Assembly (NCBI RefSeq): GCF_000215085.1
Contig: NC_015589.1
Location: forward strand, 2,554,120-2,618,119
From: Desulforamulus ruminis DSM 2154
Lineage (GTDB): Bacteria; Bacillota; Desulfotomaculia; Desulfotomaculales; Desulfotomaculaceae
Direction: 5' to 3'
Length of the DNA stretch: 64,000 bases
Part shown: piece after piece, positions 1 to 64,000 of the stretch
Layout: every line of letters begins with the position of its first letter
Position numbering within the stretch: the first letter of the stretch is position 1
Notes under the pieces: model-generated
What the model was told of the DNA's origin: nothing
Database searches by the model: none
What the model saw: only the letters and a program-made list of their open reading frames with translations
Translations under genes and position numbers: made by a program

Positions 1-766
1 GCTTGATCTTCGGCAGGTCGTCGGTGGCAATATAGACTTTAATCCACATATCGCTTAAGTCCGTCACTGTGGCCACCGAGGCACCCATCTGCAGAAATTC
101 CCCCGGCTCACGGTTCTTGCTTAAAACCGTTCCGTTAATGGGAGAAAAAATTTTGGTATCTTCCAGCATGGCTTCCGAAGCTTTCAACACTGCCCCGGAG
201 CGCTCAAGTTCCGCTTCCGCGGCTTTGACAGCCTGAGGACGATTTCCCTCCTCCAGCAGGCTTAACTTGGCCTGGGCGGAATCCAACTGGTTCTGTTTTA
301 CCTCCAGATCAGTGGCCATTTTTTCATACTCAGCCTCGGGTAAAGCCCCTTCTTGAAAAAGTTCCCGGTATCTCTCAAAATCAGAAACCGCCTTTTCATA
401 ATTGGCCTGGGCAATGTTCACATTAGCAGCAGCTTCTTTTATTTCCTGGGCTCTGGCACCGGAGGAAAGGTCCTCAAGCTGGGCCTGAGCCTTTAAAACC
501 CCAAGGGCGTCCCGTTCTTTTTGAGCCACCAGATCATTCCGTACAATCAAACCCACCAGTTGTCCCTTTTTTACTGCATCCCCCGAAGTGATGGTCAAAT
601 TCTCCAGTGTGCCGGAAACCTTGGCGCTCAGCTCCACTTTGGTGGCTTCAATGGTTCCCGTAGCCGTCAGCTTGTCTTCCCCGGGATCCCTATACCTTGT
701 ATAGCCCCAGTAAGAAGCGCCGGCCAACAGGCCAATCAACAAAATGCCGATTATCCTCCTGTTCAT
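1..766 (-). CDS. HlyD-family membrane fusion (adaptor) protein, C-terminus cut by window edge
   Basis: The reverse strand has an ATG at 766 preceded by a GGGGGAG ribosome-binding site, and the frame stays open to base 1, so about 255 N-terminal codons are present. The protein starts with a short basic stretch and one hydrophobic anchor (about residues 4-17). A lipoyl-type half-motif follows (GTIEATKVELSAKVSGTL), then a long Ala/Gln/Glu-rich coiled-coil hairpin and the return lipoyl half near the window edge. This is the plan of periplasmic adaptor subunits of ABC or RND exporters. It probably heads an export operon continuing left of the window (inference). Confidence 0.85.
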   Translation of the reverse strand, partial: MNRRIIGILLIGLLAGASYWGYTRYRDPGEDKLTATGTIEATKVELSAKVSGTLENLTITSGDAVKKGQLVGLIVRNDLVAQKERDALGVLKAQAQLEDLSSGARAQEIKEAAANVNIAQANYEKAVSDFERYRELFQEGALPEAEYEKMATDLEVKQNQLDSAQAKLSLLEEGNRPQAVKAAEAELERSGAVLKASEAMLEDTKIFSPINGTVLSKNREPGEFLQMGASVATVTDLSDMWIKVYIATDDLPKIK

Positions 767-981
767 AAACACTCCCCCAGTAATTAAATCAGTACATTTT
801 TATGAGGTAAACTAAATATAACAATATCGTTTACCTTGTATCTTGATCTTATCATTTTGAAGATTCACTGGCAACAGATATTTGTTATAATTAAAAAAGG
901 TAAATAAAAAGAAAATTAATTTTCAAAATTGAAAAAATAAATTCTATTTATAAATAATTACGGTGGAAATGGGGTTAAACC

Positions 982-2694
982 ATGGGTTTAATTTATACCG
1001 GGGCCAAATGCCGGGACTGCTACCGCTGCGTTAGGATTTGCAATCTTAAGGCCATTCGCATCAATTCCAGTGATAAAGGGAAGCTTCACGCTCAAGTCAT
1101 GGATGAACTCTGCGTCCATTGCGGGCAGTGCATTTTAGCCTGTCCTCAGGAGGCAAAAAAACCGGTATCCGATCTCAAGCAGGTAAAAAAATTGCTTGCG
1201 GAAGGAAAACCGGTTACAGCCATGGTCGCCGCTTCCTTTGTGAGCGCCCTTCCCTTAAAGGACCCCCGTATCTTACCCGCTTTGTTAAAAGAACTCGGGT
1301 TCGCCAAGGTGCAGGAAACCTCCACCGGAGCCGGCCTGGTGACCGAGAAATACCTTGCCTTGGGGTTTCGTAAACCCATGCTAGTCAGTTATTGCCCTGT
1401 GATTGTCAATTTAATTGAACTCCACTATCCGGAATTAATACCCTTGCTGGCGCCCATTGTCTCCCCTATGATTGCCCACGGTCTGGTGATAAAATCCCAT
1501 GATCCGGAGGCTACGGTGGTCTATATCGGTCCCTGTGCAGCCAAAAGGGACGAAGCCCGGCTCCTTGACCAGCAGAACGTGGTGGATTACTTCCTTGGTT
1601 TTAATGAACTCTGGGAAATGGTTGAAGAGAAGAAAATCGCGGTTGACCGGTTGTCTACTTCGGATTTTGATGACTTCTCCCCCTGCCAAGGCAGGATTTA
1701 TCCGGTAGAGGGAGGAATGGTTTGGACTGTGGCCCAAGAACTCCGGGAAGCGGGAGAAAGCTTTATTACCATGTCCGGTTTGGACTCTTGCCTTGAATTT
1801 ATCCAACATCTTTCTAAAAATGAAATTACCAATCCGCCAAAATTAATGGAGCTATGGGCCTGTAAAGGCGGCTGTGTCAACGGCCCGCTCTCCCTTTGCC
1901 GCGAGGAAAGCCTTTTTATGCGCCAGCGCAGGCTGCTTGAATACTATAGTGCTTATGGCGCTGAGTGCAATGAGCCAAAGCCCCTCAACCTGAATTTAAG
2001 CCGTAGTTTTAAAAACCGGAAAATTAACCTTCCTCTTCCCACGGAAGAAGAAATTAAAGCCATCTTAGCCAAAACAGGCAAAGTGACTCCGGCCCAGGAG
2101 TTCAACTGCGGCAACTGCGGCTACAACTCCTGCCGGGATAAGGCTGTGGCCGTATTCCAGGGGAAGGCGGAGTTAGAAATGTGCATCCCTTATATGCGTA
2201 AGCGGGCGGAATCAGTTTCCAATCTGGTTATGGCGGCCATGCCCAACGGAATTATTGTTATCAACAAAAACCTTGATATTATAGAGATCAACCCGGCAGC
2301 GGAAAAACTGTTTAACTGTTCCGCTTCTTCGGTGGTAGGCCAAAGAATTTTAGCCGTCCTGCCGGCCAGCAATTTTTTAAAAGTGATTCAAAGCGGTGAA
2401 ATGCTGAACCTCACCGGCAGTTATCCGGAACTGGGCATTGTTACCAAAGAAATTATTTTTCCTGTTAAAAAAACCGATGTGGTGGTAGGAATTTTTATTG
2501 ATGTCACGGTAGATAAACGACAGCAGGAGCAGTATGATTTAATTAAAAGCCAGACCATCCAACAAGCCCAGGAAGTGATAGAAAAACAAATGATGGTGGC
2601 CCAGGAAATTGCCGGTCTACTGGGTGAAGCCACGGCAGAAACAAAGGTTCAACTCAGCAAGCTGATTAAGCTGATGCGTCAGGAAACCTCTTAA
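982..2694 (+). CDS. Sensory-type [FeFe]-hydrogenase with 2x[4Fe-4S], extra Fe-S domain and PAS
   Basis: This 570-residue protein has two ferredoxin clusters (Cys 10/13/16/20 and 44/47/50/54). A hydrogenase H-cluster domain (about 75-335) keeps all four H-cluster cysteines: 138 in VSYCP, 185 in GPCAAK, and 294/298 in ACKGGC. A further Fe-S domain (Cys 376, 379, 384, 401), a PAS domain (about 411-510) and a helical tail follow. The proton-relay Cys of the catalytic TSCCP motif is Tyr137 here. Together with the PAS domain and the SpoIIE-type phosphatase 23 bp downstream, this fits the group C (sensory, phosphatase-linked C3) hydrogenases, which are thought to sense H2 or redox state rather than turn over H2. 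Catalytic activity is uncertain. Confidence 0.88.
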   Translation: MGLIYTGAKCRDCYRCVRICNLKAIRINSSDKGKLHAQVMDELCVHCGQCILACPQEAKKPVSDLKQVKKLLAEGKPVTAMVAASFVSALPLKDPRILPALLKELGFAKVQETSTGAGLVTEKYLALGFRKPMLVSYCPVIVNLIELHYPELIPLLAPIVSPMIAHGLVIKSHDPEATVVYIGPCAAKRDEARLLDQQNVVDYFLGFNELWEMVEEKKIAVDRLSTSDFDDFSPCQGRIYPVEGGMVWTVAQELREAGESFITMSGLDSCLEFIQHLSKNEITNPPKLMELWACKGGCVNGPLSLCREESLFMRQRRLLEYYSAYGAECNEPKPLNLNLSRSFKNRKINLPLPTEEEIKAILAKTGKVTPAQEFNCGNCGYNSCRDKAVAVFQGKAELEMCIPYMRKRAESVSNLVMAAMPNGIIVINKNLDIIEINPAAEKLFNCSASSVVGQRILAVLPASNFLKVIQSGEMLNLTGSYPELGIVTKEIIFPVKKTDVVVGIFIDVTVDKRQQEQYDLIKSQTIQQAQEVIEKQMMVAQEIAGLLGEATAETKVQLSKLIKLMRQETS

Positions 2695-2717
2695 CCCCGC
2701 ATAAAGGAGTTCCGCTT

Positions 2718-3869
2718 ATGAAAATCTGTCTGGATATTGGAGTGGCTCAACTTAAAAAGCATGGCGAAGAACTTTGCGGTGACAGTGTGGAAGTGGTCCG
2801 CCTGGACGACTGTCATTTGGTGGTGGTCTCCGACGGTCTGGGAAGCGGCGTAAAAGCCAATATCCTTTCCCGCCTTACCACCAAAACGGCTGCAACCATG
2901 TTGAGGCTGGGTGGTCATATCCATGAGGTTATTGATACGGTAGCCAAAACCCTGCCCATGGATAAGCAAATTAATGCGGCCTACAGTACCTTTTCCATCT
3001 TAAAAGTGAGTTTGGACGGCAAAGTTTATCTGGTGGAATATGATAACCCGGGGGTTTTTATCGGCAACCGGAGTACCCTTTTCTCCCCCCGGCGGCTGGA
3101 AAAGGTAGTGGAGAATAAAAAAGTCAAGGAATATGAATTTGAAGTGGATGACCAGGATTGGCTGGTTTTAACTTCCGATGGGGTTTTAAATGCCGGAACC
3201 GGCGGACATATGAACACCCAATGGGATTGGAAAAGAATCGGCAGCTTTATCGAGAATTCCTTTGAAGTGAATAAATCCGCCTCGGATTGGGCGGAAGAAA
3301 TTACCGGGTTATGTAATGGCCTTTACGGGGAAAAGCCCGGGGATGATGTCACCGTTGTGGTGGTTAAGGTCCGCCGTCCTGTGCATATGACGCTAATGAT
3401 TGGTCCCCCCGGCAGCAAAGAAAAGGACCGCTTCGCTGTTAGAAAACTGATGGACTCCCCAGGACTCAAAGTCGTTTGCGGAGGAACCACCGGTGAAATT
3501 GTAGGCCGGGTACTGGGACGAAAAGTATTTATTGACCTTTCTTCCATCTCCGATGAAGTTCCTCCCGTGGGGATGCTGCCTGGCATTGACCTGGTGACGG
3601 AAGGCGCCGTGACTTTGGTTCAAACCCTGGAACATCTAAAAAGCAATACTCCCCTGAAAAACCTCCGGACCCAAAAGGATGGTGCCAGCCGCCTGGCTTT
3701 TCTTTTAAAAAAAGCGGATACCTTTCATATAATGATCGGAACCGCTTCCAACGCAGCTATGGATTGTGACGAGGTTCCAGCCATTTACGCTTATAAACAT
3801 CACATCATCCGGGATTTGATCAACCTCCTGCGCACCATGGGGAAGGAAGTTACCGAAGAACAGCTTTAA
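2718..3869 (+). CDS. SpoIIE/PP2C-type serine phosphatase, output partner of the hydrogenase
   Basis: The 383-residue protein has an N-terminal PP2C/SpoIIE fold with metal-binding acids in VVSDGLGSG (Asp39), LTSDGVLN (Asp154) and PGDDVTVVVVKV (Asp209/210). A C-terminal domain of about 160 residues, which I do not recognise, follows. It sits 23 bp after the hydrogenase gene with an AAAGGAG ribosome-binding site, so co-transcription is likely. In the known C3 hydrogenase arrangement the phosphatase probably acts on an anti-sigma-antagonist type target to pass on the hydrogenase signal. No such target gene is visible here, so the substrate is unknown. Confidence 0.88.
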   Translation: MKICLDIGVAQLKKHGEELCGDSVEVVRLDDCHLVVVSDGLGSGVKANILSRLTTKTAATMLRLGGHIHEVIDTVAKTLPMDKQINAAYSTFSILKVSLDGKVYLVEYDNPGVFIGNRSTLFSPRRLEKVVENKKVKEYEFEVDDQDWLVLTSDGVLNAGTGGHMNTQWDWKRIGSFIENSFEVNKSASDWAEEITGLCNGLYGEKPGDDVTVVVVKVRRPVHMTLMIGPPGSKEKDRFAVRKLMDSPGLKVVCGGTTGEIVGRVLGRKVFIDLSSISDEVPPVGMLPGIDLVTEGAVTLVQTLEHLKSNTPLKNLRTQKDGASRLAFLLKKADTFHIMIGTASNAAMDCDEVPAIYAYKHHIIRDLINLLRTMGKEVTEEQL

Positions 3870-3915
3870 ATTATCCAAGGCAAAACCTGGTGCAGCAGGA
3901 ATCGCTCCGGGTTTC

Positions 3916-4305
3916 TCACCCGTGAATAAGACTGGGCAGGCATTTGGTACAGACCCACCGGGTTTCGCCCTTATGCTTGCAACGAATCAAAAAACCATCG
4001 TTTTCCGACCGTCCACAGTGGGAGCAGCAAGCGGCAATTAAATCTTCCTGAACCTCTTTTGCCGGGACTTCTTCCTTAACAACACTAGCCGGTTCCCTTT
4101 TTCCCACAGCCGCCAATTCTTCCGCAATTTCATCAAAATTCATTTGAAAGCCGGGGCAATGCTTAGGGCAAGCTTCATTGGGGGTGCATACATGCCCTTC
4201 CCCCGCTGCCGGAAGTTCCAAGCCTTTCGCCCTAAATCCCACACACTGTCCGCAACTGTCCATCAATTCCCTGCGCCATTTCATCCAGTTATCCTTTACA
4301 GACAT
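3916..4305 (-). CDS. Cys-rich putative metal-binding protein, function unknown
   Basis: A 129-residue soluble protein preceded by GGGGAGG and an ATG at 4305. The N-terminal half has CGQC and further Cys (CTPNEACPKHC). The C-terminal half has a zinc-ribbon-like pattern (CCSHCGR, then a Cys, then CTKC). The middle is acidic and Glu/Val rich, like a linker. It converges with the hydrogenase/phosphatase pair. I do not recognise a named family. Zinc or Fe-S binding is inferred from Cys spacing only. Confidence 0.75.
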   Translation of the reverse strand: MSVKDNWMKWRRELMDSCGQCVGFRAKGLELPAAGEGHVCTPNEACPKHCPGFQMNFDEIAEELAAVGKREPASVVKEEVPAKEVQEDLIAACCSHCGRSENDGFLIRCKHKGETRWVCTKCLPSLIHG

Positions 4306-4451
4306 ACAATCCGCCTCCCCTCTTTTCTATAGATAAAGCATACAAAAATTTACCTGAATTAGGTATGCTGCCCATCACCAGGCTCCAGTGATAATGATCA
4401 CAGTGAATACTAATTTTATTAAGAAGTTCCACGCATCTTATTGAAAATTCC

Positions 4452-4481
4452 TTGCCTTTTTAACATTCGACATGCTATAAT
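4452..4481 (+). promoter_or_regulatory. Sigma-A-like promoter for tRNA-Leu
   Basis: TTGCCT (4452-4457) and TATAAT (4476-4481) are separated by 18 bp. The tRNA begins 20 bp after the -10 box. Confidence 0.65.
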
Positions 4482-4501
4482 AACACTTGCGATTATGACA
4501 T

Positions 4502-4586
4502 GTCGAAGTGGCGGAATCGGCAGACGCGCACGTTTGAGGGGCGTGTGGGTAACACCGTGAGGGTTCAAGTCCCTCCTTCGACACCA
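4502..4586 (+). tRNA. tRNA-Leu (anticodon GAG)
   Basis: The acceptor arms GTCGAAG (4502-4508) and CTTCGAC (4576-4582) pair, and the CCA end is encoded (4584-4586). The anticodon loop TTGAGGG sits in a CACGT/GCGTG stem and gives GAG. A type II variable arm (TGGGTAACACC) and the T-loop GGTTCAAGTCC are present. The total of 85 nt suits tRNA-Leu. The integrase remnant just downstream suggests that this tRNA was an integration site. Confidence 0.95.
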
Positions 4587-4755
4587 AAATGCTTATAAAT
4601 CAAGGGCTTGCGGCTTTTTACCCGCAGGTCCTTTTTGCTGTCTTCGGGACCTGTTTTGGTCGTATTTTGGTCCAGTCGTACGCGCGCGTACATTTTGCGA
4701 CGTGACGCGTAGGGGGGGTCATCCGCGCACATCACGATTTTTGGAGGTGTCCCCA
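4587..4755. other. tRNA-distal non-coding stretch with inverted repeats (possible attachment-site flank)
   Basis: CAGGTCC (4625-4631) pairs with GGACCTG (4647-4653) and is followed by TTTTGG, so it may terminate the tRNA transcript. The perfect 14-bp palindrome GTACGCGCGCGTAC lies at 4678-4691. The stretch lies between the tRNA 3' end and an integrase remnant, the usual place of an att site and arm sites. I could not find a second copy of the tRNA 3' end in the window. Confidence 0.4.
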
Positions 4756-5194
4756 ATGTCGAACCGAAGAAGCAATTATTTGGAGCCCTTGACCGCCAAC
4801 AACGTAACCCAAATGGTGCAGGAATCCATTCCCACTTTTGAGGAGGCGGAAAAACTTTTTTATGCCAACGAAAAGGCCAAGAACCGGAGCAAGCCGTACC
4901 ATTGCCTGGCACCGGGAAAATATGCACGCCTTTAAAAAGGCTATGGGTGAACAACAGATCCCCCTGGACTTAGCCGCCATCACCTACCGAACCATCCGCA
5001 ATCATCTGGTGCTTTACGCCATTGAACAATGGAACAATAAACCCCGCACCATTTTGCATATCCGGACGGATGTCATTCCCATAGCTTTTAAACTTGATCC
5101 GGTTTCCTTCATTCTCTCGCCAAATCTCCCCGCGCTGTGGGAGGCCCGTTCCAAACGGTCAAAGCCCATCCGGGAGGCAATCTGCTTGCTGTAA
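4756..5194 (+). pseudogene. Tyrosine-recombinase (phage/ICE integrase) N-terminal remnant, frameshifted
   Basis: An ATG at 4756 has GGAGGT upstream. The first frame reads an N-terminal integrase-like stretch (VQESIPTFEEAEKLFYANEK) up to about 4890. The homologous continuation (TIAWHRENMHAFKKAMGEQ, then TYRTIRNHLVLYAIEQWNN) is in the next frame, as if one C had been inserted in AAGCCGTACC. The pattern resembles the SAM-like core-binding domain of tyrosine recombinases. The catalytic domain (R-H-R-Y) is absent and the sequence after about 5060 is no longer convincing. The position next to a tRNA supports the reading. Family assignment is by pattern only. Confidence 0.55.
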
Positions 5195-5366
5195 TTCGCT
5201 CTAAAACTTTTCCTCAATGTAAATCAGGTAAAAATTTGTAAGCCCATAATAGTAATATAATAAATGCCATACTAAACCGTGTAGGATCTTCTTTGTCTGA
5301 ATAAACGGATTTAATATGCACATAATAATCATATTCACTAGATAGTCTATAATTGGAGGGTTCGTT

Positions 5367-6200
5367 TTGGGTAATAAGATAATTGAAGGATTATCGGCAA
5401 TAACTACCTCTTTGAAGGAAGTTACTCCGGATATACAGGTATTGCAATTTACCATAGTTAACGCTTTTTTAATTGGAACGCCTGGTCATTCTGTTAATGA
5501 TTGGGTTCTTGTAGACACGGGACTGGAAAATTCCGCTGATTTTATTTTAAAATCTGCAGAAAAACGCTTCGGTCAAGGCAGCCGTCCCAAAGCAATCGTT
5601 CTTACGCACGGACACTTCGATCACGTCGGGTCAGTGTTGAAACTTTCCAGTGAGTGGGACGTTTCGGTCTACGCCCATGAATTGGAAATACCATATATAA
5701 CTGGCAACAAGGATTATCCCCTGGCCGACCCCACAGTAAGTAACGGACTAGTAGCAAAAATGTCACCGACTTTTCCGCACACAAGCATCAACTTGGGTTT
5801 TCGTGCAGTTGCATTACCGACGGACGGGACTATACCGGGTATGCCTGGGTGGAAATGGATACATACGCCCGGTCACACTGAAGGACACGTGTCACTGTTC
5901 CGTGAAAAGGATCGTGTTCTTCTTCCAGCTGATGCCTTCACTACAGTAAAACAGGAATCGCTAATGTCTGTGCTGACTCAAAATGAGCAGATAAGTGGTC
6001 CTCCTTCATACCTCACTACCGATTGGAAGAAAGCGGAATCTTCCGTCAAACGTCTCATGGATTTGCAACCCTCATTGGTTATCCCAAGCCACGGGCAACC
6101 AATGAAAGGTGAGGACCTGAAACGCCATTTACATATACTGGTACGCAACTTTGATGAAATTGCCGTTCCAGAGCAAGGCCGGTTTCTTGATAGACAGTAA
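5367..6200 (+). CDS. Metallo-beta-lactamase-fold hydrolase
   Basis: This 277-residue protein uses a TTG start 6 bp after GGAGGG. It has the MBL metal motif THGHFDH (His81, His83, Asp85, His86), His170 in TPGHTEGH, Asp189 in LLPADA and His242 in PSHGQP, so a full dinuclear zinc or iron site. The closest general class is the broad glyoxalase II/lactonase-like group. The substrate cannot be told. It stands alone between degraded sequences in the tRNA-proximal island and appears intact. Confidence 0.85.
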   Translation: MGNKIIEGLSAITTSLKEVTPDIQVLQFTIVNAFLIGTPGHSVNDWVLVDTGLENSADFILKSAEKRFGQGSRPKAIVLTHGHFDHVGSVLKLSSEWDVSVYAHELEIPYITGNKDYPLADPTVSNGLVAKMSPTFPHTSINLGFRAVALPTDGTIPGMPGWKWIHTPGHTEGHVSLFREKDRVLLPADAFTTVKQESLMSVLTQNEQISGPPSYLTTDWKKAESSVKRLMDLQPSLVIPSHGQPMKGEDLKRHLHILVRNFDEIAVPEQGRFLDRQ

Positions 6201-6246
6201 TTACATGCCATGTAATGAACCTATCTGTGTCCTTTTTGCTGTTTCA

Positions 6247-6430
6247 CTAACCCCAGTGCCCGTTACACTTTAATATCTCGATTACTTGGTCTGCGTAAGG
6301 CTCATCTGTATTTATAACTAGATAGGTGTTATTTTGTGTTTTCCCGTTATCATTCAAGAAAAGAATTGTTTATTGTCTGTATCTTAATAACTGTAAATTT
6401 ATTGAAATTACTACCATCTATATTTGCCAT
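6247..6430 (-). pseudogene. Small gene (about 60 codons) broken by one frameshift, unknown family
   Basis: On the reverse strand an ATG at 6430 follows GGAGGAAG. The frame reads MANIDGSNFNKFTVIKIQT, and after about 26 codons a one-base shift is needed to go on into TYLVINTDEPYADQVIEIL and a TAG at 6247-6249. The total length (184 nt) is one base over a multiple of three. I do not recognise the product. Confidence 0.4.
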
Positions 6431-6564
6431 CCAACTTCCTCCTTCACTTTTTGACTGGAATGTTCACTTAGTTCTGCTTTTACCATAAAAAGTTCTCGAA
6501 TATTATCATAAATACTTTGGTTTATGGAAGAATAGCCTTGATACTAATTTTAGGAGGTAAAAAA

Positions 6565-6783
6565 TTGAGACAACTTACACCATCAGAAATCTTATCACTA
6601 AGAGAAATGCTCCAGATGGAAAGTAACGCAATGGCAAAAGGTAAAGCTACTCTCCCTTTGATTACTGACAATGACTTAAGAAGAACTGCTGAAAGCAGTA
6701 TTGAAGCTATGGATGCAAGAGTAAAAGGTCTTCAGCAATTTATTGCTGAAAATAACATTCTTCGTACAGAGGGGGTACAATAA
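6565..6783 (+). CDS. Small CotF-like spore coat protein (first of a pair)
   Basis: 72 residues from a TTG at 6565, chosen because TAGGAGG lies 6-8 bp upstream. An earlier in-frame ATG (6517) has no ribosome-binding site. The product is all-helical (LTPSEILSLREMLQMESNAM). Its stop is followed at once by the next coat-like gene, the usual tandem arrangement of short CotF-type proteins in spore formers. It probably acts in the spore coat. Function is inferred from the neighbour and the helical pattern. Confidence 0.65.
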   Translation: MRQLTPSEILSLREMLQMESNAMAKGKATLPLITDNDLRRTAESSIEAMDARVKGLQQFIAENNILRTEGVQ

Positions 6784-6784
6784 T

Positions 6785-7096
6785 ATGCCTTCATTATTTA
6801 GTGGAATTATGGGCGGTAGCGGCGACGGACCATCCATATCTAATGAGATTATTGCAAATGATATGCTTGCTGGAGCCAAAGCAGCAGCCCAAGGGTATCT
6901 CAATGCAGCCCTTGAATCTTCTACCCCTGAGTTAAAAAACCTATTTAGCAGTAATGTTACCCAAGTGTTACAAGGACAACAAACTGTAAGTGAGTTAGCT
7001 CTAAGGAAGAACTGGTACAGCCCATATAAACCAGAAGAAGAGCAGCTTAAGGAAACTTTTCAATTCTCTCAAAATTTCACGGAAAATCATGCTTAA
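6785..7096 (+). CDS. CotF-family spore coat protein
   Basis: 103 residues from the ATG at 6785, with GAGGGGG about 9 bp upstream inside the end of the preceding gene. The helical core (SNEIIANDMLAGAKAAAQGY, then TPELKNLFSSNVTQVLQG) and the aromatic WYSPY tail match coat-F (ferritin-like helical) proteins. One base separates it from the preceding stop, so the two are translationally coupled. It is likely made in the mother cell and put in the coat. Its promoter was not identified. Confidence 0.75.
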   Translation: MPSLFSGIMGGSGDGPSISNEIIANDMLAGAKAAAQGYLNAALESSTPELKNLFSSNVTQVLQGQQTVSELALRKNWYSPYKPEEEQLKETFQFSQNFTENHA

Positions 7097-7113
7097 ATAC
7101 ATGACCTAACGGT

Positions 7114-7260
7114 TTATCCGTTGGGTCTTAACTTATATACTAGTGCACATTTCACTATAATGTAACCAGCTTTATCATCGGCCATGGTTTCTCAATCAGT
7201 TCCTGTATATCCTATATTTAGCTTAAGATCTGAACAGCACTCAGTACATTTAATTTTCAT
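7114..7260 (-). pseudogene. Small CxxC protein gene with an internal TGA
   Basis: The reverse strand has AAAGGAAAATAA before an ATG at 7260. It reads MKIKCTECCSDLKLNIGYTG, then TGA (7192-7194) at codon 23, then continues in frame (ETMADDKAGYIIVKCALVY) to TAA at 7114-7116. The 49-codon total stays in frame. A TGG to TGA change is the simplest cause. The CTEC and KCA pattern suggests a former small zinc-ribbon protein. Confidence 0.4.
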
Positions 7261-7665
7261 TTATTTTCCTTTCCTGAAAATAATGCTGAATTATTCTTTA
7301 AACCTGACCTTCAAATAAACATTCTTAGGTGCGGTCCATGGGATAATACCATTCTTCTTTTCATGCTTTATCTCCATATTCAATGTCTTGATCTAGTTAA
7401 CGGTAAAGAAGCAGACAAAAGTCCTCCTTGTGGGTTAAGTTATACTCAACATCCAGATTTAATACCGTCAGTCTATCTCCTCTGCACAACCACGACACAT
7501 TTGGAAATAATCACCTGTTTCCTGATGACATAAAATACATATACAAAATACACCCCTTCACTATTTATTTTTCATCTCTCACCAGATTAGGGTTATTAAC
7601 ACCCAGGATGTAATCTCAGCATTACAGCAGTAATACTACTTGCATTCCTCCGCTTCTTCCCTCAC
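7261..7665. other. Non-coding, eroded stretch
   Basis: No gene with both a start and a ribosome-binding site is visible. A short reverse-strand open segment near 7290-7375 (MEIKHEKKNGIIPW) looks like a fragment. Base composition is AT-rich, as elsewhere in the island. Confidence 0.4.
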
Positions 7666-7669
7666 TATC

Positions 7670-7702
7670 AATAAAAAAGTCCTGCCTTTTTATGGACGGA
7701 AA
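7670..7702 (-). terminator. Terminator left from the dead HU copy
   Basis: On the reverse strand GTCC-ATAAAAAGGCA-GGAC is followed by TTTTTTATT. It is the counterpart of the terminator at 10413-10445 behind the intact HU gene. Confidence 0.6.
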
Positions 7703-7707
7703 AAAAA

Positions 7708-7920
7708 GATTTTCTATATAGAGAGTTGGCTACAGCCTCCTTTAATGTTTTACCGACCTTAAAAACCCGAACCCGGCTGGCGAGAATGAGAATTGTCTCG
7801 CCGGTTTGGGGATTCCGGCCCTCCCGGGCCTCAATTAAATCTTGTCTCCCTTGGCCCGTGCTTCCTCAACGCTGATCAACACCGCTGATACAGATTTATC
7901 CGCATCCTTCCGGGTTAAGT
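7708..7920 (-). pseudogene. Truncated, internally deleted second copy of the HU gene
   Basis: Base-by-base reading shows close similarity to the intact HU gene at 10464-10748. Shared runs include TTTGGGGATTCCGGCCCTC and AATCTTGTCTCCCTTGGCC. About 35 bp encoding the conserved middle of HU is deleted, the first dozen codons are missing and the C-terminal codons are altered. It cannot make HU. It is evidence of a duplication of HU with its terminator inside the island. Confidence 0.8.
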
Positions 7921-8004
7921 AGTTAATAAAAAAACCCTAATCAGTAACAACAAAACAAACAAAAGAATATTTTATAAGAATAATTTTCCATAGGAGGAAA
8001 TTTA

Positions 8005-8817
8005 ATGAATAATAATGCTTTGGAAAGTCAAATAATATTTGAACAACGGTTTTGGTTACAGATTATGGGTGATCATTCAAGGTTTATTTTTAATGCCCTT
8101 TCTCCCAGTGAAGTCCAAACAATCCGCATAGCTCAAAATTTTATTAATATTTTTGATCAGCTTTTAGCCCAGGCGCGCCAACCACTTACTGGCGCACAGT
8201 TAAATGCTTTAAACCAACAGGCTTATAATCAAACTAAAGAACTAAGAAACTTCAAACTCAGCCTTATTCGGCGTCATCTCGTGGAGGAAATTCAGATTCA
8301 TCTTACTCCAACATTTATAAATCATATGGTAAACGAACTAGACAATTATCTACAAATATTAGAATGTATAATGGAAAATAAGCAACCTCCTGCGTTTAGT
8401 CCGGTTCATTTACATCTTCTCTGGCTACTGGATGCAAAGGGGCACGCATTCTACCTGTCCAGCAGTTTAGATGAAGTGGAACAAATACTTATAAAAAGAA
8501 GCACCGGCTTCAGTAAAGTATTTGAAAAACTTTACGAAAAGTCTGTTGAGATAGCCGGTTATCTCCGTACGGGATTAGACCAGTTCCCAGCCTTATCGCG
8601 CTTAAATTTGGAAGCAGAGTGCGAAATCAATTTATTTTCTAATTTCCTTCAAGAATTACAACATTTAATTCTTACGAATCAGGCATTATCAACATTGGTT
8701 CCTCTCGTCACAGATCACATGCTAAGAGAAGAATGTTACTATCTTACAAAACTTGCGTTAGTTTCTGAAATTAGTAGTCCTAATTGTGATCCTACTAAAC
8801 CACGCATTCAAAATTAA
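8005..8817 (+). CDS. DUF2935-type helical metal-binding protein
   Basis: 270 residues from an ATG with AGGAGG 7 bp upstream. Two similar all-helical halves are visible: FEQRFWLQIMGDHSRFIF and TKELRNFKLSLIRRHLVEE in the first, then LHLLWLLDAKGHAFYLSSSL and DHMLREECYYL in the second. The recurring E-x-H-x-F patterns resemble the ferritin-like four-helix DUF2935 repeat common in Firmicutes. Iron or manganese binding is suggested by those residues. The cellular role is unknown. It is one of the few intact genes in this decayed region. Confidence 0.75.
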   Translation: MNNNALESQIIFEQRFWLQIMGDHSRFIFNALSPSEVQTIRIAQNFINIFDQLLAQARQPLTGAQLNALNQQAYNQTKELRNFKLSLIRRHLVEEIQIHLTPTFINHMVNELDNYLQILECIMENKQPPAFSPVHLHLLWLLDAKGHAFYLSSSLDEVEQILIKRSTGFSKVFEKLYEKSVEIAGYLRTGLDQFPALSRLNLEAECEINLFSNFLQELQHLILTNQALSTLVPLVTDHMLREECYYLTKLALVSEISSPNCDPTKPRIQN

Positions 8818-9270
8818 AGAATTACTTTTGGATTGTCAACATCAAACCGGACAATTGGCGCAGAAGTCCGAGGATACCGGGACCCTGCGCCTGAAATATT
8901 TCCGACAGTTTCTCCCCGGGCATACAACCCGGAGCAGCTTTCCCCAAACTTTGCCTTGAATTACTCCATGCCTCACGGATCCTGATCATTTGAATGCTTT
9001 TTCACCTCATCATCCCATCCTCTCGTCTTTCATCCGTCCCTGCCCCACAATCGCCCGGGGACGGGAGCTGCCCCTGCCGGAACCGGGGGCAACCGGTCAC
9101 CACAATGATCTCGAACTGGGCCGAGTTCTTCTTATGAAACTCCAGTCCGGACCGGTCCCCCCGGCAATCCAAGGGCAAAGCTGCGGTACCGCCATAGCGC
9201 ACAGATTACACAAAGATACAAATGCCATTTTCCGCCTCCTCCTTGCCAAGTTCTCCACGAACCTGAAATC

Positions 9271-9330
9271 TTAAGATAACGGGAGTTTAGAGCCACTGGA
9301 AATTTCCAGTTGAAAACCCCCGTCCCCTTA
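9271..9330. repeat. Palindromic hairpin element
   Basis: The core ACTGGAAATTTCCAGT (9295-9310) is a perfect 16-bp palindrome. Outer arms (TTAAG, CGGG and GTTT on the left; AAAAC, CCCG and CTTAA on the right) extend the pairing with interruptions. Confidence 0.5.
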
Positions 9331-9495
9331 ATATTTGCCTTTCTTTCATCTGCATCGCTGCCAGAACACCTCAAACCTGCATAAATACTGCCTTTTCTTG
9401 AGCTGCCCTCACAGTATGTTGTTATCCCATCAAAAACTGGTGTGGCATAGTTCGGCAAATGTGTATATCATGAATCTAAATACATATTTTGTTAA

Positions 9496-9558
9496 TGTTA
9501 GCATGTCAAGAACGCCTGCTGATTTCCTTTCTCAACAGGAGTTCTTGACATGTTAACA
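9496..9558. repeat. 27-bp imperfect inverted repeat with 9-nt loop
   Basis: The left arm 9496-9522 and right arm 9532-9558 match at 24 of 27 positions, and one of the three differences is a G-T wobble. The shared core is CATGTCAAGAAC. No T-run follows the right arm, so a simple terminator is unlikely. It may be a MITE-like remnant or a recombinase site. Confidence 0.6.
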
Positions 9559-9782
9559 TCCGGTACTCAGGCGGTTCTATTCTTTCTTCTGGCTGCTCGG
9601 ACGGGTATTGATCCGGTGCAAGCTCCAAAGTTTTTATATAGGTTTCAGGAATCTTTTTTCCTTTTCTTTCTCTTTATTGCTCATTATACACCCACCTAAA
9701 AAGACAGTGTTTCCTGGGCAATAGTAAATTAACCAGATCCTTTGGAATGTCTGTTATCTCAACAATTTCATCTTCATCTATC

Positions 9783-9893
9783 CATGGGCCTTCACATAAA
9801 AACCATTTATAATCACAGCGAACCCTCCTTTATTTTCATTTAAGAATGACCTTAGATTTCATGCATTCATGTATTCCTTTGCAATCTATTACA
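9783..9893 (-). repeat. Duplicated leader plus 12 codons of the 13-kb membrane-protein gene (copy 1)
   Basis: This segment matches 13323-13433 closely, including AAGGAGGGTTCGCT, a GTG start (9816) and codons reading MIINGFYVKAHG, but a TAG follows at once (9778-9780). It is a partial duplication and is not expected to make a protein. Confidence 0.7.
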
Positions 9894-10412
9894 CCCTATG
9901 GTAATTATGGCATCTCATCAATCTAAGTTTTTTCATCTTTTCACCCCTATCTTAATATTTTAATTAATATTTGTGTTTTCATTTTTAAAAGTAAATAAAT
10001 CTTGCCACAGATACTGTAATATATTTATTTTTGAACGATATGGTGAATATTACTTAAACCTATAGCACGGATAGTTTTAAGATCATAGTTCAGCTCCACC
10101 GGTATCTATTTTTCTCGTAACACAACCCTATCATTTCTCCCGGAATATCCCTCTGGCGGGATCTCTACGTTCCTATATAGCAATATCCGTCTTTTTAGCC
10201 ATGTTCCGGTTCAATAAATCTAATTTTATATAGGCTGAGGGTTGATAAATTCGTTTCCCAGTGACTTTTTTAATTCCAAATTCGGTGTTATTTGATATTT
10301 TTCTTCCTCCCCTTTACTTTCTCTTTCCCTTAGATATACCTGGCAATTTAATGTTTCCAGGGATCTGGATAAGTAAAGAGACTACTCCATCCCCTTCCAC
10401 ATAAATCTATAC

Positions 10413-10445
10413 AAATAAAAAGTCCCACTAAAAAGCAGGACTCAA
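10413..10445 (-). terminator. Intrinsic terminator of the HU gene
   Basis: On the reverse strand AGTCC-TGCTTTTTAGTG-GGACT is followed by TTTTAT, starting about 20 bp past the HU stop codon. Confidence 0.75.
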
Positions 10446-10463
10446 TAAGCTTCTTATTCTATT

Positions 10464-10748
10464 TTATATAGAAAACCGTCCTACAGCCTCTTTTAATGTT
10501 TTCCCGGCCTTAAAGACCGGAACTCGGTTGGCTGGAATGAAAATCGTCTCCCCAGTTTGGGGATTCCGGCCCTCTCGAGCCTTACGGGTTTTGGATTCAA
10601 AACTTCCAAAACCAACCAACTGAATCTTGTCTCCCTTGGCCAGCGCTTTCTCAACACTACTCAACACCGCCGATACGGCTCTATCTGCATCCTTTTGGGT
10701 TAAGTTCGCTTTCTCAGCAACCATGCTCACCAATTCCTTCTTGTTCAT
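10464..10748 (-). CDS. hup: HU-family DNA-binding protein
   Basis: 94 residues from the ATG at 10748, which has AGGAGG 7 bp upstream. The in-frame extension to 10778 has no ribosome-binding site. The family signature is clear ([21 protein letters not shown], here split by position as GFGSF then ARxGRNPxTG), with the DNA-binding arm and the IPANRVPVFKAGK strand. It is a homodimeric nucleoid protein of normal length. A dead copy lies 2.5 kb away. An inverted repeat in the leader (10771-10800) may be an operator. Confidence 0.95.
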   Translation of the reverse strand: MNKKELVSMVAEKANLTQKDADRAVSAVLSSVEKALAKGDKIQLVGFGSFESKTRKAREGRNPQTGETIFIPANRVPVFKAGKTLKEAVGRFSI

Positions 10749-10770
10749 TGAATAACCTCCTTGTATGATA

Positions 10771-10800
10771 TTGACCAACAGGTAAATTCCAGTTGGTCAA
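10771..10800. promoter_or_regulatory. Inverted repeat in the HU leader (candidate operator)
   Basis: TTGACCAAC (10771-10779) and GTTGGTCAA (10792-10800) are perfect 9-bp arms 12 bp apart, 23 bp upstream of the HU start codon. The spacing suits a dimeric repressor or an RNA hairpin before the ribosome-binding site. Confidence 0.5.
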
Positions 10801-10819
10801 TTTAATTTATTAAAAGTAA

Positions 10820-11095
10820 TTGACCTTTGGGTTATCCCCTGGGACAATCACGGTAGAACCGATGACGGGGCAGTTCATCACCTCCTGCACTTTCAAGCGC
10901 TTTGTTAGACTGCTCCCCGGACCTGGCGGCAACCGCTTACGCGCGGGCTGCACGACCATTGAGGTTCTCCCTTCAGCAAGGAGCATCGCATCTATCTCTT
11001 TGGGTGAGTGCTCATCGGCAAGGTTGCTGTTACGCCAGGTTCCCAGGGATACCCCAACATTTTGGTTTCTTTCAGTTCACCTGAAAGGAGGTGTT
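10820..11095 (+). ncRNA. IS110 5' leader, candidate bridge RNA
   Basis: Between HU and the transposase start lies about 280 bp of GC-richer sequence with several possible hairpins, for example around GGCGGCAACCGC and CAGCAAGGAGCATCGC, and no convincing coding signal of its own. IS110-group elements encode a structured bridge RNA in exactly this 5' position (established for IS621). That this leader is one is inference from position and element family. Since the transposase is dead, the RNA would be a relic. Confidence 0.4.
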
Positions 11096-11101
11096 GATAA
11101 C

Positions 11102-12311
11102 ATGGGTCGTAATCTGTTTGTCGGCATTGACATCGGATCCGACACCAATGTGGTGAAAATCATTGATGATACCGGGGATGATGTCTGTGGCTTCTCTGTT
11201 TCCAACGACCTCCCCGGAGCCGAAAAACTGGTGGATAAAGTGGTTGATGTCGCCAATACTATCCCCGCCGATAGTATTAAAATTGGCATGGAAGCCACCA
11301 ACCTTTACTGGTGGCATCTGTCCTTGGCTCTCCATGACGATCCTCAACTCTCCGCTATGGGGGCCAAACCTTTGTAATGAACCCTAAGGTCGTGGACGGC
11401 TTTAAAAAGATCTACACCGATATGGCCAAGACGGACGCCTTAGACGCCCGGGTGATTGCCGATTGCTTGCGGTTTGGACTGGTCCGTCCAACACCACCTC
11501 CCGATATGAGGTATGCACCTCGCTATCACCTGGTCGCGAACCTAACCCGGGAAAAGAACCGGCCTTGAATCTGATTTTCCTTAAGTTCTCCACTTACCGG
11601 AAGGAGTGTCCCTTCTCAAATCTGTTTGGTCAAGCTTCCACTGCAGTGATAGGGAATCTAATTCCGGATGAAATAGCCAATCTGCCGGTGGAAGAATTGG
11701 TTGACCGGATGCTGCAGCACGGAAATCATCGCCTTAAGGATGTTCCCGAGATGGCTAAGGCGCTAAAACGGGCCGCCCGTAATTCCTATCGTTTAAACCC
11801 CAAAATGCAAGAAACGGTGGATATTACTCTGGCCATGTCCCTTGAGACCCTCCGGTTTTTTGAGCATCAGCAAAAGAGAATCGATCAGGCCATCGCCAAA
11901 GAGATTAAAGCCATACCACACACATTGGAGTCTATTCCGGGTATCGGTCCGGTTTACTCAGCCGGCATTGTCGCCGAAATCGGCGACATTTCAAGGTTTC
12001 ACAACCATAATCGCCTTGCCAAATTTGCGGGCTTAACCTGGCGGCAGAACCAATCTAGCAAGTTTAACGCCCAGGATATTCCCTTAACCCGGTCCGGCAA
12101 CTACTACCTGCGGTATTACTTTGTCGAAGCAGCCAACTCCGTCCGGATGCAGGAGCCGGAGTATGCTGCGTTCTACCGCAGAAAGTATGCCGAGGCCAGA
12201 CATCATCATCACAAACGTGCTTTAATCCTTACGGCCCGCAAGTTCGTTCGCATGGTCTTTACGCTGCTGAGTGAAGGCCAAATCTACCGGCAAAGGAGGG
12301 TGAATTCATAA
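11102..12311 (+). pseudogene. IS110-family transposase, two frameshifts
   Basis: An ATG at 11102 has AAGGAGG upstream. RuvC-like DEDD residues are visible: FVGIDIGSD, KIGMEATNLYWW and KTDALDARVIADCLRFG. The first frame ends at 11377. It shifts near 11370 (apparent one-base loss in GCCAAACC) and again near 11560, and the ANLTREKN region looks shortened. The third segment carries the C-terminal domain (LESIPGIGPVYSAGIVAEIG and LTRSGNYYLR with the Ser). A working copy would be about 400 residues. No single frame encodes both domains. Confidence 0.85.
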
Positions 12312-12968
12312 ATATTTTACATTTTACTTTAACTTACATAATTGGGAGTCATTTACGATTGCTGGTAGGGATTTTTATTGTCTTTTTTACATAACGCTTA
12401 AAATTTTTTTCAATTTAGGGTCTTGCTATTTTACCGCGGGTCTAATAATTTGCATTGATCAGCTCTCGGTATTTCTTCTTGGCCTTCTAGGGGGAAACCG
12501 AGTATCCTATTTCAACCCGCTTCATATGAACCCTCCCTTGTCCTTGGATGATTTATTAATGGTCCAATGAAACTTCTCCTTGATTCCTTTTAGCCTATTC
12601 AACAACAAATATTTCCTTTCCTCGAAGGTGGTGACATACTCGGTTATTTCAAAATACGACGGGCCAGCAAAGAAAAGGGTGGTCTCCGGTCATATTTTTA
12701 AATGACGATTTCAAAGAAGAGATTCCACATAAGTATTGGCCAATCTCTCTTAATCCCGGTAATGCTCCCTGGTAGAAGATGTGTCAGACGGTTTCCCAAA
12801 GAGCGATAGCCCATAGGTTGCCTGTTCCCTCGCGTAATCTACATCCCAAACTGTGGTACCTCCTAGCTTATAGATAAGAAATATTATATGTGATTTAATA
12901 CAGCATCTATATACACCTTTTAAAAAAATGTTTACTAACTTATAAATAAAAAGAAAAGCCCCGAAGGG
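12312..12968. other. Non-coding, eroded segment
   Basis: No intact gene. A reverse-strand open stretch of about 55 codons (12522 to about 12690) reads TLFFAGPSYFEITEYVTTFE and later LLLNRLKGIKEKFHWTINKS before a TGA. It lacks a start and I do not recognise it. It may be the 3' end of a deleted gene. Confidence 0.4.
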
Positions 12969-13358
12969 CTATCCTAAAAACTTTGCCAATAATTCAAATG
13001 CCCTTAATGCTGATTCTGCCACCAAAGCAATACATGAGAAAAGAGTTGTTATATGAATCATACCGGCAACTTGACCTTTTCCGCAAGCCTGGGCGATATA
13101 TCCGGACAACCAGCCAACCAATGCTGTCAGCAGCAAGCTGATAATTAGCGCTCCGGGCCTCCCAGGGCTAAAGGTAATAACAGCAATCCGGCCAATCACG
13201 TCGCTGCCTGTACTGGCCATAACCTGAGTCGGACTACCGGTAGCTGCTATATGAATGGCTATTAGCACAGTCCCGAAAAACCTAATTAGTTCTTTAATCT
13301 TACTCTTATTTATCTTCCTGGATTCATGGGCCTTCACGTAAAAACCAGTTATAATCAC
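12969..13358 (-). CDS. Small three-helix membrane protein, unknown
   Basis: 129 residues from a GTG at 13358 with AAGGAGGG 5 bp upstream. Three hydrophobic segments lie at about residues 28-45, 72-95 and 100-122 (FFGTVLIAIHIAATG; ALIISLLLTALVGWLSGYIA; IHITTLFSCIALVAESA). Size and layout resemble small holin-like or conjugation-associated membrane proteins, but I see no defining motif. The leader and first 12 codons are duplicated at 9783-9893. It lies in the island and may be a phage or element remnant that is still intact. Confidence 0.55.
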   Translation of the reverse strand: MIITGFYVKAHESRKINKSKIKELIRFFGTVLIAIHIAATGSPTQVMASTGSDVIGRIAVITFSPGRPGALIISLLLTALVGWLSGYIAQACGKGQVAGMIHITTLFSCIALVAESALRAFELLAKFLG

Positions 13359-13433
13359 AGCGAACCCTCCTTTATTAACTTAAAATTATGACCTTAGATT
13401 TCACGCATTCACGTTTTCCTTTGCAATCTATAC
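13323..13433 (-). repeat. Duplicated leader plus first codons (copy 2)
   Basis: Counterpart of 9783-9893. The shared sequence includes TGACCTTAGATTTCA, TTCCTTTGCAATCTAT and CACAGCGAACCCTCCTTTAT. Only this copy leads into an open gene. Confidence 0.7.
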
Positions 13434-13749
13434 ATATTTTTTCTTTACGTCTTATGTTAATTGTAACCACCAGGATCCTGAAATTCTATCTATTTGATCC
13501 AACCACCACTAACCAGCATATCCATTCTTTTGGATATCAACAATGCTTCGATCTATTTTTATGAAATCAATTTCATACTCCTGCGAAGTTAGAGACAATT
13601 CGTCTTTCAGAACTTTTTTGACTTATCTTTTCCGCCACCTCCCCCAGTGTGTCATATATTACTTCATTTAGATAAAATCCGCTTATTCTATTGATACTAT
13701 TTGACTGATTGTCCATATTCCTGACAATTGAAAAAACCTATAAGGAAAT
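13434..13749. other. Intergenic sequence, no gene seen
   Basis: AT-rich, with no open frame carrying a ribosome-binding site and no strong hairpin recognised. Confidence 0.5.
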
Positions 13750-14136
13750 TCAATCCCTTATAGGTTCCAGATAAAAAATGTCTTCAAATTTTGGATATCC
13801 ACAGGCCCGAACGATTAATAACGCTAAGGTTACCGAAGGCTCATTTTTACCCGAGATGATTTTCTGAAGGTAAGTCCGGTCTATGCCAATTTCTTTAGCC
13901 ACCTGGGTTTGGGTTTTCCCACTATACCGTACCGCCAATTTAATATCATTACAGAGTTTTACCTCATCTTTTAAGTACGGGCTTGGTTTAATTGATAAAT
14001 ACGGTTCTAATCCCTCGTTAAAGAGGTTTATAAAAAACTGTTTCTCCGTTAGCTTGGGATTCAGTTCTTTTGATTTTTTATAGATTTCATTCAGGAGTTG
14101 AATCAATTCTAACGGCAGATCAAGCACTTTTTCCAT
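13750..14136 (-). CDS. XRE-family helix-turn-helix regulator
   Basis: 128 residues from the ATG at 14136, which has GGGAGGG about 8 bp upstream. A longer in-frame start at 14178 lacks one. The N-terminal half is helical and charged (LTEKQFFINLFNEGL). The C-terminal half is a Cro/CI-type helix-turn-helix (KTQTQVAKEIGIDRTYLQKI followed by ISGKNEPSVTLALLI). It probably binds DNA as a dimer and could be an antitoxin-like or element regulator, but no partner toxin gene adjoins it. Confidence 0.8.
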   Translation of the reverse strand: MEKVLDLPLELIQLLNEIYKKSKELNPKLTEKQFFINLFNEGLEPYLSIKPSPYLKDEVKLCNDIKLAVRYSGKTQTQVAKEIGIDRTYLQKIISGKNEPSVTLALLIVRACGYPKFEDIFYLEPIRD

Positions 14137-14214
14137 TTTAAAAATCCCTCCCTTGTGTGATGTATATGACCACACCAATTTAGAAATGCTATTCCATGGG
14201 AGGTGTATGTAAAC

Positions 14215-14325
14215 ATGCTTTCACACGGATCATACGGTGATTATTCGCCTTCAAATTACGATGTTAAAAAGGCTGCAGAGTCTCTTTCAAAATCCAGCGA
14301 TAAGAAAGATGGCGAAAAGAAATAG
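14215..14325 (+). CDS. 36-residue hydrophilic small protein
   Basis: GGGAGGT lies about 10 bp before an ATG at 14215. The frame reads MLSHGSYGDYSPSNYDVKKA and ends in a Lys/Ser/Asp-rich tail, with TAG inside the left arm of a terminator hairpin. It is divergent from the XRE gene. The tight link of ribosome-binding site, frame and terminator supports a real small gene. Its function is unknown. Confidence 0.5.
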   Translation: MLSHGSYGDYSPSNYDVKKAAESLSKSSDKKDGEKK

Positions 14326-14360
14326 CCAGAATGGGTCTGTATATACCATTCTGGCTATTT
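14323..14360 (+). terminator. Intrinsic terminator after the 36-residue ORF
   Basis: TAGCCAGAATGG (14323-14334) pairs perfectly with CCATTCTGGCTA (14346-14357), followed by TTT. Confidence 0.7.
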
Positions 14361-14446
14361 ACTTCGACTCTTCGATTACGGCGCTTTCTCTGTTAGGAGA
14401 GTAGTCTGCATGGGTTTATAAAGGGAAATCACCGCACTCAGCCGAC

Positions 14447-15823
14447 TTACCCCCGGCAAAACGCCTGGATATCCGACCAATCCAAAAATAGCCTTTCAAT
14501 ATCTTCTTCGACCAATAAAGACCCGCTTTGGCTTTCCACAATTTCCAGATCGGTAATGGCCCGGATGGAGTGGGCTACTCCCCTGGGTACTTTGAGAACA
14601 TCTCCGGTTTGAATTTTGGAAATCCTCCCCTCCAATGCGAACTCTCCTTCTCCCCGTATGATAATCCACGTCTCATCCCGCAGGTGGTGTTTTTGGTAGC
14701 TTAAATTTTTACCCGCCTCAATTTTTAACCGTTTAACCAGTATTTCGTACGGTTGCGGTTCAGAATAGCGGGCGTGCTCCAGTACTTTATACCAGCCCCA
14801 GAAGCGTTCTTCGTACATGGGCCGCTGTTGGACCCGGGCCACTAGACCTTTGATTTGAGTACTGGCTTGTTTATCTGTAACTAGTACACCGTCAGGGCTG
14901 ACCGCAACCACCGCATTATTGATGCCTTGCACAAGAACCGGGGTGTCCAGCTCATTAATCAGGTGGGTATTGCGGCAGTCCCCGGACATCATGCCGTTTC
15001 CCCAGACCGCTTGCGTCATTTCTTCGGTCAAAGTATTCCAGGTCCCCAGGTCTTTCCATTTTCCGGCATAAGGCAGCACCACCCGATGTTCCGTTTTTTC
15101 CACGACGGCATAATCAAAACTTTGTTTGGGCAAGGCCGTGTAGCCGGCCAATAAAGCGGAGTAATCGGCAGGAAGCCCCAATTCTTTAAGTTTTGACAGC
15201 AGAAACTTCAATTGAAAACAAAAGACACCACAGTTCCAAAGGGCGCCCTTTTCTATCAGGGCCAAGGCCTCTGCCCGCTGCGGTTTCTCCTTAAACCGCG
15301 CTACATAACGATAGTCTTTAGGCTCCGAATTTTCCTCAGGGACAATATAGCCGTACTTTTCGGACGGGGAATCCGGTTCGGCGCCAATCAAAAGCAGATT
15401 GGCCCCGGTGCTCCTGAGTACCGGTTCCGCTTTTTCCCGGATCAGGGTAAAGAATTCACCTTGGGTTAAAGCATCAATGGGCAATACGGCAATGATTTCG
15501 TCTACAGGAACCTTTTCCATCGTATAGAGATAGGCGGCTGACAGAACGATGGCCGCAAAAGTATCCCGCTGTTCCGGTTCGACGACGGTTTTAGGGTTTC
15601 CGTCCAACTGTTTATGGATCATGGCCACTTGCGGGCAGCCAACGGCAACCACGGTATCGTCCGCAAGCCCGGCCGTTTTCAGTTGTCTCCATACCCGCTG
15701 TATCATGGACTCCGGTTGTCCCTGGGCATCGGTCAATACTTTCAGGAACTGTTTGGCCCTTGCTTCATTGGACAAAGGCCATAACCTTTGCCCCGATCCC
15801 CCTGACAGTAAAATAATTTTCAT
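14447..15823 (-). CDS. manC: Mannose-1-phosphate guanylyltransferase / mannose-6-phosphate isomerase (type II, bifunctional)
   Basis: 458 residues from the ATG at 15823. The upstream extension to 15901 overlaps the previous gene and does not match the family N-terminus. The nucleotidyltransferase signature GGSGQRLWPLSNEARAKQFL starts at residue 6, FKEKP follows in mid-protein, and the C-terminal cupin isomerase domain has WIIIRGEGEFALEG and VPRGVAHSI. It makes GDP-mannose from fructose-6-phosphate-derived mannose phosphates. As the last gene of the glycosyltransferase operon it probably supplies the sugar nucleotide for a mannose-containing exopolysaccharide or glycolipid (inference). Confidence 0.9.
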   Translation of the reverse strand: MKIILLSGGSGQRLWPLSNEARAKQFLKVLTDAQGQPESMIQRVWRQLKTAGLADDTVVAVGCPQVAMIHKQLDGNPKTVVEPEQRDTFAAIVLSAAYLYTMEKVPVDEIIAVLPIDALTQGEFFTLIREKAEPVLRSTGANLLLIGAEPDSPSEKYGYIVPEENSEPKDYRYVARFKEKPQRAEALALIEKGALWNCGVFCFQLKFLLSKLKELGLPADYSALLAGYTALPKQSFDYAVVEKTEHRVVLPYAGKWKDLGTWNTLTEEMTQAVWGNGMMSGDCRNTHLINELDTPVLVQGINNAVVAVSPDGVLVTDKQASTQIKGLVARVQQRPMYEERFWGWYKVLEHARYSEPQPYEILVKRLKIEAGKNLSYQKHHLRDETWIIIRGEGEFALEGRISKIQTGDVLKVPRGVAHSIRAITDLEIVESQSGSLLVEEDIERLFLDWSDIQAFCRG

Positions 15824-15897
15824 TCTTATATCCCATCCTATATCGGAAATTAGGGACTGTTGGCCATTTCCAGCCTTCAAGGATTTTGGCCGGAAGA

Positions 15898-17967
15898 TCA
15901 AGCACCGGCGTCCATATGATGCGGGGTTTTAGTCAGACCGTGATTGGTTTTCTCCCAGTAAAAGGGCCTAGTAGCCAATTGCCAGGCCGCTTTGTAAGCA
16001 GCCAAACTCATCAGCGCCCAGTAAATGGGCGTCAGCAGCGCGTATTTTACCAAACGGAACGACAGCATATAATCTTCTTTCTCATGCAGCTCGCTAATAA
16101 CCCAGAAGGCGCCCACCACATTGCTGAACACAAAAAGAAAATTGCCGATAACGAGCTCAATGGCTGCCATGTAGTAAATGGGTCCGGGAAATAACATGGG
16201 AATCCAGGCCTTGTAAGTGGTAAACCACAGCAACATCAACAGCCATAAAAACGGATTGACCAGCGGCAGCAACGGAGTGGACAACACAATCACCTGCAGA
16301 CCCAGCATGCCCTTGGTTCCGATTTGACGCCACAATCGCACCGGGTGCCGCATGTGCACCAGCCAGGTTTGCATATAGCCTTTGATCCAGCGCGATCTTT
16401 GCCGGATCCAGTTAGGCACCTGACTATTGGCCTCTTCCCAGGTTCTGGAGTTGACAATGCCCGTTGTATAGCCCAGGGCATACAAGCGGATGCCCAGATC
16501 CGCATCTTCCGTCACATTATAAGGATCCCACGCATTTAAACTTTTTAATATTTTTATTTTAAAATGATTGGACGTACCGCCCAGAGGGATGGGAATATCA
16601 AATTGCATCAGTCCAGGCAGCAGCAAATCAAACCACATGCTGTATTCCTGGGTAAACCACCTAGTTAAAATGTTTTGTTCGCTGTTGTAATAATTGAGTT
16701 TGGCCTGAATGCAACAACAGGAATCCGAACTTTTTTGAAAAGCCAGATAAACTTTTTTTAACTGATCCGGATCTGGACGATCCTCCGCATCGTAAATTAC
16801 CACATATTCTCCCCTGGCGTTGATCAGACCATAATTGCAGGCTTTGGGTTTGGTTTTGGGGATGGAATGCGGCACCACCAACATGGTGTAATAAGGCTTT
16901 AAGTTCATAGTACGAAGAAGTTCCTGGGCTTCCACATCGTCTTCTTCAATCAGTAAGCGAATATCCAGCTTATGTTTGGGGTAATCCAACTGCTCCAAAT
17001 TTCTCATAAGCTGAGGAATCACGCAACTTTCTTTATACATGGGAACTAAGATGGTATAAATAGGAAGATCCCGTTCATTAATGGCCGCAATTTCTTCTTC
17101 AGATATCCTGATCTGTGCACCTTCACGGATCCCTTTAAAAATCATCAAAAATTTAAACAAGGCCACTAAAAAATAAAGCACTTGAATCACAATGTTAATG
17201 ATCAGTACTGTTTCCAATGTTGCCGTAATCATCCCGACCACGATCACGGCCAAAACGAGAAAAAGCACGGCCATTTGCGATTTGGTAAAGATAATGCTGG
17301 CCGATTGGTCCGGCCGCTCCTGAGCCAACTGCTCCGTGCTGATCTCCATTAGTTCGTGAGAATAAGCCAGGCTCCAAAGAGTTTCCATTTCCGCCGGAGT
17401 AACCAGGATTTGTTCAATGATACTTTGCTCCCGGCCCGCCAGAAGAATTTTTTCCAAACTGTGGATTTGATCCGGAGAAAGGGTTTTGAGTACAGCCACA
17501 ACAACTCGCCGCCGGCTTTTGCCCACGACAATGGCCTGCATCTGAATGGCCATCTTTTCCGGAATTTTTATGGAAGAATCGATCTCTAACTGTTCCCCAA
17601 GCCGGCCCATTCCTTGCTGAGAAGCAATGGCCCGGTATAAGGTCTGCTCACTGACCATGTCCAAAGACAACAATATTTCGCCCAGAGCGCCGCCGCTCTT
17701 TTTTTGAAATTCCAGCGCCGTTTGCAATTGCTCTTCCGTCAGAACCCCAAGTTCTATCAGCAGCTCTCCAATTTTGCCCCGGTGCGGGATTAAGTTGGTG
17801 GCTTCAATGACTTTAGCTTCCTCAACCATTCCCAAATCTACCAAAATATTGCCCAGCAATCCGCCCTGGTTTTTTTGGTAAGCCAAGGCTTTCTGCAAAT
17901 CTTTTTCTGTAAGCCAACCCTTTTCAATTAACAGTTCACCTAAACGGAGTGGTTTTTTTTCATTCAT
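15898..17967 (-). CDS. NfrB-like membrane glycosyltransferase (GT2) with two N-terminal MshEN c-di-GMP-binding motifs
   Basis: 689 residues. Residues 8-60 and 65-117 each form a complete MshEN tandem of 24 residues, a 5-residue spacer and 24 residues, beginning RLGELLIEKGW and KIGELLIELGV with spacers KNQGG and KKSGG. MshEN motifs are known c-di-GMP ligands. Two membrane helices (about 230-275), a processive-type GT2 domain (DAED at 393-396, TEDAD at 486-490, QRSRW at 523-527) and several C-terminal helices follow. The GT2 part resembles N4-adsorption-protein-B/cellulose-synthase-like enzymes, which export polymer. The MshEN part is at the N-terminus here. It probably makes a c-di-GMP-gated exopolysaccharide. 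Confidence 0.88.
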   Translation of the reverse strand: MNEKKPLRLGELLIEKGWLTEKDLQKALAYQKNQGGLLGNILVDLGMVEEAKVIEATNLIPHRGKIGELLIELGVLTEEQLQTALEFQKKSGGALGEILLSLDMVSEQTLYRAIASQQGMGRLGEQLEIDSSIKIPEKMAIQMQAIVVGKSRRRVVVAVLKTLSPDQIHSLEKILLAGREQSIIEQILVTPAEMETLWSLAYSHELMEISTEQLAQERPDQSASIIFTKSQMAVLFLVLAVIVVGMITATLETVLIINIVIQVLYFLVALFKFLMIFKGIREGAQIRISEEEIAAINERDLPIYTILVPMYKESCVIPQLMRNLEQLDYPKHKLDIRLLIEEDDVEAQELLRTMNLKPYYTMLVVPHSIPKTKPKACNYGLINARGEYVVIYDAEDRPDPDQLKKVYLAFQKSSDSCCCIQAKLNYYNSEQNILTRWFTQEYSMWFDLLLPGLMQFDIPIPLGGTSNHFKIKILKSLNAWDPYNVTEDADLGIRLYALGYTTGIVNSRTWEEANSQVPNWIRQRSRWIKGYMQTWLVHMRHPVRLWRQIGTKGMLGLQVIVLSTPLLPLVNPFLWLLMLLWFTTYKAWIPMLFPGPIYYMAAIELVIGNFLFVFSNVVGAFWVISELHEKEDYMLSFRLVKYALLTPIYWALMSLAAYKAAWQLATRPFYWEKTNHGLTKTPHHMDAGA

Positions 17968-17982
17968 TCCTTTTCACCTATA

Positions 17983-18930
17983 TTATTTGTTATGATCGAC
18001 CATGGTGTTTTCGCTGATTAAATACCGCGGGCGGGATTTTACCTCATCGTAAATGGCGGCAATATATTCGCCGATAATGCCCAGACTCAGCATAATAATG
18101 CTGTTCATTCCCAGTAGCAGTAAAATTACCGTGGTAAAACCGGTGGAAGCAACTCCGGCCAATTTCATGTAGAGAGTCTGGATTCCCAGGATAATGGCCC
18201 CAACGAAAGAGAAAACCCCCACGAAGGTCACAAAACGCAGCGGCCAGGAGGTAAAAGAAACCACGGCGCTTAAGGCCAGTTTAAATAGCATAGCTGACTG
18301 CCATTGCGTCCTGCCTTCGATACGCGGCGGCACATCAAACTCAATTTGAAGCCGGGAAAAACCCAGCCAGGCGGTCATACCCCGAAAGAAAGTGATGCGC
18401 TCCGGCAGTGTGAGCCAAGCCTCTACCACCTGACGATCCAGAAGCTTAAAATCGCTGGCTCCGTGCAGATCGTAGCGTGTGAATTTATGCAGGATGCCAT
18501 AAAAAAGCCGGGTGCCTAGTTTGTAACTGAAAGGTTCCTTGGTGCGGGTCCGTTTCACGCATTCCACAATTTTAACGGAACGGGAACGCCAGGCATCAAT
18601 CATTTGCGAAATCAGTTCGGGCGGATGCTGAAGGTCCCCATCCATAATAATCACCGCTTGACCCCGGGCATGCTCCAATCCCGAGCAAATGGCCCGTTCT
18701 TTGCCAAAATTGCGGCTTAAGCGAATTCCTTCCAACTGAGGAATTGCGAAACGGAGGGTTAAAAGTTCCTTCCAGGTTTCGTCCTCGGATCCGTCATCAA
18801 TCACAATCAGCTCGTAGGAGGGTGTGGACTGTGCGATAAATCCGGCAATGGTCTTTATCGTATGATGTAAATGCCGGGCCTCGTTTTTCATGGGAATCAC
18901 TACGGAAATTTCAATCAATGGAGTGTTCAT
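17983..18930 (-). CDS. GtrB/ArnC-like family 2 glycosyltransferase
   Basis: 315 residues. The GT2 domain has VVIPMKNEARHL, LIVIDDGSEDETW, DGDLQHPPELI and RTQWQSAM, followed by two C-terminal membrane helices (about 230-300). This is the polyprenyl-phosphate sugar transferase layout. Its ATG (18928-18930) overlaps the stop of the upstream gene in TGATG, so translation is coupled. Such enzymes charge undecaprenyl phosphate with one sugar, which a GT39-like partner then transfers outside the membrane. The gene next door is such a partner. Confidence 0.88.
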   Translation of the reverse strand: MNTPLIEISVVIPMKNEARHLHHTIKTIAGFIAQSTPSYELIVIDDGSEDETWKELLTLRFAIPQLEGIRLSRNFGKERAICSGLEHARGQAVIIMDGDLQHPPELISQMIDAWRSRSVKIVECVKRTRTKEPFSYKLGTRLFYGILHKFTRYDLHGASDFKLLDRQVVEAWLTLPERITFFRGMTAWLGFSRLQIEFDVPPRIEGRTQWQSAMLFKLALSAVVSFTSWPLRFVTFVGVFSFVGAIILGIQTLYMKLAGVASTGFTTVILLLLGMNSIIMLSLGIIGEYIAAIYDEVKSRPRYLISENTMVDHNK

Positions 18931-20552
18931 CAGAAACCTCCTCGTGTGCTGTTCGTAATTTTATAAAGGCGCCAGTCCAACCCGAAATCTTTCACCAGTT
19001 CCGCCCACTCCGCGCCATGTTCATACAGGTTCGGGTAAGCGTCGTTGATGGCGCTGAGAATAGAAGGAGATCCGGGCTTTGGAATCAGGAAATATTCAAC
19101 ACCATAGTCCGTGGGATGGGAAATGGCCTTTGCAAAATCATAATCGCTGGTAATGAAAAAGCGCTTAGGATACTTGCTTTGCAAGATAATATAATAAGCG
19201 GAGAAGGAATCCGTTAAAATCACGTTTTGAGAATAGTATTTATCTAGATAGCGGGCAATCTCTTCCTTGTTGCGCCACTCCTCATAAACCGCGCTGTGAC
19301 GGCCGAAGCTATTTTGCAAAAAAGTATTTTCATCGGGGGCAATGGACGGCTGCGTGACCGCATAGGAAAGGATGCCAAAATTTAAAACCAGTGCAAGGAA
19401 AGGAATAGCAATATGCCATTGACGCTTGATTTTACTTAGCTCATAGGGCAACCAGGCCAAGGTAACCGGCAGAACATAAATGAAATAGCGCAGCCAGGCC
19501 AGTGTCGAACCTTTCAAGAGCATGACAACCTGGAGCATGGGGATGGAAATGAACAAAAGAATCAAAATTAGCGTATCCCATTGAAATAAGCGATGGTTTA
19601 ATACTTTTAAAATTAAAATGGACATAAAAGGAACGGAAAACACCGCCACTTTTTTAAAAGCATAGAGGAGCGCAAGGAGTGGATTGCCAACCAAACTCCC
19701 GTAAATACTGCCATCCTCCAAATGGCCTTCAATTTGTGCTAAATTTGTGTAATTACCATTTAAAAAATTAAACGGGTTGCCCATGATAATGGCATTCAGC
19801 AAGAGCCAAAGAAAAATGGAATAAAACAAAGGGGTCGCCAGGATGGAGAGAACGCCTTCCGCTTTGGACCATAGGTATTTCAGACGGGATTCATGGGGCG
19901 GATGATGGGTCCTTTGCACCAGCATCACCCCGATCAGCCCAGCCAGGATCAAACCCCCGCCCAGCGGAACCGCCTCGTAGCGGCACCAAAAGGAGAGGGC
20001 CAAAGCAAAACTTGAAAGGGCTAAATCTCCCAGCCGTTTTCCATCCAGCCAGTTTAAAAAAGTAACGATGCTGACAATCAAAAAAAACATAAAGGGCGCA
20101 TCACTCATGCCATTGAATCCGAAGATAAATATCATGGGATTCAGGGAAAACAACAGTGGGAAAACCACGGCCACCCACCCCGGGAGACCACGGCGTAGAA
20201 AAGCCTTGGTCACGAAAGCGGCCGTTAAGGAGGCAAAGATGGCGCACATGAGAAGTCCGGCAATTCCTTTGGTTGCCATTGCCGGAATCCAGGGATAAAG
20301 GAGCAAAAAGAGCAGATCCACCATACTGGGAAGAGGGTTCCAGACAAAGCCGATGGCCCCTAAATGGGGATCGCGGCTGTAGAGAACATAAAAAGCGTTG
20401 GCAACCCGGCTAATTCCGTCAGTATGATAATAGCCCACATAGACATTGTAGTAATAACCGGCCGCGCATTCCAAAATAAATATCAGAATTCCTACCAACC
20501 ACACAAGCTTTCGGTGCCGGCGGTTTTGTAAAATTTCTTCAGGATTGGTCAT
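18930..20552 (-). CDS. Multi-pass GT39/ArnT-like glycosyltransferase
   Basis: 540 residues with about ten to eleven membrane helices and a C-terminal soluble domain (about 425-540). The first outer loop carries HTDGISRVANAF with an acidic residue, typical of GT-C enzymes that use lipid-linked sugars, and DPHLGAIGFVWNPLPS follows. It is the first gene of the minus-strand operon (GT39-like, GT2, MshEN-GT2, ManC). Its stop overlaps the start of the GtrB-like gene. It likely adds the lipid-linked sugar to an external acceptor. Acceptor and sugar are unknown. Confidence 0.8.
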   Translation of the reverse strand: MTNPEEILQNRRHRKLVWLVGILIFILECAAGYYYNVYVGYYHTDGISRVANAFYVLYSRDPHLGAIGFVWNPLPSMVDLLFLLLYPWIPAMATKGIAGLLMCAIFASLTAAFVTKAFLRRGLPGWVAVVFPLLFSLNPMIFIFGFNGMSDAPFMFFLIVSIVTFLNWLDGKRLGDLALSSFALALSFWCRYEAVPLGGGLILAGLIGVMLVQRTHHPPHESRLKYLWSKAEGVLSILATPLFYSIFLWLLLNAIIMGNPFNFLNGNYTNLAQIEGHLEDGSIYGSLVGNPLLALLYAFKKVAVFSVPFMSILILKVLNHRLFQWDTLILILLFISIPMLQVVMLLKGSTLAWLRYFIYVLPVTLAWLPYELSKIKRQWHIAIPFLALVLNFGILSYAVTQPSIAPDENTFLQNSFGRHSAVYEEWRNKEEIARYLDKYYSQNVILTDSFSAYYIILQSKYPKRFFITSDYDFAKAISHPTDYGVEYFLIPKPGSPSILSAINDAYPNLYEHGAEWAELVKDFGLDWRLYKITNSTRGGF

Positions 20553-20997
20553 GCATCCAGCCTTTCCGAATGTTTAAAATACATTATTAAATAATTTAAA
20601 TAGTTACATAGATCATTATAACGCATACCTAAAAGAATAATCTTACTAACATTTTGGTAATAAAAACAAAATAAACCTTTGGTTTTTACTTAATATCCTT
20701 TCTAGTTTACAATATGATGCTGAACAATTTCTGAACAATTCTTAACCTTTTTTACCACAAAAATCTAAACGCAAACAAATCCCGAAGAAACGTTTGGAAT
20801 TTGCTTGCGTTCTCATAAGAAAAAGATATCTTTAGGACCTACATAAAGCGATCAGTAAAATAATTTATTACAATTTTTACATGATATGAAGTCATCTCAG
20901 TGGTAAGTTACCCTGTAATTTGAATAAATATTTTTGTTTATTTGGAGTCGGCTAAAACAAACTCAGGTCTATGATAAAGGTTAAAATCGTCAGTCTC
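20553..20997. other. Intergenic region upstream of the polysaccharide operon
   Basis: AT-rich. On the reverse strand a TATAAT (about 20615-20620) could be the -10 of the glycosyltransferase operon, but no good -35 is visible. No riboswitch or gene was recognised, and in particular nothing matches the c-di-GMP-I consensus. Confidence 0.4.
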
Positions 20998-23412
20998 TTA
21001 CCTTTTTGTAAATTCAAATTCTACTTTACCTTGATTTAATACCAATACCGCCTCAAAATTTTTTCCGGACTTGCTTTTAAACCCTTCCAGCATCCCGGTA
21101 CGGCCTTGGGTCAGAAGTTCTTTAGCCAGAGTGAGCCCGATTTTCTTTTGGGCAATCTCTTTCCAGATTACAAATTTGCAGCCCTCTTTGTACCCGGTAC
21201 AGCCGAAACCTTTGCTGCTTTCCACAACCCCTTTACCGCAAACCGGGCATGGGCCTAAAATGGCAGGACCCATAGAAGGGTTCGTTCCCGATCTGTTTTG
21301 GGCACGATCAGGAAAAGCAAATTCCACCCTCCCTCCTTCGCCAATCACCAGGGCGGCTTCAAAGGGCTTTCCCGATTTCCCTTTAAATCCTTTGAGGACG
21401 CCGGTTTTTCCTTTTGTCAGCAGGTCCTCCGCTTGTTTGAGGGTGATTTTCTTCCCGGCGATTTCTTTCCAGATGGCAAATTTGCAGCCCTCTTTGTACC
21501 CGGTGCAACCATAACTTCTTGGTGTTTCCGTCACGTCCCGCCGACAGACCGGGCAGATACCCAGGGATTTCTTTCCTTCAGCCACGCCGGCGTCTTCCTG
21601 GTTCCGGGCAAATTGAACCAGTTGCCGGGTATATTCTTTGATGCCTTTGATCCACTCCTCCGGTTCCTGCCGGCCTTCTTCCATCCGGCGCAGCCCTTCT
21701 TCCCAATCGGCCGTGAGTTCCACGGATTTAAGTTGTTCCGGGGCCAGATCAATGAGGGTTTCTCCTTTATCCGTTGGCAGCAGGTTCTTTTTCTCCCGGC
21801 GGATGTACCCCACTTGGATCAAACGCTCAATGATGGCCGCACGGGTGGCTGGAGTGCCAATGCCTCCGGCCTGTTTCAGTACTTCGGCCATATCTTTATT
21901 GTCAACCAGCTTACCGGCACTCTCCATGGCGGTCAGAAGGGTGGCTTCGGTATAGCGTTTGGGTGGTTTGGTTTGTTTCTCCTGGCTTTCTATATGGGTC
22001 ATTTCCACGACTTCTTCCCGGGTCAAGGGAGGCAGGCTTTGGTCTTCGTTTTCTTCTCCTTTGGGGTCATGATTTTTCTCCGGGTTCCGATTATCCCGCC
22101 ACAGAATTTTCCATCCGGCAGCCAATTCCATCCGGCCCCGGGCTTTAAATTTTTCCCTTCCGGCCTCGGTTACCACTTCGGTGACGGCATATCGGGCCTC
22201 AGGATAGAAGATGCTCAGGAACCGCCGGGCCACCAGATCGTAAATTTTTTGTTCCGCTTCCCTTAGGGAGGCCTTTGTGGGGTCTGCCGCCGTGGGGATG
22301 ATGGCGTGGTGATCGGTAATCTTGCCGTCATCCACGTAGCGCTTGCTGAGTTCCGGCAGGGGCTCCGGTACAAAAGGCGCGTACGAGGGCGCCTTTTTCA
22401 GTGCTGCTAGGCGTTCCGGTAAGGTGCCCAACATGGCCTTGGATAAATGACGGCTGTCGGTCCGGGGATAGGTCAGCAGTTTGTGTTTTTCATACAAAGC
22501 TTGGGCCAGGTCCAGGATTTGCTGGGCGGTGAAGCCATACTTACGGTTGCCCTCTTTCTGCAGATCGTTCAGGTTGAATAAAAAGGGGGGCCGCTCTTTG
22601 ACTTCTTTTTGTTCCAGGGAGGTCACCCGGCCTTGGACCGGAAGCCCTTCGCCGGTGAGTTGGCGGATCAGGGCTTGGGCGACCTCCGAATTCTCCAGCC
22701 GGTCTTCTTTTCCCCGGAACCATTTGCCTCTGTAGCTTCCCTGATCCGCCTGAAAGATGGCCCAAATTTCCCAATAAGGGCTTGGTTTGAAATTCTTAAT
22801 TTCCCGTTCCCGGACCACCATCAGATTGAGGGTGGGTGTCTGCACCCGGCCCACGGAGAGAACGGTGCCCTGGCGGAGGGTGAAAGCCCGGGTGCCGTTG
22901 ATGCCTACCAGCCAGTCCGCTTGTCCCCTGGCCTCAGCCGCTGCGGCCAGGTTGTCATAGTCCCGACCGTCCCGCAGTTGATTGAAGGCGGCTTTCACCG
23001 CCGCCGGGGTGGTTTCCGACAACCACAGTCTTTTAATCGGCTTTCGGCATTCACTGTACCGGTAGATCCGACGAAAAATGGACTCTCCTTCCCGGCCGGC
23101 GTCGCAGCCATTGACCACCTGGCTTACCTCCGGCAAATGGAGGAGTCTTTTCAGGATTCTGAGCTGTTTGACCGATCCGGCAATTTCAACCAGTTGAAAA
23201 GAATCCGGAAGGATGGGCAAGGTGGCTAGCTGCCATTTTTTGAAGGCCGGATTATAAACCGACGGATCCGCCAGTTCCACCAGATGACCAAAGGCCCAGG
23301 AGATGATGTGCTCCCGATTTTCCAAATAGCCGTCCTTTCGTTCAAAGCGGCCCAGTACCGCTGCAATATCTTTAGCCACCGATGGTTTTTCAGTGACGAT
23401 CAGTGTCTTCAT
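20998..23412 (-). CDS. topB: DNA topoisomerase III with duplicated C-terminal zinc domain
   Basis: 804 residues from the ATG at 23412 (GGAAGGGG upstream); an ATG at 23430 is also in frame. The Toprim start MKTLIVTEKPSVAKDIAAVL, CDAGREGESIFRRIY, and the active-site Tyr in LLTYPRTDSRHL are all present. After about residue 640 come two near-identical modules, each with CPVC, CTGYKEGCKF and WKEIA. They are followed by KTGVLKGFKGKSGKPF and RTGMLEGFKSKSGKNF respectively. It relaxes and decatenates DNA by a type IA mechanism. The tail repeat probably binds zinc and single-stranded DNA. Confidence 0.95.
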   Translation of the reverse strand: MKTLIVTEKPSVAKDIAAVLGRFERKDGYLENREHIISWAFGHLVELADPSVYNPAFKKWQLATLPILPDSFQLVEIAGSVKQLRILKRLLHLPEVSQVVNGCDAGREGESIFRRIYRYSECRKPIKRLWLSETTPAAVKAAFNQLRDGRDYDNLAAAAEARGQADWLVGINGTRAFTLRQGTVLSVGRVQTPTLNLMVVREREIKNFKPSPYWEIWAIFQADQGSYRGKWFRGKEDRLENSEVAQALIRQLTGEGLPVQGRVTSLEQKEVKERPPFLFNLNDLQKEGNRKYGFTAQQILDLAQALYEKHKLLTYPRTDSRHLSKAMLGTLPERLAALKKAPSYAPFVPEPLPELSKRYVDDGKITDHHAIIPTAADPTKASLREAEQKIYDLVARRFLSIFYPEARYAVTEVVTEAGREKFKARGRMELAAGWKILWRDNRNPEKNHDPKGEENEDQSLPPLTREEVVEMTHIESQEKQTKPPKRYTEATLLTAMESAGKLVDNKDMAEVLKQAGGIGTPATRAAIIERLIQVGYIRREKKNLLPTDKGETLIDLAPEQLKSVELTADWEEGLRRMEEGRQEPEEWIKGIKEYTRQLVQFARNQEDAGVAEGKKSLGICPVCRRDVTETPRSYGCTGYKEGCKFAIWKEIAGKKITLKQAEDLLTKGKTGVLKGFKGKSGKPFEAALVIGEGGRVEFAFPDRAQNRSGTNPSMGPAILGPCPVCGKGVVESSKGFGCTGYKEGCKFVIWKEIAQKKIGLTLAKELLTQGRTGMLEGFKSKSGKNFEAVLVLNQGKVEFEFTKR

Positions 23413-23773
23413 TAGGAATTCCCCTTCCAATGTCTAAACCATTTCATTTTTTATATGAACCAACTGCACATTAAGTATGGCTTGAAAACAACTTGTCCAG
23501 AACACCCTGTATTCTTCCAATTTGTTTATATCTCCTTCAGGAATCAAAAATTTTCCGTGGTTTATCAAAGAACTCTGCCTATCTTAACGATAACAGATTC
23601 AAGTATTTGATCTCTTGTAAAAACCAAATGCCTCTCTTAGACCACTAGGCCCGAATGAATACTTTAAATTTCCTGGGGTAGTTTAATGTTAGATTATCTG
23701 CATTGGATATATAAAAATAAACACCGGCTGATAAATGTCAACTGCAAAGGGATTTTAAAAGGAGGAAATTAAT
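23413..23773. other. Intergenic, no gene seen
   Basis: Divergent promoter region between topB and the alcohol dehydrogenase gene. AT-rich, with no recognised RNA element. Confidence 0.5.
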
Positions 23774-24904
23774 ATGAAGGCCATTACATACCAGGGTGTA
23801 AAAGATATTAAGATAAGCAATGTGCATGATCCCAAGATTGAAAAGCGTGATGATGCCATTATTAAAGTAACTTCCACGGCAATTTGTGGATCGGATTTAC
23901 ATCTGATTCATGGCTTGGTTCCGAACATGCCCAAAGACTTTATTCTGGGTCATGAAACCATGGGAATCGTGGAAGAAGTGGGACCAGAAGTAACCAAGAT
24001 CAAGAAGGGGGACCGGGTCATTGTGCCCTTTCCGGTGGCCTGTGGACATTGCTGGTACTGTGAGCATGACCAATACAGCCTATGTGATAATTCCAATCCG
24101 CACGGAGAAGTGGGCGGGATTCTGGGATATAGCGAAACCTACGGTGGTTATGCCGGAGGACAGGCAGAATACTTGCGAGTCCCCTATGCCAACGTAGGTC
24201 CTTTGAAGGTACCCGATGAGTTGACAGACGAACAGGTATTGTTTTTAACGGATGTTCTGCCGACATCTTACTGGGGTAATCTCATTGGTGGGGTAAAGAA
24301 AGGGTCTACTGTTACAGTATTTGGTTGCGGTCCCATTGGTTTGATGGCACAGAAATTTGCATGGCTTTTAGGAGCTAAACGGGTTATTGCCGTAGATTAC
24401 ATCGGCTATCGCCTGGAACATGCTAAAAAATTTAATAAGGTAGAAACAATAAATTTTGAGGATTATGACAACACTGGATCTTATATCAAAGAGTTAACCA
24501 AAGGCGGAACCGATGTTGTCATTGACTGTGTGGGCATGGATGGTAAAATGACCTTGGCCGAAATGGTAGAAACAGCTTTATTGCTCCAGGGAGGGGCCAT
24601 GTCTGCCATTAATATGGCAGCACAGGCCGTTCGCAAAGGTGGTACTGTTGCGCTGGTGGGAGTCTACGGTATGCGCTACAATGCCTTTCCTCTAGGTGAC
24701 TTTTGGAGTCGGGGTATCACATTAAAAATGGGGCAATGTCCGGCTACCGCCTACGTGGAACACTTGTTGGAATGGATTAAAGAGGGGAAAATTGACTCTA
24801 CGGATATCATTACTCATAAATTGAGGCTGGACCAGGGAGAACGGGCTTATGAGGTTTTTGATCGCAAAGAGGATAATTGTATAAAAGTTGTGCTTAAACC
24901 GTAA
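23774..24904 (+). CDS. Zinc-dependent alcohol dehydrogenase (formaldehyde-dehydrogenase-like MDR family)
   Basis: 376 residues, AAAGGAGG upstream. Catalytic zinc ligands lie in AICGSDLHL and GHETMGIVEEVGP. The structural-zinc Cys cluster is CGHCWYCEHDQYSLC. The Rossmann motif is VFGCGPIGLMA, followed by VIAVDYIGYRLEHAK. The inserted loop after the Cys cluster, rich in Gly and Tyr, is like glutathione-independent formaldehyde dehydrogenases and other long-chain MDR enzymes. It oxidises or reduces an alcohol/aldehyde with NAD(P). The substrate is not determined. Its 3' end overlaps the convergent GNAT gene by 11 bp. Confidence 0.9.
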   Translation: MKAITYQGVKDIKISNVHDPKIEKRDDAIIKVTSTAICGSDLHLIHGLVPNMPKDFILGHETMGIVEEVGPEVTKIKKGDRVIVPFPVACGHCWYCEHDQYSLCDNSNPHGEVGGILGYSETYGGYAGGQAEYLRVPYANVGPLKVPDELTDEQVLFLTDVLPTSYWGNLIGGVKKGSTVTVFGCGPIGLMAQKFAWLLGAKRVIAVDYIGYRLEHAKKFNKVETINFEDYDNTGSYIKELTKGGTDVVIDCVGMDGKMTLAEMVETALLLQGGAMSAINMAAQAVRKGGTVALVGVYGMRYNAFPLGDFWSRGITLKMGQCPATAYVEHLLEWIKEGKIDSTDIITHKLRLDQGERAYEVFDRKEDNCIKVVLKP

Positions 24905-25355
24905 ATCTATCTATAGTATAACAAAACAAAGGCAAAAGACGCCCTGGTATTGATCCTGAGGAAACTTCTCCTATTTGTTTGGCTCCCATAGCTAAATAAA
25001 ATCCTTTTGCATTTGGATCAGAATCAATTAATATGCTATTAAAGCCAAGCTCTGTTGCTTTTTTAACTGCATGCAACCACAAACTTCTGCCATATCCATG
25101 GTTAATTTTAGATGGCTCTATAAATAGATAATCAAGAGATGCTTCAGAATCCTTTCCACTCATACCATAGAAACCCCAAATTTGCTCATTTTTCAGGACA
25201 TATACCTGGGAGGTAGCTATATATTCAGGAGATAGAACCAATTCCTGACAACATCGTTCTATAAAGTCATTGTTATAACCCCAAAATTTTTTAGATCGTA
25301 ATGCTAGGGCACTAAGCTGTAGTGATTCCTTTTGCAAGGCACGTCTTATAATCAC
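24894..25355 (-). CDS. GNAT-family N-acetyltransferase
   Basis: 153 residues from a GTG at 25355. The central GNAT pattern is present: IWGFYGMSGKDSEASLDYLF, then SKINHGYGRSLWLHAVKKA, the acetyl-CoA pyrophosphate-binding loop in a variant form (N-H-G-Y-G-R), and a C-terminal FYLAMGAKQIGE. Length is normal for a single-domain enzyme. The acetyl acceptor is unknown. It converges on the alcohol dehydrogenase gene with overlapping stops. Confidence 0.85.
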   Translation of the reverse strand: MIIRRALQKESLQLSALALRSKKFWGYNNDFIERCCQELVLSPEYIATSQVYVLKNEQIWGFYGMSGKDSEASLDYLFIEPSKINHGYGRSLWLHAVKKATELGFNSILIDSDPNAKGFYLAMGAKQIGEVSSGSIPGRLLPLFCYTIDRFTV

Positions 25356-25422
25356 TCTCTCATCTCCATTTGAATAATAAGGTCGTTTTAAGCGAAAATA
25401 ACCTTGATAGCATTATGGCCTT

Positions 25423-25479
25423 TTATTCTTTAAGAAATCTGGCATTAGGAGATGGTCCATAATTTTTTCCTGCTTTCAT
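25423..25479 (-). CDS. Possible 18-residue micropeptide upstream of the GNAT gene
   Basis: GGAGGATTCATT precedes an ATG at 25479. The frame reads MKAGKNYGPSPNARFLKE and stops at TAA. The ribosome-binding site is strong but the frame is very short, so it may be a leader peptide or chance. The rest of the 25356-25717 interval holds nothing I can assign. Confidence 0.25.
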   Translation of the reverse strand: MKAGKNYGPSPNARFLKE

Positions 25480-25717
25480 AATGAATCCTCCAGTTTTAAA
25501 AATGATTAAAATAAAAACCTGCATCAGTATTTTGTCTCCACAAACCATTCTAACAGAGGCATGCTCACTATCCTAGGGCATGCCGCTTTAATGGGCTGCA
25601 AGCAGTCGGACTCTATCCCCTGACTTGGTACTACATAAATATAATTGGTTTGCAATGAACCAAAACAAAGCGATGCCATAGGATATTATTAATAGCTAAA
25701 GAAAGTAGGTGAATCTT

Positions 25718-26068
25718 ATGAATTCCAATTGTCCACATATATTGATTAATCTTTCCACCCGCCGCCTTGCCTACCATAAAGGGGATGGCCATTTAAACGA
25801 GTACCCTGTGGGGATCGGCAAGACCTCCACTCCAACACCAACAGGCACCTATGCTATAAGTGAAAAAGCAATGAATCCCCTCTCGGCCGAACTTGGAACC
25901 CGACTTTTACGACTCTCCAATACCAAAACATGTATCCATGGAACAGACGATCCGGTTTCAATCGGTAACCTCGTCTCCGGCGGCTGAATCCGAATGTATA
26001 ATCAGGATATAGAGGAACTTTTCCAGATGGTTGAGACCGGTACGCAAGTTTTCATTATTTCCGAATAG
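25718..26068 (+). CDS. YkuD-type L,D-transpeptidase with in-frame TGA at the catalytic Cys codon
   Basis: The ATG at 25718 has GTAGGTG upstream. 89 codons read a YkuD domain (HILINLSTRRLAYHKG, TSTPTPTGTYAI, IHGTDDPVSIGNLVSGG). Then TGA (25985-25987) stands exactly where the nucleophile Cys of the SxGCIRM motif belongs. The frame goes on with IRMYNQDIEELFQMVETGTQ to a TAG at 26066-26068, giving 116 residues, the full family length for a minimal domain. Either TGC/TGT mutated to TGA and the gene is dead, or UGA is read as selenocysteine. No other lesion is visible. The enzyme would cross-link peptidoglycan, possibly in the spore. Confidence 0.7.
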
Positions 26069-26089
26069 CCATCCTCTAAAATATCCTGC

Positions 26090-26120
26090 AGGCCTGATTT
26101 CAGGCCTTTATATATTTTAT
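26090..26120 (+). terminator. Intrinsic terminator after the L,D-transpeptidase gene
   Basis: AGGCCTGA and TCAGGCCT form a perfect hairpin (26090-26107), followed by a T-rich stretch. Confidence 0.75.
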
Positions 26121-26297
26121 ACACCAAATAACCCTTTTACCGAAGATCTTCTCGGGAATATGGTGATGATGGATAGACTCATCGGCAGCAGCTTATTTGC
26201 TTGATTTTACAGCAGTACGCTGTACTGAATAAATATGAATGTATTTGTAGAATATAAATAGACAAAACTAACAAGCATTTAGGAGGTCATAGCTATA

Positions 26298-26741
26298 ATG
26301 TCTTTAATTCCTCATGAACCATTCCGTCATTTAGATAATATTAGACGGGAGTTTGATCGTTTTTTAACTTCGGAAATCCCCGCGATCAGAACGAGCTTGG
26401 CCCAAAACTTTGGTAACCCCAATATTGATATTTACGAGACTGAAAACGATGTTTTAGTAACTTGCGATCTTCCGGGTTTGGAAAAGAAGGATGATGTCAA
26501 TATCCATATTGATAATAATCTTCTAACCATTAGCGGTTCTGTAAACAGGGTTAACGAAATGAAGGAACATCATCTGCACCGGCAGGAGCGTTTTTCCGGA
26601 CATTTTCAACGCTCGATCAGCTTGCCCTCTCGTGTTTCGGCAGAAAATGTAAAAGCAACCTACAAAAATGGTGTTCTGGAAATTCGGATGCCTAAGCTGC
26701 AATCGGATACAAGAAAAAGAATTGACGTTGATTTTAATTAA
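26298..26741 (+). CDS. Hsp20/alpha-crystallin small heat-shock protein
   Basis: 147 residues, AGGAGGT upstream. The alpha-crystallin domain spans about 38-147: NIDIYETENDVLVTCDLPG, then the loop strand HHLHRQERFSGHFQRSISLP, then ATYKNGVLEIRMPK with the family A-x-x-x-N-G-V-L motif. It is an ATP-independent holdase that forms oligomers. It is monocistronic. No CIRCE or other heat-shock operator was found in the 200 bp upstream. Confidence 0.93.
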   Translation: MSLIPHEPFRHLDNIRREFDRFLTSEIPAIRTSLAQNFGNPNIDIYETENDVLVTCDLPGLEKKDDVNIHIDNNLLTISGSVNRVNEMKEHHLHRQERFSGHFQRSISLPSRVSAENVKATYKNGVLEIRMPKLQSDTRKRIDVDFN

Positions 26742-26822
26742 GCAGATGGCCCTTGCGTGGATTTAATCAATACCAGATTAAAAGGCGTATGGCAAAACTA
26801 CTTTTTAATAGCGTGCCAAAGA

Positions 26823-26958
26823 CAGGCAGATAACACAACGAATAACCGGCTATTTAGAATAGAACACGGATTTAACGGATGGTATGGATTGGCGCGGATT
26901 TTTTAAAGATTTAAAAATCCGTAAAAATCAGTGGAAATCTGTAAAACCCGTGTTCTAT
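26823..26958. repeat. MITE-like element with terminal inverted repeats, copy 1
   Basis: ATAGAACACGG (26859-26869) and CCGTGTTCTAT (26948-26958) are perfect 11-bp arms around an imperfectly self-complementary core rich in GGATT and AATCC. About 36 bp before the left arm is also shared with the copy at 29349-29468. Confidence 0.7.
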
Positions 26959-27136
26959 TATTTTTTAGAAATAGCTCATGATGGGGAAATGACCAAACTG
27001 GCCATTCTGAAAGATCGCCGGAAATAGTGGCTGCCCTTATTAAATAAAGAAGGTTTAGAGCAAAATTGGAGAATAAATAATTATGCCGGACCAATGCAAT
27101 TGACAGGAATTTAAAATCAAGAAGGAGGATCATTCA

Positions 27137-28039
27137 TTGACGCTCCAGCAATTGAAGTATGTCATTGAGGTAGCCAGTCGCGGCTCAATGAATGAAGCGG
27201 CGAAACGGTTGTTTATATCTCAGCCCAGCCTCTCAAACGCCATCAGAGACCTGGAGGAAGAACTCCAGATTACGATTTTTGAGCGCACCAATAAAGGCAT
27301 TTCCCTTACCACCGAAGGCGCAGAATTTCTCGGCTATGCACGCCAGGTCATGGAGCAGGCGGAACTACTGGAAAGCCGGTATCTGGACGCCAAACCCTCT
27401 CCTCAGCACTTTTCAGTTTCCACCCAGCATTACGCCTTTGCGGTCAATGCCTTTGTCCATCTGGTTCGTGAATATGGTCTGGATGAATATGAATTCGCTT
27501 TACGAGAAACCAAAACCCATGAAATTATTGAGGATGTAAAGAGTCTGCGCAGCGAGATTGGGATATTGTATCTTAATGAATTTAATGCCAAAGTCATTAA
27601 CAAGCTGCTGAAAGCTGCAAATCTGCAATTCAACAGCTTATTTAAGGCCAAACCCCACATTTTCATTAGCATTAAGAATCCGCTGGCCCGGCAATCCATC
27701 GTTACCATCGACCAGCTTCAACACTATCCCTACCTTTCCTTTGAACAGGGGGAATATAATTCCTTTCATTTTTCCGAAGAAATTCTCAGCACCTTATCGC
27801 ATAAGAAAAGCATTCGGGTCAATGACCGGGCAACACTTTTCAATTTATTAATCGGTTTAAACGGATATACCATTTCTACAGGGGTACTTAGCGCCGATTT
27901 AAATGGCAATGAAATCATCCCGGTTCCCTTAGCCTGTGATGAAACCATCAATGTGGGGTGGATTTGCCATAAAAATATTGCGCTTTCCAAGCTTGCCTCG
28001 GCTTATATTGAAGCACTCCGGCAGGCAATTGCGGAATAG
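27137..28039 (+). CDS. LysR-type transcriptional regulator
   Basis: 300 residues from a TTG 9 bp after AAGGAGGA. The N-terminal winged helix (LQQLKYVIEVASRGSMNEAA, then LFISQPSLSNAIRDLEEEL) is typical, followed by a substrate-binding domain (about 90-295). CysB/CysL-like regulators of sulfur metabolism look similar at the N-terminus. The next gene downstream is a MetE-like methyltransferase, and a palindromic region lies between them. I infer control of that gene, with a methionine or sulfur metabolite as effector. Confidence 0.9.
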   Translation: MTLQQLKYVIEVASRGSMNEAAKRLFISQPSLSNAIRDLEEELQITIFERTNKGISLTTEGAEFLGYARQVMEQAELLESRYLDAKPSPQHFSVSTQHYAFAVNAFVHLVREYGLDEYEFALRETKTHEIIEDVKSLRSEIGILYLNEFNAKVINKLLKAANLQFNSLFKAKPHIFISIKNPLARQSIVTIDQLQHYPYLSFEQGEYNSFHFSEEILSTLSHKKSIRVNDRATLFNLLIGLNGYTISTGVLSADLNGNEIIPVPLACDETINVGWICHKNIALSKLASAYIEALRQAIAE

Positions 28040-28045
28040 ATGGAT

Positions 28046-28099
28046 GGTTATAGCATTAGGCTATAGCTAGCTATAGAAAATTGGAGTTACTCTATAACC
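28046..28099. promoter_or_regulatory. Nested dyads between lysR-type and metE-like genes (candidate operator)
   Basis: The perfect 16-bp palindrome CTATAGCTAGCTATAG lies at 28061-28076. It is flanked by GGTTATAG (28046-28053) and its complement CTATAACC (28092-28099). This arrangement of an inner and an outer dyad in the promoter of the gene downstream of a LysR gene suits a LysR regulatory and activation site pair. Confidence 0.6.
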
Positions 28100-28158
28100 A
28101 AACATTTGTGGTATCTTTCTGGTAGCAATATAATTACTAGGCTAAAGGAGAGAACCGA

Positions 28159-29295
28159 ATGAGTAATTCCTTTGCAGGTGCAACCCAAAGAACCTTATCC
28201 CCTTTTCGTTATGACATAGTCGGCAGTTTCCTGCGTCCCCAAAGACTCAAAGAAGCCAGAAGCAAATTCCAAAACAAAGAGATTTCCGCCGACCAATTGA
28301 AATCCATTGAGGATCAGGAGATTATCAGGCTGGTGGAGAAACAACTATCTGTAGGGCTTAAGGCGGTTACAGATGGGGAATTCAGACGGTCCTGGTGGCA
28401 TCTTGATTTTATGTGGGGCCTTGATGGCGTGGAAAAGGTATTTCTGGAAAAGGGTTACCAATTTCAAGGTGTGGAAACCCGAGCGGAAACGGCGCGGTTG
28501 TCCGGAAAAATTGGTTTTTCCAGTCACCCTTTCATCGAACACTTCAAATTCCTGAAGCAGGCTGCCGGCGAGGCGGCCATTGCCCGTCAGACCATACCTG
28601 CTCCCGCCCAATTTCTAGCAGAGCTTCAGCGTGCAGAGAACAAAGCCCGCACCGATGCTTTTTACAGCAGCAGCGATGAACTGGTAGCCGACATCGCAGG
28701 CGCCTACCAAGCTGCCATCCGCGCCTTTTATGAAGCGGGCTGCCGCAGTCTGCAACTGGATGACTGCACCTGGGGGATGCTTTGCGACAAGAATTACTGG
28801 GAAGCACGGCAACAGGAAGGGATCAAAGTTTCTGATATTGCCAAGCTATACGCCCGTGTCAACCAAGAAGCCATCACCGGCCTCCCTTCCGACCTGATCA
28901 TTACCCTCCATGTCTGCCGGGGCAATTATCAATCCACCTGGGCATCCTCGGGCGGCTATGAGCCTATTGCACAATTTCTTTTTGGCATTGAAAATATTAG
29001 CGGGTATTACCTGGAATTTGATACCCATCGCGCCGGGGACTTTACTCCACTGAGATTTTTGAAAGACCAACAGGTTGTACTGGGACTGGTTTCCTCCAAA
29101 ATCGGTACATTAGAGAATAAGCAGGATGTTATCAACCGTATTAAGGAAGCCGCCCAGATTGTGAATATCAACCAACTTTGTCTCAGTCCTCAATGCGGAT
29201 TCGCCTCCACGGAAGAGGGAAACAAGCTGACAGAAGAGCAGCAGTGGAGTAAGCTTGCCTTCATCCGGGAAATTGCCAATGAAATTTGGAAATAA
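28159..29295 (+). CDS. MetE-like cobalamin-independent methyltransferase (YxjG/YxjH type)
   Basis: 378 residues, AAAGGAGAG upstream. It is a single-domain relative of the catalytic half of MetE. The N-terminus has DIVGSFLRPQRLKEAR and AVTDGEFRRSWWHLDF. LQLDDCTWGML and the zinc ligands in LHVCRGN and SPQCGF are visible, and the C-terminus contains STEEGNKLT. The family transfers methyl groups to thiols such as homocysteine, the methyl donor being uncertain for this subfamily. It follows the LysR gene and is probably its target. Confidence 0.85.
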   Translation: MSNSFAGATQRTLSPFRYDIVGSFLRPQRLKEARSKFQNKEISADQLKSIEDQEIIRLVEKQLSVGLKAVTDGEFRRSWWHLDFMWGLDGVEKVFLEKGYQFQGVETRAETARLSGKIGFSSHPFIEHFKFLKQAAGEAAIARQTIPAPAQFLAELQRAENKARTDAFYSSSDELVADIAGAYQAAIRAFYEAGCRSLQLDDCTWGMLCDKNYWEARQQEGIKVSDIAKLYARVNQEAITGLPSDLIITLHVCRGNYQSTWASSGGYEPIAQFLFGIENISGYYLEFDTHRAGDFTPLRFLKDQQVVLGLVSSKIGTLENKQDVINRIKEAAQIVNINQLCLSPQCGFASTEEGNKLTEEQQWSKLAFIREIANEIWK

Positions 29296-29348
29296 TTTAT
29301 GTACAGAACGGGATAAATTTAAAGGGCCTGTCGCCAAATGCCTGAAGA

Positions 29349-29468
29349 ACAGCAGATAACTCAGCGAACAACCAGGCTAATAAGAAATAGAACACGGATT
29401 GAACGGATGATGCGGATTTTAATTGACAATTAAAAAATCCGTGGAAATCCGTAACATCCGCGTTCTAT
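29349..29468. repeat. MITE-like element, copy 2
   Basis: ATAGAACACGG (29387-29397) pairs with CCGCGTTCTAT (29458-29468) with one mismatch. The core repeats GGATT and AATCCGT as in copy 1 at 26823-26958. The two copies bracket the LysR and MetE-like genes. Confidence 0.7.
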
Positions 29469-29524
29469 TCTCTTTTTATTTTTGAGCCATAAAGGACAGA
29501 CTCTAGATTTAATTTACTGTTTGA

Positions 29525-30628
29525 TTAGCCATTAAAAGCATATTCCTTCAGAAACTGTTGATTAATGGTTACCCCCCATCCTGTAGACTCCGGCACAAGG
29601 AACTTACCATTGCGTATAACCAGCGGTTCTTCCAGCAAATGTTCCCTGAGGGGATTGGGATTGGCGTCAAACTCCAGCCAGGGCGCATCCACAATGGCTG
29701 CATAGTGGGCCCCTACCACATTGGAAAGGGCTGTGCCAAAAATGTGGGGCAACGCCGTTACATTATGTTCTACGGCTTTATCTGTTACTTCCAGGGCCGC
29801 ACTCAAACCACCTGCCTTGGCCAGATCCGGTTGAATAAAGTGAATGGCACCGGTGGAAATAAAGTCTACAAATCCTTGGCCGTACAAATTTTCGCCTAAG
29901 GCTAAGGGAATGGTGGTGCTATGGGCCAATTTCATGACACCGGTTAAGTCATCGGCCGGTAGAGGTTCCTCCAGCCAATAGGGTTGAAAGGACTCTAATT
30001 TTTGTACCATACCCAGGGCTTGCCCCAAACTCCAACCCTGGTTGGCATCCAGCATTAAGGTCTGTTCTCCCCATACCCGTCTGGCATCAAGCAAATTATT
30101 TAGGTCGATCTCTTCTCCAAAGCCCACTTTAATTTTAGCGGCAGTAAAACCGGCAGCTTTCGCACGGCTCAAAAAACCGGCCACATCATAGGGACCAATA
30201 CCGCTGGCATAAACGGAGATTGGTTTGGGATTTTTCTTAAAAAGACCATAGACCGGCCGACCCGCCGCTTTAGCCGTAATATCCCATAGGGCCAGATCCA
30301 CCGCGCTGATGGACTGGGCTATGGGACCAATGGCTCCCCACTGCCGGGCCACAAGGGCAAAGCGCTGCACCAGTTGTTGATAGACCCTGCGGGGTTCGGT
30401 TGACCCCAGTTCCAGCAGCACCTCACAAACCGCAGTTAAGGTGGCCATTCGCTCTTGAAGCCCCCAACCGGGATAGTTGATCCAGGATTCACCCCAGCCA
30501 ATCATTCCTTCAGCGGTTTCTAAACGTAAAAGACAACCGTTCCGATATTTCATGGTGCCAAAGGATGTTTCAATAGGTTTATCCAAAGGTACGCTCAATG
30601 GAAATATCTGATAAGTACCGATCTTCAT
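29525..30628 (-). CDS. Enolase-superfamily enzyme (mandelate racemase/muconate lactonizing type)
   Basis: 367 residues. The capping domain (1-120) precedes a TIM barrel with the KxK pair in AAKIKVGFG, metal ligands in LMLDANQGW, WLEEPLPADD and LALGENLYG, and a His in ALPHIFGTA. The set fits the MR/MLE subgroups that abstract an alpha proton from a carboxylate. The exact reaction cannot be told. It lies opposite the MetE-like gene with the MITE-like repeat between. Promoter and AAGGAGG lie upstream at about 30632-30640. Confidence 0.85.
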   Translation of the reverse strand: MKIGTYQIFPLSVPLDKPIETSFGTMKYRNGCLLRLETAEGMIGWGESWINYPGWGLQERMATLTAVCEVLLELGSTEPRRVYQQLVQRFALVARQWGAIGPIAQSISAVDLALWDITAKAAGRPVYGLFKKNPKPISVYASGIGPYDVAGFLSRAKAAGFTAAKIKVGFGEEIDLNNLLDARRVWGEQTLMLDANQGWSLGQALGMVQKLESFQPYWLEEPLPADDLTGVMKLAHSTTIPLALGENLYGQGFVDFISTGAIHFIQPDLAKAGGLSAALEVTDKAVEHNVTALPHIFGTALSNVVGAHYAAIVDAPWLEFDANPNPLREHLLEEPLVIRNGKFLVPESTGWGVTINQQFLKEYAFNG

Positions 30629-30731
30629 TACTCTAGCAGCCTCCTTTTATTCACTGTACATTCTTAATTATATCGAAGATTGAGCGTACTAGGAATTGCT
30701 TTTGTACGGTAGAGATACATTCTGCGGTCTT

Positions 30732-30782
30732 TAAAAAAGAAAAACAAGGCACCCCGCCGGATACACACTTCCGACAGGGTGC
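30732..30782 (-). terminator. Terminator of the collagen-like gene
   Basis: On the reverse strand GCACCCTGTCGG and CCGGCGGGGTGC pair with small mismatches and are followed by CTTGTTTTTCTTTTTT. Confidence 0.7.
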
Positions 30783-30826
30783 GCTAGATCTAGACAGAGG
30801 ACGGATTTTATTCAATATACCAATTG

Positions 30827-31399
30827 CTAGGTGGCTAATTGTAAGATTACCATATTCGCCTGTACGGTTGTGGGTCCTATAAATACGTCATTGCCAGTGG
30901 CATTGATCAGTGTCAGTACGCCCGGGGCGGCAGCCACAGTGATTAAATCAGATCCTGACATTTGGTCGCTAAGAATCGGTGTCGAAGCGGAAGATAAGGG
31001 ATTTCCGTCAAGTACAAGGGAAAAAGTAATGGTTGGAGCAACAGTTGAACCATCTACCGCAATCCACCAACTAACATAGTAGTTTCCTGGCGCGGCAATT
31101 GTAATTTCTCCGTTTACCACATTTAGTGACAGATCCGCACTGGGACTATTGATGACCGTATTAAAAGGAATCGCATCCCCATCGGCCATGGTTTGAAATG
31201 TACCGGTAATATACTGCGCTTGAAGTCCTGAAAGCACTCCGGCAGGGCCGGTGGGTCCAGTAGGCCCAGTGGCTCCAGCGGGGCCGGTGGCTCCGGCAGG
31301 ACCGGTGGGACCCGTCGGGCCAGTGGGGCCGGTAGCCCCGGTAGTTCTAGTGAGGCCGGTCGGGCCTAAAAAGGCTCTATCCTCGCTGTTAGAAGTCAT
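30827..31399 (-). CDS. Collagen-like BclA-type spore surface protein
   Basis: 190 residues, GAGAGGAGA upstream. After a 15-residue leader comes a short collagen region of G-x-T/A triplets (about 18-56; [19 protein letters not shown] type). A C1q/TNF-like beta-sandwich domain (about 60-190) follows, with [30 protein letters not shown] and [13 protein letters not shown]. This is the plan of exosporium filaments such as BclA: trimeric collagen stalk with a jelly-roll head, usually glycosylated on Thr. It is divergent from another C1q-like gene. Confidence 0.87.
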
Positions 31400-31751
31400 G
31401 GCTATCTCCTCTCAATAAATCTGATATATATTTCCGAAATCCAGAAGCACGTTTCTTTGCTAACACTATCTTAGACCTGCGCAAAAATCCTTACAAAACA
31501 TATACTTGCACTTCTACAATATACGTAAAAAATACTAAAGTGTGTTATAGGCTGGACCTTACCTACGCTTTCTTGCTCCTATTTTATGTTTGCGTGATTT
31601 CAAAACAAAATTTTCAGTTGAACTAGGCATGACTTTATATCAGAATATTGCAACATTAACAGGGTATCTAAGCACCCCTTGGTAACTCCGCACATAGTAT
31701 GCAATAACTGCTGCTTATTGGCAGATCCTCTAAATATAGGAGGGAATACTG
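31400..31751. other. Divergent promoter region between two spore-surface genes
   Basis: About 350 bp, AT-rich. No vegetative promoter stands out. A CATAGTATG near 31692 is near but not equal to mother-cell sigma factor -10 sequences. No gene seen. Confidence 0.4.
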
Positions 31752-32723
31752 ATGGGAAATATCTCCTTACAAATAGAACGGTCGGCCTCCGGTAACGTCG
31801 AAGCAGGAGAAGCTGTTATTTTTGACACCATTATCTCTTCCGACGGTAATATAAGTTACGATCCCTTAACCGGCATCATTACTTTCAATGAATCCGGCAG
31901 ATACATCGTCAATTGGTGGGTAGCAACCCAAGGGGCTATGACCCTGAGCGGAGCAGCCTTTGCCCTTTCATCTTCACAATTAGACTTTATTGAGGGAAGC
32001 TCAGCGTCAAAAATCGGGCAGATTACCGGCTTTGGCATGATTAAGGTAAATGTAGCTCCCGTCTCTCTATCTTTAATAAATGCAAGCACGGGAACGATCC
32101 TTTATTCATCGGCGCCGCCAAGCAAAGCCATGCTTTTCGTATCCCTTGACGGGGGTTTAGCAGACACCTCCCTCTGTTTTATCACTGCACAGTATACCCA
32201 CATTATTAAACAACTGCTGGCACTTTACCCAACCAGCGTAATGTCGGTTTTCACAACCAATACCGGTACCATAACGGGCACCCCTTATCAGGTATATACT
32301 TCGCCGGAAGCCAATGATGGGGGACTCTTTATATTGATCAACAGCCTTGGACAATATGAAACCATTCCCCTCATGGCTATAACCGCCATTTATATCGGTG
32401 CGGACACAGTATACAATCCGTCGATAACCTATCTTCCGGCACCCGCTCCTCTTCCTCCGGGATGTGATACAAACTTAATGACAGCCATTCACGATTATTT
32501 GCCCGTACCAACAGAGGTTATCATTTATGTGGGACCACTTACCCAGGCTTCCGGTGAGATTTATAGAAATGAATACGGTGTTATCGTGCTTTCTGATGCG
32601 GATGGCAATACTCCCATTTTTATTCCGGTCAATCAAATTGCCAGGATTATTACCAATCCGCCTGAATTAAATAAAACTAATGTCAAACCCGTTATAAAAA
32701 ACTTGACCGATATAGAGAGTTAA
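31752..32723 (+). CDS. C1q/BclA-C-like spore-surface protein with extra C-terminal region
   Basis: 323 residues, AGGAGG upstream. The N-terminal third is a C1q-like sandwich without a collagen stretch (VIFDTIISSDGNISYDP, then GRYIVNWWVATQG, similar to [13 protein letters not shown] of the divergent neighbour). From about 130 on, the sequence is different. Two segments of that region (DGGLFILINSLGQYETIPL; EYGVIVLSDADGNTPIFIP) resemble each other. This repeat probably forms a beta domain. It is likely a spore-coat or exosporium component. The C-terminal family is not recognised. Confidence 0.7.
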   Translation: MGNISLQIERSASGNVEAGEAVIFDTIISSDGNISYDPLTGIITFNESGRYIVNWWVATQGAMTLSGAAFALSSSQLDFIEGSSASKIGQITGFGMIKVNVAPVSLSLINASTGTILYSSAPPSKAMLFVSLDGGLADTSLCFITAQYTHIIKQLLALYPTSVMSVFTTNTGTITGTPYQVYTSPEANDGGLFILINSLGQYETIPLMAITAIYIGADTVYNPSITYLPAPAPLPPGCDTNLMTAIHDYLPVPTEVIIYVGPLTQASGEIYRNEYGVIVLSDADGNTPIFIPVNQIARIITNPPELNKTNVKPVIKNLTDIES

Positions 32724-32813
32724 TAAAGGTGTCATAAAGCAAGGTTTTGGTTAACAAAAGAAATTGGAAAAAGCTTTCATTCTGTCGATTATAAAAAGTA
32801 TTTGGTTTTTAGC

Positions 32814-32842
32814 TTGACTTCATGATCAGGAAAGCGGATAAT
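32814..32842 (+). promoter_or_regulatory. Sigma-A promoter of a candidate small RNA
   Basis: TTGACT (32814-32819), a 17-bp spacer, and GATAAT (32837-32842). No start codon with a ribosome-binding site lies between it and the terminator at 32902-32937. Confidence 0.65.
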
Positions 32843-32848
32843 AAAGTT

Positions 32849-32937
32849 GTGCATGCAAATACTCAAAACAATTTAATAGCTCCACCATTGAGACGTTCAT
32901 AAACCCTTAGACTGCGGGAACAGTTTAGGGGTTTTTA
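32849..32937 (+). ncRNA. Candidate small RNA, about 90 nt
   Basis: Bounded by the promoter at 32814-32842 and a strong intrinsic terminator in which AAACCCTTAGACTG pairs with CAGTTTAGGGGTTT (loop CGGGAA), followed by TTTTT. The body contains no open frame with a ribosome-binding site. I do not recognise an RNA family. Confidence 0.5.
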
Positions 32938-33011
32938 GCTACTTAATACAATCCGGGTCCTTTTCAGTTATATTTGAGCTAAACAGCATACCAAGGGCTA
33001 CTTCTCTTTTC

Positions 33012-33056
33012 GGCGACTATCCTGAGCGGCAGGATAGTCGCCAAGTATTATTTTTA
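33012..33056 (+). terminator. Perfect 13-bp hairpin before the Rnk-like gene
   Basis: GGCGACTATCCTG (33012-33024) and CAGGATAGTCGCC (33030-33042), loop AGCGG, then AAGTATTATTTTT. The distance to the T-run is long for a canonical terminator, so it could instead be a structured leader or attenuator of the next gene. Confidence 0.5.
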
Positions 33057-33111
33057 CAAGTAACTACAAACTAAAATTTTCTATAAATAAACTAAGAAAG
33101 GATTGGTGAAT

Positions 33112-33525
33112 ATGTCGAGATCCATTTATATTACAGAATTTGATAAGAAAAGGCTGCTGAAATTAATTGATGAAGAAAAGGAATTTCATCAAGGCAATAA
33201 AGATTATTTAAAAACCCTTGAACATGAATTAAATCGGGCTCATGTGGTGGATCCCAAAGAGGTTCCCGGTGATGTAATTACCATGAATTCAAAAGTTCTG
33301 TTGAAGGATTTAGATACGGGTGAAGAGATGATTTATACGCTGGTCTTTCCGGCGGATGCCGATCTTCTAGAGGATAAAATTTCTGTTTTAGCCCCTGTAG
33401 GTACAGCAATTCTAGGATATTGGGTTGGAGCTATCCTTGATTGGAAAGTTCCCAACGGGGTTGTAAGATTAAAAGTAGAAAAAATTATTTATCAACCGGA
33501 AGCTGCCGGCGACTATGAAATGTAG
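33112..33525 (+). CDS. Rnk/GreA-GreB-like transcription factor
   Basis: 137 residues from the ATG at 33112 (AAAGGATTGGTG upstream; a TTG at 33103 is also in frame). A short N-terminal helical segment (FDKKRLLKLIDEEKEF) is followed by the FKBP-like C-terminal GreA/GreB fold (KVLLKDLDTGEEMIYTLVFP, then ISVLAPVGTAILGYWVG). The N-terminus is too short for the full GreA coiled coil, which fits the Rnk-type nucleoside-diphosphate-kinase regulators that bind RNA polymerase. Its promoter may lie in the hairpin-rich region upstream. Confidence 0.8.
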   Translation: MSRSIYITEFDKKRLLKLIDEEKEFHQGNKDYLKTLEHELNRAHVVDPKEVPGDVITMNSKVLLKDLDTGEEMIYTLVFPADADLLEDKISVLAPVGTAILGYWVGAILDWKVPNGVVRLKVEKIIYQPEAAGDYEM

Positions 33526-33673
33526 TATAAATTAATCCACTGCTTCTTGGGGGAGTTAGGCCCTTGCCGCTTTTGCTCTGATAACTACATATTAAGTTTT
33601 CTTTAATGAAGAGGAAACTGTATAAACATGTCGAATAAACCAGGGTGGAAAATATTTGAAAGGGGTATTATGA

Positions 33674-34516
33674 ATGAAAAGGATGATCCTGCTTCTAACC
33701 ACCCTGTTGATTTTATCCGTGGCAGGTTCTGCTTACGCCGAAACTAGCCAGGGGACTGTAAGCCTGATCATTGGCGATAATGAAGCACAAATCAATGGAC
33801 AAAGCGTTGCCATGGCAGCCCCGGCTCAAATTATTGACGGAAGAACACTGGTTCCTTTAAGGTTTGTAGGTGAAGCCTTTGGTTGTGATGTCCAATGGAA
33901 CAATACCGCGCAAACCGCTATTGTGAAACTGGTGAACCATGCAATTGAAGTACCCGTCAGCAAAAATCATGCTGTAATTAACGGGGTGGAAACAGAGGTC
34001 CAGGTACCGGCTCAAATAATTGCCGGAAGTACCTATGTCCCTCTAAGATTTATCGGTGAAAATCTCGGTGCAAAGGTTGATTTCAACTCCAATACACAAA
34101 CAATTTTTATATCCATCATGACCTACTTAAATAAAGATCAGAACTTTAAAATGATTCTCCCTCCTGAATGGATTATTGATGAGGAAGTATCCGATGGAGT
34201 TAGAGTGATTGTTCCGGGGGAAGGTTATTGCCAGGTTGCCTTTGCTGATAAAGGTGAAGGTATTACACCCGATAACTTCAGCCTCTTCGCCGGTGAATGG
34301 CTGAAGGACTATGATGGCAAAAATAAGTTATCCCAGGATATAGAAGGAGTCATAGCCGGTATTGTATTTATTGAAGATGGACTGATCCAACTTCATTGTA
34401 TAAAGTTATTGGACAATGGTATTTTTACTTTTGTCGGCGCCATCCCAGAGACCTCATTAGACGCCAATATTCAAAAACAGTGCGAGATCGCATTACGCTC
34501 TTTAAACAGCTTATAA
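33674..34516 (+). CDS. Secreted protein with copper-amine-oxidase-N-like repeats
   Basis: 280 residues with a Sec signal peptide (MKRMILLLTTLLILSVAGSAYA). Two copies of the Cu_amine_oxidN1 stalk repeat follow: VAMAAPAQIIDGRTLVPLRF and VQVPAQIIAGSTYVPLRFI. A C-terminal alpha/beta domain of about 130 residues (MILPPEWIIDEEVSDG) has no signature I know. Such repeats are common in exported proteins of Clostridia and are thought to bind the cell wall. It is not a copper oxidase. Confidence 0.82.
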   Translation: MKRMILLLTTLLILSVAGSAYAETSQGTVSLIIGDNEAQINGQSVAMAAPAQIIDGRTLVPLRFVGEAFGCDVQWNNTAQTAIVKLVNHAIEVPVSKNHAVINGVETEVQVPAQIIAGSTYVPLRFIGENLGAKVDFNSNTQTIFISIMTYLNKDQNFKMILPPEWIIDEEVSDGVRVIVPGEGYCQVAFADKGEGITPDNFSLFAGEWLKDYDGKNKLSQDIEGVIAGIVFIEDGLIQLHCIKLLDNGIFTFVGAIPETSLDANIQKQCEIALRSLNSL

Positions 34517-34525
34517 CTTCTATCT

Positions 34526-34554
34526 ACCCCTCGTTTTTATGAGGGGTGTTTTTA
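34526..34554 (+). terminator. Intrinsic terminator
   Basis: ACCCCTC (34526-34532) and GAGGGGT (34541-34547), then GTTTTT. Confidence 0.8.
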
Positions 34555-34580
34555 ATAGAGGGTCTGATTTTTCCAATTTT

Positions 34581-34609
34581 TTGACGATTGCATCATTATA
34601 GATTATACT
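34581..34609 (+). promoter_or_regulatory. Sigma-A-like promoter of the PAS-PAS-MCP gene
   Basis: TTGACG (34581-34586), 17-bp spacer, TATACT (34604-34609). The start codon lies about 125 bp further on, so the transcript has a long leader. Confidence 0.6.
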
Positions 34610-34739
34610 CAAATCTCTGTGAGAATGGTTGTCAGGAGTCCTCAAGCACAGTATAGTGAATTGAAGCCTGCAATGATCAACAATCGATTTTTAGAGTTTA
34701 GGAATTACTTTTAAATTTTTATAATAGGGGGACTGTTTC

Positions 34740-36128
34740 TTGCTTACATTTGGAAAACGTAGCGTGTTACAAGAGGAATTAGAAAATCTGCAGGTACAAT
34801 TTGAACTATTAAAGAAATCAATCAATGTTGGATTATGGGATATGACGGTCATTGCGGGGGATCCCGTGAATCCTAAAAACGCCTTTATGTGGTCAAATGA
34901 ATTTAGAAAAATGCTGGGCTTTCAAGATGAAAAGGACTTTCCCAATTTATTGGAAAGCTGGTCCTCCAGACTGCATCCCCAGGATAAGGAACAGACTTTA
35001 GAGGCTTTTGCCAAACATTTAACCGATTATTCAGGACGAACCCCCTATGATATTGAATACCGGTTACAGTTAAAAAACGGGGATTACCGGTGGTTTAAGG
35101 CAACCGGCACAACACTACGGGATGAAAAGGGCGTACCCTTACGGGTGGTTGGGGCTTTATTTGATATTCATGACAGCAAATTAGAGCAGGAAAAACTGCT
35201 GACCCATTTGACAAGATTTGAATTAATCAACGAGGCTTTAAGCACAAATTCATCCCAAAGCGATGCTCCCTGGGATATGTCGGTGGTGGCAGGAGACCCG
35301 GTGAATTCCAACAACGAATTTTGGTGGTCTCCCCAATTCCGCAAAATGCTAGGCTATAATAACGAAGTTGATTTTCCCAATGTTCTCAGCAGTTGGAGCG
35401 AAAGGCTGCATCCAGATGATCATGACAGAGTAATCCAGGCCCTTGCAGATCATTTGAATGATCATACGGGAAGAACCCCCTATGCTGTGGAATATCGTCT
35501 AAAAATGAAAAGCGGTGAATACGCCTGGTTTTTTGCCAGTGGCGAAACCTTGCGGGATGAAAACGGCGTCCCCCTGCGGGTTGCCGGAACCCTGAGAAAC
35601 ATTACCCAAGCCAAAGAAAAAAGAGAACTGGAAGAACAATTATCCGATACTATGGCTCAGTTTACAGAAACCATTCGTTATATAACGGGTGGCATTAGCG
35701 ATATAACGGCACATGCCCAGGATTTAGCGGAAACCTATGAAACAACCATTAAAGTTGCGCAAGAAACCAAGAATACCACCGAAAAGACCACGCAAATAAC
35801 GGAACTAATTAAAAAAATAGCGGATCAAATTAATTTATTAGGATTAAATGCCGCCATTGAGGCCGCCCGGGCCGGTGAATACGGAAGAGGGTTTTCCGTT
35901 GTGGCGGAGGAAGTTCGCAAGCTTGCGATTAATAGCTCCGAGGCAGTGGATGAGATTGATAGCAGTATGAACAACATTAAAACATCCATTGAAAACATTC
36001 TTGAGAATATTAATAATATGAGTGCCAAAATCCAGTCCCAAGCTGCTACAACAGAAGAAGTGAATGCCTCTGCAGAAGAGATTGGCGCTACTTCGGAAAC
36101 TTTATTAAATTTGGTCAACCAGATTTAA
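34740..36128 (+). CDS. Soluble chemotaxis-type signal transducer with two PAS domains
   Basis: 462 residues from a TTG with GGGGGAC upstream. There are two very similar PAS_3 domains (about 25-150 and 175-295), each with WGD/WDM-type starts, RKMLG, SRLHP or ERLHP, and [14 protein letters not shown] or [15 protein letters not shown] short linker and the MCP hairpin follow: [20 protein letters not shown], then [19 protein letters not shown]. No membrane helix is present, so it senses something in the cytoplasm. The near duplication of the PAS domain is recent-looking. It likely feeds CheA or another kinase coded elsewhere. Confidence 0.9.
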
Positions 36129-36139
36129 CCAAGCCCCAG

Positions 36140-36275
36140 CCAATAAATTTTTACCAAATTTAATGTTCTTTTAAGGTAAGGTTGATATATTTATATCAAT
36201 CCTCTCTTGCTTCGATTTATATAGAAACCCCTTCTTGAGCAGCACCGGTTGACGGTGCTGTCTTTTTTTGCCCTT
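36140..36275 (+). repeat. Conserved intergenic element ending in a terminator, copy A
   Basis: About 130 bp after the PAS-MCP gene shares blocks with 39291-39425: AATAAATTTT, AATTTAATGTT, AATCCTCTCTT, TTTATATAGA and CCCTTCT. It ends in the hairpin AGCACCG-GTTGA-CGGTGCT plus TTTTTTT. The order and spacing of blocks are the same in both copies. Confidence 0.7.
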
Positions 36276-36366
36276 TATATCATTCAATAAAAAATACTTT
36301 GATGGTTGATGGGCAGAGATGAAATAATAAAATCATCTTAATTACAGTTCGCGAAGGGAGTCTGCG

Positions 36367-37221
36367 ATGTTACCCAACAGCCTAAAACAAACTCGTCTGA
36401 CTGTAGCCGGTCTGCGAATCCACTGTATGATCGCCGGCAGGAGCGGCCCGCCGCTTATTCTCCTGCATGGTGGGGGGGTTGATTCGGCTAAGCTTTCCTG
36501 GGGGGCAAGTATCGGCCCTTTATCGGCAGTTCATCAGGTTTTTGCTCCGGATCTGCCCGGTTACGGACAGAGTGATAAACCGGATGTAGCCTACACCATG
36601 GACTACTATGTAGACTTTTTGCACCATTTGCTTCCTGTGCTGCATTTAGAAAAGGTCCGTATCATCGGTCTATCCCTGGGCGGAGGGATTGCCCTTGGCT
36701 TTGCGCTGCGGTTTCCCGAAAAGGTAGAAAAACTGGTATTGGTCAGTCCCTATGGGATTATGGAGAAGTACCCTTATCATAAACTGTCTTATCTCTATGT
36801 ACATACCCCGATTAATGAACTATCTTACTGGTTTTTACGCCGCAGCCGCAAGTGGGTACGACAGAGTCTCTTATCGGGTGCCTTTCACAATCCCCAAAGG
36901 CTATCTCAAGAACTGATTGATGAGGTGTACCAAGCGATGCAATATCCTGATGCCGGAAAAGCTTTTGCCTCTTTCCAAAGAAGTGAATTTCAGTGGAATG
37001 GCGTACAAACCAATTTTACCGATCAAATCCATAAGATCGCGGCACCCACCCTGATCATAAACGGTTCCGAAGATAATCTGGTAACTGCAGACGCTGCTCA
37101 AAACGCAACGAAGCAGATAAAACATGCTAAAATCCATATTCTCTCGGAATGTGCTCACTGGTCACAGAGAGAAAAACCAAAGGAATTTAATCATGTCGTT
37201 TTAAATTTTTTAGATGGCTAA
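36367..37221 (+). CDS. Alpha/beta-fold hydrolase
   Basis: 284 residues, GAAGGGAG upstream. The oxyanion region is LILLHGGGVDSAKLSW and the nucleophile elbow is IIGLSLGGGIALGF (Ser). The acid lies in IINGSEDNLVTADA and the His in LSECAHWSQREKP. The catalytic triad is thus complete. It resembles the C-C hydrolase/haloperoxidase-like branch of the family. The substrate is unknown. Confidence 0.88.
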   Translation: MLPNSLKQTRLTVAGLRIHCMIAGRSGPPLILLHGGGVDSAKLSWGASIGPLSAVHQVFAPDLPGYGQSDKPDVAYTMDYYVDFLHHLLPVLHLEKVRIIGLSLGGGIALGFALRFPEKVEKLVLVSPYGIMEKYPYHKLSYLYVHTPINELSYWFLRRSRKWVRQSLLSGAFHNPQRLSQELIDEVYQAMQYPDAGKAFASFQRSEFQWNGVQTNFTDQIHKIAAPTLIINGSEDNLVTADAAQNATKQIKHAKIHILSECAHWSQREKPKEFNHVVLNFLDG

Positions 37222-37287
37222 TTGCTGTTCTTTAGAATAATATCTCCGTAAGTATCCATTGACTTCGATGTTATAAAAATCGCACTG

Positions 37288-38424
37288 TTAATGTGTGGGT
37301 GAAGAAGATGTTTCATGAAAATTGGGGGATTTTTGGGATTTTACAAAGGGGCTAACGGCAATGGCTCCATATTTTAACCAGTCAATGTTCGTACCATAAA
37401 TCAGCTTTTTTAACAATTGATTATCTTCAGCAGCAACGATAGTATCAAACATTTCATCATCAATGCTGTCATAGAAATTCCTAACTTCACTCATGGTTGA
37501 TATAACCCTTTTGTATTGTCGCGTTAATTGATCATAATCTTTATTCTCCGTAATTGCTTTGGCTGCTAGAACACCGGAAGCAATTGCCGTTGCAGCTCCC
37601 AAACCTAAAAATGGATCTAAGAAACCTCCCTGGTCCCCCACAAAAAAACAATTTTCCCACTTTACACTCATGGAATTGGCGCTTACATGAGTTCTATCAT
37701 AAGTTCCAAGAAGGGTGGTCTTATCTAATATTTTTGTTTGCTGGAGAAAGTCTTTCCAGCAAGTATTTAACTCCTCCCAATCACTCAGATGGGGGATTGT
37801 AACATATAATGACGCTGTTCGGGAATTAAAGGGAGCTAAAAAGGCATAACCGTTTTTAAGAACCTCTTTGTTACCCCATACCACAACCGTGTTGGTCTCA
37901 AAATTTCCATGCAGCTTGGCCACTCTGGTATAAGCAACCAGATACTGCCTCCAGCCTTTTAAATACTTATCTGCAATATAATCCTCAGACCGACTTCCAT
38001 TTGCTGCGATGATATAATCATACTTTTCTTTTAATAAATCAATGCTGACTCTCTTCTCATACAATATATTGGATTTCTTAATCTGCTTTAAAAGTTGATT
38101 GGTAACGGAGGTTGATTCCTGTCCCATGATAAAGCTAAATCCTATGTTTTCATTATCAATCACTGCCTTTGAATTTTTACTGTGAATGATTAATTTTTTT
38201 ATAGACTCCAAAGGCTCTAACTCAATTCCCAGTAAATGATTTAAAAACTTCAGCGGCTCCGAGGTGATACTCCGGTAAGCCATGCTCAAGGCTGCGCCAA
38301 CGTGTGAATAGTGATCCGATATAATTGCGTTTTGCTCGTAAATATCCGGATTGACTCCGTTTTTTTCCAACGTTATCCCTGCAGCAAGTCCGGAAACACC
38401 TGCTCCAATAATTGCAACCTTCAA
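37288..38424 (-). CDS. FAD-dependent oxidoreductase (monooxygenase/geranylgeranyl-reductase-like)
   Basis: About 378 residues from a TTG at 38424, favoured because GTGGAG lies about 8 bp upstream. An ATG at 38451 has no ribosome-binding site. The Rossmann FAD motif VAIIGAGVSGLAAGITLEKN is at the start, DYIIAANGSRSED in the middle, and the second FAD motif NCFFVGDQGGFLDPFLGLGA near residue 270. The C-terminal part is helical. The fold is that of p-hydroxybenzoate-hydroxylase-like flavoproteins. The reaction is unknown. It converges with the hydrolase gene. Confidence 0.82.
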   Translation of the reverse strand: MKVAIIGAGVSGLAAGITLEKNGVNPDIYEQNAIISDHYSHVGAALSMAYRSITSEPLKFLNHLLGIELEPLESIKKLIIHSKNSKAVIDNENIGFSFIMGQESTSVTNQLLKQIKKSNILYEKRVSIDLLKEKYDYIIAANGSRSEDYIADKYLKGWRQYLVAYTRVAKLHGNFETNTVVVWGNKEVLKNGYAFLAPFNSRTASLYVTIPHLSDWEELNTCWKDFLQQTKILDKTTLLGTYDRTHVSANSMSVKWENCFFVGDQGGFLDPFLGLGAATAIASGVLAAKAITENKDYDQLTRQYKRVISTMSEVRNFYDSIDDEMFDTIVAAEDNQLLKKLIYGTNIDWLKYGAIAVSPFVKSQKSPNFHETSSSPTH

Positions 38425-38653
38425 AAAATCATCTCCACTATGATATTTCATTCAATGTAAGCCAAAAGATTTATCTATAATTTGTTTAAAAAAGGTTTAA
38501 AATATTCTAGCCCTCTTGAACACAGAAAAATTATCTAAGGGATCCTTTACCTGTATATTTTTTACAAATTATTTCATTCTTCACGGATAAATATTTTATA
38601 TCAAAAATTGAAAAAATAAAAATGATATAACTTATGAACCAAAGGGACTTGCT

Positions 38654-39244
38654 ATGAACACTCCCCCTATGATAGAAACTTATATTACAATTTTTGCTGT
38701 CGTATCCAGTCTGATCGGCTCTTACTTTATCATTCGTCTGAATTGGAAAAGATATGGCTTACTTTTTCTGATTAGCGGTATCCTAGCAAACATCCTATGC
38801 TATATCTTTGTAACCATGGGCTTCTATTCCTTTCCTTACCGCCTATTTCCTTCCCTTTCACCCATGCCCTTTGATGTAGTCCTAACCGTATTTCCTTTTG
38901 CTGTTTTAATCAGTGTACGATACAGTCCTAAATCCTGGTACTACAAAATCTTTTTTTATTGGTGTATCGTGCATATGGGAATGCTTGCGGAAACCCTTGT
39001 CCTTACACAAACAAAACTAATAAACTATGATTTTAAATGGGATTTTTGGGATTCCTATACTTGGTGGTGGATTTTTTTCTTGCTTTTTGAATGGATCGGG
39101 GGACGAATCATTCCTGAGCATTTAAGAAAGCCCATTTCGGCTGATGCATTTAAACTAGGGAATTGGGCCTGGATTTTATTTCATTTCATTGTTATCTTAA
39201 CCATTTTTTTAGGCGGGGTTTATTTAGGATTCGTTTTGAAATAG
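38654..39244 (+). CDS. CBO0543-family membrane protein
   Basis: 196 residues, AAAGGGAC upstream. Six hydrophobic segments are visible (about 8-28, 35-55, 70-90, 98-115, 130-150, 168-190). The Trp/Tyr-rich loop YDFKWDFWDSYTWWWIFFLL and the conserved IGGRIIPEHLRKPI match the CBO0543 membrane family of Firmicutes. The function of the family is not known. It is followed by the second copy of the conserved intergenic element. Confidence 0.75.
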   Translation: MNTPPMIETYITIFAVVSSLIGSYFIIRLNWKRYGLLFLISGILANILCYIFVTMGFYSFPYRLFPSLSPMPFDVVLTVFPFAVLISVRYSPKSWYYKIFFYWCIVHMGMLAETLVLTQTKLINYDFKWDFWDSYTWWWIFFLLFEWIGGRIIPEHLRKPISADAFKLGNWAWILFHFIVILTIFLGGVYLGFVLK

Positions 39245-39290
39245 GTTCATTGATAAAGCGTTTTTCACCCTGAAAACGATTATACTAACC

Positions 39291-39425
39291 CATTAAATAA
39301 ATTTTAATCCAATTTAATGTTAATTTAATATAACAGAACTATACTTTAATTAATCCTCTCTTTCTTTGTATTTATATAGATCCCTTCTGCTGAGGCACCG
39401 GTGATTTCCGGTGCTTTTCTTTATG
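39291..39425 (+). repeat. Conserved intergenic element ending in a terminator, copy B
   Basis: Counterpart of 36140-36275 with the same blocks in the same order (AATAAATTTT, AATTTAATGTT, AATCCTCTCTT, TTTATATAGA, CCCTTCT). It ends in GCACCGG-TGATT-TCCGGTGC plus TTTTCTTT. It lies about 45 bp after the membrane-protein gene. Confidence 0.7.
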
Positions 39426-39641
39426 CCGTCCCGCCCTTCAAATCTTTTTACAGCCAATCCTGATTTTAATAATGGTAGAATCTTCACTTTTCCCGAATTT
39501 TTTCCGTGCAATAAAAACCACTACTAAAAACTCTAAACACATCTTTGTAACCATTAAATAAAATTTTTCATAAATATAAGATATGAAATTGGCTTTCTTT
39601 CTGGATGTAATTAAGAGAGAAAGCCGTTTATAGCAAATTAA
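39426..39641. other. Upstream region of the second collagen-like gene
   Basis: AT-rich with a GAAAGCC/GGCTTTC inverted pair around 39593-39624 (ATTGGCTTTCTTTC and GAGAGAAAGCC). This could be a leader hairpin or a terminator-like element. No gene seen. Confidence 0.35.
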
Positions 39642-39656
39642 TTGAGGCTGATTAGA

Positions 39657-40367
39657 TTGTCTATTAAAAACAGGCTGGTAGCAAATACTCGCCTTTGCCG
39701 CCCCCGCCCCACTGGGCCTACCGGCCCCACCGGCGCTACCGGCGCTACTGGGGCTACCGGAGCCACCGGGGCTAGCATTACTGGACCTACCGGGCCCACC
39801 GGGACTACCGGACCTACCGGCGCTACCGGGCCTACCGGACCTGCAGGCGATAGTGCGATTATACCTTTTGCCTCGGGCCTGCCGGTGGCACTGACGACCA
39901 TTGCCGGAGGGCTTGCCGGAACTCCTGCTTTGATAGGATTTGGCAGCTCCGCCCCGCTGCTTACGGTTCTTGGAGCAACCATTGACCTTACAGGTGCGGC
40001 CGGTACACTGCTGAACTTTGCCTTTTCCGTTCCCCGGGACGGCACCATCACCGCCATCGCCGGATACTTCAGCACCACCGCTGCACTAACTTTAGTTGGA
40101 ACGGATATTACCATTACAGCACAACTTTTTAGTTCCCCCACGCCGGACAATATCTTTACAGCAGTTCCGGGCGCCATTGTAACATTGGCTCCGCCCCTTA
40201 CCGGCATTATCAGTATCGGAGATGTCAGCAGCGGCCTGACCACCGGCTTAGCCATACCGGTTACGGCCGGAACCAGACTGCTCTTGGTCTTCTCGGCAAC
40301 CGCCGCAGGTGTTTCATTAATCAATACCGCTGCAGGTTATGCCAGTGGCGGAGTGGCAATCTCTTAA
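39657..40367 (+). CDS. Collagen-like exosporium protein with BclB-type C-terminal domain
   Basis: 236 residues from a TTG at 39657 (GAGG 9 bp upstream; an in-frame TTG at 39642 is an alternative). A short basic leader precedes [16 protein letters not shown]-type collagen triplets (about residues 18-64). A C-terminal domain with [33 protein letters not shown] and [17 protein letters not shown] follows, which resembles the BclB/exosporium C-terminal domain. It is thus a spore-surface filament protein. A glycosyltransferase gene follows at 40446, the usual partner for modifying the Thr residues. Confidence 0.87.
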
Positions 40368-40395
40368 AATTATAACATCGACATCGAATCATCAT

Positions 40396-40420
40396 GGGCA
40401 GACGAGTACTTCGTCTGCCC
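40396..40420 (+). terminator. 10-bp perfect hairpin between collagen-like and glycosyltransferase genes
   Basis: GGGCAGACGA-GTACT-TCGTCTGCCC. Only a weak T-rich tail (GTTCCTT) follows, so it may attenuate rather than end transcription into the next gene. Confidence 0.55.
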
Positions 40421-40445
40421 GTTCCTTAAATTCGGAGGTGACAGC

Positions 40446-41510
40446 TTGATTTCCCTGAGCTTATGCATGATTGTAAAAAATGAACAGGAAGTTTTAGCCC
40501 GCTGCCTTGAGTCCGTAGAAGATCTATTTGATGAGATTATCATTGTGGATACGGGTTCCATCGACTCAACGGCGGCCATAGCCAAAGGGTTTTCTGATAA
40601 AGTCTACGACTTTCCCTGGGTGGACGACTTTGCCAAGGCCAGAAATTATTCTTTCTCCAAGGCCACCATGGATTACATCATGTGGCTGGATGCCGACGAT
40701 ATTCTATTGCCTTCGGAGCTGGAAAAGCTGAAAGAGCTTAAGCGGACTCTCTCTCCCGACACTGATGTAGTAATGATGAAATACAACGTTGGCTTCGATG
40801 AAGGCGGGCGGGTTACCCTGTCTTATTGCCGGGAAAGAATTCTCAAACGGCAGAATAATTACGTCTGGCAGGATCCTGTCCATGAATTCATACCCCTCTG
40901 GGGCAAAATTATTGATGTGGATATTTCTATTACCCATGGCGAAAAAAACCGCACCCACAGCGACAGGAACTTAAAGATTTATGAGCGGATGCTGTCCCAG
41001 GGCGGAGAACTGTCCACCCGGGGCAAATTATATTACGCCCGGGAGTTAAAAACCCACGGGCACATGCAAAAGGGCATTGGACAATATAAGGCCTTCCTGG
41101 CCGCCGGGGACGGCTGGGTTGAAGACTGCATCAGCGCCTGCTTTGAACTCTCCTTTTGCTATGAGGATGACGAAAATATCTTCAACACCCTCTGTCAAAG
41201 CTTTCAGTACGCATCCCCCCGGGCTGAAATATGCACCAGAATGGGAGAATATTTTTTTAACCGTCATCGTTTCAAGGAAGCCATCTTCTGGTATGATCTG
41301 TCTCTTAAGCTTGAAAAGCCTACGGGCTGGGGTTTTATACTGGAGGATTATTGGGGTTATATTCCCGCTATTCAACTATGCCTCTGTTATTACAAACTGT
41401 CCGACATCAAGAAAGCCATCGAATATAATGATTTAGCCGCCGTTTTTAAACCCGATGATCCGTCGGTTCTGCAAAATAAACAGTATTTCCAAAAATACAA
41501 CAGCTTATAA
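40446..41510 (+). CDS. Family 2 glycosyltransferase with TPR-like C-terminus
   Basis: 354 residues from a TTG 8 bp after CGGAGGTGA. The GT2 domain starts SLCMIVKNEQEVLARCLES and has IIIVDTGSIDSTAAIA and IMWLDADDI. The C-terminal half is made of TPR-like helices (KLYYARELKTHGHMQKGIGQ; RFKEAIFWYDLSLKLEKP; IKKAIEYNDLAAVFKPDDPS). This architecture is common for transferases that modify peptides or surface proteins. It lies directly behind a collagen-like gene, so O-glycosylation of the collagen-like proteins is a reasonable inference. Confidence 0.88.
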   Translation: MISLSLCMIVKNEQEVLARCLESVEDLFDEIIIVDTGSIDSTAAIAKGFSDKVYDFPWVDDFAKARNYSFSKATMDYIMWLDADDILLPSELEKLKELKRTLSPDTDVVMMKYNVGFDEGGRVTLSYCRERILKRQNNYVWQDPVHEFIPLWGKIIDVDISITHGEKNRTHSDRNLKIYERMLSQGGELSTRGKLYYARELKTHGHMQKGIGQYKAFLAAGDGWVEDCISACFELSFCYEDDENIFNTLCQSFQYASPRAEICTRMGEYFFNRHRFKEAIFWYDLSLKLEKPTGWGFILEDYWGYIPAIQLCLCYYKLSDIKKAIEYNDLAAVFKPDDPSVLQNKQYFQKYNSL

Positions 41511-41554
41511 AAAATGACCCACTGGGGTTCAATAACATGGTTCATCTATTTAAG

Positions 41555-41585
41555 GACTGCAGAAATGCAGTCTTATCTTGCTTTT
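41555..41585 (+). terminator. Intrinsic terminator after the glycosyltransferase gene
   Basis: GACTGCA-GAAA-TGCAGTC (41555-41572), then TTATCTTGCTTTTTG. Confidence 0.7.
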
Positions 41586-41638
41586 TGAAAATTTTTCTTA
41601 AAAGATCCATGATCCTTTCTTCTTTATGTTAAAATAAA

Positions 41639-41671
41639 TTAGAATTCTAAATTTTCCAAGGTAAATTCTAA
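41639..41671. promoter_or_regulatory. Candidate MarR-type operator upstream of the CBS gene
   Basis: The perfect palindrome TTAGAATTCTAA lies at 41639-41650 and a further half-site AATTCTAA at 41664-41671, 21 bp on. The same pair of sites occurs upstream of the MFS pump gene (43815-43846). Confidence 0.6.
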
Positions 41672-41729
41672 TGGTGCCATTATTTCTTATAGTCCGAATT
41701 GGTTTTATCCGGTGAAAGGAGGATGTTTT

Positions 41730-42206
41730 ATGGTTAACGCCGGTCAATTGATGAAAAAAGATATTTATACCGTCCGTGAAGAAGAAAAAGTCCATGATTT
41801 ATTAAAGGTCTTTGTGGAGAAGCAAGTAAGCGGCGTTCCTGTGGTGGGAAAGGATCATACCCTGGCAGGCATTATTACCGAAGCAGATATCCTGCGTCAA
41901 ATCCATCAGCCCCCCTCATTCATTGATTTTGTAAACTATTTTGTTGTGCTGGACTCAGACCGAGTGATTACCGGCCAAATCATGGAAATGTTGAACCGAC
42001 CTGTGAAGGATTTAATGACCAAAGATGTCATTACGGTGGATGAAGAGACCAGTCTGGCAAAAATTTCTCAGATCCTCAGCCGCCGTAAATTTAAAAAACT
42101 GCCCGTGGTTGACGGGCAGAAACTGGTGGGAGTTATTAACCGAAGTGATGTCATTGGCTACTTAGTCAAAGAGTTTCTTCTGAAGAAAACAGACTCGTCC
42201 ATTTAA
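41730..42206 (+). CDS. Two-CBS-domain protein
   Basis: 158 residues from the ATG at 41730 with AAAGGAGGA upstream (an upstream in-frame start at 41712 overlaps that site). There are two CBS repeats: LMKKDIYTVREEEKVHDLLK with GIITEADILRQI, and LMTKDVITVDEETSLAKISQ with GVINRSDVIGYL. Such proteins bind adenine nucleotides and act as energy sensors or partners. The operator shared with the MFS pump suggests co-regulation with export. The 3' end is 4 bp from the end of the convergent pump gene. Confidence 0.88.
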   Translation: MVNAGQLMKKDIYTVREEEKVHDLLKVFVEKQVSGVPVVGKDHTLAGIITEADILRQIHQPPSFIDFVNYFVVLDSDRVITGQIMEMLNRPVKDLMTKDVITVDEETSLAKISQILSRRKFKKLPVVDGQKLVGVINRSDVIGYLVKEFLLKKTDSSI

Positions 42207-42210
42207 AAAA

Positions 42211-43779
42211 TTACTTGTCCGGGCCTGGGGATGGCATTCCTGCGGGCGCCGGTTTTTTCTTTTCATTAATTAAAAATATCAAAGGGATGGCTGCAAATAC
42301 AAACAAGGCCGAGATCAGAAAAGTATCGTTAATGGCCAGGGCCATGGCCTGCTTCTGTACCAAGCCAACCACCATACTGATGGCGCCGCTGGTTGAGTCA
42401 TCCGATCCGGCCCCGGAGGAAAGCAGCGCTCCCTGTACTTGTTTAATGATATTTGCTGCAACCGGCGAAGAGTAGGACACCCCTTCGGAAAGAGTGGCAG
42501 CGTGAAACGTCTGGCGGTTTTGCATAATGGTGGTCAATACGGCGATACCAAAGGAGGAGGCCACCTGGCGTATCACATTGCCCAATGAGGAGGCACGGCC
42601 TATGAGGTGTTTGGCCACCACATTCATACCTGCGGTCATCAGGGGCATCATGGATAAACCAATGCCAAAAGAACGAATGCACATAATAATGACTACCGTC
42701 ATTTGGCTGGTGTTAACATCCAAATGATACATATCCAGAGTGGCCACCGCCGTGATGGTCACTCCGATTAAGCCCACCACCTTAGCTCCAAACTTGTCAA
42801 ACAAGATCCCGCTGACGGGCATCATCACGCCGGAAACCATTGCCGAGGGAAATAATAATATGCCTGTATCATAGGCCGATAAACCCATGAGGTTTTGGGC
42901 GAATAAGGGAGTTAGAAATACCCCTCCATACAAACCGATGTTGATTAAACTTCCCACGATGGTAGTGTACAGGAAAGTTTTATTCTTTAACAATCTCAAA
43001 TCCATCATGGGATCTTCACTAAAAAGTTCCACCAGTACAAAAAGCAATAGGGTGAAAAAGGATAGGATGAATAACATAACGATGTAATAAGAACTCCACC
43101 CTTCTTTGCTTCCTTGGCTTAAAGCCAGCAACAGGGCAAAGAATCCCACGGCGGCAAATAAAAAGCCCCAAAAATCAAATTTTGTATCTTTTTTTATGGG
43201 TGTTTCCTTCAATAAATAAATAGAAAGAAGCACACCCACGATCCCGACGGGTACATTAATAATAAATAAAAGCCGCCAGCTAAAATGTTCCAGAATGTAG
43301 CCGCCTACCGTAGGCCCCACCGCCGGTCCCATAACCGCCGCCATTCCCCAGACTCCCAGGGCCAGGCCAATTTTTTCAATGGGTACAATGCGATAGATTA
43401 ATACCATGGTGATGGGCATAATAATACCCCCGCCAATGCCCTGAATAACCCGGAAGACGATGAGGGAATTACTACTCCAGGCAAAGGCGCACAGGATGGA
43501 CCCCGCAGTGAAAGCGGCGGTGGACAAAATATACACCCTTTTGCCGCCAAACCGGTCTCCCAGGTATCCGGTAATGGGAATGACCACCGCTGAAGTGAGC
43601 ATATACGCGGTAATGACCCATTGAATATCGTTGGCCGATACGCCAAAAATAGACATCAGTTTGGGGATGGCCACATTGATGGAACTGCTGTTTAAGATGG
43701 CTGCAAAAGCACCAATCACCAGGACAAACAATGGTAACCAAAAAGAAGCTTCTTTTTCTGCTGCTGTATGTGATTGCAA
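42211..43779 (-). CDS. EmrB/DHA2-type MFS drug exporter, 14 helices
   Basis: 522 residues from a TTG with AAAGGTG upstream. Helix 1 has LNSSSINVAIPKLMSIFG and the A-loop motif is GYLGDRFGGKRVYI. Motif C is present in GMAAVMGPAVGPTVGGYI, and 14 hydrophobic segments can be counted, as in DHA2 transporters. It exports drugs or other amphiphiles with protons. It is divergent from a short EmrA-like adaptor, and the shared 210 bp between them holds the TTAGAATTCTAA operator. Confidence 0.93.
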   Translation of the reverse strand: MQSHTAAEKEASFWLPLFVLVIGAFAAILNSSSINVAIPKLMSIFGVSANDIQWVITAYMLTSAVVIPITGYLGDRFGGKRVYILSTAAFTAGSILCAFAWSSNSLIVFRVIQGIGGGIIMPITMVLIYRIVPIEKIGLALGVWGMAAVMGPAVGPTVGGYILEHFSWRLLFIINVPVGIVGVLLSIYLLKETPIKKDTKFDFWGFLFAAVGFFALLLALSQGSKEGWSSYYIVMLFILSFFTLLLFVLVELFSEDPMMDLRLLKNKTFLYTTIVGSLINIGLYGGVFLTPLFAQNLMGLSAYDTGILLFPSAMVSGVMMPVSGILFDKFGAKVVGLIGVTITAVATLDMYHLDVNTSQMTVVIIMCIRSFGIGLSMMPLMTAGMNVVAKHLIGRASSLGNVIRQVASSFGIAVLTTIMQNRQTFHAATLSEGVSYSSPVAANIIKQVQGALLSSGAGSDDSTSGAISMVVGLVQKQAMALAINDTFLISALFVFAAIPLIFLINEKKKPAPAGMPSPGPDK

Positions 43780-43814
43780 ACAAGTTCACCTTTCTGAAAA
43801 TTGATAAGATATTA

Positions 43815-43846
43815 TTAGAATTCTAAATAATATGTTATAATTCTAA
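43815..43846. promoter_or_regulatory. Candidate MarR-type operator between pump and adaptor genes
   Basis: TTAGAATTCTAA (43815-43826) and the near copy TTATAATTCTAA (43835-43846), 20 bp apart, 36-67 bp upstream of the pump start. They match the sites upstream of the CBS gene. Confidence 0.65.
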
Positions 43847-43992
43847 CTGATTGACTGCATTCTGTCCATATCCCGAAACTTTACCATTTTAAAACAGCGG
43901 ATTGGCCCAGGCAGTCAAAAAGCTTGGAAAAAGGAACAAAAATGGCGAGAAAATCCGGTTAAATCAATTTAAGAGGGGATTGACTTAAATAC

Positions 43993-44646
43993 ATGAAGAA
44001 TAAAAAAATTTTACTCCTGGTGTTTGGAGCCATGCTGGTTACTATGGCCTTTGTATCTTATTATTACTGGTACCAAACCACTCATTATGTAACCACCGAG
44101 GATGCCCGTGTTGACACTCAAATCGTAAAAATTACCCCCCAGGTGGCTGGTAAAATACTGGAAATCCCCATTGAAGAAGGGGAACTTCTGAAACAAAACG
44201 ATATTGTAGCCCGCCTATCGGATGCCTTCCTCTCACCGGGAGCCAACCTGGACTTAACCATTCTGCGCTCTCCCATTACAGGCACGGTCTTGAAAAAAAT
44301 TCAAAATACCGAGGAGATGGCCGCCGTGGGACAACCCCTGGCGCTCATGGCCGACCTGAATGCCGTTTACATCACGGCCAACATTGAGGAAACCGAGCTG
44401 TCTAAAGTTCACCCGGGGCAGATTGTGGATTTTACCATTGACGCCGTGCCCAACTCCAGATTCCAAGGATACGTTGAATCCATCGGTGAGGGAACCAATT
44501 CCTCCTTTTCTTCACTTTCTGCCAGTACATCGGGCACTTTTACCAAAGTAACCCAGAGAATTCCTGTAAAAATCGCTATTCAGGATTTACAAGGAAAAAA
44601 TTTACTGCCGGGAATGAATGCAGTAATAAAAATTCACTTGAAGTAA
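43993..44646 (+). CDS. Short EmrA/HlyD-like adaptor lacking the coiled-coil hairpin
   Basis: 217 residues, GAGGGG upstream. A membrane anchor (5-25) precedes the lipoyl half YVTTEDARVDTQIVKITPQV with IPIEEGELLKQNDIVARLSD. The chain then passes almost directly (LSPGANLDLTILRSPITGTV) to the second lipoyl half and a beta-barrel domain. EmrA-type proteins normally have 90-150 residues of helical hairpin at this point. The short form suits a Gram-positive envelope with no outer-membrane channel. It pairs with the divergent EmrB-like pump (inference). Confidence 0.85.
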   Translation: MKNKKILLLVFGAMLVTMAFVSYYYWYQTTHYVTTEDARVDTQIVKITPQVAGKILEIPIEEGELLKQNDIVARLSDAFLSPGANLDLTILRSPITGTVLKKIQNTEEMAAVGQPLALMADLNAVYITANIEETELSKVHPGQIVDFTIDAVPNSRFQGYVESIGEGTNSSFSSLSASTSGTFTKVTQRIPVKIAIQDLQGKNLLPGMNAVIKIHLK

Positions 44647-44670
44647 ATTCTCTATGAATCTAAATAACCC

Positions 44671-44710
44671 TAAGTCCGGTAAGCATTTTTGCTCACCGGC
44701 TTTTTATTTC
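44671..44710 (+). terminator. Intrinsic terminator after the short adaptor gene
   Basis: CCGGT-A-AGC pairs with GCT-C-ACCGG around ATTTTT, then CTTTTTATTT. Confidence 0.7.
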
Positions 44711-44851
44711 GATTACTTTAGACCAAGAATTTTTTAACAGCTAAGGTAAGTTCAGTGCTTTAGAATTATTTAATAAATATTTAAATTTTATTTATTAAAA
44801 TGTATCTATTTAACTATTTAATTTTCTCTATACAGGGAGGTTGATATAACA

Positions 44852-46654
44852 TTGAATTTCTTTGGACAAAAACTACGCAACTCCTTTAGAAACAAAAGCA
44901 AACCCCTTCTCTCCCTGCTGGCGGTCCTATTGATCGTAGGGATCCTTTATGAATTCAATGCTCGGGAGTCCATTAAAAATGCCAATGCCTCCACTCAATT
45001 CCAGGTTGTCACCCGGGGAGATATCACCGAGAAAATATCCGCATCGGGTACGGTACAATCCCCAACCCAGGTTAAACTCAGCTTTGTCGCCGGCAATACC
45101 GGGAGGCTGTCCTCCATTAAGGTAAAGATCGGGTCTACCGTACAAACCGGCGACGTACTGGCCACCCTTGATGACCGTACGGCGAGAGCTCAGTTGACCA
45201 CCGCCCGGGCCAATCTTGAATCGGCCATCGCCAAATTAAATCAAGCCAAACAGGGCGCCACCAGTGAGACCATTGCCGTTCAACAAACCAATGCCGAAAA
45301 AGCCCGGGTAGCCCTGGAAGGCGCCAAAAAGGCCTATGAAAACCAATTGGTTTTGTATAATGACCGGACCCAAGCCCGTCAGCAGGTTGTTCATGCTGAA
45401 AGCCAGTTGGAACAGGCACAAATTCAACTGCGCTCAGCCAAAGCCGGTCTTGCTTCCGCCCAATCGAAACTGGATGCCTCCAGGGAACTAGCCTCCCTGG
45501 AGGCAGTAGAGGCAGCCCGTGCCAATCTGGAGGCGGCAGAATCCCAGTACATCAATGCGTTGCAGGATCAAAAGGCTGCCCAAGACACATTGACCACCGC
45601 TTTGAACCAAACTCCCCCACCGGAAAATGTGAGTGAGCTAAAAAACACCGCCGAGGCAGCCCAATCGGCCCTGAATCAAGCTGAAGCCACTCGGACAAAG
45701 GCCAGAAAGCAGTTGACCGACCTGTCCGGCCAAGCCAACGATTATGCGGTATCCCAGGCGGAAGCCGCTCGAGACCAGGCTCAAGCTGCGGTGGAGCAAG
45801 CAGAGAATACCCTTCGTACCGCCCAGGGCAGCCTGGAACTAGCGAAGGAAAGCTACGCCAACCGCAGTCAAGACAAAGCCCAATTGGATCAGGTGAAAAA
45901 CCAAATGGACCAAGCCCAGGCAACCTATAATACCGCTGTGGCTCAATTGAATCAGACCCTGGCTCCTGCGGACCGGGAATCCATCCGTATAGCCCAGGCA
46001 GCGGTAGATCAAGCCCGGGTACAGGTACAACAGCAGGAGATCGCCCTGGATAATTTGATCTTAAAAGCACCCATGGACGGCATCATTGCCCAAATTAACG
46101 GCAATATTGGCGAGCTGACCTCTGCCGGCCAGCCGGTCATTGTTATGAACGATTCCAACGCCCATACACTGCAGGTAATGGCCCAAATCAGCCAAAACGA
46201 TGTCACTAAAATCATGCCTGGCCAAAGTGCCGATATCACCACCACCGCCGTACAGGGAAAAAACTTTAAAGGAACGGTGCTGGTGGTTTACCCTGAGGCG
46301 ATTACACAAAACGGGGTGACCAATTACAGCGTCCTGCTTTCTGTAGAAAATTCCGCAGGTCAGTTAAAGCCGGGGATGACTACCAATGTGTCTATCAACA
46401 CCGGTACCCATAAAAATGTACTGTATGTACCCATGGCGGCCCTAAAGGAACTTAACGGCAGCGACGGCGTCTATTTGGCTCATAAAGATGGCGAACTTCG
46501 TTTTCAACCGGTGACCATCGGTCTTTTTGGCCTGGACAAGGTTGAAATTATTGCCGGCCTGCAGGAAGGAGATCAAGTTGCGGTTTCTTTGACCAACGAT
46601 AGCGGGAAAAAATCTTTCTCCCTTTGGGGCGGCTTCGGAGGAGGGAATCGCTAA
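44852..46654 (+). CDS. MacA-like adaptor with very long coiled coil
   Basis: 600 residues from a TTG behind AGGGAGG. An N-terminal anchor (about 19-33) is followed by TRGDITEKISASGTVQSPTQ (first lipoyl strand). About 330 residues of Ala/Gln/Glu-rich helical hairpins (about 100-410) come next. Then NLILKAPMDGIIAQINGNIG closes the lipoyl domain, followed by a beta-barrel and a membrane-proximal domain. It is the adaptor of the ABC exporter coded by the next two genes. The TAA stop touches the next start codon. The coiled coil is about twice the usual MacA length. Confidence 0.9.
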   Translation: MNFFGQKLRNSFRNKSKPLLSLLAVLLIVGILYEFNARESIKNANASTQFQVVTRGDITEKISASGTVQSPTQVKLSFVAGNTGRLSSIKVKIGSTVQTGDVLATLDDRTARAQLTTARANLESAIAKLNQAKQGATSETIAVQQTNAEKARVALEGAKKAYENQLVLYNDRTQARQQVVHAESQLEQAQIQLRSAKAGLASAQSKLDASRELASLEAVEAARANLEAAESQYINALQDQKAAQDTLTTALNQTPPPENVSELKNTAEAAQSALNQAEATRTKARKQLTDLSGQANDYAVSQAEAARDQAQAAVEQAENTLRTAQGSLELAKESYANRSQDKAQLDQVKNQMDQAQATYNTAVAQLNQTLAPADRESIRIAQAAVDQARVQVQQQEIALDNLILKAPMDGIIAQINGNIGELTSAGQPVIVMNDSNAHTLQVMAQISQNDVTKIMPGQSADITTTAVQGKNFKGTVLVVYPEAITQNGVTNYSVLLSVENSAGQLKPGMTTNVSINTGTHKNVLYVPMAALKELNGSDGVYLAHKDGELRFQPVTIGLFGLDKVEIIAGLQEGDQVAVSLTNDSGKKSFSLWGGFGGGNR

Positions 46655-47377
46655 TTGGGCCACATCATCAAAGTGGATAATATGAAGAAAACCTACCAAC
46701 TGGGCGATCAGCAAATTCAAGCCCTGGCAGGGGTTAGCCTGGAGATTGGCCGGGGAGAATTCGTGGCCATTATGGGTTCATCCGGTTCCGGCAAATCAAC
46801 CATGATGAACCTATTGGGCTGCCTGGATAAGCCTACTTCCGGTGAATATTATTTGGATGGCCAGCCCATGTCCAAGGTGAAGGATGATCAGCAGGCCCTG
46901 ATACGCAACGCTAAAATTGGCTTTGTATTTCAAAGCTTCAATCTGCTCCCCCGTACCACCGCTTTGGAGAATGTGGAACTGCCCCTGCTGTATGCCGGCA
47001 TACCCTCCCGGGAACGCCGAAGCAGAGCGGCGGAAGCCTTGCAGTCGGTAGGCTTGGGCAATCGGTTGAACAATAAACCCAACGAATTATCCGGGGGACA
47101 ACAGCAGCGGGTTTCCATTGCCCGGGCCCTGATAAACAACCCGGTGATCCTGCTGGCCGACGAACCAACCGGTGCCCTGGACACCCAGACCAGCAGGGAA
47201 ATCATGAATATCTTCCGGCATCTTCATGCTCAGGGCAAAACCGTTGTAGTAGTTACCCATGAACCGGAGATTGCCCAATATGCCAAACGAATTGTACGCT
47301 TCCGGGACGGCCAAATTTTTGAAGACCGGCCTGTGGGCAGCCTTCCTCCGGTGGATCTGGCGGAGGTGAGACCATGA
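46655..47377 (+). CDS. MacB/LolD-type ABC exporter ATPase
   Basis: 240 residues from a TTG directly after the adaptor stop, with GGAGGAGGG upstream. The Walker A is [12 protein letters not shown], the Q-loop lies in [10 protein letters not shown], the signature is [16 protein letters not shown], the Walker B is [12 protein letters not shown], and the H-loop is VVVTHEP. This is the MacB/LolD subfamily, which works by mechanotransmission rather than classic transport. It overlaps the permease gene by 4 bp (ATGA). Confidence 0.95.
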
Positions 47378-48591
47378 ACCTCTCCGAAATCCTACGCCTT
47401 TCCCTGCGCAGCATTAAGGCCAACCCCATGCGCTCTCTGCTTACCATGCTGGGCATTATTATTGGGGTTTCTGCAGTCATTCTTTTAGTTGCCATCGGTC
47501 AGGGCGCTGCGAAAAGTATCACTTCCCAAATTCAAGGACTTGGCAGCAACCTGCTCATTGTTTCTCCGGGACAAGCCCAGCAGGGAGGCATCAACCTGGG
47601 AGCCGGCACCTTAAATAAATTAACCATGGAAGATGCCGAGGCCATCGCCAGGCAACCCTCCATTGAAACCGCGGCTCCCTATGTAAGAAAAAATGCTCAG
47701 GTTATCTGGCGCAACACCAATTACGCCACCTCGGTGGAGGGCAGCACCGCCAATTACGCCCAGGTCCGAAGTTTAAAAGTGGATCAGGGGCGGTTTTTCA
47801 GTAAATTTGAAGTCTTGGGACAAGCCAATGTGGCGGTGGTGGGCCGTGAGGTTGTCAGCAACCTTTTTGGCAACCCGGACTCCAACATCGTTGGCCGCCA
47901 AATTGAAATTAACCAGTTGCCTTTTACCATCATTGGCATTTTGGAAACCCAGGGAAGCCAAGGATTGCAGAACAACGATGATGTCATCCTCCTGCCCATT
48001 ACCACCGCCATGAACCGTATGTTTGGCATGACCTATGTTTCTACCATTTATGTCTCGGCTAAATCCGAAGAACTGATGAATCAAGCTCAACAAGAGGTGG
48101 AAACCGCCCTGCGTATACAGCATGGTCTGCTGCCCAAGGAAGACGACGATTTTAAAATTACTTCCCAGGCGCAAATTCTTAATACCGCCCAGGGCATTAC
48201 GGGTATTATGACGGCTTTGCTGGCAGGCATTGCCGCCATCTCTCTGGTGGTAGGGGGGATTGGTATTATGAACATCATGTTAGTATCGGTAACCGAACGT
48301 ACCCGGGAAATCGGTATTCGTAAAGCCATTGGGGCCAACCGGGGCGCCATTCTCCGCCAGTTTCTGACCGAGGCGGTGATGCTAAGCCTCCTGGGTGGTA
48401 TTACCGGTATTTTGATTGGCATCGGCTCTGCTCTTGTCATTGGGAAAATTTCATCCCTGCCCACCGCCATTACGGTTACCCCGGTCATTTACTCCTTTGT
48501 TTTCTCGGTGCTAGTTGGCGTGATCTTTGGAGTATACCCGGCCCGTAAGGCCGCAAGCTTGAATCCCATTGAGGCGTTGCGCTACGAATAG
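47374..48591 (+). CDS. MacB-type ABC permease (FtsX fold)
   Basis: 405 residues. The N-terminal helix ([20 protein letters not shown]) precedes a large extracytoplasmic MacB_PCD domain (about 45-265). Three C-terminal helices with the FtsX signature ([20 protein letters not shown]) follow, and the protein ends NPIEALRYE, as usual. With the adaptor and ATPase it makes a tripartite-like exporter for peptides, antibiotics or lipids. A perfect 18-bp inverted repeat starts inside its last codons. Confidence 0.95.
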
Positions 48592-48622
48592 GCACCTGCG
48601 CAGCCAGGTGCCTATTCGTAGC
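48581..48622 (+). repeat. Perfect 18-bp inverted repeat spanning the permease stop codon
   Basis: The arms are 48581-48598 (GCTACGAATAGGCACCTG) and 48605-48622 with a 6-nt loop (CGCAGC). The TAG stop is inside the left arm. No T-run follows. It may end transcription, protect the 3' end, or be a recombination trace. Confidence 0.7.
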
Positions 48623-48711
48623 CCATACCCATAATTACAGACAAACATGCAAAATGGTAAAACCTCCGGAAAAACGTTGCTCTGGAGGTGAATTTTATAG
48701 AAAGGTCTGTT

Positions 48712-49419
48712 TTAAACTGCAAACCGGTAGCCGACCCCCCAGATGGTCTCAATATATTGTGGATTGGCAGGATCTATTTCAATCTTTTCCCTGATTTTGC
48801 GGATATGCACGGTTACAGTGGCCATGTTCCCCGCTGAATCCATACCCCAGATGCGATCAAAAATATCCTCCTTGCTAAAAACCCGGTTAGGGTTAGAGGC
48901 CAACAGCAGCAGCAGGTTAAACTCCTTGCTGGTCATGCTGACTTCCCGTCCGCTTCTATAAACTCTTCGAGAGCTTTTATCAATGATAAGGTTTCTTATA
49001 ATGATCTCATCCTTTTCTTCTTCCCGTGTTCCCGTCAGCCGTTCATACCTGGATAAATGGGCTTTCACCCTCGCCACCAATTCACTGGGACTGAAAGGTT
49101 TAGTGACATAATCGTCAGCGCCCAGACCCAGTCCCCTAATTTTATCAATCTCCTCCTGCTTCGCGGAAACCATGAGGATGGGTATATCCTGTTTGCTGCG
49201 GATTTGCCTGCAGATTTCAAACCCGTCCATTCCTGGAAGCAGCAAATCCAAAAGAACCAGGTCATAACCGCCCTCCCCGGCCATTTGCAACCCTCTCTGG
49301 CCGTTTTGTTCAATGTCAACGGATAACCCATTAATTTCCAGATAATCTCGCATCAGTTCAGCAATGCTTAATTCATCTTCAATGATTAGTATCCTCTTCA
49401 CTTCCGCACCATCTCTCAA
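48712..49419 (-). CDS. OmpR/PhoB-family response regulator, no adjacent kinase
   Basis: 235 residues as drawn from a TTG at 49419. A GTG at 49401 (start MKRILIIEDE) is an alternative that fits the family N-terminus better. The receiver domain has the acidic pair in LIIEDE, phospho-acceptor Asp in VLLDLLLPGMDG, VSAKQEE and VTKPFSP. The winged helix has EVSMTSKEFNLLLLLASNP, VTVHIRKIREKI and IWGVGYRF. A histidine kinase gene is expected nearby but neither neighbour is one. It may control the MacAB-like operon that ends opposite it. Confidence 0.92.
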   Translation of the reverse strand: MRDGAEVKRILIIEDELSIAELMRDYLEINGLSVDIEQNGQRGLQMAGEGGYDLVLLDLLLPGMDGFEICRQIRSKQDIPILMVSAKQEEIDKIRGLGLGADDYVTKPFSPSELVARVKAHLSRYERLTGTREEEKDEIIIRNLIIDKSSRRVYRSGREVSMTSKEFNLLLLLASNPNRVFSKEDIFDRIWGMDSAGNMATVTVHIRKIREKIEIDPANPQYIETIWGVGYRFAV

Positions 49420-49542
49420 CCCAGTTTAAATGTAAAAATGTAAAAATAAACTTACTGCCAAACAGCTTATTTCATTCTTTTTATCATACCTAATTTTTAG
49501 ATTTTAAATTTTCTTTTTAAAGGTATTAATGGACAAATAAAA

Positions 49543-49590
49543 AAGCAACCGGCAAACCATAGAACAAGGTGGTGAGCCAGTTGCTTTTCT
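49543..49590. terminator. Bidirectional terminator
   Basis: AAGCAAC-C-GGC pairs with GCC-A-GTTGCTT, flanked by A-rich sequence on the left and TTTTCTTGTTTT on the right. Confidence 0.65.
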
Positions 49591-49628
49591 TGTTTTGGTC
49601 CATAATCAAAATTGCAAGCTAGCGATTC

Positions 49629-49985
49629 TCAAATGCTCCATCCTTCCGCTGCTTTTCGTATCAATAAGAACCGCTTATAAACCCCCTCCTGTTGCATCAG
49701 TTCTTCATGGGTTCCTCTCTGGGCAATGCGTCCATCATCCACCATCAGGATCTGATCAGCCTTCTGGATGGTGGCCAAGCGGTGGGCAATGATAATTATG
49801 GTTTTACCATGCACCAAAAACTGATGGCTTTTTGAATCATATGCTCGTTCTCGGGATCTACGCTGGCGGTTGCCTCATCCAAAATCACAATGGGTGCATT
49901 TTTTAGCATGGCCCTGGCGATGGAGATGCGCTGTTTCTCCCCTCCGGAAAGCGTGGAACCATCGTCGCCAATCAGCCCAATTAAA
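49629..49985 (-). pseudogene. 3' remnant of an ABC exporter (MsbA/MdlB-like), frameshifted
   Basis: Reading the reverse strand from 49985: [40 protein letters not shown] (signature and Walker B), then a one-T loss in AGTTTTTGGTG shifts the frame. It resumes as [20 protein letters not shown] (H-loop) and ends at 49629. Everything before the ABC signature, including Walker A and the membrane domain, is missing. The left join is abrupt, next to the phosphatidyltransferase gene, which suggests a deletion. Confidence 0.85.
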
Positions 49986-49998
49986 GCATGATTGTTTA

Positions 49999-50547
49999 TT
50001 ACTCTTTGAAAATACTCCGCCTATTAAGGTTAAGTCTTGGGGAGGTTAGATGTATAATACTCTCCTCTGCAGCCGACAAGATCGCGACGAAGCATACAAA
50101 CCACAGAATGACTGATTGCCGATATAAAATAAACAACGGAGTTATAAAAAGCAGAAACCCCGCAAGCTTGTTTCCCCAAGTATGTAAAATAGCAAATGAA
50201 CGATATTTGTATGCTGCGATGGCCAGGTTCGTACAACGAATTAAAACGATAATTATGATCCAAGGTAAAAAAATTCGGACCTCGTTCCCCATCCATAGGA
50301 TGATGGATAGGGTGATCACTGTGAAAAGAATTAAATCAGCCATGGAGTCCAATCGAGCGCCCAGTTCGCTTTGTGTTTTTGTTTTGCGTGCGACATAGCC
50401 GTCTAAGACATCACTTAAACCGCATACAAGGTATAATACTAAGAATAGTGATGCATTATGAAAGCTGAAGAATAAGGCCAGCAAGAGGACAATCCTGCTG
50501 ATTGAAATGATATTTGCCATATGTTTCAACAGCCTAATCTCCCTCAC
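49999..50547 (-). CDS. CDP-alcohol phosphatidyltransferase family protein
   Basis: 182 residues from a GTG at 50547 (an ATG at 50520 is an alternative). The family signature D-x2-D-G-x2-A-R-x8-G-x3-D-x3-D is complete in [17 protein letters not shown] followed by [11 protein letters not shown]. Five to six membrane helices are visible. It transfers a phosphatidyl group from CDP-diacylglycerol to an alcohol such as glycerol-3-phosphate. Which alcohol is not determinable. It lies beside an ABC-exporter remnant. Confidence 0.87.
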
Positions 50548-50827
50548 AATGAAGTTATTTGTGGCAAGGTAAACATTACGAGATTATTAAGAACATAACA
50601 GCATGGGCATCTTAATGTATCATTATACCCATAACTATATAAAGTCATAGAATCACCTGCAGCAACGTTCCGCTGTGCAGGCTCTCGGTGAGAAAGCCCC
50701 GCGAAGCCGGAAACGATCATGCTTATATCAAGCCGCCGCTTATATGGTATTTTAAAAATAAAAACCAATCAATCATTGTATTTTTTCTACCGTGTTGCAA
50801 AAATTTTAGCGATGTTATACTCTTAAT
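50548..50827. other. Intergenic region with a GC-rich structured core
   Basis: Around 50650-50720 the sequence is GC-rich with possible hairpins (GGCTTTCTC/GAGAGCC and CAGC/GCTG on the reverse strand) in an otherwise AT-rich gap. It could be a structured leader of the phosphatidyltransferase gene. It does not match any riboswitch consensus I know. Confidence 0.3.
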
Positions 50828-50920
50828 ATAATTATTTAACCTTTTCCCAGGACGATCTGGGGTATTGAGGTTCTTGAGCGAAGGAGCTTACAGGTGCCAT
50901 AGCCACCTGTAAGCTTTTTT
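50828..50920 (+). ncRNA. Candidate small RNA or leader with strong terminator
   Basis: TTGCAA (50795-50800) and TATACT (50816-50821) make a plausible though tightly spaced promoter (15 bp). The transcript of about 95 nt contains CCCAGGACGATCTGGG and ends in the perfect hairpin GCTTACAGGTG-CCATAGC-CACCTGTAAGC plus TTTTTT. No open frame with a ribosome-binding site is present. No family was recognised. Confidence 0.4.
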
Positions 50921-51022
50921 ATTGGTTGAAAGGCTGCCGGTTAGGGAGTCAAATAGGATCTACGGAAGGATCTTGTTTATAAAGAGGCAGATGGCTGCCA
51001 AATTTTACGAAAGGAGCAGGAC

Positions 51023-51655
51023 ATGACCAGAGAAATTGCAATCCATATGGGCCGGAACGGCAAAGCAGCAACACTGTATGAACGAGGAAAAACCGTGATA
51101 TATAAAAGAACCCAAGGGATCTGGACCTTGCAGCAGGAGAAAGATTTTTTTCTCCAACAGGGTCAAGACGTACCGGCCATGCGCCGGCAAATGGAAGAAC
51201 TAATCCAATTTCTCGGTGACTGTAAAATTTTGATCACCTCGGCCATGAATGGCATTCCCTATTATGAATTGGAAAAAGCCGGCTGCAAAATCTGGGAATG
51301 CTCCGGTTCCCCGCGTGAATTATTGGATCATGTATGGGAAAAGGAGCAACAAAGGATATTGACCAAAAACAATCCAGTGGCATCTATGCCCATACCGGAA
51401 AATTTGGGAAACGGCTGCTTCCGGATTTCAATTAAAGGGGTCCAGGGCTGCGGAGCCGGAGTTTCCTCCAAGCAAGTGCTGCTGCCCTTCCTGCGGCAAG
51501 TCCCCTTTGGCCAATTGGAGGTACTTTGCAGCCATATTCCGCCCTGGGTGGAAGCCGAGACCGTGGCCCGGGATTTAACCTGTGCCACCGAGCGTCTGGG
51601 GCCTGATGAATACAAATTGATACTGCGCAAAAAGTCTGATGAGGCGGACTTGTAA
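51023..51655 (+). CDS. AnfO-like protein (Fe-only-nitrogenase accessory family)
   Basis: 210 residues, AAAGGAGCAGG upstream. The N-terminal half reads MTREIAIHMGRNGKAATLYE, then KRTQGIWTLQQEKDF, then LIQFLGDCKILITSAMNGIP with YYELEKAGCKIWE, a pattern I associate with the AnfO family and its NifX/NafY-like cofactor-binding fold. Conserved Cys lie in GDCK, AGCK and GVQGCGAGVSS. No nitrogenase genes are in the window, and orphan AnfO-like genes do occur in anaerobes. The role is unknown. A gene for a dead integrase-core protein follows 75 bp on. Confidence 0.65.
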   Translation: MTREIAIHMGRNGKAATLYERGKTVIYKRTQGIWTLQQEKDFFLQQGQDVPAMRRQMEELIQFLGDCKILITSAMNGIPYYELEKAGCKIWECSGSPRELLDHVWEKEQQRILTKNNPVASMPIPENLGNGCFRISIKGVQGCGAGVSSKQVLLPFLRQVPFGQLEVLCSHIPPWVEAETVARDLTCATERLGPDEYKLILRKKSDEADL

Positions 51656-51730
51656 TGCCAAAATACTGCAAACAAATCAAGAAGAACTTTTTGGCAAGGA
51701 AATTTTTTGTCTACAAGGGGGAATTTCGCT

Positions 51731-52675
51731 ATGCCGTCCCATTCTCTTCAAATTTTATTTCCTGTAAAACAAAATCCTAGCGGACTAGAAATCATTCTCC
51801 TGGATAATGCCTTATCCTGCACAGAGTTTCATAAGACTGTTCCTGACCGGGTATCGTCTGTATCGGAGCCTTCCGGCCGGAACTGCGGCGGCAAATCTTC
51901 TCATGGGTTTTGTGCCAAAGATTTAACTGCCAAATCCCGGTTGCAGCAGCTATTGACGGCTTTATGCCTGAGCCACCCCTACTGGAATGATTTCCGGCTG
52001 CTGCATTTTTTGGAAAAACGCAATATAAAACTCTCTATGACTAAACTGCAAAAAATCAAAGAGGAATCGGGTCTCGACAATCGGAAAAACATTTGTAATG
52101 CCTTAATTCGACTATACTCCGCCGGAAAAATCAACCTAAACAGTCATCAAATAAGCTTTATCGAACGCATGCGGCCGGAATTTCGCGACCGTGACCTGCA
52201 AACGGAAAAGCCCGGCGAGATTCTTGTTTATGAGTGCCTTTTTGTCCGAACCCTAAAAGGCATGGGCAGGATCTATCTCCATACCTTTATCGATCGGTTT
52301 AATGGTTACCTTTTTAGTAAACTCAGTCAAAAACGTTCCCTCAGTGAAGGATTAAAGATGCTGACGAAAGAAATTATTCCTCTCTATCAGACCAACGGTT
52401 CACCGGTCCAAAAGGTTTTGCATACCACCGGGCCCCAGGAGGTTCTGGAAGAACAGCATTTTACGGAAAACCCGGAGGCGGAGTGGATTCCCACCCTTCG
52501 CTCCTTCGGGATGATTCAGGAATTCCAGCAGCGGTTCCTGGAGGATTTTTGTCAATGCCTGGAAACCCTTTCTATACCGCCAGCGCAACTGCCATCTTTC
52601 TTTGACCGGTGGCTGAGCAAGCATTACCCCCATCGCCAGTTTCATCAACCACGCCACTGGCTGGCCGACCAATAG
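51731..52675 (+). CDS. Transposase-derived (rve/integrase-core) protein with altered DDE residues
   Basis: 314 residues from the ATG at 51731 with AAGGGGGAA upstream. A helix-turn-helix-like region (SRLQQLLTALCLSHPYWNDF, then KLQKIKEESGLDNRKN) precedes an RNase-H-like core in which GEILVYECLFVRTLKGMGRI, then YLHTFIDRFNGYLFSKL, matches the IS3/IS481 core. The first catalytic Asp position holds Glu (VYEC), the second is lost (VLHTTGPQ where VLTDNG is usual), and the Glu position reads Gln (GMIQEF). The frame is intact and long. It looks like a domesticated, DNA-binding but non-cutting protein. Confidence 0.75.
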   Translation: MPSHSLQILFPVKQNPSGLEIILLDNALSCTEFHKTVPDRVSSVSEPSGRNCGGKSSHGFCAKDLTAKSRLQQLLTALCLSHPYWNDFRLLHFLEKRNIKLSMTKLQKIKEESGLDNRKNICNALIRLYSAGKINLNSHQISFIERMRPEFRDRDLQTEKPGEILVYECLFVRTLKGMGRIYLHTFIDRFNGYLFSKLSQKRSLSEGLKMLTKEIIPLYQTNGSPVQKVLHTTGPQEVLEEQHFTENPEAEWIPTLRSFGMIQEFQQRFLEDFCQCLETLSIPPAQLPSFFDRWLSKHYPHRQFHQPRHWLADQ

Positions 52676-52795
52676 CCTGTCTTTTCCATTTGGTTCATGG
52701 ACCAGGAAATACTTTTATTTTATCGTTCCAGCCGGTTTGTAACATTTTTTTATAAATACCATATTATGGATCAAAACCCAAAAGGAGGGCTATTC

Positions 52796-52918
52796 ATGAG
52801 TGGTTTCGGTTGCGGTTGGGATAGTTGCAGTTTCATTCTTTTCTTAATCCTGATTCTTTTATTCCTTGGCAATGGCTACGGTTATAGTTACTCTGTAGAA
52901 ACCAAGATTGCCAAGTAG
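52796..52918 (+). CDS. YjcZ-like small spore membrane peptide
   Basis: 40 residues from the ATG at 52796 (AAAGGAGGG 8 bp upstream). It starts MSGFGCGWDSCSFILFLILI, one hydrophobic segment, and ends in a Gly/Tyr-rich tail (GNGYGYSYSVETK). This fits the small YjcZ/SscA-type sporulation peptides with one membrane helix. An intrinsic terminator follows. Confidence 0.7.
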   Translation: MSGFGCGWDSCSFILFLILILLFLGNGYGYSYSVETKIAK

Positions 52919-52941
52919 TTTGTGGAACAGCAAAATTTTCT

Positions 52942-52970
52942 CAACCCCTGGCCAGCCAGGGGTTGAATTT
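52942..52970 (+). terminator. Intrinsic terminator after the YjcZ-like gene
   Basis: CAACCCCTGG-CCAG-CCAGGGGTTG (52942-52965), then AATTTTAT. Confidence 0.8.
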
Positions 52971-52976
52971 TATCTT

Positions 52977-53051
52977 TCATGCAGCCTCTTCCAGCGTTGG
53001 TTCGGAAACTTCTTCTCCCGACACAAACAACTCTCCGATCTCCTGCCACCA
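52977..53051 (-). pseudogene. Possible 3' end of a lost gene
   Basis: On the reverse strand a frame without a start reads WQEIGELFVSGEEVSEPTLE and ends at TGA (52977-52979). The codon use is gene-like but only about 24 codons remain. Family unknown. Confidence 0.25.
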
Positions 53052-53312
53052 TCACCTCTGTTAAAAGTACTGTGAATAATTTTTTATATGGAACTCTCCT
53101 CCTTTTTTATTGATACCTTTTAGTTTACAGAGGGGGTGTGAACAGACTATGGCCAAAATGTAAACAATTTGTGACGAATACCAAAAACCAAATGGCTATA
53201 AAGGGAACATCCCCACCAGATTACCATATTATGGAATCAACCTTGATTTATAAGTTATTCGTTAAATGAGGCCCTGGCTTTGCAGGGATAATAATGCTGG
53301 AGGTTGTTGATT
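53052..53312. other. Intergenic, no gene seen
   Basis: AT-rich sequence between the remnant and the Trp-rich micropeptide. The last 14 bp hold that gene's GGAGG. Confidence 0.4.
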
Positions 53313-53399
53313 ATGCACTGGTTTTACCAGGCCCGTTGGTTAAATCGATTGCGCTTAAGAATATGGTGGAAATGGAGGCAATGGATTGACCGACAGTAA
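53313..53399 (+). CDS. 28-residue Trp/Arg-rich cationic micropeptide
   Basis: CTGGAGG lies 9 bp before an ATG at 53313. The frame reads MHWFYQARWLNRLRLR followed by IWWKWRQWIDRQ and stops at TAA. Of 28 residues, six are Trp, six Arg and one Lys against a single Asp. It has no signal peptide. As a helix it would be amphipathic, like Trp/Arg-type membrane-active peptides. A small membrane-associated regulator or a toxin-like peptide is possible. The function is not known. Confidence 0.5.
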   Translation: MHWFYQARWLNRLRLRIWWKWRQWIDRQ

Positions 53400-53483
53400 C
53401 GATAACAGGTGATCCTAAGTCCCATTCATATTATAATTAAATAAGAAAATTTACTTATCCTCTTATTTTAGAAGGTGAGACCG

Positions 53484-54230
53484 TTGAATTATCAGCAAAA
53501 GATTGACCAATTGGTACACTTGATCAAAGAAGCGGGCCAGGTGCTTGCCCTTACCGGAGCCGGGGCCAGCACTGAAAGCGGCATTCCCGATTTCCGCAGC
53601 AAAGAGAGCGGTTTATGGAACGGTATGCCTGTTGAAGAATTGGCAAGTATTCGGGCCTTAAGAAAAGATCCTCAAAAGTTTTATGATTTTCATCTTAGAT
53701 GGTGGGAGGTCTGCCTTGGGGCCAAACCCAATGACACCCATTACGCTTTGGCCAAATTGGAACAAACGGGATGGCTGCTGGGGATTATTACCCAGAATAT
53801 TGACGGGCTGCACCAAAAAGCCGGTTCCCGGCATCTGTGGGAAGTGCACGGGCACCTGCGGACCTGTTATTGTCCGCAGTGCGGCCAAGAGTTTGCCATC
53901 AACCGCCTGAAGGAAGACTATCTCTGCCCTGATTGCGGATGGATACTGCGTCCTCGGGTGGTGCTCTTCGGCGACCCCATGCCAAAAGATTATTTTGTTG
54001 CCGAGAAGGTCCTTTCCGGCTGCCAGCTTCTACTGGTGGTGGGCACCAGTTTACAGGTCCATCCTGTGAACACCCTCCCGCAACGGGCCCGGCGTATGGT
54101 CATCATTAACCATGAACCCACCCCCTGGGACTCCTCTGCCGAACTTGTTTTCCGGGAATCTTCGGGAAAAGTATTGACAGACATAACAAAACATTTAGCC
54201 CATATTCCAGGTCCCTACTTTATAAAATGA
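53484..54230 (+). CDS. cobB: NAD-dependent protein deacylase (sirtuin, SIR2/CobB family)
   Basis: 248 residues from a TTG at 53484 with GAAGGTGAG upstream (a GTG at 53475 overlaps that site). NAD-binding GAGASTESGIPDFRS, TQNIDGLHQKAG and the catalytic His in WEVHGH are present, as is a zinc ribbon CPQC and CPDC. LRPRVVLFGDPMP and VVGTSLQVHPV are also there. It removes acetyl or acyl groups from lysines with NAD. Single gene with its own terminator. Confidence 0.93.
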   Translation: MNYQQKIDQLVHLIKEAGQVLALTGAGASTESGIPDFRSKESGLWNGMPVEELASIRALRKDPQKFYDFHLRWWEVCLGAKPNDTHYALAKLEQTGWLLGIITQNIDGLHQKAGSRHLWEVHGHLRTCYCPQCGQEFAINRLKEDYLCPDCGWILRPRVVLFGDPMPKDYFVAEKVLSGCQLLLVVGTSLQVHPVNTLPQRARRMVIINHEPTPWDSSAELVFRESSGKVLTDITKHLAHIPGPYFIK

Positions 54231-54231
54231 A

Positions 54232-54262
54232 AAACGAGTGTGTCGTTTCACACCCGTTTACT
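54232..54262 (+). terminator. Terminator of the sirtuin gene
   Basis: AAACG-A-GTGTG pairs with CACAC-C-CGTTT (54232-54259). Confidence 0.65.
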
Positions 54263-54265
54263 GGC

Positions 54266-54424
54266 TCATCCCTTTGCCTCTATTTTTTCAGATTTAGGAT
54301 TCATCCCATATATAACCCTGCGCAACTCTTCAAGGGTCAGCTTTTTTTCTTTTACCAGGAAATTCAAAAAGGCCAGAATCTTTTCTCTGTCATGGGATAA
54401 TTCTTTAAATAGCTGTTCAAACAT
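54266..54424 (-). CDS. 52-residue helical protein, unknown
   Basis: Start taken at the ATG at 54424 (AGGACG upstream). A longer frame to 54502 adds a hydrophobic stretch but no ribosome-binding site. The product reads MFEQLFKELSHDREKILAFL, then VKEKKLTLEELRRVIYGMN, all helical and charged. I do not recognise it. It converges on the sirtuin gene. Confidence 0.5.
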   Translation of the reverse strand: MFEQLFKELSHDREKILAFLNFLVKEKKLTLEELRRVIYGMNPKSEKIEAKG

Positions 54425-54751
54425 TTTAACACGTCCTTTGGCTAAACAAATGAAGATAACAAGAATACCAGCAGCTATTATTTCATGCAAAAATAATGCC
54501 ATTACATATTGCGTTTCATTGTTACCTTCTTTGCGGCCAGGAAGGGATTTAACAAAAAACCTTAAAAGCCGGACTTTCTATTTTGGAACACCCTTTCACC
54601 CTGCTGTTCTATAACTTAACACCTTGAGGAAAATGTGTACCGATTTTGCATGGGGCTGAAAAAATAAAACCCGCCCAATCTAAGGCAGGGATAAAATGTC
54701 ATCATTTAACGACTTACGTTTCATTGATTCCTACTTATTCACCTCGTCATT
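54425..54751. other. Intergenic, no gene seen
   Basis: Contains a reverse-strand hydrophobic open extension of the preceding small gene (54425-54502) and a weak inverted pair near 54670-54690. Nothing else recognised. Confidence 0.4.
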
Positions 54752-55054
54752 CTAAGAGTGGTTTTGGGAGTAAATATGCTGGCAGAGGAGTTCCACTTCA
54801 TCCCCTAAGGGATTCACAAACATCGCCCCGTAGCGATTTTCATGCTGCCAGATAATATAAATATAGATTGAAATAAAAGGTAAATGAATAAGAAACTTTT
54901 CTCCTGTTTGTAATTCTTCCGTACAGAGAAAGGAAATACCGCCTCCCCCGACATTCATGATCTTTATATCGCTCAGTTCCCGCTCGTCCTCTGCCGAGAC
55001 CATGCGGACCACCCAATCCGTTTCTATCCTCGGATATTCTCTTCGATCTTTCAT
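54752..55054 (-). CDS. PilZ-domain c-di-GMP-binding protein
   Basis: 100 residues from the ATG at 55054, 8 bp after AGGGAGGGG. The in-frame extension to 55096 overlaps that site. The RxxxR motif is in KDRREYPRIETDW and the second PilZ motif reads NVGGGGISF, with Gly in place of the usual Ser of N/D-x-S-x-x-G. LPFISIYIYIIWQHENRYGA completes the barrel. A stand-alone PilZ effector, probably acting on an envelope or motility target. Confidence 0.8.
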   Translation of the reverse strand: MKDRREYPRIETDWVVRMVSAEDERELSDIKIMNVGGGGISFLCTEELQTGEKFLIHLPFISIYIYIIWQHENRYGAMFVNPLGDEVELLCQHIYSQNHS

Positions 55055-55132
55055 CAGAGCATACCCCTCCCTAAAAAACAATTCACGCAGCCTCACGGAT
55101 CTATCAACGATAAAAGCCCGGCTAAATGTTTC

Positions 55133-55210
55133 CTAGTCCTCGTTAAATGTAGAACCGGCCAGAGGAAATGTCATTAAAGCAATGGTTATGAGCATTAGAA
55201 TTCTCTTCAC
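55133..55210 (-). CDS. Possible 25-residue secreted or membrane peptide
   Basis: AAAGGGTG lies before a GTG at 55210. The frame reads MKRILMLITIALMTFPLAGS and ends TFNED before a TAG. It looks like a bare signal peptide, so it may be a peptide hormone-like product, the start of a decayed exported protein, or chance. Confidence 0.35.
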   Translation of the reverse strand: MKRILMLITIALMTFPLAGSTFNED

Positions 55211-55443
55211 ACAACCACACCCTTTAAAATAATATTCAATCTATTTTATTTAATGTACCTTCTATTCCGGTTTAATTGAATCAATCAAAAGTCCTAAAAA
55301 AACCATGACCAAGGTCCGCTTTTATTCCCTGCTTTTCTGGAGGATATTGAATTTATTGGCTGTGTAATAAGATAAGAAACCTTAAATATTTCACGTTAAT
55401 GGAGTCATACTAAGGCAAGACCTTTTATACTGAGGTGAGGTGT

Positions 55444-56739
55444 ATGACTACGAAAAAAATAGTACAAATATTGCTGATATTTCTTTTATTATGCTGCGTA
55501 GGTTGCAGGCAGCAGGAGCCTCAACCCAAACCGGAGGGCCAAAAAATAAAAATCGGTGTTTCCTTTGCCTCAATGGAATTTGACGGCAACCAAACCATTA
55601 AAAAATATATGGAAGAACGCAAGAAAAAGGATAAGGTGGATATTACCTTTACTGATGCCAAAATGGATCCTTCCCAACAGGAAAAAGATGTGGATCAACT
55701 TATCAAAAAAAAGGTGAAGGCGATTATTTTACAAACCGTGAGCCCCGTTGAAGGGGCCGCTCTGGTGGATAAAATAACCAAGGCTAAAATTAAAGTCATT
55801 GCCTTGGAAACCCTGCCGGTCAATGTCCCTATGGATGGGTATATCGCTGCGGATCATATCCGGGCCGGTGAGTTGATGGCCAAACATGTCCTGTCCTGGA
55901 CCGAGCAGCAGGCAGCACAAAAACCGTTAAAGGTTCTGATTCTAAAGGGCGATCCCCAGGATCTTTTGGCGGAACAAATCGCGGGCAGTGCCCAAAGGGT
56001 CCTGCAATCGGATAAAAAAATTGAAAACGTGAAAATCATCGAGCATCCCGAAGGAGACCCGGAAATGGCCCAGATGACCATGCAAGAGGTTCTGAATACG
56101 GTAAAAACCGATGTCATCCTGGCCACCGACGACCGGTTGGGCAATGCCGCCGTAAAAGTACTAAAGGCTCGGGGAATGGAAAAACAGGCCTTTATCATGG
56201 GGGTTGGAGCGGACCGTAAGGCCTCCGAGGCCCTGTCATCGGGAGAAATCGCCGGAGAAATTGATATTCAGCCCGAACTTTTAGCCAGCTATGCCTTTGA
56301 TGCCGCCATAAGTGTCGCCAATAACGGCAATTGGAACAGTGAAACCCGAATACAAAATGGAAATTTTGATATCCCCGCCCGCATTGTTCCGGTTCGCTTA
56401 ATCCAAAAGGACCAAATCTATTTACTGGAAGAACGCTGGGGTAAGCTGGGTCAACAGCAACAGCAGCAAGAGCAACAAGGCTCGGAACAGCAGGGTCAAT
56501 CTCAAAATAACGATTCTTCCCAAGAATCATCCAATGGTTCCGGGGGCTCTTCCGGAGAACAGGGGAATCAGGGAGGCCAAGGGGGTCAGGGTTCCAAGAC
56601 CAAGGTAAAAATTACCACCCAGGACGGGAAAGTGATGGAAGTTGAGGTTGAGGGAGAAGTTAAATCCATCCAGGCCGAAGGAGAAGGAAACGGTCAGCAG
56701 CAGGGAGGAGAACAATCCGGTCAGGGCGGAGGAGAGTAA
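55444..56739 (+). CDS. Sugar-type periplasmic-binding lipoprotein with Gln/Gly-rich tail
   Basis: 431 residues from the ATG at 55444 with TGAGGTGAGG upstream. The signal peptide ends in a lipobox (LLLCCVGC). Residues about 35-330 are a type I periplasmic-binding domain of the ribose/galactose class: KIKIGVSFASMEFDGNQTIK, DVDQLIKKKVKAIILQTVSP and VILATDDRLGNAAVKVL. The last 90 residues are low-complexity Gln, Gly and Ser followed by KVKITTQDGKVMEVEVEGEV. No permease or ATPase gene is adjacent, so it may be a sensor or scaffold. Confidence 0.85.
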   Translation: MTTKKIVQILLIFLLLCCVGCRQQEPQPKPEGQKIKIGVSFASMEFDGNQTIKKYMEERKKKDKVDITFTDAKMDPSQQEKDVDQLIKKKVKAIILQTVSPVEGAALVDKITKAKIKVIALETLPVNVPMDGYIAADHIRAGELMAKHVLSWTEQQAAQKPLKVLILKGDPQDLLAEQIAGSAQRVLQSDKKIENVKIIEHPEGDPEMAQMTMQEVLNTVKTDVILATDDRLGNAAVKVLKARGMEKQAFIMGVGADRKASEALSSGEIAGEIDIQPELLASYAFDAAISVANNGNWNSETRIQNGNFDIPARIVPVRLIQKDQIYLLEERWGKLGQQQQQQEQQGSEQQGQSQNNDSSQESSNGSGGSSGEQGNQGGQGGQGSKTKVKITTQDGKVMEVEVEGEVKSIQAEGEGNGQQQGGEQSGQGGGE

Positions 56740-56763
56740 TTTTCCTTTCACCATTAAAAAACA

Positions 56764-56805
56764 AACAGCCGGGCACTCAACGAGAGAACCCGGCTGTTGC
56801 TTTTA
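56764..56805. terminator. Bidirectional terminator
   Basis: AACAGCCGGG (56764-56773) pairs with CCCGGCTGTT (56789-56798). An A-rich run precedes and GCTTTTAG follows, so it serves both converging genes. Confidence 0.75.
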
Positions 56806-56806
56806 G

Positions 56807-57340
56807 TTAAAAATGAAAACGGGCCAACTCCTGGTTTAATACGGCCAGCTTACTTTTATCCCGCACCACAAATACTACTCTACGTACAAAGGTCAGTTGG
56901 GGAATCATTTCTTTCAGCGCGGTAAAGGCTACCTGCACGCCTTCTTTAAAGGGATATCCAAAAACTCCCGTTGAAATCAAAGGAAAAGCAATGGATTTTA
57001 CTTTATGTTCTTCGGCCAACTTCAGTGCATTACAATAACAGTTGGCTAAAACTTTCCCGGAAAATTCATCTTTCTCGTAGACCGGTCCAAGACAATGAAT
57101 TACAAACTTGTTGGGAAGATGGTGTGCCCCGGTAATGACCGCTTCTCCCGGTTTAATGGGAGCCAGGGGACGGCATTCCTCCAGCAGCCCCGGACCTGCC
57201 GCACTGTGAATGGCTCCCGCCACGCCTCCTCCCGGACGCAGCCAGGCGTTGGCGGCGTTTACAACGGCGTCAAAACCGTTCTGAGCGGCAATGTTTCCTA
57301 TTTTACACTCCATGATTAACCCGGATAAGGTTCTTTTCAC
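56807..57340 (-). CDS. Macrodomain protein (O-acetyl-ADP-ribose deacetylase-like)
   Basis: 177 residues from a GTG at 57340 with GGAGGTC upstream. A full macrodomain: IGNIAAQNGFDAVVNAANAW, LRPGGGVAGAIHSAAG, PGEAVITGAHHLP and SIAFPLISTGVFGYPF. It binds ADP-ribose and in this class removes the acetyl group from O-acetyl-ADP-ribose, a product of sirtuins; a sirtuin gene is 2.6 kb away. It lies 25 bp after the YjbQ gene in the same direction. Confidence 0.92.
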   Translation of the reverse strand: MKRTLSGLIMECKIGNIAAQNGFDAVVNAANAWLRPGGGVAGAIHSAAGPGLLEECRPLAPIKPGEAVITGAHHLPNKFVIHCLGPVYEKDEFSGKVLANCYCNALKLAEEHKVKSIAFPLISTGVFGYPFKEGVQVAFTALKEMIPQLTFVRRVVFVVRDKSKLAVLNQELARFHF

Positions 57341-57365
57341 AGCCCTAAGACCTCCTCCGCCAAAC

Positions 57366-57767
57366 CTACTTCTCCCCCTGAATTTGCACTAACACCTTCC
57401 GCTCTCTGGGACCATCAAAATCAACCAGGAAAATCCCTTGCCAGGTACCCAATAACAGCTTCCCTCCACGAATAATTATTTGTTGCGAGCTGCCCATCAG
57501 GCTGGTCATCATATGGGCGGAGGTATTTCCTTCTCTGTGCCGGTAAACTCCCTCCCTGGGAACTAAATTTTCTATAATGGCTTTCATATCCGTCGCCACA
57601 TCCGGGTCGGCATTTTCATTCAGGGTTACCGCAGCCGTAGTATGGGGTATGAAAATCACGGCAAATCCGTCTTTGATGCCGGATTTTTTTACCACTGCGG
57701 CAACCTCGGCGGTAATCTCCGTAAAGCTAACCCGGTTTTGAGAGTGTATTTTAAATTCCTCATTCAA
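57366..57767 (-). CDS. YjbQ/UPF0047 family protein
   Basis: 133 residues from a TTG at 57767, about 13 bp after AAGGAGGG. The signature FIPHTTAAVTLNENADPDVA and HREGNTSAHMMTSLMGSSQ, plus LLLGTWQGIFLVDFDGPRER at the end, is complete, including the His and Asp of the presumed metal site. Members can rescue thiamine-phosphate synthase loss, but the native role is unsettled. Probably an operon with the macrodomain gene. Confidence 0.92.
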   Translation of the reverse strand: MNEEFKIHSQNRVSFTEITAEVAAVVKKSGIKDGFAVIFIPHTTAAVTLNENADPDVATDMKAIIENLVPREGVYRHREGNTSAHMMTSLMGSSQQIIIRGGKLLLGTWQGIFLVDFDGPRERKVLVQIQGEK

Positions 57768-57852
57768 TAAAATGCTTTATCCCTCCTTTTCATCAGCATG
57801 TTTTAATTTTTCTCTATAGGCGTCCTAAACACCTTCTTTATATAAAATACCA

Positions 57853-57884
57853 ACTTAAAAAATAGCCTTACCTACCGGTAAGGC
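57853..57884 (-). terminator. Terminator of htpG
   Basis: On the reverse strand GCCTTACC-GGTA-GGTAAGGC is followed by TATTTTTTAAG. Confidence 0.8.
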
Positions 57885-57890
57885 CACAGA

Positions 57891-59738
57891 TTATTTCAGA
57901 GCGCGTTCAATAATTTTATACATACGGTCTACAAAAGCCCTGGGATCGACAATCAACCCGGAGGAAATTAAAGCATTGTCAAAGATTTGTTCCGCCGCCA
58001 ACCGGGCAAAAGGATCATTCTCTTCCCTTAAATGATTCAAATTGCGAACAATGGGATGGCTGCTATTGATCTCCAGCACTTTGGGGCCAATGGAGTTTAA
58101 ATCTTTATTGGCCATCTGCATCATCCGCTGCATGCTGCTGGTAAAGGAATCCTGATTTAAGACAATGGCCGGGTTATCCTCCAGGCGCTTGGACTCTCGC
58201 ACTTCTACAATTTTTTTTCCCAAGACTTCTTTCAACCATCCGGCCAGTTTCTCGAACTGTTCTTGGGAAAGGGTTTCCCGGTCCGGTGTGTCGGTCTCTC
58301 CCTCGGGTAAATCCAGCTCCGCCTGATCCACAGAAACCAGTTTTTTCCCTTCAAACTCGCCCAATTGGCTCAGGATATAATCATCCACCGCTTCATTGGT
58401 ATAGAGTACTTCAATTTCCTTTTTCCAAAATATTTCCAAATAAGGGCTGGCCTCAATAACCTCCCGGGTAGGACCGTTAATATAATAGATATGTTTTTGA
58501 TCCTCTTTCATTCTTTCCACATAATTCTGAAGGGCCACCAGTTCTCCTTCTCCGGCTTTGGAGGATTCAAAGCGCATTAATTTAACCAGATCATTGCGGT
58601 AGGCAAAATCCGTTGCCGCTCCCTCTTTGATAAACATAGAAAAATTACGCCAGAATTCTTTGTATTTCTCCGGGTCTTTGGAAGCCTGCTCGCTTAAGAA
58701 TTTTAAGAAGCGCCCGGTAATCACCTTTCTTAATTTGGCCAGTAAAGCGCTGTCCTGCATGGTTTCCCGGGAAATATTCAGGGGCAGCTCCTCGCTGTCC
58801 ACCACGCCCTTGATGAAGCGCAGCCACTCAGGCAATATTTCTTTGGACTGCTGCTGGATCAGCACTTTGCGGCAGTACAGGTTTACGCCGGGCTCCAACC
58901 TTCCAAAACCCAACCGCTCAAAATGGTCCTTGGGAACAAACAGCAGGGCATTAATGGCCAGCGGAGCATCCACTGAAAAATGGAGTTTAAAAAGAGGCTC
59001 GTCGTAAGCGTTGGCAATATATTTATAAAACTCGGTATATTCCTCCGGGGTAACCTCTTTTTTGTTTTTGGTCCAAAGGGCCTGTACCGTGTCTACCTTT
59101 TCCCCGTTTACGAGAATGGCAAAAGGCACAAAACTGGAATACTGCTTAATAATTCTTTTGATCACATCGGCTTTGGCAAACTCATGGGCGTCTTCCTTTA
59201 AGCGAAGGACAATTTTGGTCCCCCGTTTTAATCCTTCCGCCTCGCCCAGGGTGTAGCTTCCGGTGCCGTCCGAGGTCCAGATACAACCGGCCGCTTCCGG
59301 GTTATAAGAGCGGGAAAATACTGTAACCTCATCGGCCACCATAAAGGCGGCGTAAAAACCTACGCCAAATTGCCCAATTAAGCTGACATCCTTTTTATCG
59401 CCCTCCGCCAGATACTGGAAAAAAGCCTTGGAGCCTGAATGGGCGATGGTTCCCAGGTTTTCCGCCAGTTCATCCCGGGTCATGCCAATCCCCGTGTCGG
59501 TGATGGCCAGGGTATGTCCATCCTCATCCAGTTCTAGGGTAATCTCCAGGGGTAAGTCCCCGTCCGCTATTTCTTTGGTGGTTATTTTTTGATAACGAAG
59601 TTTTTCCAGGGCATCGGCGGCATTGGAGATTAGCTCCCGCAGGAAAATTTCCCGATCCGTATAAAGGGAATGAATGACAATATTCAGTAGTTGTTTTACT
59701 TCCGCTTGAAATTCTCTGGTCTCTGTTCCTGTGGTCAT
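57891..59738 (-). CDS. htpG: Hsp90-family chaperone HtpG
   Basis: 615 residues from the ATG at 59738 with AGAGGGGGT upstream. A longer frame to 59774 does not match the family. The GHKL ATP site has REIFLRELISNAADALEKLR, ITDTGIGMTRDEL and GQFGVGFYAAFMV. The middle domain (LFVPKDHF, GVVDSEELPLNISRE) and C-terminal dimerization region are complete. It is an ATP-dependent homodimeric chaperone of normal length. Confidence 0.97.
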   Translation of the reverse strand: MTTGTETREFQAEVKQLLNIVIHSLYTDREIFLRELISNAADALEKLRYQKITTKEIADGDLPLEITLELDEDGHTLAITDTGIGMTRDELAENLGTIAHSGSKAFFQYLAEGDKKDVSLIGQFGVGFYAAFMVADEVTVFSRSYNPEAAGCIWTSDGTGSYTLGEAEGLKRGTKIVLRLKEDAHEFAKADVIKRIIKQYSSFVPFAILVNGEKVDTVQALWTKNKKEVTPEEYTEFYKYIANAYDEPLFKLHFSVDAPLAINALLFVPKDHFERLGFGRLEPGVNLYCRKVLIQQQSKEILPEWLRFIKGVVDSEELPLNISRETMQDSALLAKLRKVITGRFLKFLSEQASKDPEKYKEFWRNFSMFIKEGAATDFAYRNDLVKLMRFESSKAGEGELVALQNYVERMKEDQKHIYYINGPTREVIEASPYLEIFWKKEIEVLYTNEAVDDYILSQLGEFEGKKLVSVDQAELDLPEGETDTPDRETLSQEQFEKLAGWLKEVLGKKIVEVRESKRLEDNPAIVLNQDSFTSSMQRMMQMANKDLNSIGPKVLEINSSHPIVRNLNHLREENDPFARLAAEQIFDNALISSGLIVDPRAFVDRMYKIIERALK

Positions 59739-59822
59739 CTTTATACCCCCTCTAAAGAATGTAAAAGTTTCCATAAAATAATATAATCATTGCACCTGTG
59801 CCTGTCAATCCTTTGCAAGCCG

Positions 59823-59846
59823 CTAAAAGAGGATGGCACGCCATCC
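59823..59846 (-). terminator. Terminator of the lipoprotein gene at the end of the ger operon
   Basis: On the reverse strand GGATGGC-GT-GCCATCC, then TCTTTTAG. Confidence 0.65.
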
Positions 59847-59851
59847 CTCCT

Positions 59852-61033
59852 TTAGGTCTTATTCAGTTGTTCACCGGTATCGGTCCAGGTAAATTTCTCC
59901 AATATCTTTCCGGTCCGGGGAACAAACCCTTCGGCAAAATCCTCCGGGTAATGATTGATAATATGAAATACCCGGTCTCCATGTTTTCCTACAGCAATAT
60001 TGCCCACATAAGATTGGTTATTTACTTTATCCATAAACTGCCATTCACTTTCCGACCAGGGATAGCTTTTTTCCGTGTCCGGGTTATTGTACCGGCCCAC
60101 CTTCTGCCAACGGTTGCTGAGAATCATACCGCTGGCAAACTTGACCGCTTCCTCAACACTGGTTCCCTGGGGATAGAAAAAGAGGCTCATATAGGCGTCA
60201 TCCCGTTTTTTTCCTGCAAAATTGGCCACAAAACGAAAGGCCTCCCCCTCGCCGGAAGCCGTCCGCTCCACCATCATGTCCGAGGGCGCATAGGTGTAAA
60301 AAGGCAGCGGGGCGCCCTCTACTAAATGAAGAACAACCTCCTGCTGCATCCCCTCAATACTCAGGGTATCCTTTTGAGTTTGGGGCCTAGCTTCGGTCTT
60401 TTTTAAAGACTTCAGTTGCGAAGTAATTTTATCTTCACCCACGGTAAATTCCCGCAGGATTAAGCCGGTATTTTCGGCATAGTATTCAAACTGCCGGCCT
60501 TCCTCCGGTGGATGCTCCAGGGAAGTAATTTTAATTTTTACCACATTATGAAAGGTTCCTCCGGGAACCTCCACCCGTTCAGAAGTACTGACCACCTCCC
60601 GCTGGTCCCGCTCATTCTTCCAGGTAGCACCCACTTTCAAGGGGGCTTTTAATATCACTTCTTCTAGATTGGGCTTTTCCTCCAGGAGATTTTTATCGCT
60701 GTAAAACTCTTCCTTGGTATAGGTTTTAACCACCTGGGAGGACGTTACCTCAAAAACCATTCCTAAAACAGTGCCCCCGTTATCCTCGGAAACCTGCGCC
60801 TTGTTTCCCTGGGTATGCATGACCCTGCGGGTAAAGCCGGCGTATTCGTTGCCCTCACCTTCATAGTCCCAGGTTAATTGGCTCTCCACAGGAAAATACC
60901 GGCTGACATCCTGAATGCCTTTTTCCATAGGTTTCTCTGCAGGGTTAGGAGGATTTTCTTTTTTCACACAACCGGTTAACATCAGCAGACCTAATAATAA
61001 ACAGATGCATCCTTTGACCGTGCTCCATCTCAT
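59852..61033 (-). CDS. Lipoprotein next to the germination operon, unknown
   Basis: 393 residues with a lipoprotein signal peptide (MRWSTVKGCICLLLGLLMLT, then GC). Residues about 45-215 form a beta-rich domain (FPVESQLTWDYEGEGNEYAG, APLKVGATWKNERDQREVV) like export-associated beta domains. Residues about 235-390 make a second domain (ILEKFTWTDTGEQL near the end). It starts 15 bp after the GerC-type gene stop, so it probably belongs to the same transcript. A role in germination is inferred only from place. Confidence 0.75.
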   Translation of the reverse strand: MRWSTVKGCICLLLGLLMLTGCVKKENPPNPAEKPMEKGIQDVSRYFPVESQLTWDYEGEGNEYAGFTRRVMHTQGNKAQVSEDNGGTVLGMVFEVTSSQVVKTYTKEEFYSDKNLLEEKPNLEEVILKAPLKVGATWKNERDQREVVSTSERVEVPGGTFHNVVKIKITSLEHPPEEGRQFEYYAENTGLILREFTVGEDKITSQLKSLKKTEARPQTQKDTLSIEGMQQEVVLHLVEGAPLPFYTYAPSDMMVERTASGEGEAFRFVANFAGKKRDDAYMSLFFYPQGTSVEEAVKFASGMILSNRWQKVGRYNNPDTEKSYPWSESEWQFMDKVNNQSYVGNIAVGKHGDRVFHIINHYPEDFAEGFVPRTGKILEKFTWTDTGEQLNKT

Positions 61034-61048
61034 TGATGCTCCCCCTTT

Positions 61049-62161
61049 CTAAGCAACTTCCCCTGTACTTTGGATCTTCACCTCTACCTTAACCTGGATC
61101 ACGCTGTTGCAAAAAACTTCGTCCCAATCCTCTTTTTCCACCAGGGAGGGCCACTTATAGCGGGCATATTTACCCAACAGGATGGCATCCAGCCGGTATT
61201 GATTTTGTAAATCATTTAAAAATACGGAACATTGTTTTTGAATTTTATCCTCTAAGGCTTTCTCTGCTCTTTGAATATTTTCCTCCTTGCTAGCAAATGG
61301 AAATTCGCCCACATCCTCGATCACGCTTCCCTTTAATTTAATTTGTATCTCAAAAAAAGGGTGTTCCTTTTCCATTTTGGCTTTAACCGAGCGGCTGTTA
61401 ACGCCTTCAAAGGTTACCTTTTTTACCTCTCCCTGTTCATCCTCCAGTTCAAACAAAATATCCCCCTGGGTCTCTTTCCCCCGCAGCCAGGTTAATACTC
61501 TCATATCCTCTTTATTGATCTTGGCCACCATTTTATATTTTTTAAACAGGGCCGCCCCTGAGATTTCCAAACGGTCTTGGTCATGAATGCGCAGAATTGG
61601 CAATACCGGGTTAAAACCGGGGGTAAGGACATCTACCCGGAAAGAATGGAGATCTTCACAGGGAGTGAAGTTGCTCTTGTCGGCATTTCTAAGTATTTCA
61701 ATCACATTTTGGCCTACCGTTTGATAATGCTTGGGTTTAATATTCAATATATCTGAAGCTTTCCCCTCACTCACGGCCAAACTTATTGTATTGGTAAACT
61801 GAGGGCCGCGAAATAATAAATCAAATACCTCCTCGGTTCCCCGGCTGGCTAAATTTTCGCTGAGCAGCACCGCCCTCAGGTCACCAATGGCCATCTTGCG
61901 GGAGGATTTGTTGCCCCGGTCTATCCGGGTTTCCCCCATGGTTTCCCCTTCCAAGGTCATTACGTCCGATTGTACCTGAGCCCCGCGGTTAAAAACGGGA
62001 AAATTAATGGACATGGCATATCGCTCCTGCTCATTTTTGCCCACATAATCATAGCCCGCCACAAAGGGAATATAAAGGTCGTTGACATCGGTGGCGTCCC
62101 AGCAGCCGGTTGTAAAAACCATCATGAGCAGCAGCAGGAACAGTAAACCGCTTTTACGCAT
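61049..62161 (-). CDS. gerC: GerC-family germinant-receptor lipoprotein
   Basis: 370 residues from the ATG at 62161 (start MRKSGLLFLLLLMMVFTTGC), overlapping the GerB gene by 8 bp. A longer frame to 62197 lies within that gene. The lipobox is followed by WDATDVNDLYIPFVAGYDYV and the Ger(x)C body (GEGKASDILNIKP-like region, SGAALFKKYKMVAKI, LDAILLGKYARYKWP). It is the membrane-anchored outer subunit of a spore nutrient receptor. It is expected in the inner spore membrane and expressed in the forespore. Confidence 0.93.
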   Translation of the reverse strand: MRKSGLLFLLLLMMVFTTGCWDATDVNDLYIPFVAGYDYVGKNEQERYAMSINFPVFNRGAQVQSDVMTLEGETMGETRIDRGNKSSRKMAIGDLRAVLLSENLASRGTEEVFDLLFRGPQFTNTISLAVSEGKASDILNIKPKHYQTVGQNVIEILRNADKSNFTPCEDLHSFRVDVLTPGFNPVLPILRIHDQDRLEISGAALFKKYKMVAKINKEDMRVLTWLRGKETQGDILFELEDEQGEVKKVTFEGVNSRSVKAKMEKEHPFFEIQIKLKGSVIEDVGEFPFASKEENIQRAEKALEDKIQKQCSVFLNDLQNQYRLDAILLGKYARYKWPSLVEKEDWDEVFCNSVIQVKVEVKIQSTGEVA

Positions 62162-63248
62162 TGCCTTGTTCACCGCCAATCCCGCGCAGCATGGCAATGG
62201 CCCATAAGCCCAAAGGAATCACCGTAATAAAGGCAATTCCCACCAACCCCAGATAGGAACTAAAGGATAAGGCCTGCTCGAAATTTTGGGGAAGTAGAAT
62301 CACGATCAATAAAAATGGCAAGAACAGCACTGTCATCAGGAGGGGTGAGTTGACACCCATGATTTTTTCCATGGTGTACCGGCTGACAAAATACATGTTG
62401 GCCACCGGACGAAAGGCTACAAAGACCCAGAATATAATGAAAAAAAACTCCCCTCTCTCAATCATGGGCGCCTGATAGGTTTTCAACAACCCCATCAGCC
62501 CGAATCGTATATGTTCCGTTACCTCCGGTCCAAAAATCCCAAGTACAGCCAGCGCCACCATTAAATAAATGATGGTTATAATCAGCACCGCCGTTAAACT
62601 TGCTTTGACAATTTCCTTTTTATTCTGCACCAGGGAATAAAAAACCAGCAAAACCTCCAGACCTAAAAAAGCAAAAACCGCATCATAGGATCCCATTAAA
62701 ATATTGGTCAGCCCCGCCTGCCCCACCGGCCGGAAAAAACTAATGTCAATTTTAGGCACCGCACCTAAAATAAACACAAATAAAAACAGGGATTCATAAA
62801 AGACCAATTCATTCACCCTTCCCAGAACCCGGGCATCCTTGGATGCCAGATAGGCGGAAACAAGCAGGATCAATATCCCCAAGGCCCATACCGGAGTAAC
62901 AGGAAACAGGTAGGTTTTTAGAATATCAACAAAGATTCGGGCAACGACCGCGGCAAAGGCCATGGTATACAGTACAAAGAGCAAAGACAGCATTTTGCCC
63001 GGCCATTTGCTCAGAACCTTTTCACTGTATTCGGCAAAGGATAAGTCGGGAAATTTGCGATTAATGAGATGAAGCATGAATATTCCTAACAGAGGCAATA
63101 GAGACCCCATCAGTGTGGAAATCCAAACGTCCTGCTTGGCATCCCTGACCACTGTGGAAGTAAGGGTAAAGATACCCACGCCAATGGTGCTTCCAATAAT
63201 GGTAAAGATCAGTTGTTTGCTGGTAATTATATTGGTTTTACTTTTCAT
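62154..63248 (-). CDS. gerB: GerB-family spore germination permease
   Basis: 364 residues from the ATG at 63248 (GGGGGAGC upstream), overlapping the GerA gene by 11 bp. A longer frame to 63347 lies inside GerA. Ten hydrophobic segments are visible and the N-terminus TSKQLIFTIIGSTIGVGIFT is the amino-acid/polyamine/organocation permease-like start of GerB proteins. It likely binds the germinant or forms the ligand site of the receptor with GerA and GerC. Confidence 0.94.
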   Translation of the reverse strand: MKSKTNIITSKQLIFTIIGSTIGVGIFTLTSTVVRDAKQDVWISTLMGSLLPLLGIFMLHLINRKFPDLSFAEYSEKVLSKWPGKMLSLLFVLYTMAFAAVVARIFVDILKTYLFPVTPVWALGILILLVSAYLASKDARVLGRVNELVFYESLFLFVFILGAVPKIDISFFRPVGQAGLTNILMGSYDAVFAFLGLEVLLVFYSLVQNKKEIVKASLTAVLIITIIYLMVALAVLGIFGPEVTEHIRFGLMGLLKTYQAPMIERGEFFFIIFWVFVAFRPVANMYFVSRYTMEKIMGVNSPLLMTVLFLPFLLIVILLPQNFEQALSFSSYLGLVGIAFITVIPLGLWAIAMLRGIGGEQGNA

Positions 63249-64000
63249 TTTCTTGCTGCTCCCGGGGGGCCTGGCCGATGCGTTGATTATCGATATGAGG
63301 GACGGAAACCGGCCTTTTTTTATGTTTCCAAATGCGCGAAACCACAAAGGTATCCCCTAAATCGGCATAACGGGTAGGCGCCAAGGGAGACATATAGGGT
63401 ACGCCAAAGCTTTCCAGGGAAACCAAATGAATGGTTATAAACAACAAACCCACGGCAATTCCCACCGCACCAAACATGGCCGCCAGCAGCATCATGGGAA
63501 ATTTAATCAACCGGATGGCCAAACCCATACTGTAATTGGGGAAAACGAAGGAACTGATGGTGGCCAGGGATACCACCACCACCATTAAGGGACTGACCAG
63601 TTTGGCCGATATGACCGCCTGGCCGATGACAATCCCCCCCACCACCCCCAGGGTTTGCCCTACCGTACTGGGCAGACGGAGTCCGGCTTCCCGTAAGAGT
63701 TCAATCACCACTTCCATAAACAATGCCTCCACCAGCGGCGTAAAGGGCAATTCCTCTCTGATTTCCGCCACCGCCAGCAACAAATCCGTGGGCATCAAGG
63801 AATGGTGAAAGGTAATTAACGCAATGTACACCGGCGTGAGGGTGGTAGTGATAATTAAAGCCAGCAGCCGCACCATCCGCGCCGCTGAACCGATAATGGT
63901 TCGTTCGTAGTAATCTTCACTGCCCTGCAGGAACTGCATAAAAACCGTTGGCACCAGTAGTACAAAAGGAGTGCCGTCCACCAAAATGGCCACCCTCCCC
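63238..64000 (-). CDS. gerA: GerA-family spore germination protein, N-terminus beyond window edge
   Basis: The open frame enters from the right edge and ends at 63238, giving about 254 C-terminal residues. It holds the conserved VDGTPFVLLVPTVFMQFLQG, YERTIIGSAARMVRL, ALFMEVVIELLREAGLRLP and TVGQTLGVVGGIVIGQAVI segments, then the C-terminal helices. The hydrophilic N-terminal half is outside. It is the first visible gene of a gerA-gerB-gerC operon with overlapping coding ends. Confidence 0.94.
   Translation of the reverse strand, partial: GRVAILVDGTPFVLLVPTVFMQFLQGSEDYYERTIIGSAARMVRLLALIITTTLTPVYIALITFHHSLMPTDLLLAVAEIREELPFTPLVEALFMEVVIELLREAGLRLPSTVGQTLGVVGGIVIGQAVISAKLVSPLMVVVVSLATISSFVFPNYSMGLAIRLIKFPMMLLAAMFGAVGIAVGLLFITIHLVSLESFGVPYMSPLAPTRYADLGDTFVVSRIWKHKKRPVSVPHIDNQRIGQAPREQQENEK

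Follow-up and report, generated by a model that had tools for sequence, protein, structure and literature searches.

An IS481-family transposase derivative without catalytic acids follows a divergent anfO gene in Desulforamulus ruminis and may serve nitrogen control

Transposase domestication is familiar from eukaryotes, but few cases have been documented in bacteria. TldR is reported to be a nuclease-dead TnpB that has become an RNA-guided transcription factor (PMC13418256), and TnpA-REP, or RAYT, is presented as a domesticated bacterial transposase (PMC8266576). In Azotobacter, AnfO is reported to prevent FeV-cofactor from entering the Fe-only nitrogenase (PMC9310841). Within a partial coverage that took in few subscription papers, no publication was found that describes regulators derived from IS481 or genes of this kind at amtB, and the accessible text of the IS481EU paper (PMC10045372) holds no bacterial domestication.

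The window analyzed here is a stretch of 64,000 nucleotides from the genome of Desulforamulus ruminis DSM 2154, which consists of one contig of 3,969,014 bases. Two adjacent genes were characterized, an AnfO-family gene (gene 1) and a transposition-dead IS481-like gene (gene 2, henceforth referred to as Q). The reading that we prefer, held tentatively and with slightly less than even confidence, is that Q is a cell-retained, uncatalytic IS481 derivative with a part in nitrogen control, either as a regulator that binds DNA or as a DNA-architecture protein.

Gene 1 (51023-51655, + strand) encodes 210 amino acids and is preceded by the ribosome-binding site AAAGGAG (51010-51016, + strand, read by eye). 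The sequence-only reading had called this gene AnfO-like, and the assignment holds: the protein matches PF09582 over its whole length (E 3.4e-67; 225.9 bits vs a gathering cut-off of 30.3), although it misses the cut-off of the AnfO equivalog model TIGR02940 (101.3 vs 129.15). The genome's own nif cluster, with four PF00148 matches and with nif names in the loci assigned by eye, lies 0.9 Mb from the window, in agreement with the earlier remark that the pair stands away from nif genes. Since that cluster contains its own AnfO (C1:3501056-3501667), the window gene is a second copy. No anf cluster was identified in the genome, where PF00148 matched the four nif-cluster genes and, more weakly, two single genes. 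In the AnfO tree, the resolution of which was weak, the window protein fell outside the genus group on a branch as long as 1.36. By its sequence, gene 1 is an AnfO homologue and a divergent second copy.

Upstream of anfO, a structured segment that may be a leader or a small RNA (50827-50925, + strand; MFE -36.7 kcal/mol, z -4.8) carries a strong terminator-like hairpin and a perfect 12-bp inverted repeat at 50885-50915. The small-RNA candidate of the sequence-only reading had been proposed there. Its promoter is weak, being read by eye as TTGCAA-15-TATACT, an arrangement absent from the list of the promoter scan, which allows spacers of 16-18. Comparison with Rfam gave no credible family; the best match, SNORD17, fell under its gathering score, and the matches were judged spurious. 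No counterpart of the leader was found in the other loci compared.

Gene 2 (51731-52675, + strand) encodes Q, a protein of 314 amino acids assigned by homology and alignments. The unbroken 314-codon frame beginning 75 bases past anfO, as described before, is present with its neighbor. The start was taken as ATG 51731 rather than as TTG 51707, which would give 322 codons, because the ribosome-binding site AAGGGGG (51715-51721, + strand) fits the ATG by eye. The terminator scan listed no + strand terminator between anfO and Q. By tblastn, Q residues 71-308 matched IS481-type transposases (24% identity; E 1e-14 for the transposase of a Mannheimia phage), and a plasmid tblastn likewise returned IS481-type transposases; together with the alignments and a match of 22.8 bits to the IS481 model NF033577 (cut-off 224), these results bear out the IS481-type ancestry proposed for the gene. 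The alignments also confirmed that all three DDE acids are changed, and in just the way that the sequence-only reading had named, placing Glu168 (52232-52234, + strand) in the first catalytic Asp column, Thr232 (52424-52426, + strand) in the second and Gln263 (52517-52519, + strand) in the catalytic Glu column. In the same alignments Q has a shortened core ahead of the third catalytic position, and the first helix-turn-helix and the C-terminus of the transposase are not recognizable. Terminal inverted repeats at Q were not above chance (score 9 vs a shuffle maximum of 10.5). Q is an IS481-family transposase derivative that has lost all of its catalytic acids and its terminal repeats.

The AlphaFold model of Q has a mean pLDDT of 60.8, with residues 1-66 and 233-258 disordered. 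The second helix-turn-helix is retained as three helices at residues 67-113 (51929-52069, + strand; pLDDT ~88), and a degenerate RNase-H-fold core spans residues 159-300 (52205-52630, + strand), with the integrase order of strands and helices at 164-280 in the model. Structure prediction thereby upheld the integrase fold that had been read from the letters, the core comparing with retroviral integrase cores at a VIA Z of ~10.9. The best Foldseek match was IstA (E 5.8e-4). Outside the helix-turn-helix and the core the model is poor, which counts against the preferred reading.

A search of 100 genomes, including the genome of origin and eight congeners, found only the one copy of Q (0/99 others), and among 398 genomes of the phylum (own included) matches occurred in only four others, all of them distant and IS481-like. 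A contig search with Q alone gave no match, and one with alignment A1 gave a single locus, L087. AnfO was present in 22 of 60 genomes and stood in a nif cluster setting in all 12 of the loci read. With Q confined to one genome in 100 and AnfO relatives inside nif clusters, a conserved anfO-Q module was rejected: the two genes are not neighbors elsewhere, and the two-gene module suggested by the sequence-only reading falls, while its proposal that the second gene was domesticated is not overturned by this result. The orphan status of Q in 100 relatives does count against our preferred explanation. Two further observations concern the surroundings of these genes. In genome G488, AnfO (L139:3643-4308) adjoins nitrogenase-like (NifD-related) genes in an order unlike the usual nif order. 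The Sir2-like gene downstream of Q (window 53475-54230) occurs in 4/8 congeners, amid other genes there.

More distant relatives were collected with search profiles built from Q and two homologues from genome G442, and then from nine proteins. Profile matches were found in 4/10 genomes of the G442 family, 4/29 of its class, 10/113 of the window's order and 11/397 of the phylum. Counting of catalytic residues separated 12 distinct intact elements from two broken lineages, A and B; incomplete rows (L043/L112, L108, L109, L114 and L119) were left unclassed. At the DDE positions, lineage A members carry D/N/E (L071), D/D/R (L072), D/D/D (L087), D/N/R (L088), D/H/E (L089), D/K/E (L090), D/D/K (L091) and A/D/R (L092), so that at least one residue is lost in 8/8 members, compared with all three in Q. 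Lineage B members, in which all three acids are changed, carry S/N/Q (L120:6479-7516), R/E/N (L121:6471-7535), R/E/D (L122:7068-8189) and R/K/N (L123:6803-7864). Six broken members scored 118-189 bits against NF033577 and eight intact controls scored 214-291, with 7/8 of the latter above 224. Inverted repeats exceeded the shuffle maximum in 11 of 17 intact elements (marginally in L125 and L128) and in 0/12 testable broken genes, Q included; L092 was set aside from this count because of masked bases in its flank (9 vs a shuffle maximum of 4).

The neighbors of the broken genes were consistent within each lineage. All seven lineage A genes in the G442 family adjoin amtB and/or glnK on the same strand, four of them upstream of amtB (L071, L088, L089, L090) and three downstream of glnK (L072, L091, L092); the identity of the L089 neighbors as an ammonium transporter and a PII protein was confirmed. 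The eighth member, L087, comes from a Desulfotomaculaceae genome and lacks neighboring nitrogen genes, which counts against the nitrogen reading. Q itself adjoins anfO, not amtB or glnK. Every lineage B gene (4/4, from four genomes) lies directly before a flavoprotein (flavin oxidoreductase) gene, followed in three of the four by a large Fe-S oxidoreductase gene and hypA. Neither amtB nor glnK stood beside an intact element in the intact-element loci read. Separately, an IS481-like transposase gene split by another insertion sequence (L073:4909-7158) was seen adjoining a urease operon.

In a 29-row tree, lineage A formed a clade (97/96), within which the members downstream of glnK were a nested clade (100/98). 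This nesting indicates that the amtB-glnK association was probably inherited, the gene having been duplicated along with it. Lineage B was also a clade (100/100). A single clade of A and B was rejected (AU p 0.0026), and catalysis was therefore probably lost at least twice, independently in the two lineages. Joining Q to lineage B was rejected (p 0.031); joining it to lineage A gave an AU p of 0.25, and the free tree placed Q, on a branch of length 3.13, just outside A. Q thus appears to lie near lineage A, not securely inside it, and this insecure placement counts against the preferred explanation. Purifying selection in lineage A after catalytic loss was observed in the one pair with usable divergence, L089/L090, both members of which lack the second Asp (dN 0.34, dS 2.96, dN/dS ~0.12); dS was saturated in all other pairs, where second codon positions were less changed than third. 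The selected broken relatives are independent precedents for domestication of Q.

A promoter box, TGTNAN6TGTTA, occurs at 17 exact sites across the 85 kb of seven lineage A loci, and 16 of these sites are upstream of a lineage A gene or amtB. It was absent from nine intact-IS481 loci (112 kb) and four lineage B loci (59 kb), and its background in samples of two such genomes was 5 sites in 400 kb (3 inside the lineage A locus) and 3 in 242 kb. The box is a direct repeat with an 11-bp period and forms arrays in L071, L072, L088-L091 and L217:14048-14138, all in one Bacillota family; before amtB the arrays have spacings of about 41, 52, 62-63 and 73 bp. The box was at first a candidate for the lineage A protein's own binding site. 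As proof of such binding it was rejected, because the array is also present before amtB-glnK (L217) in G286, a genome of the same family in which two profile searches detected no gene of lineage A. The G286 array instead marks the box as a wider, family-wide site, likely one of nitrogen control, and suggests co-regulation of the upstream lineage A genes with amtB rather than binding of the box by their products. We take its form to resemble, perhaps, the site of an OmpR/PhoP-like regulator. No such array was found near Q; this absence, and the occurrence of the box at the amtB of a genome in which no lineage A gene was detected, count against the preferred explanation for Q. The box was also seen at L071:10025-10113, with the gene of an IclR-like regulator on one side and a carB-like gene on the other.

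The most serious competitor, though unlikely, is that Q is what remains of a dying insertion sequence, its frame still open by luck and its place next to anfO due to chance. Consistent with this, Q is single-copy with an orthologue in 0/8 congeners, its branch is very long, its C-terminus is truncated and its N-terminus degenerate, and its in-frame codon score is low for the genome (rank 7 of 62), which counts against retention. The chance of a 314-codon stop-free frame at this base composition is 1.8e-7; since that figure alone ignores recent decay, neutral decay was simulated by introducing random point mutations into an intact gene, with indels uncounted. Q keeps 22/62 columns that are invariant in intact IS481 transposases when 11 intact rows are used, and 14/34 when 16 are used. 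Decay to 14/34 left 0/1000 stop-free frames (mean 9.3 stops), and decay to 22/62, begun from two different genes, left 0/400 for each, on the presumption that the columns without variation among the 16 intact elements were still present in the active ancestor of Q. Within that limit, and given an ancestor with those columns, most of the divergence of Q arose under frame protection. Neutral decay is very unlikely to leave such a frame, in line with the sequence-only reading, to which the unbroken frame had suggested selection, and the remnant explanation must also accommodate an intact ribosome-binding site and the loss of the inverted repeats. We infer from the simulation that Q itself has been under selection, and its domestication is thereby supported indirectly.

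A cell-retained Q might alternatively work in metal-cofactor handling as the partner of the divergent AnfO protein, using its core as a scaffold and binding no DNA. The two genes are adjacent on the same strand with no terminator listed between them, and both proteins are on long branches, as joint evolution would predict. However, the nif-cluster AnfO proteins of relatives have no such partner, and the helix-turn-helix is the best-preserved part of Q; we regard this partnership as improbable. A role of Q in inhibiting active IS481-like elements in a dominant-negative manner is very improbable. Dead transposases can form inactive mixed multimers, but the genome offers Q no close kin to inhibit: apart from Q itself, no related transposase turned up in it, either with Q as the query (E up to 1) or with the family profile (1e-20).

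Under the preferred reading, that of a retained DNA-binding regulator or architecture protein, an IS481-family transposase would have lost DNA cutting and joining while keeping a helix-turn-helix, predicted to bind DNA, and an inert RNase-H-fold core, which may mediate dimerization. AnfO and Q are probably co-transcribed from the leader-bearing promoter, and Q would be expressed with the genes that it serves, here the divergent AnfO, just as lineage A members would be expressed with ammonium uptake and PII. The lineage A relatives in ammonium-transport operons are probably DNA-binding regulators or DNA-architecture proteins, and by analogy the role of Q is probably one in nitrogen control. DNA binding, dimerization and the nitrogen role are what we infer for Q from fold, relatives and neighborhood.

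A broader interpretation is possible, though we put it forward cautiously: IS481 transposases may have been captured repeatedly in Bacillota as dead, selected nitrogen regulators, lineage A at amtB-glnK and Q at anfO, with Q representing, as part of that same proposal, a capture separate or very diverged from lineage A. If true, two independent broken lineages with conserved operon partners would show DDE transposases to be a recurrent source of regulators, and the captured proteins would be to DDE transposases what the nuclease-dead regulators are to TnpB. One lineage is tied to ammonium uptake and PII, and its loci are suited to tests. Such proteins are easily overlooked because family models score them only as sub-threshold transposases.

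The pair can be set against four described systems. Gene 1 resembles AnfO (PF09582) in its whole-length match and differs in lying below the TIGR02940 cut-off and having no adjoining nitrogenase genes. Q resembles IS481 transposases (NF033577; Pfam rve, HTH_32) in residues 71-308, in the second helix-turn-helix and in the order of the RNase-H core; it differs in its score (22.8 vs 224 bits), in having neither DDE residues nor inverted repeats, in a shorter loop before the third catalytic position and in a missing C-terminus. RAYTs are catalytically active Y1-type enzymes, whereas Q is of the DDE type and lacks its acids. The likeness is that of a transposase kept by a bacterial host as a single gene (PMC8266576). 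TldR belongs to a protein family unrelated to Q, and nothing points to a guide RNA for IS481 proteins; the principle in common is the retention, as a regulator, of a transposon enzyme that has lost its catalysis (PMC13418256).
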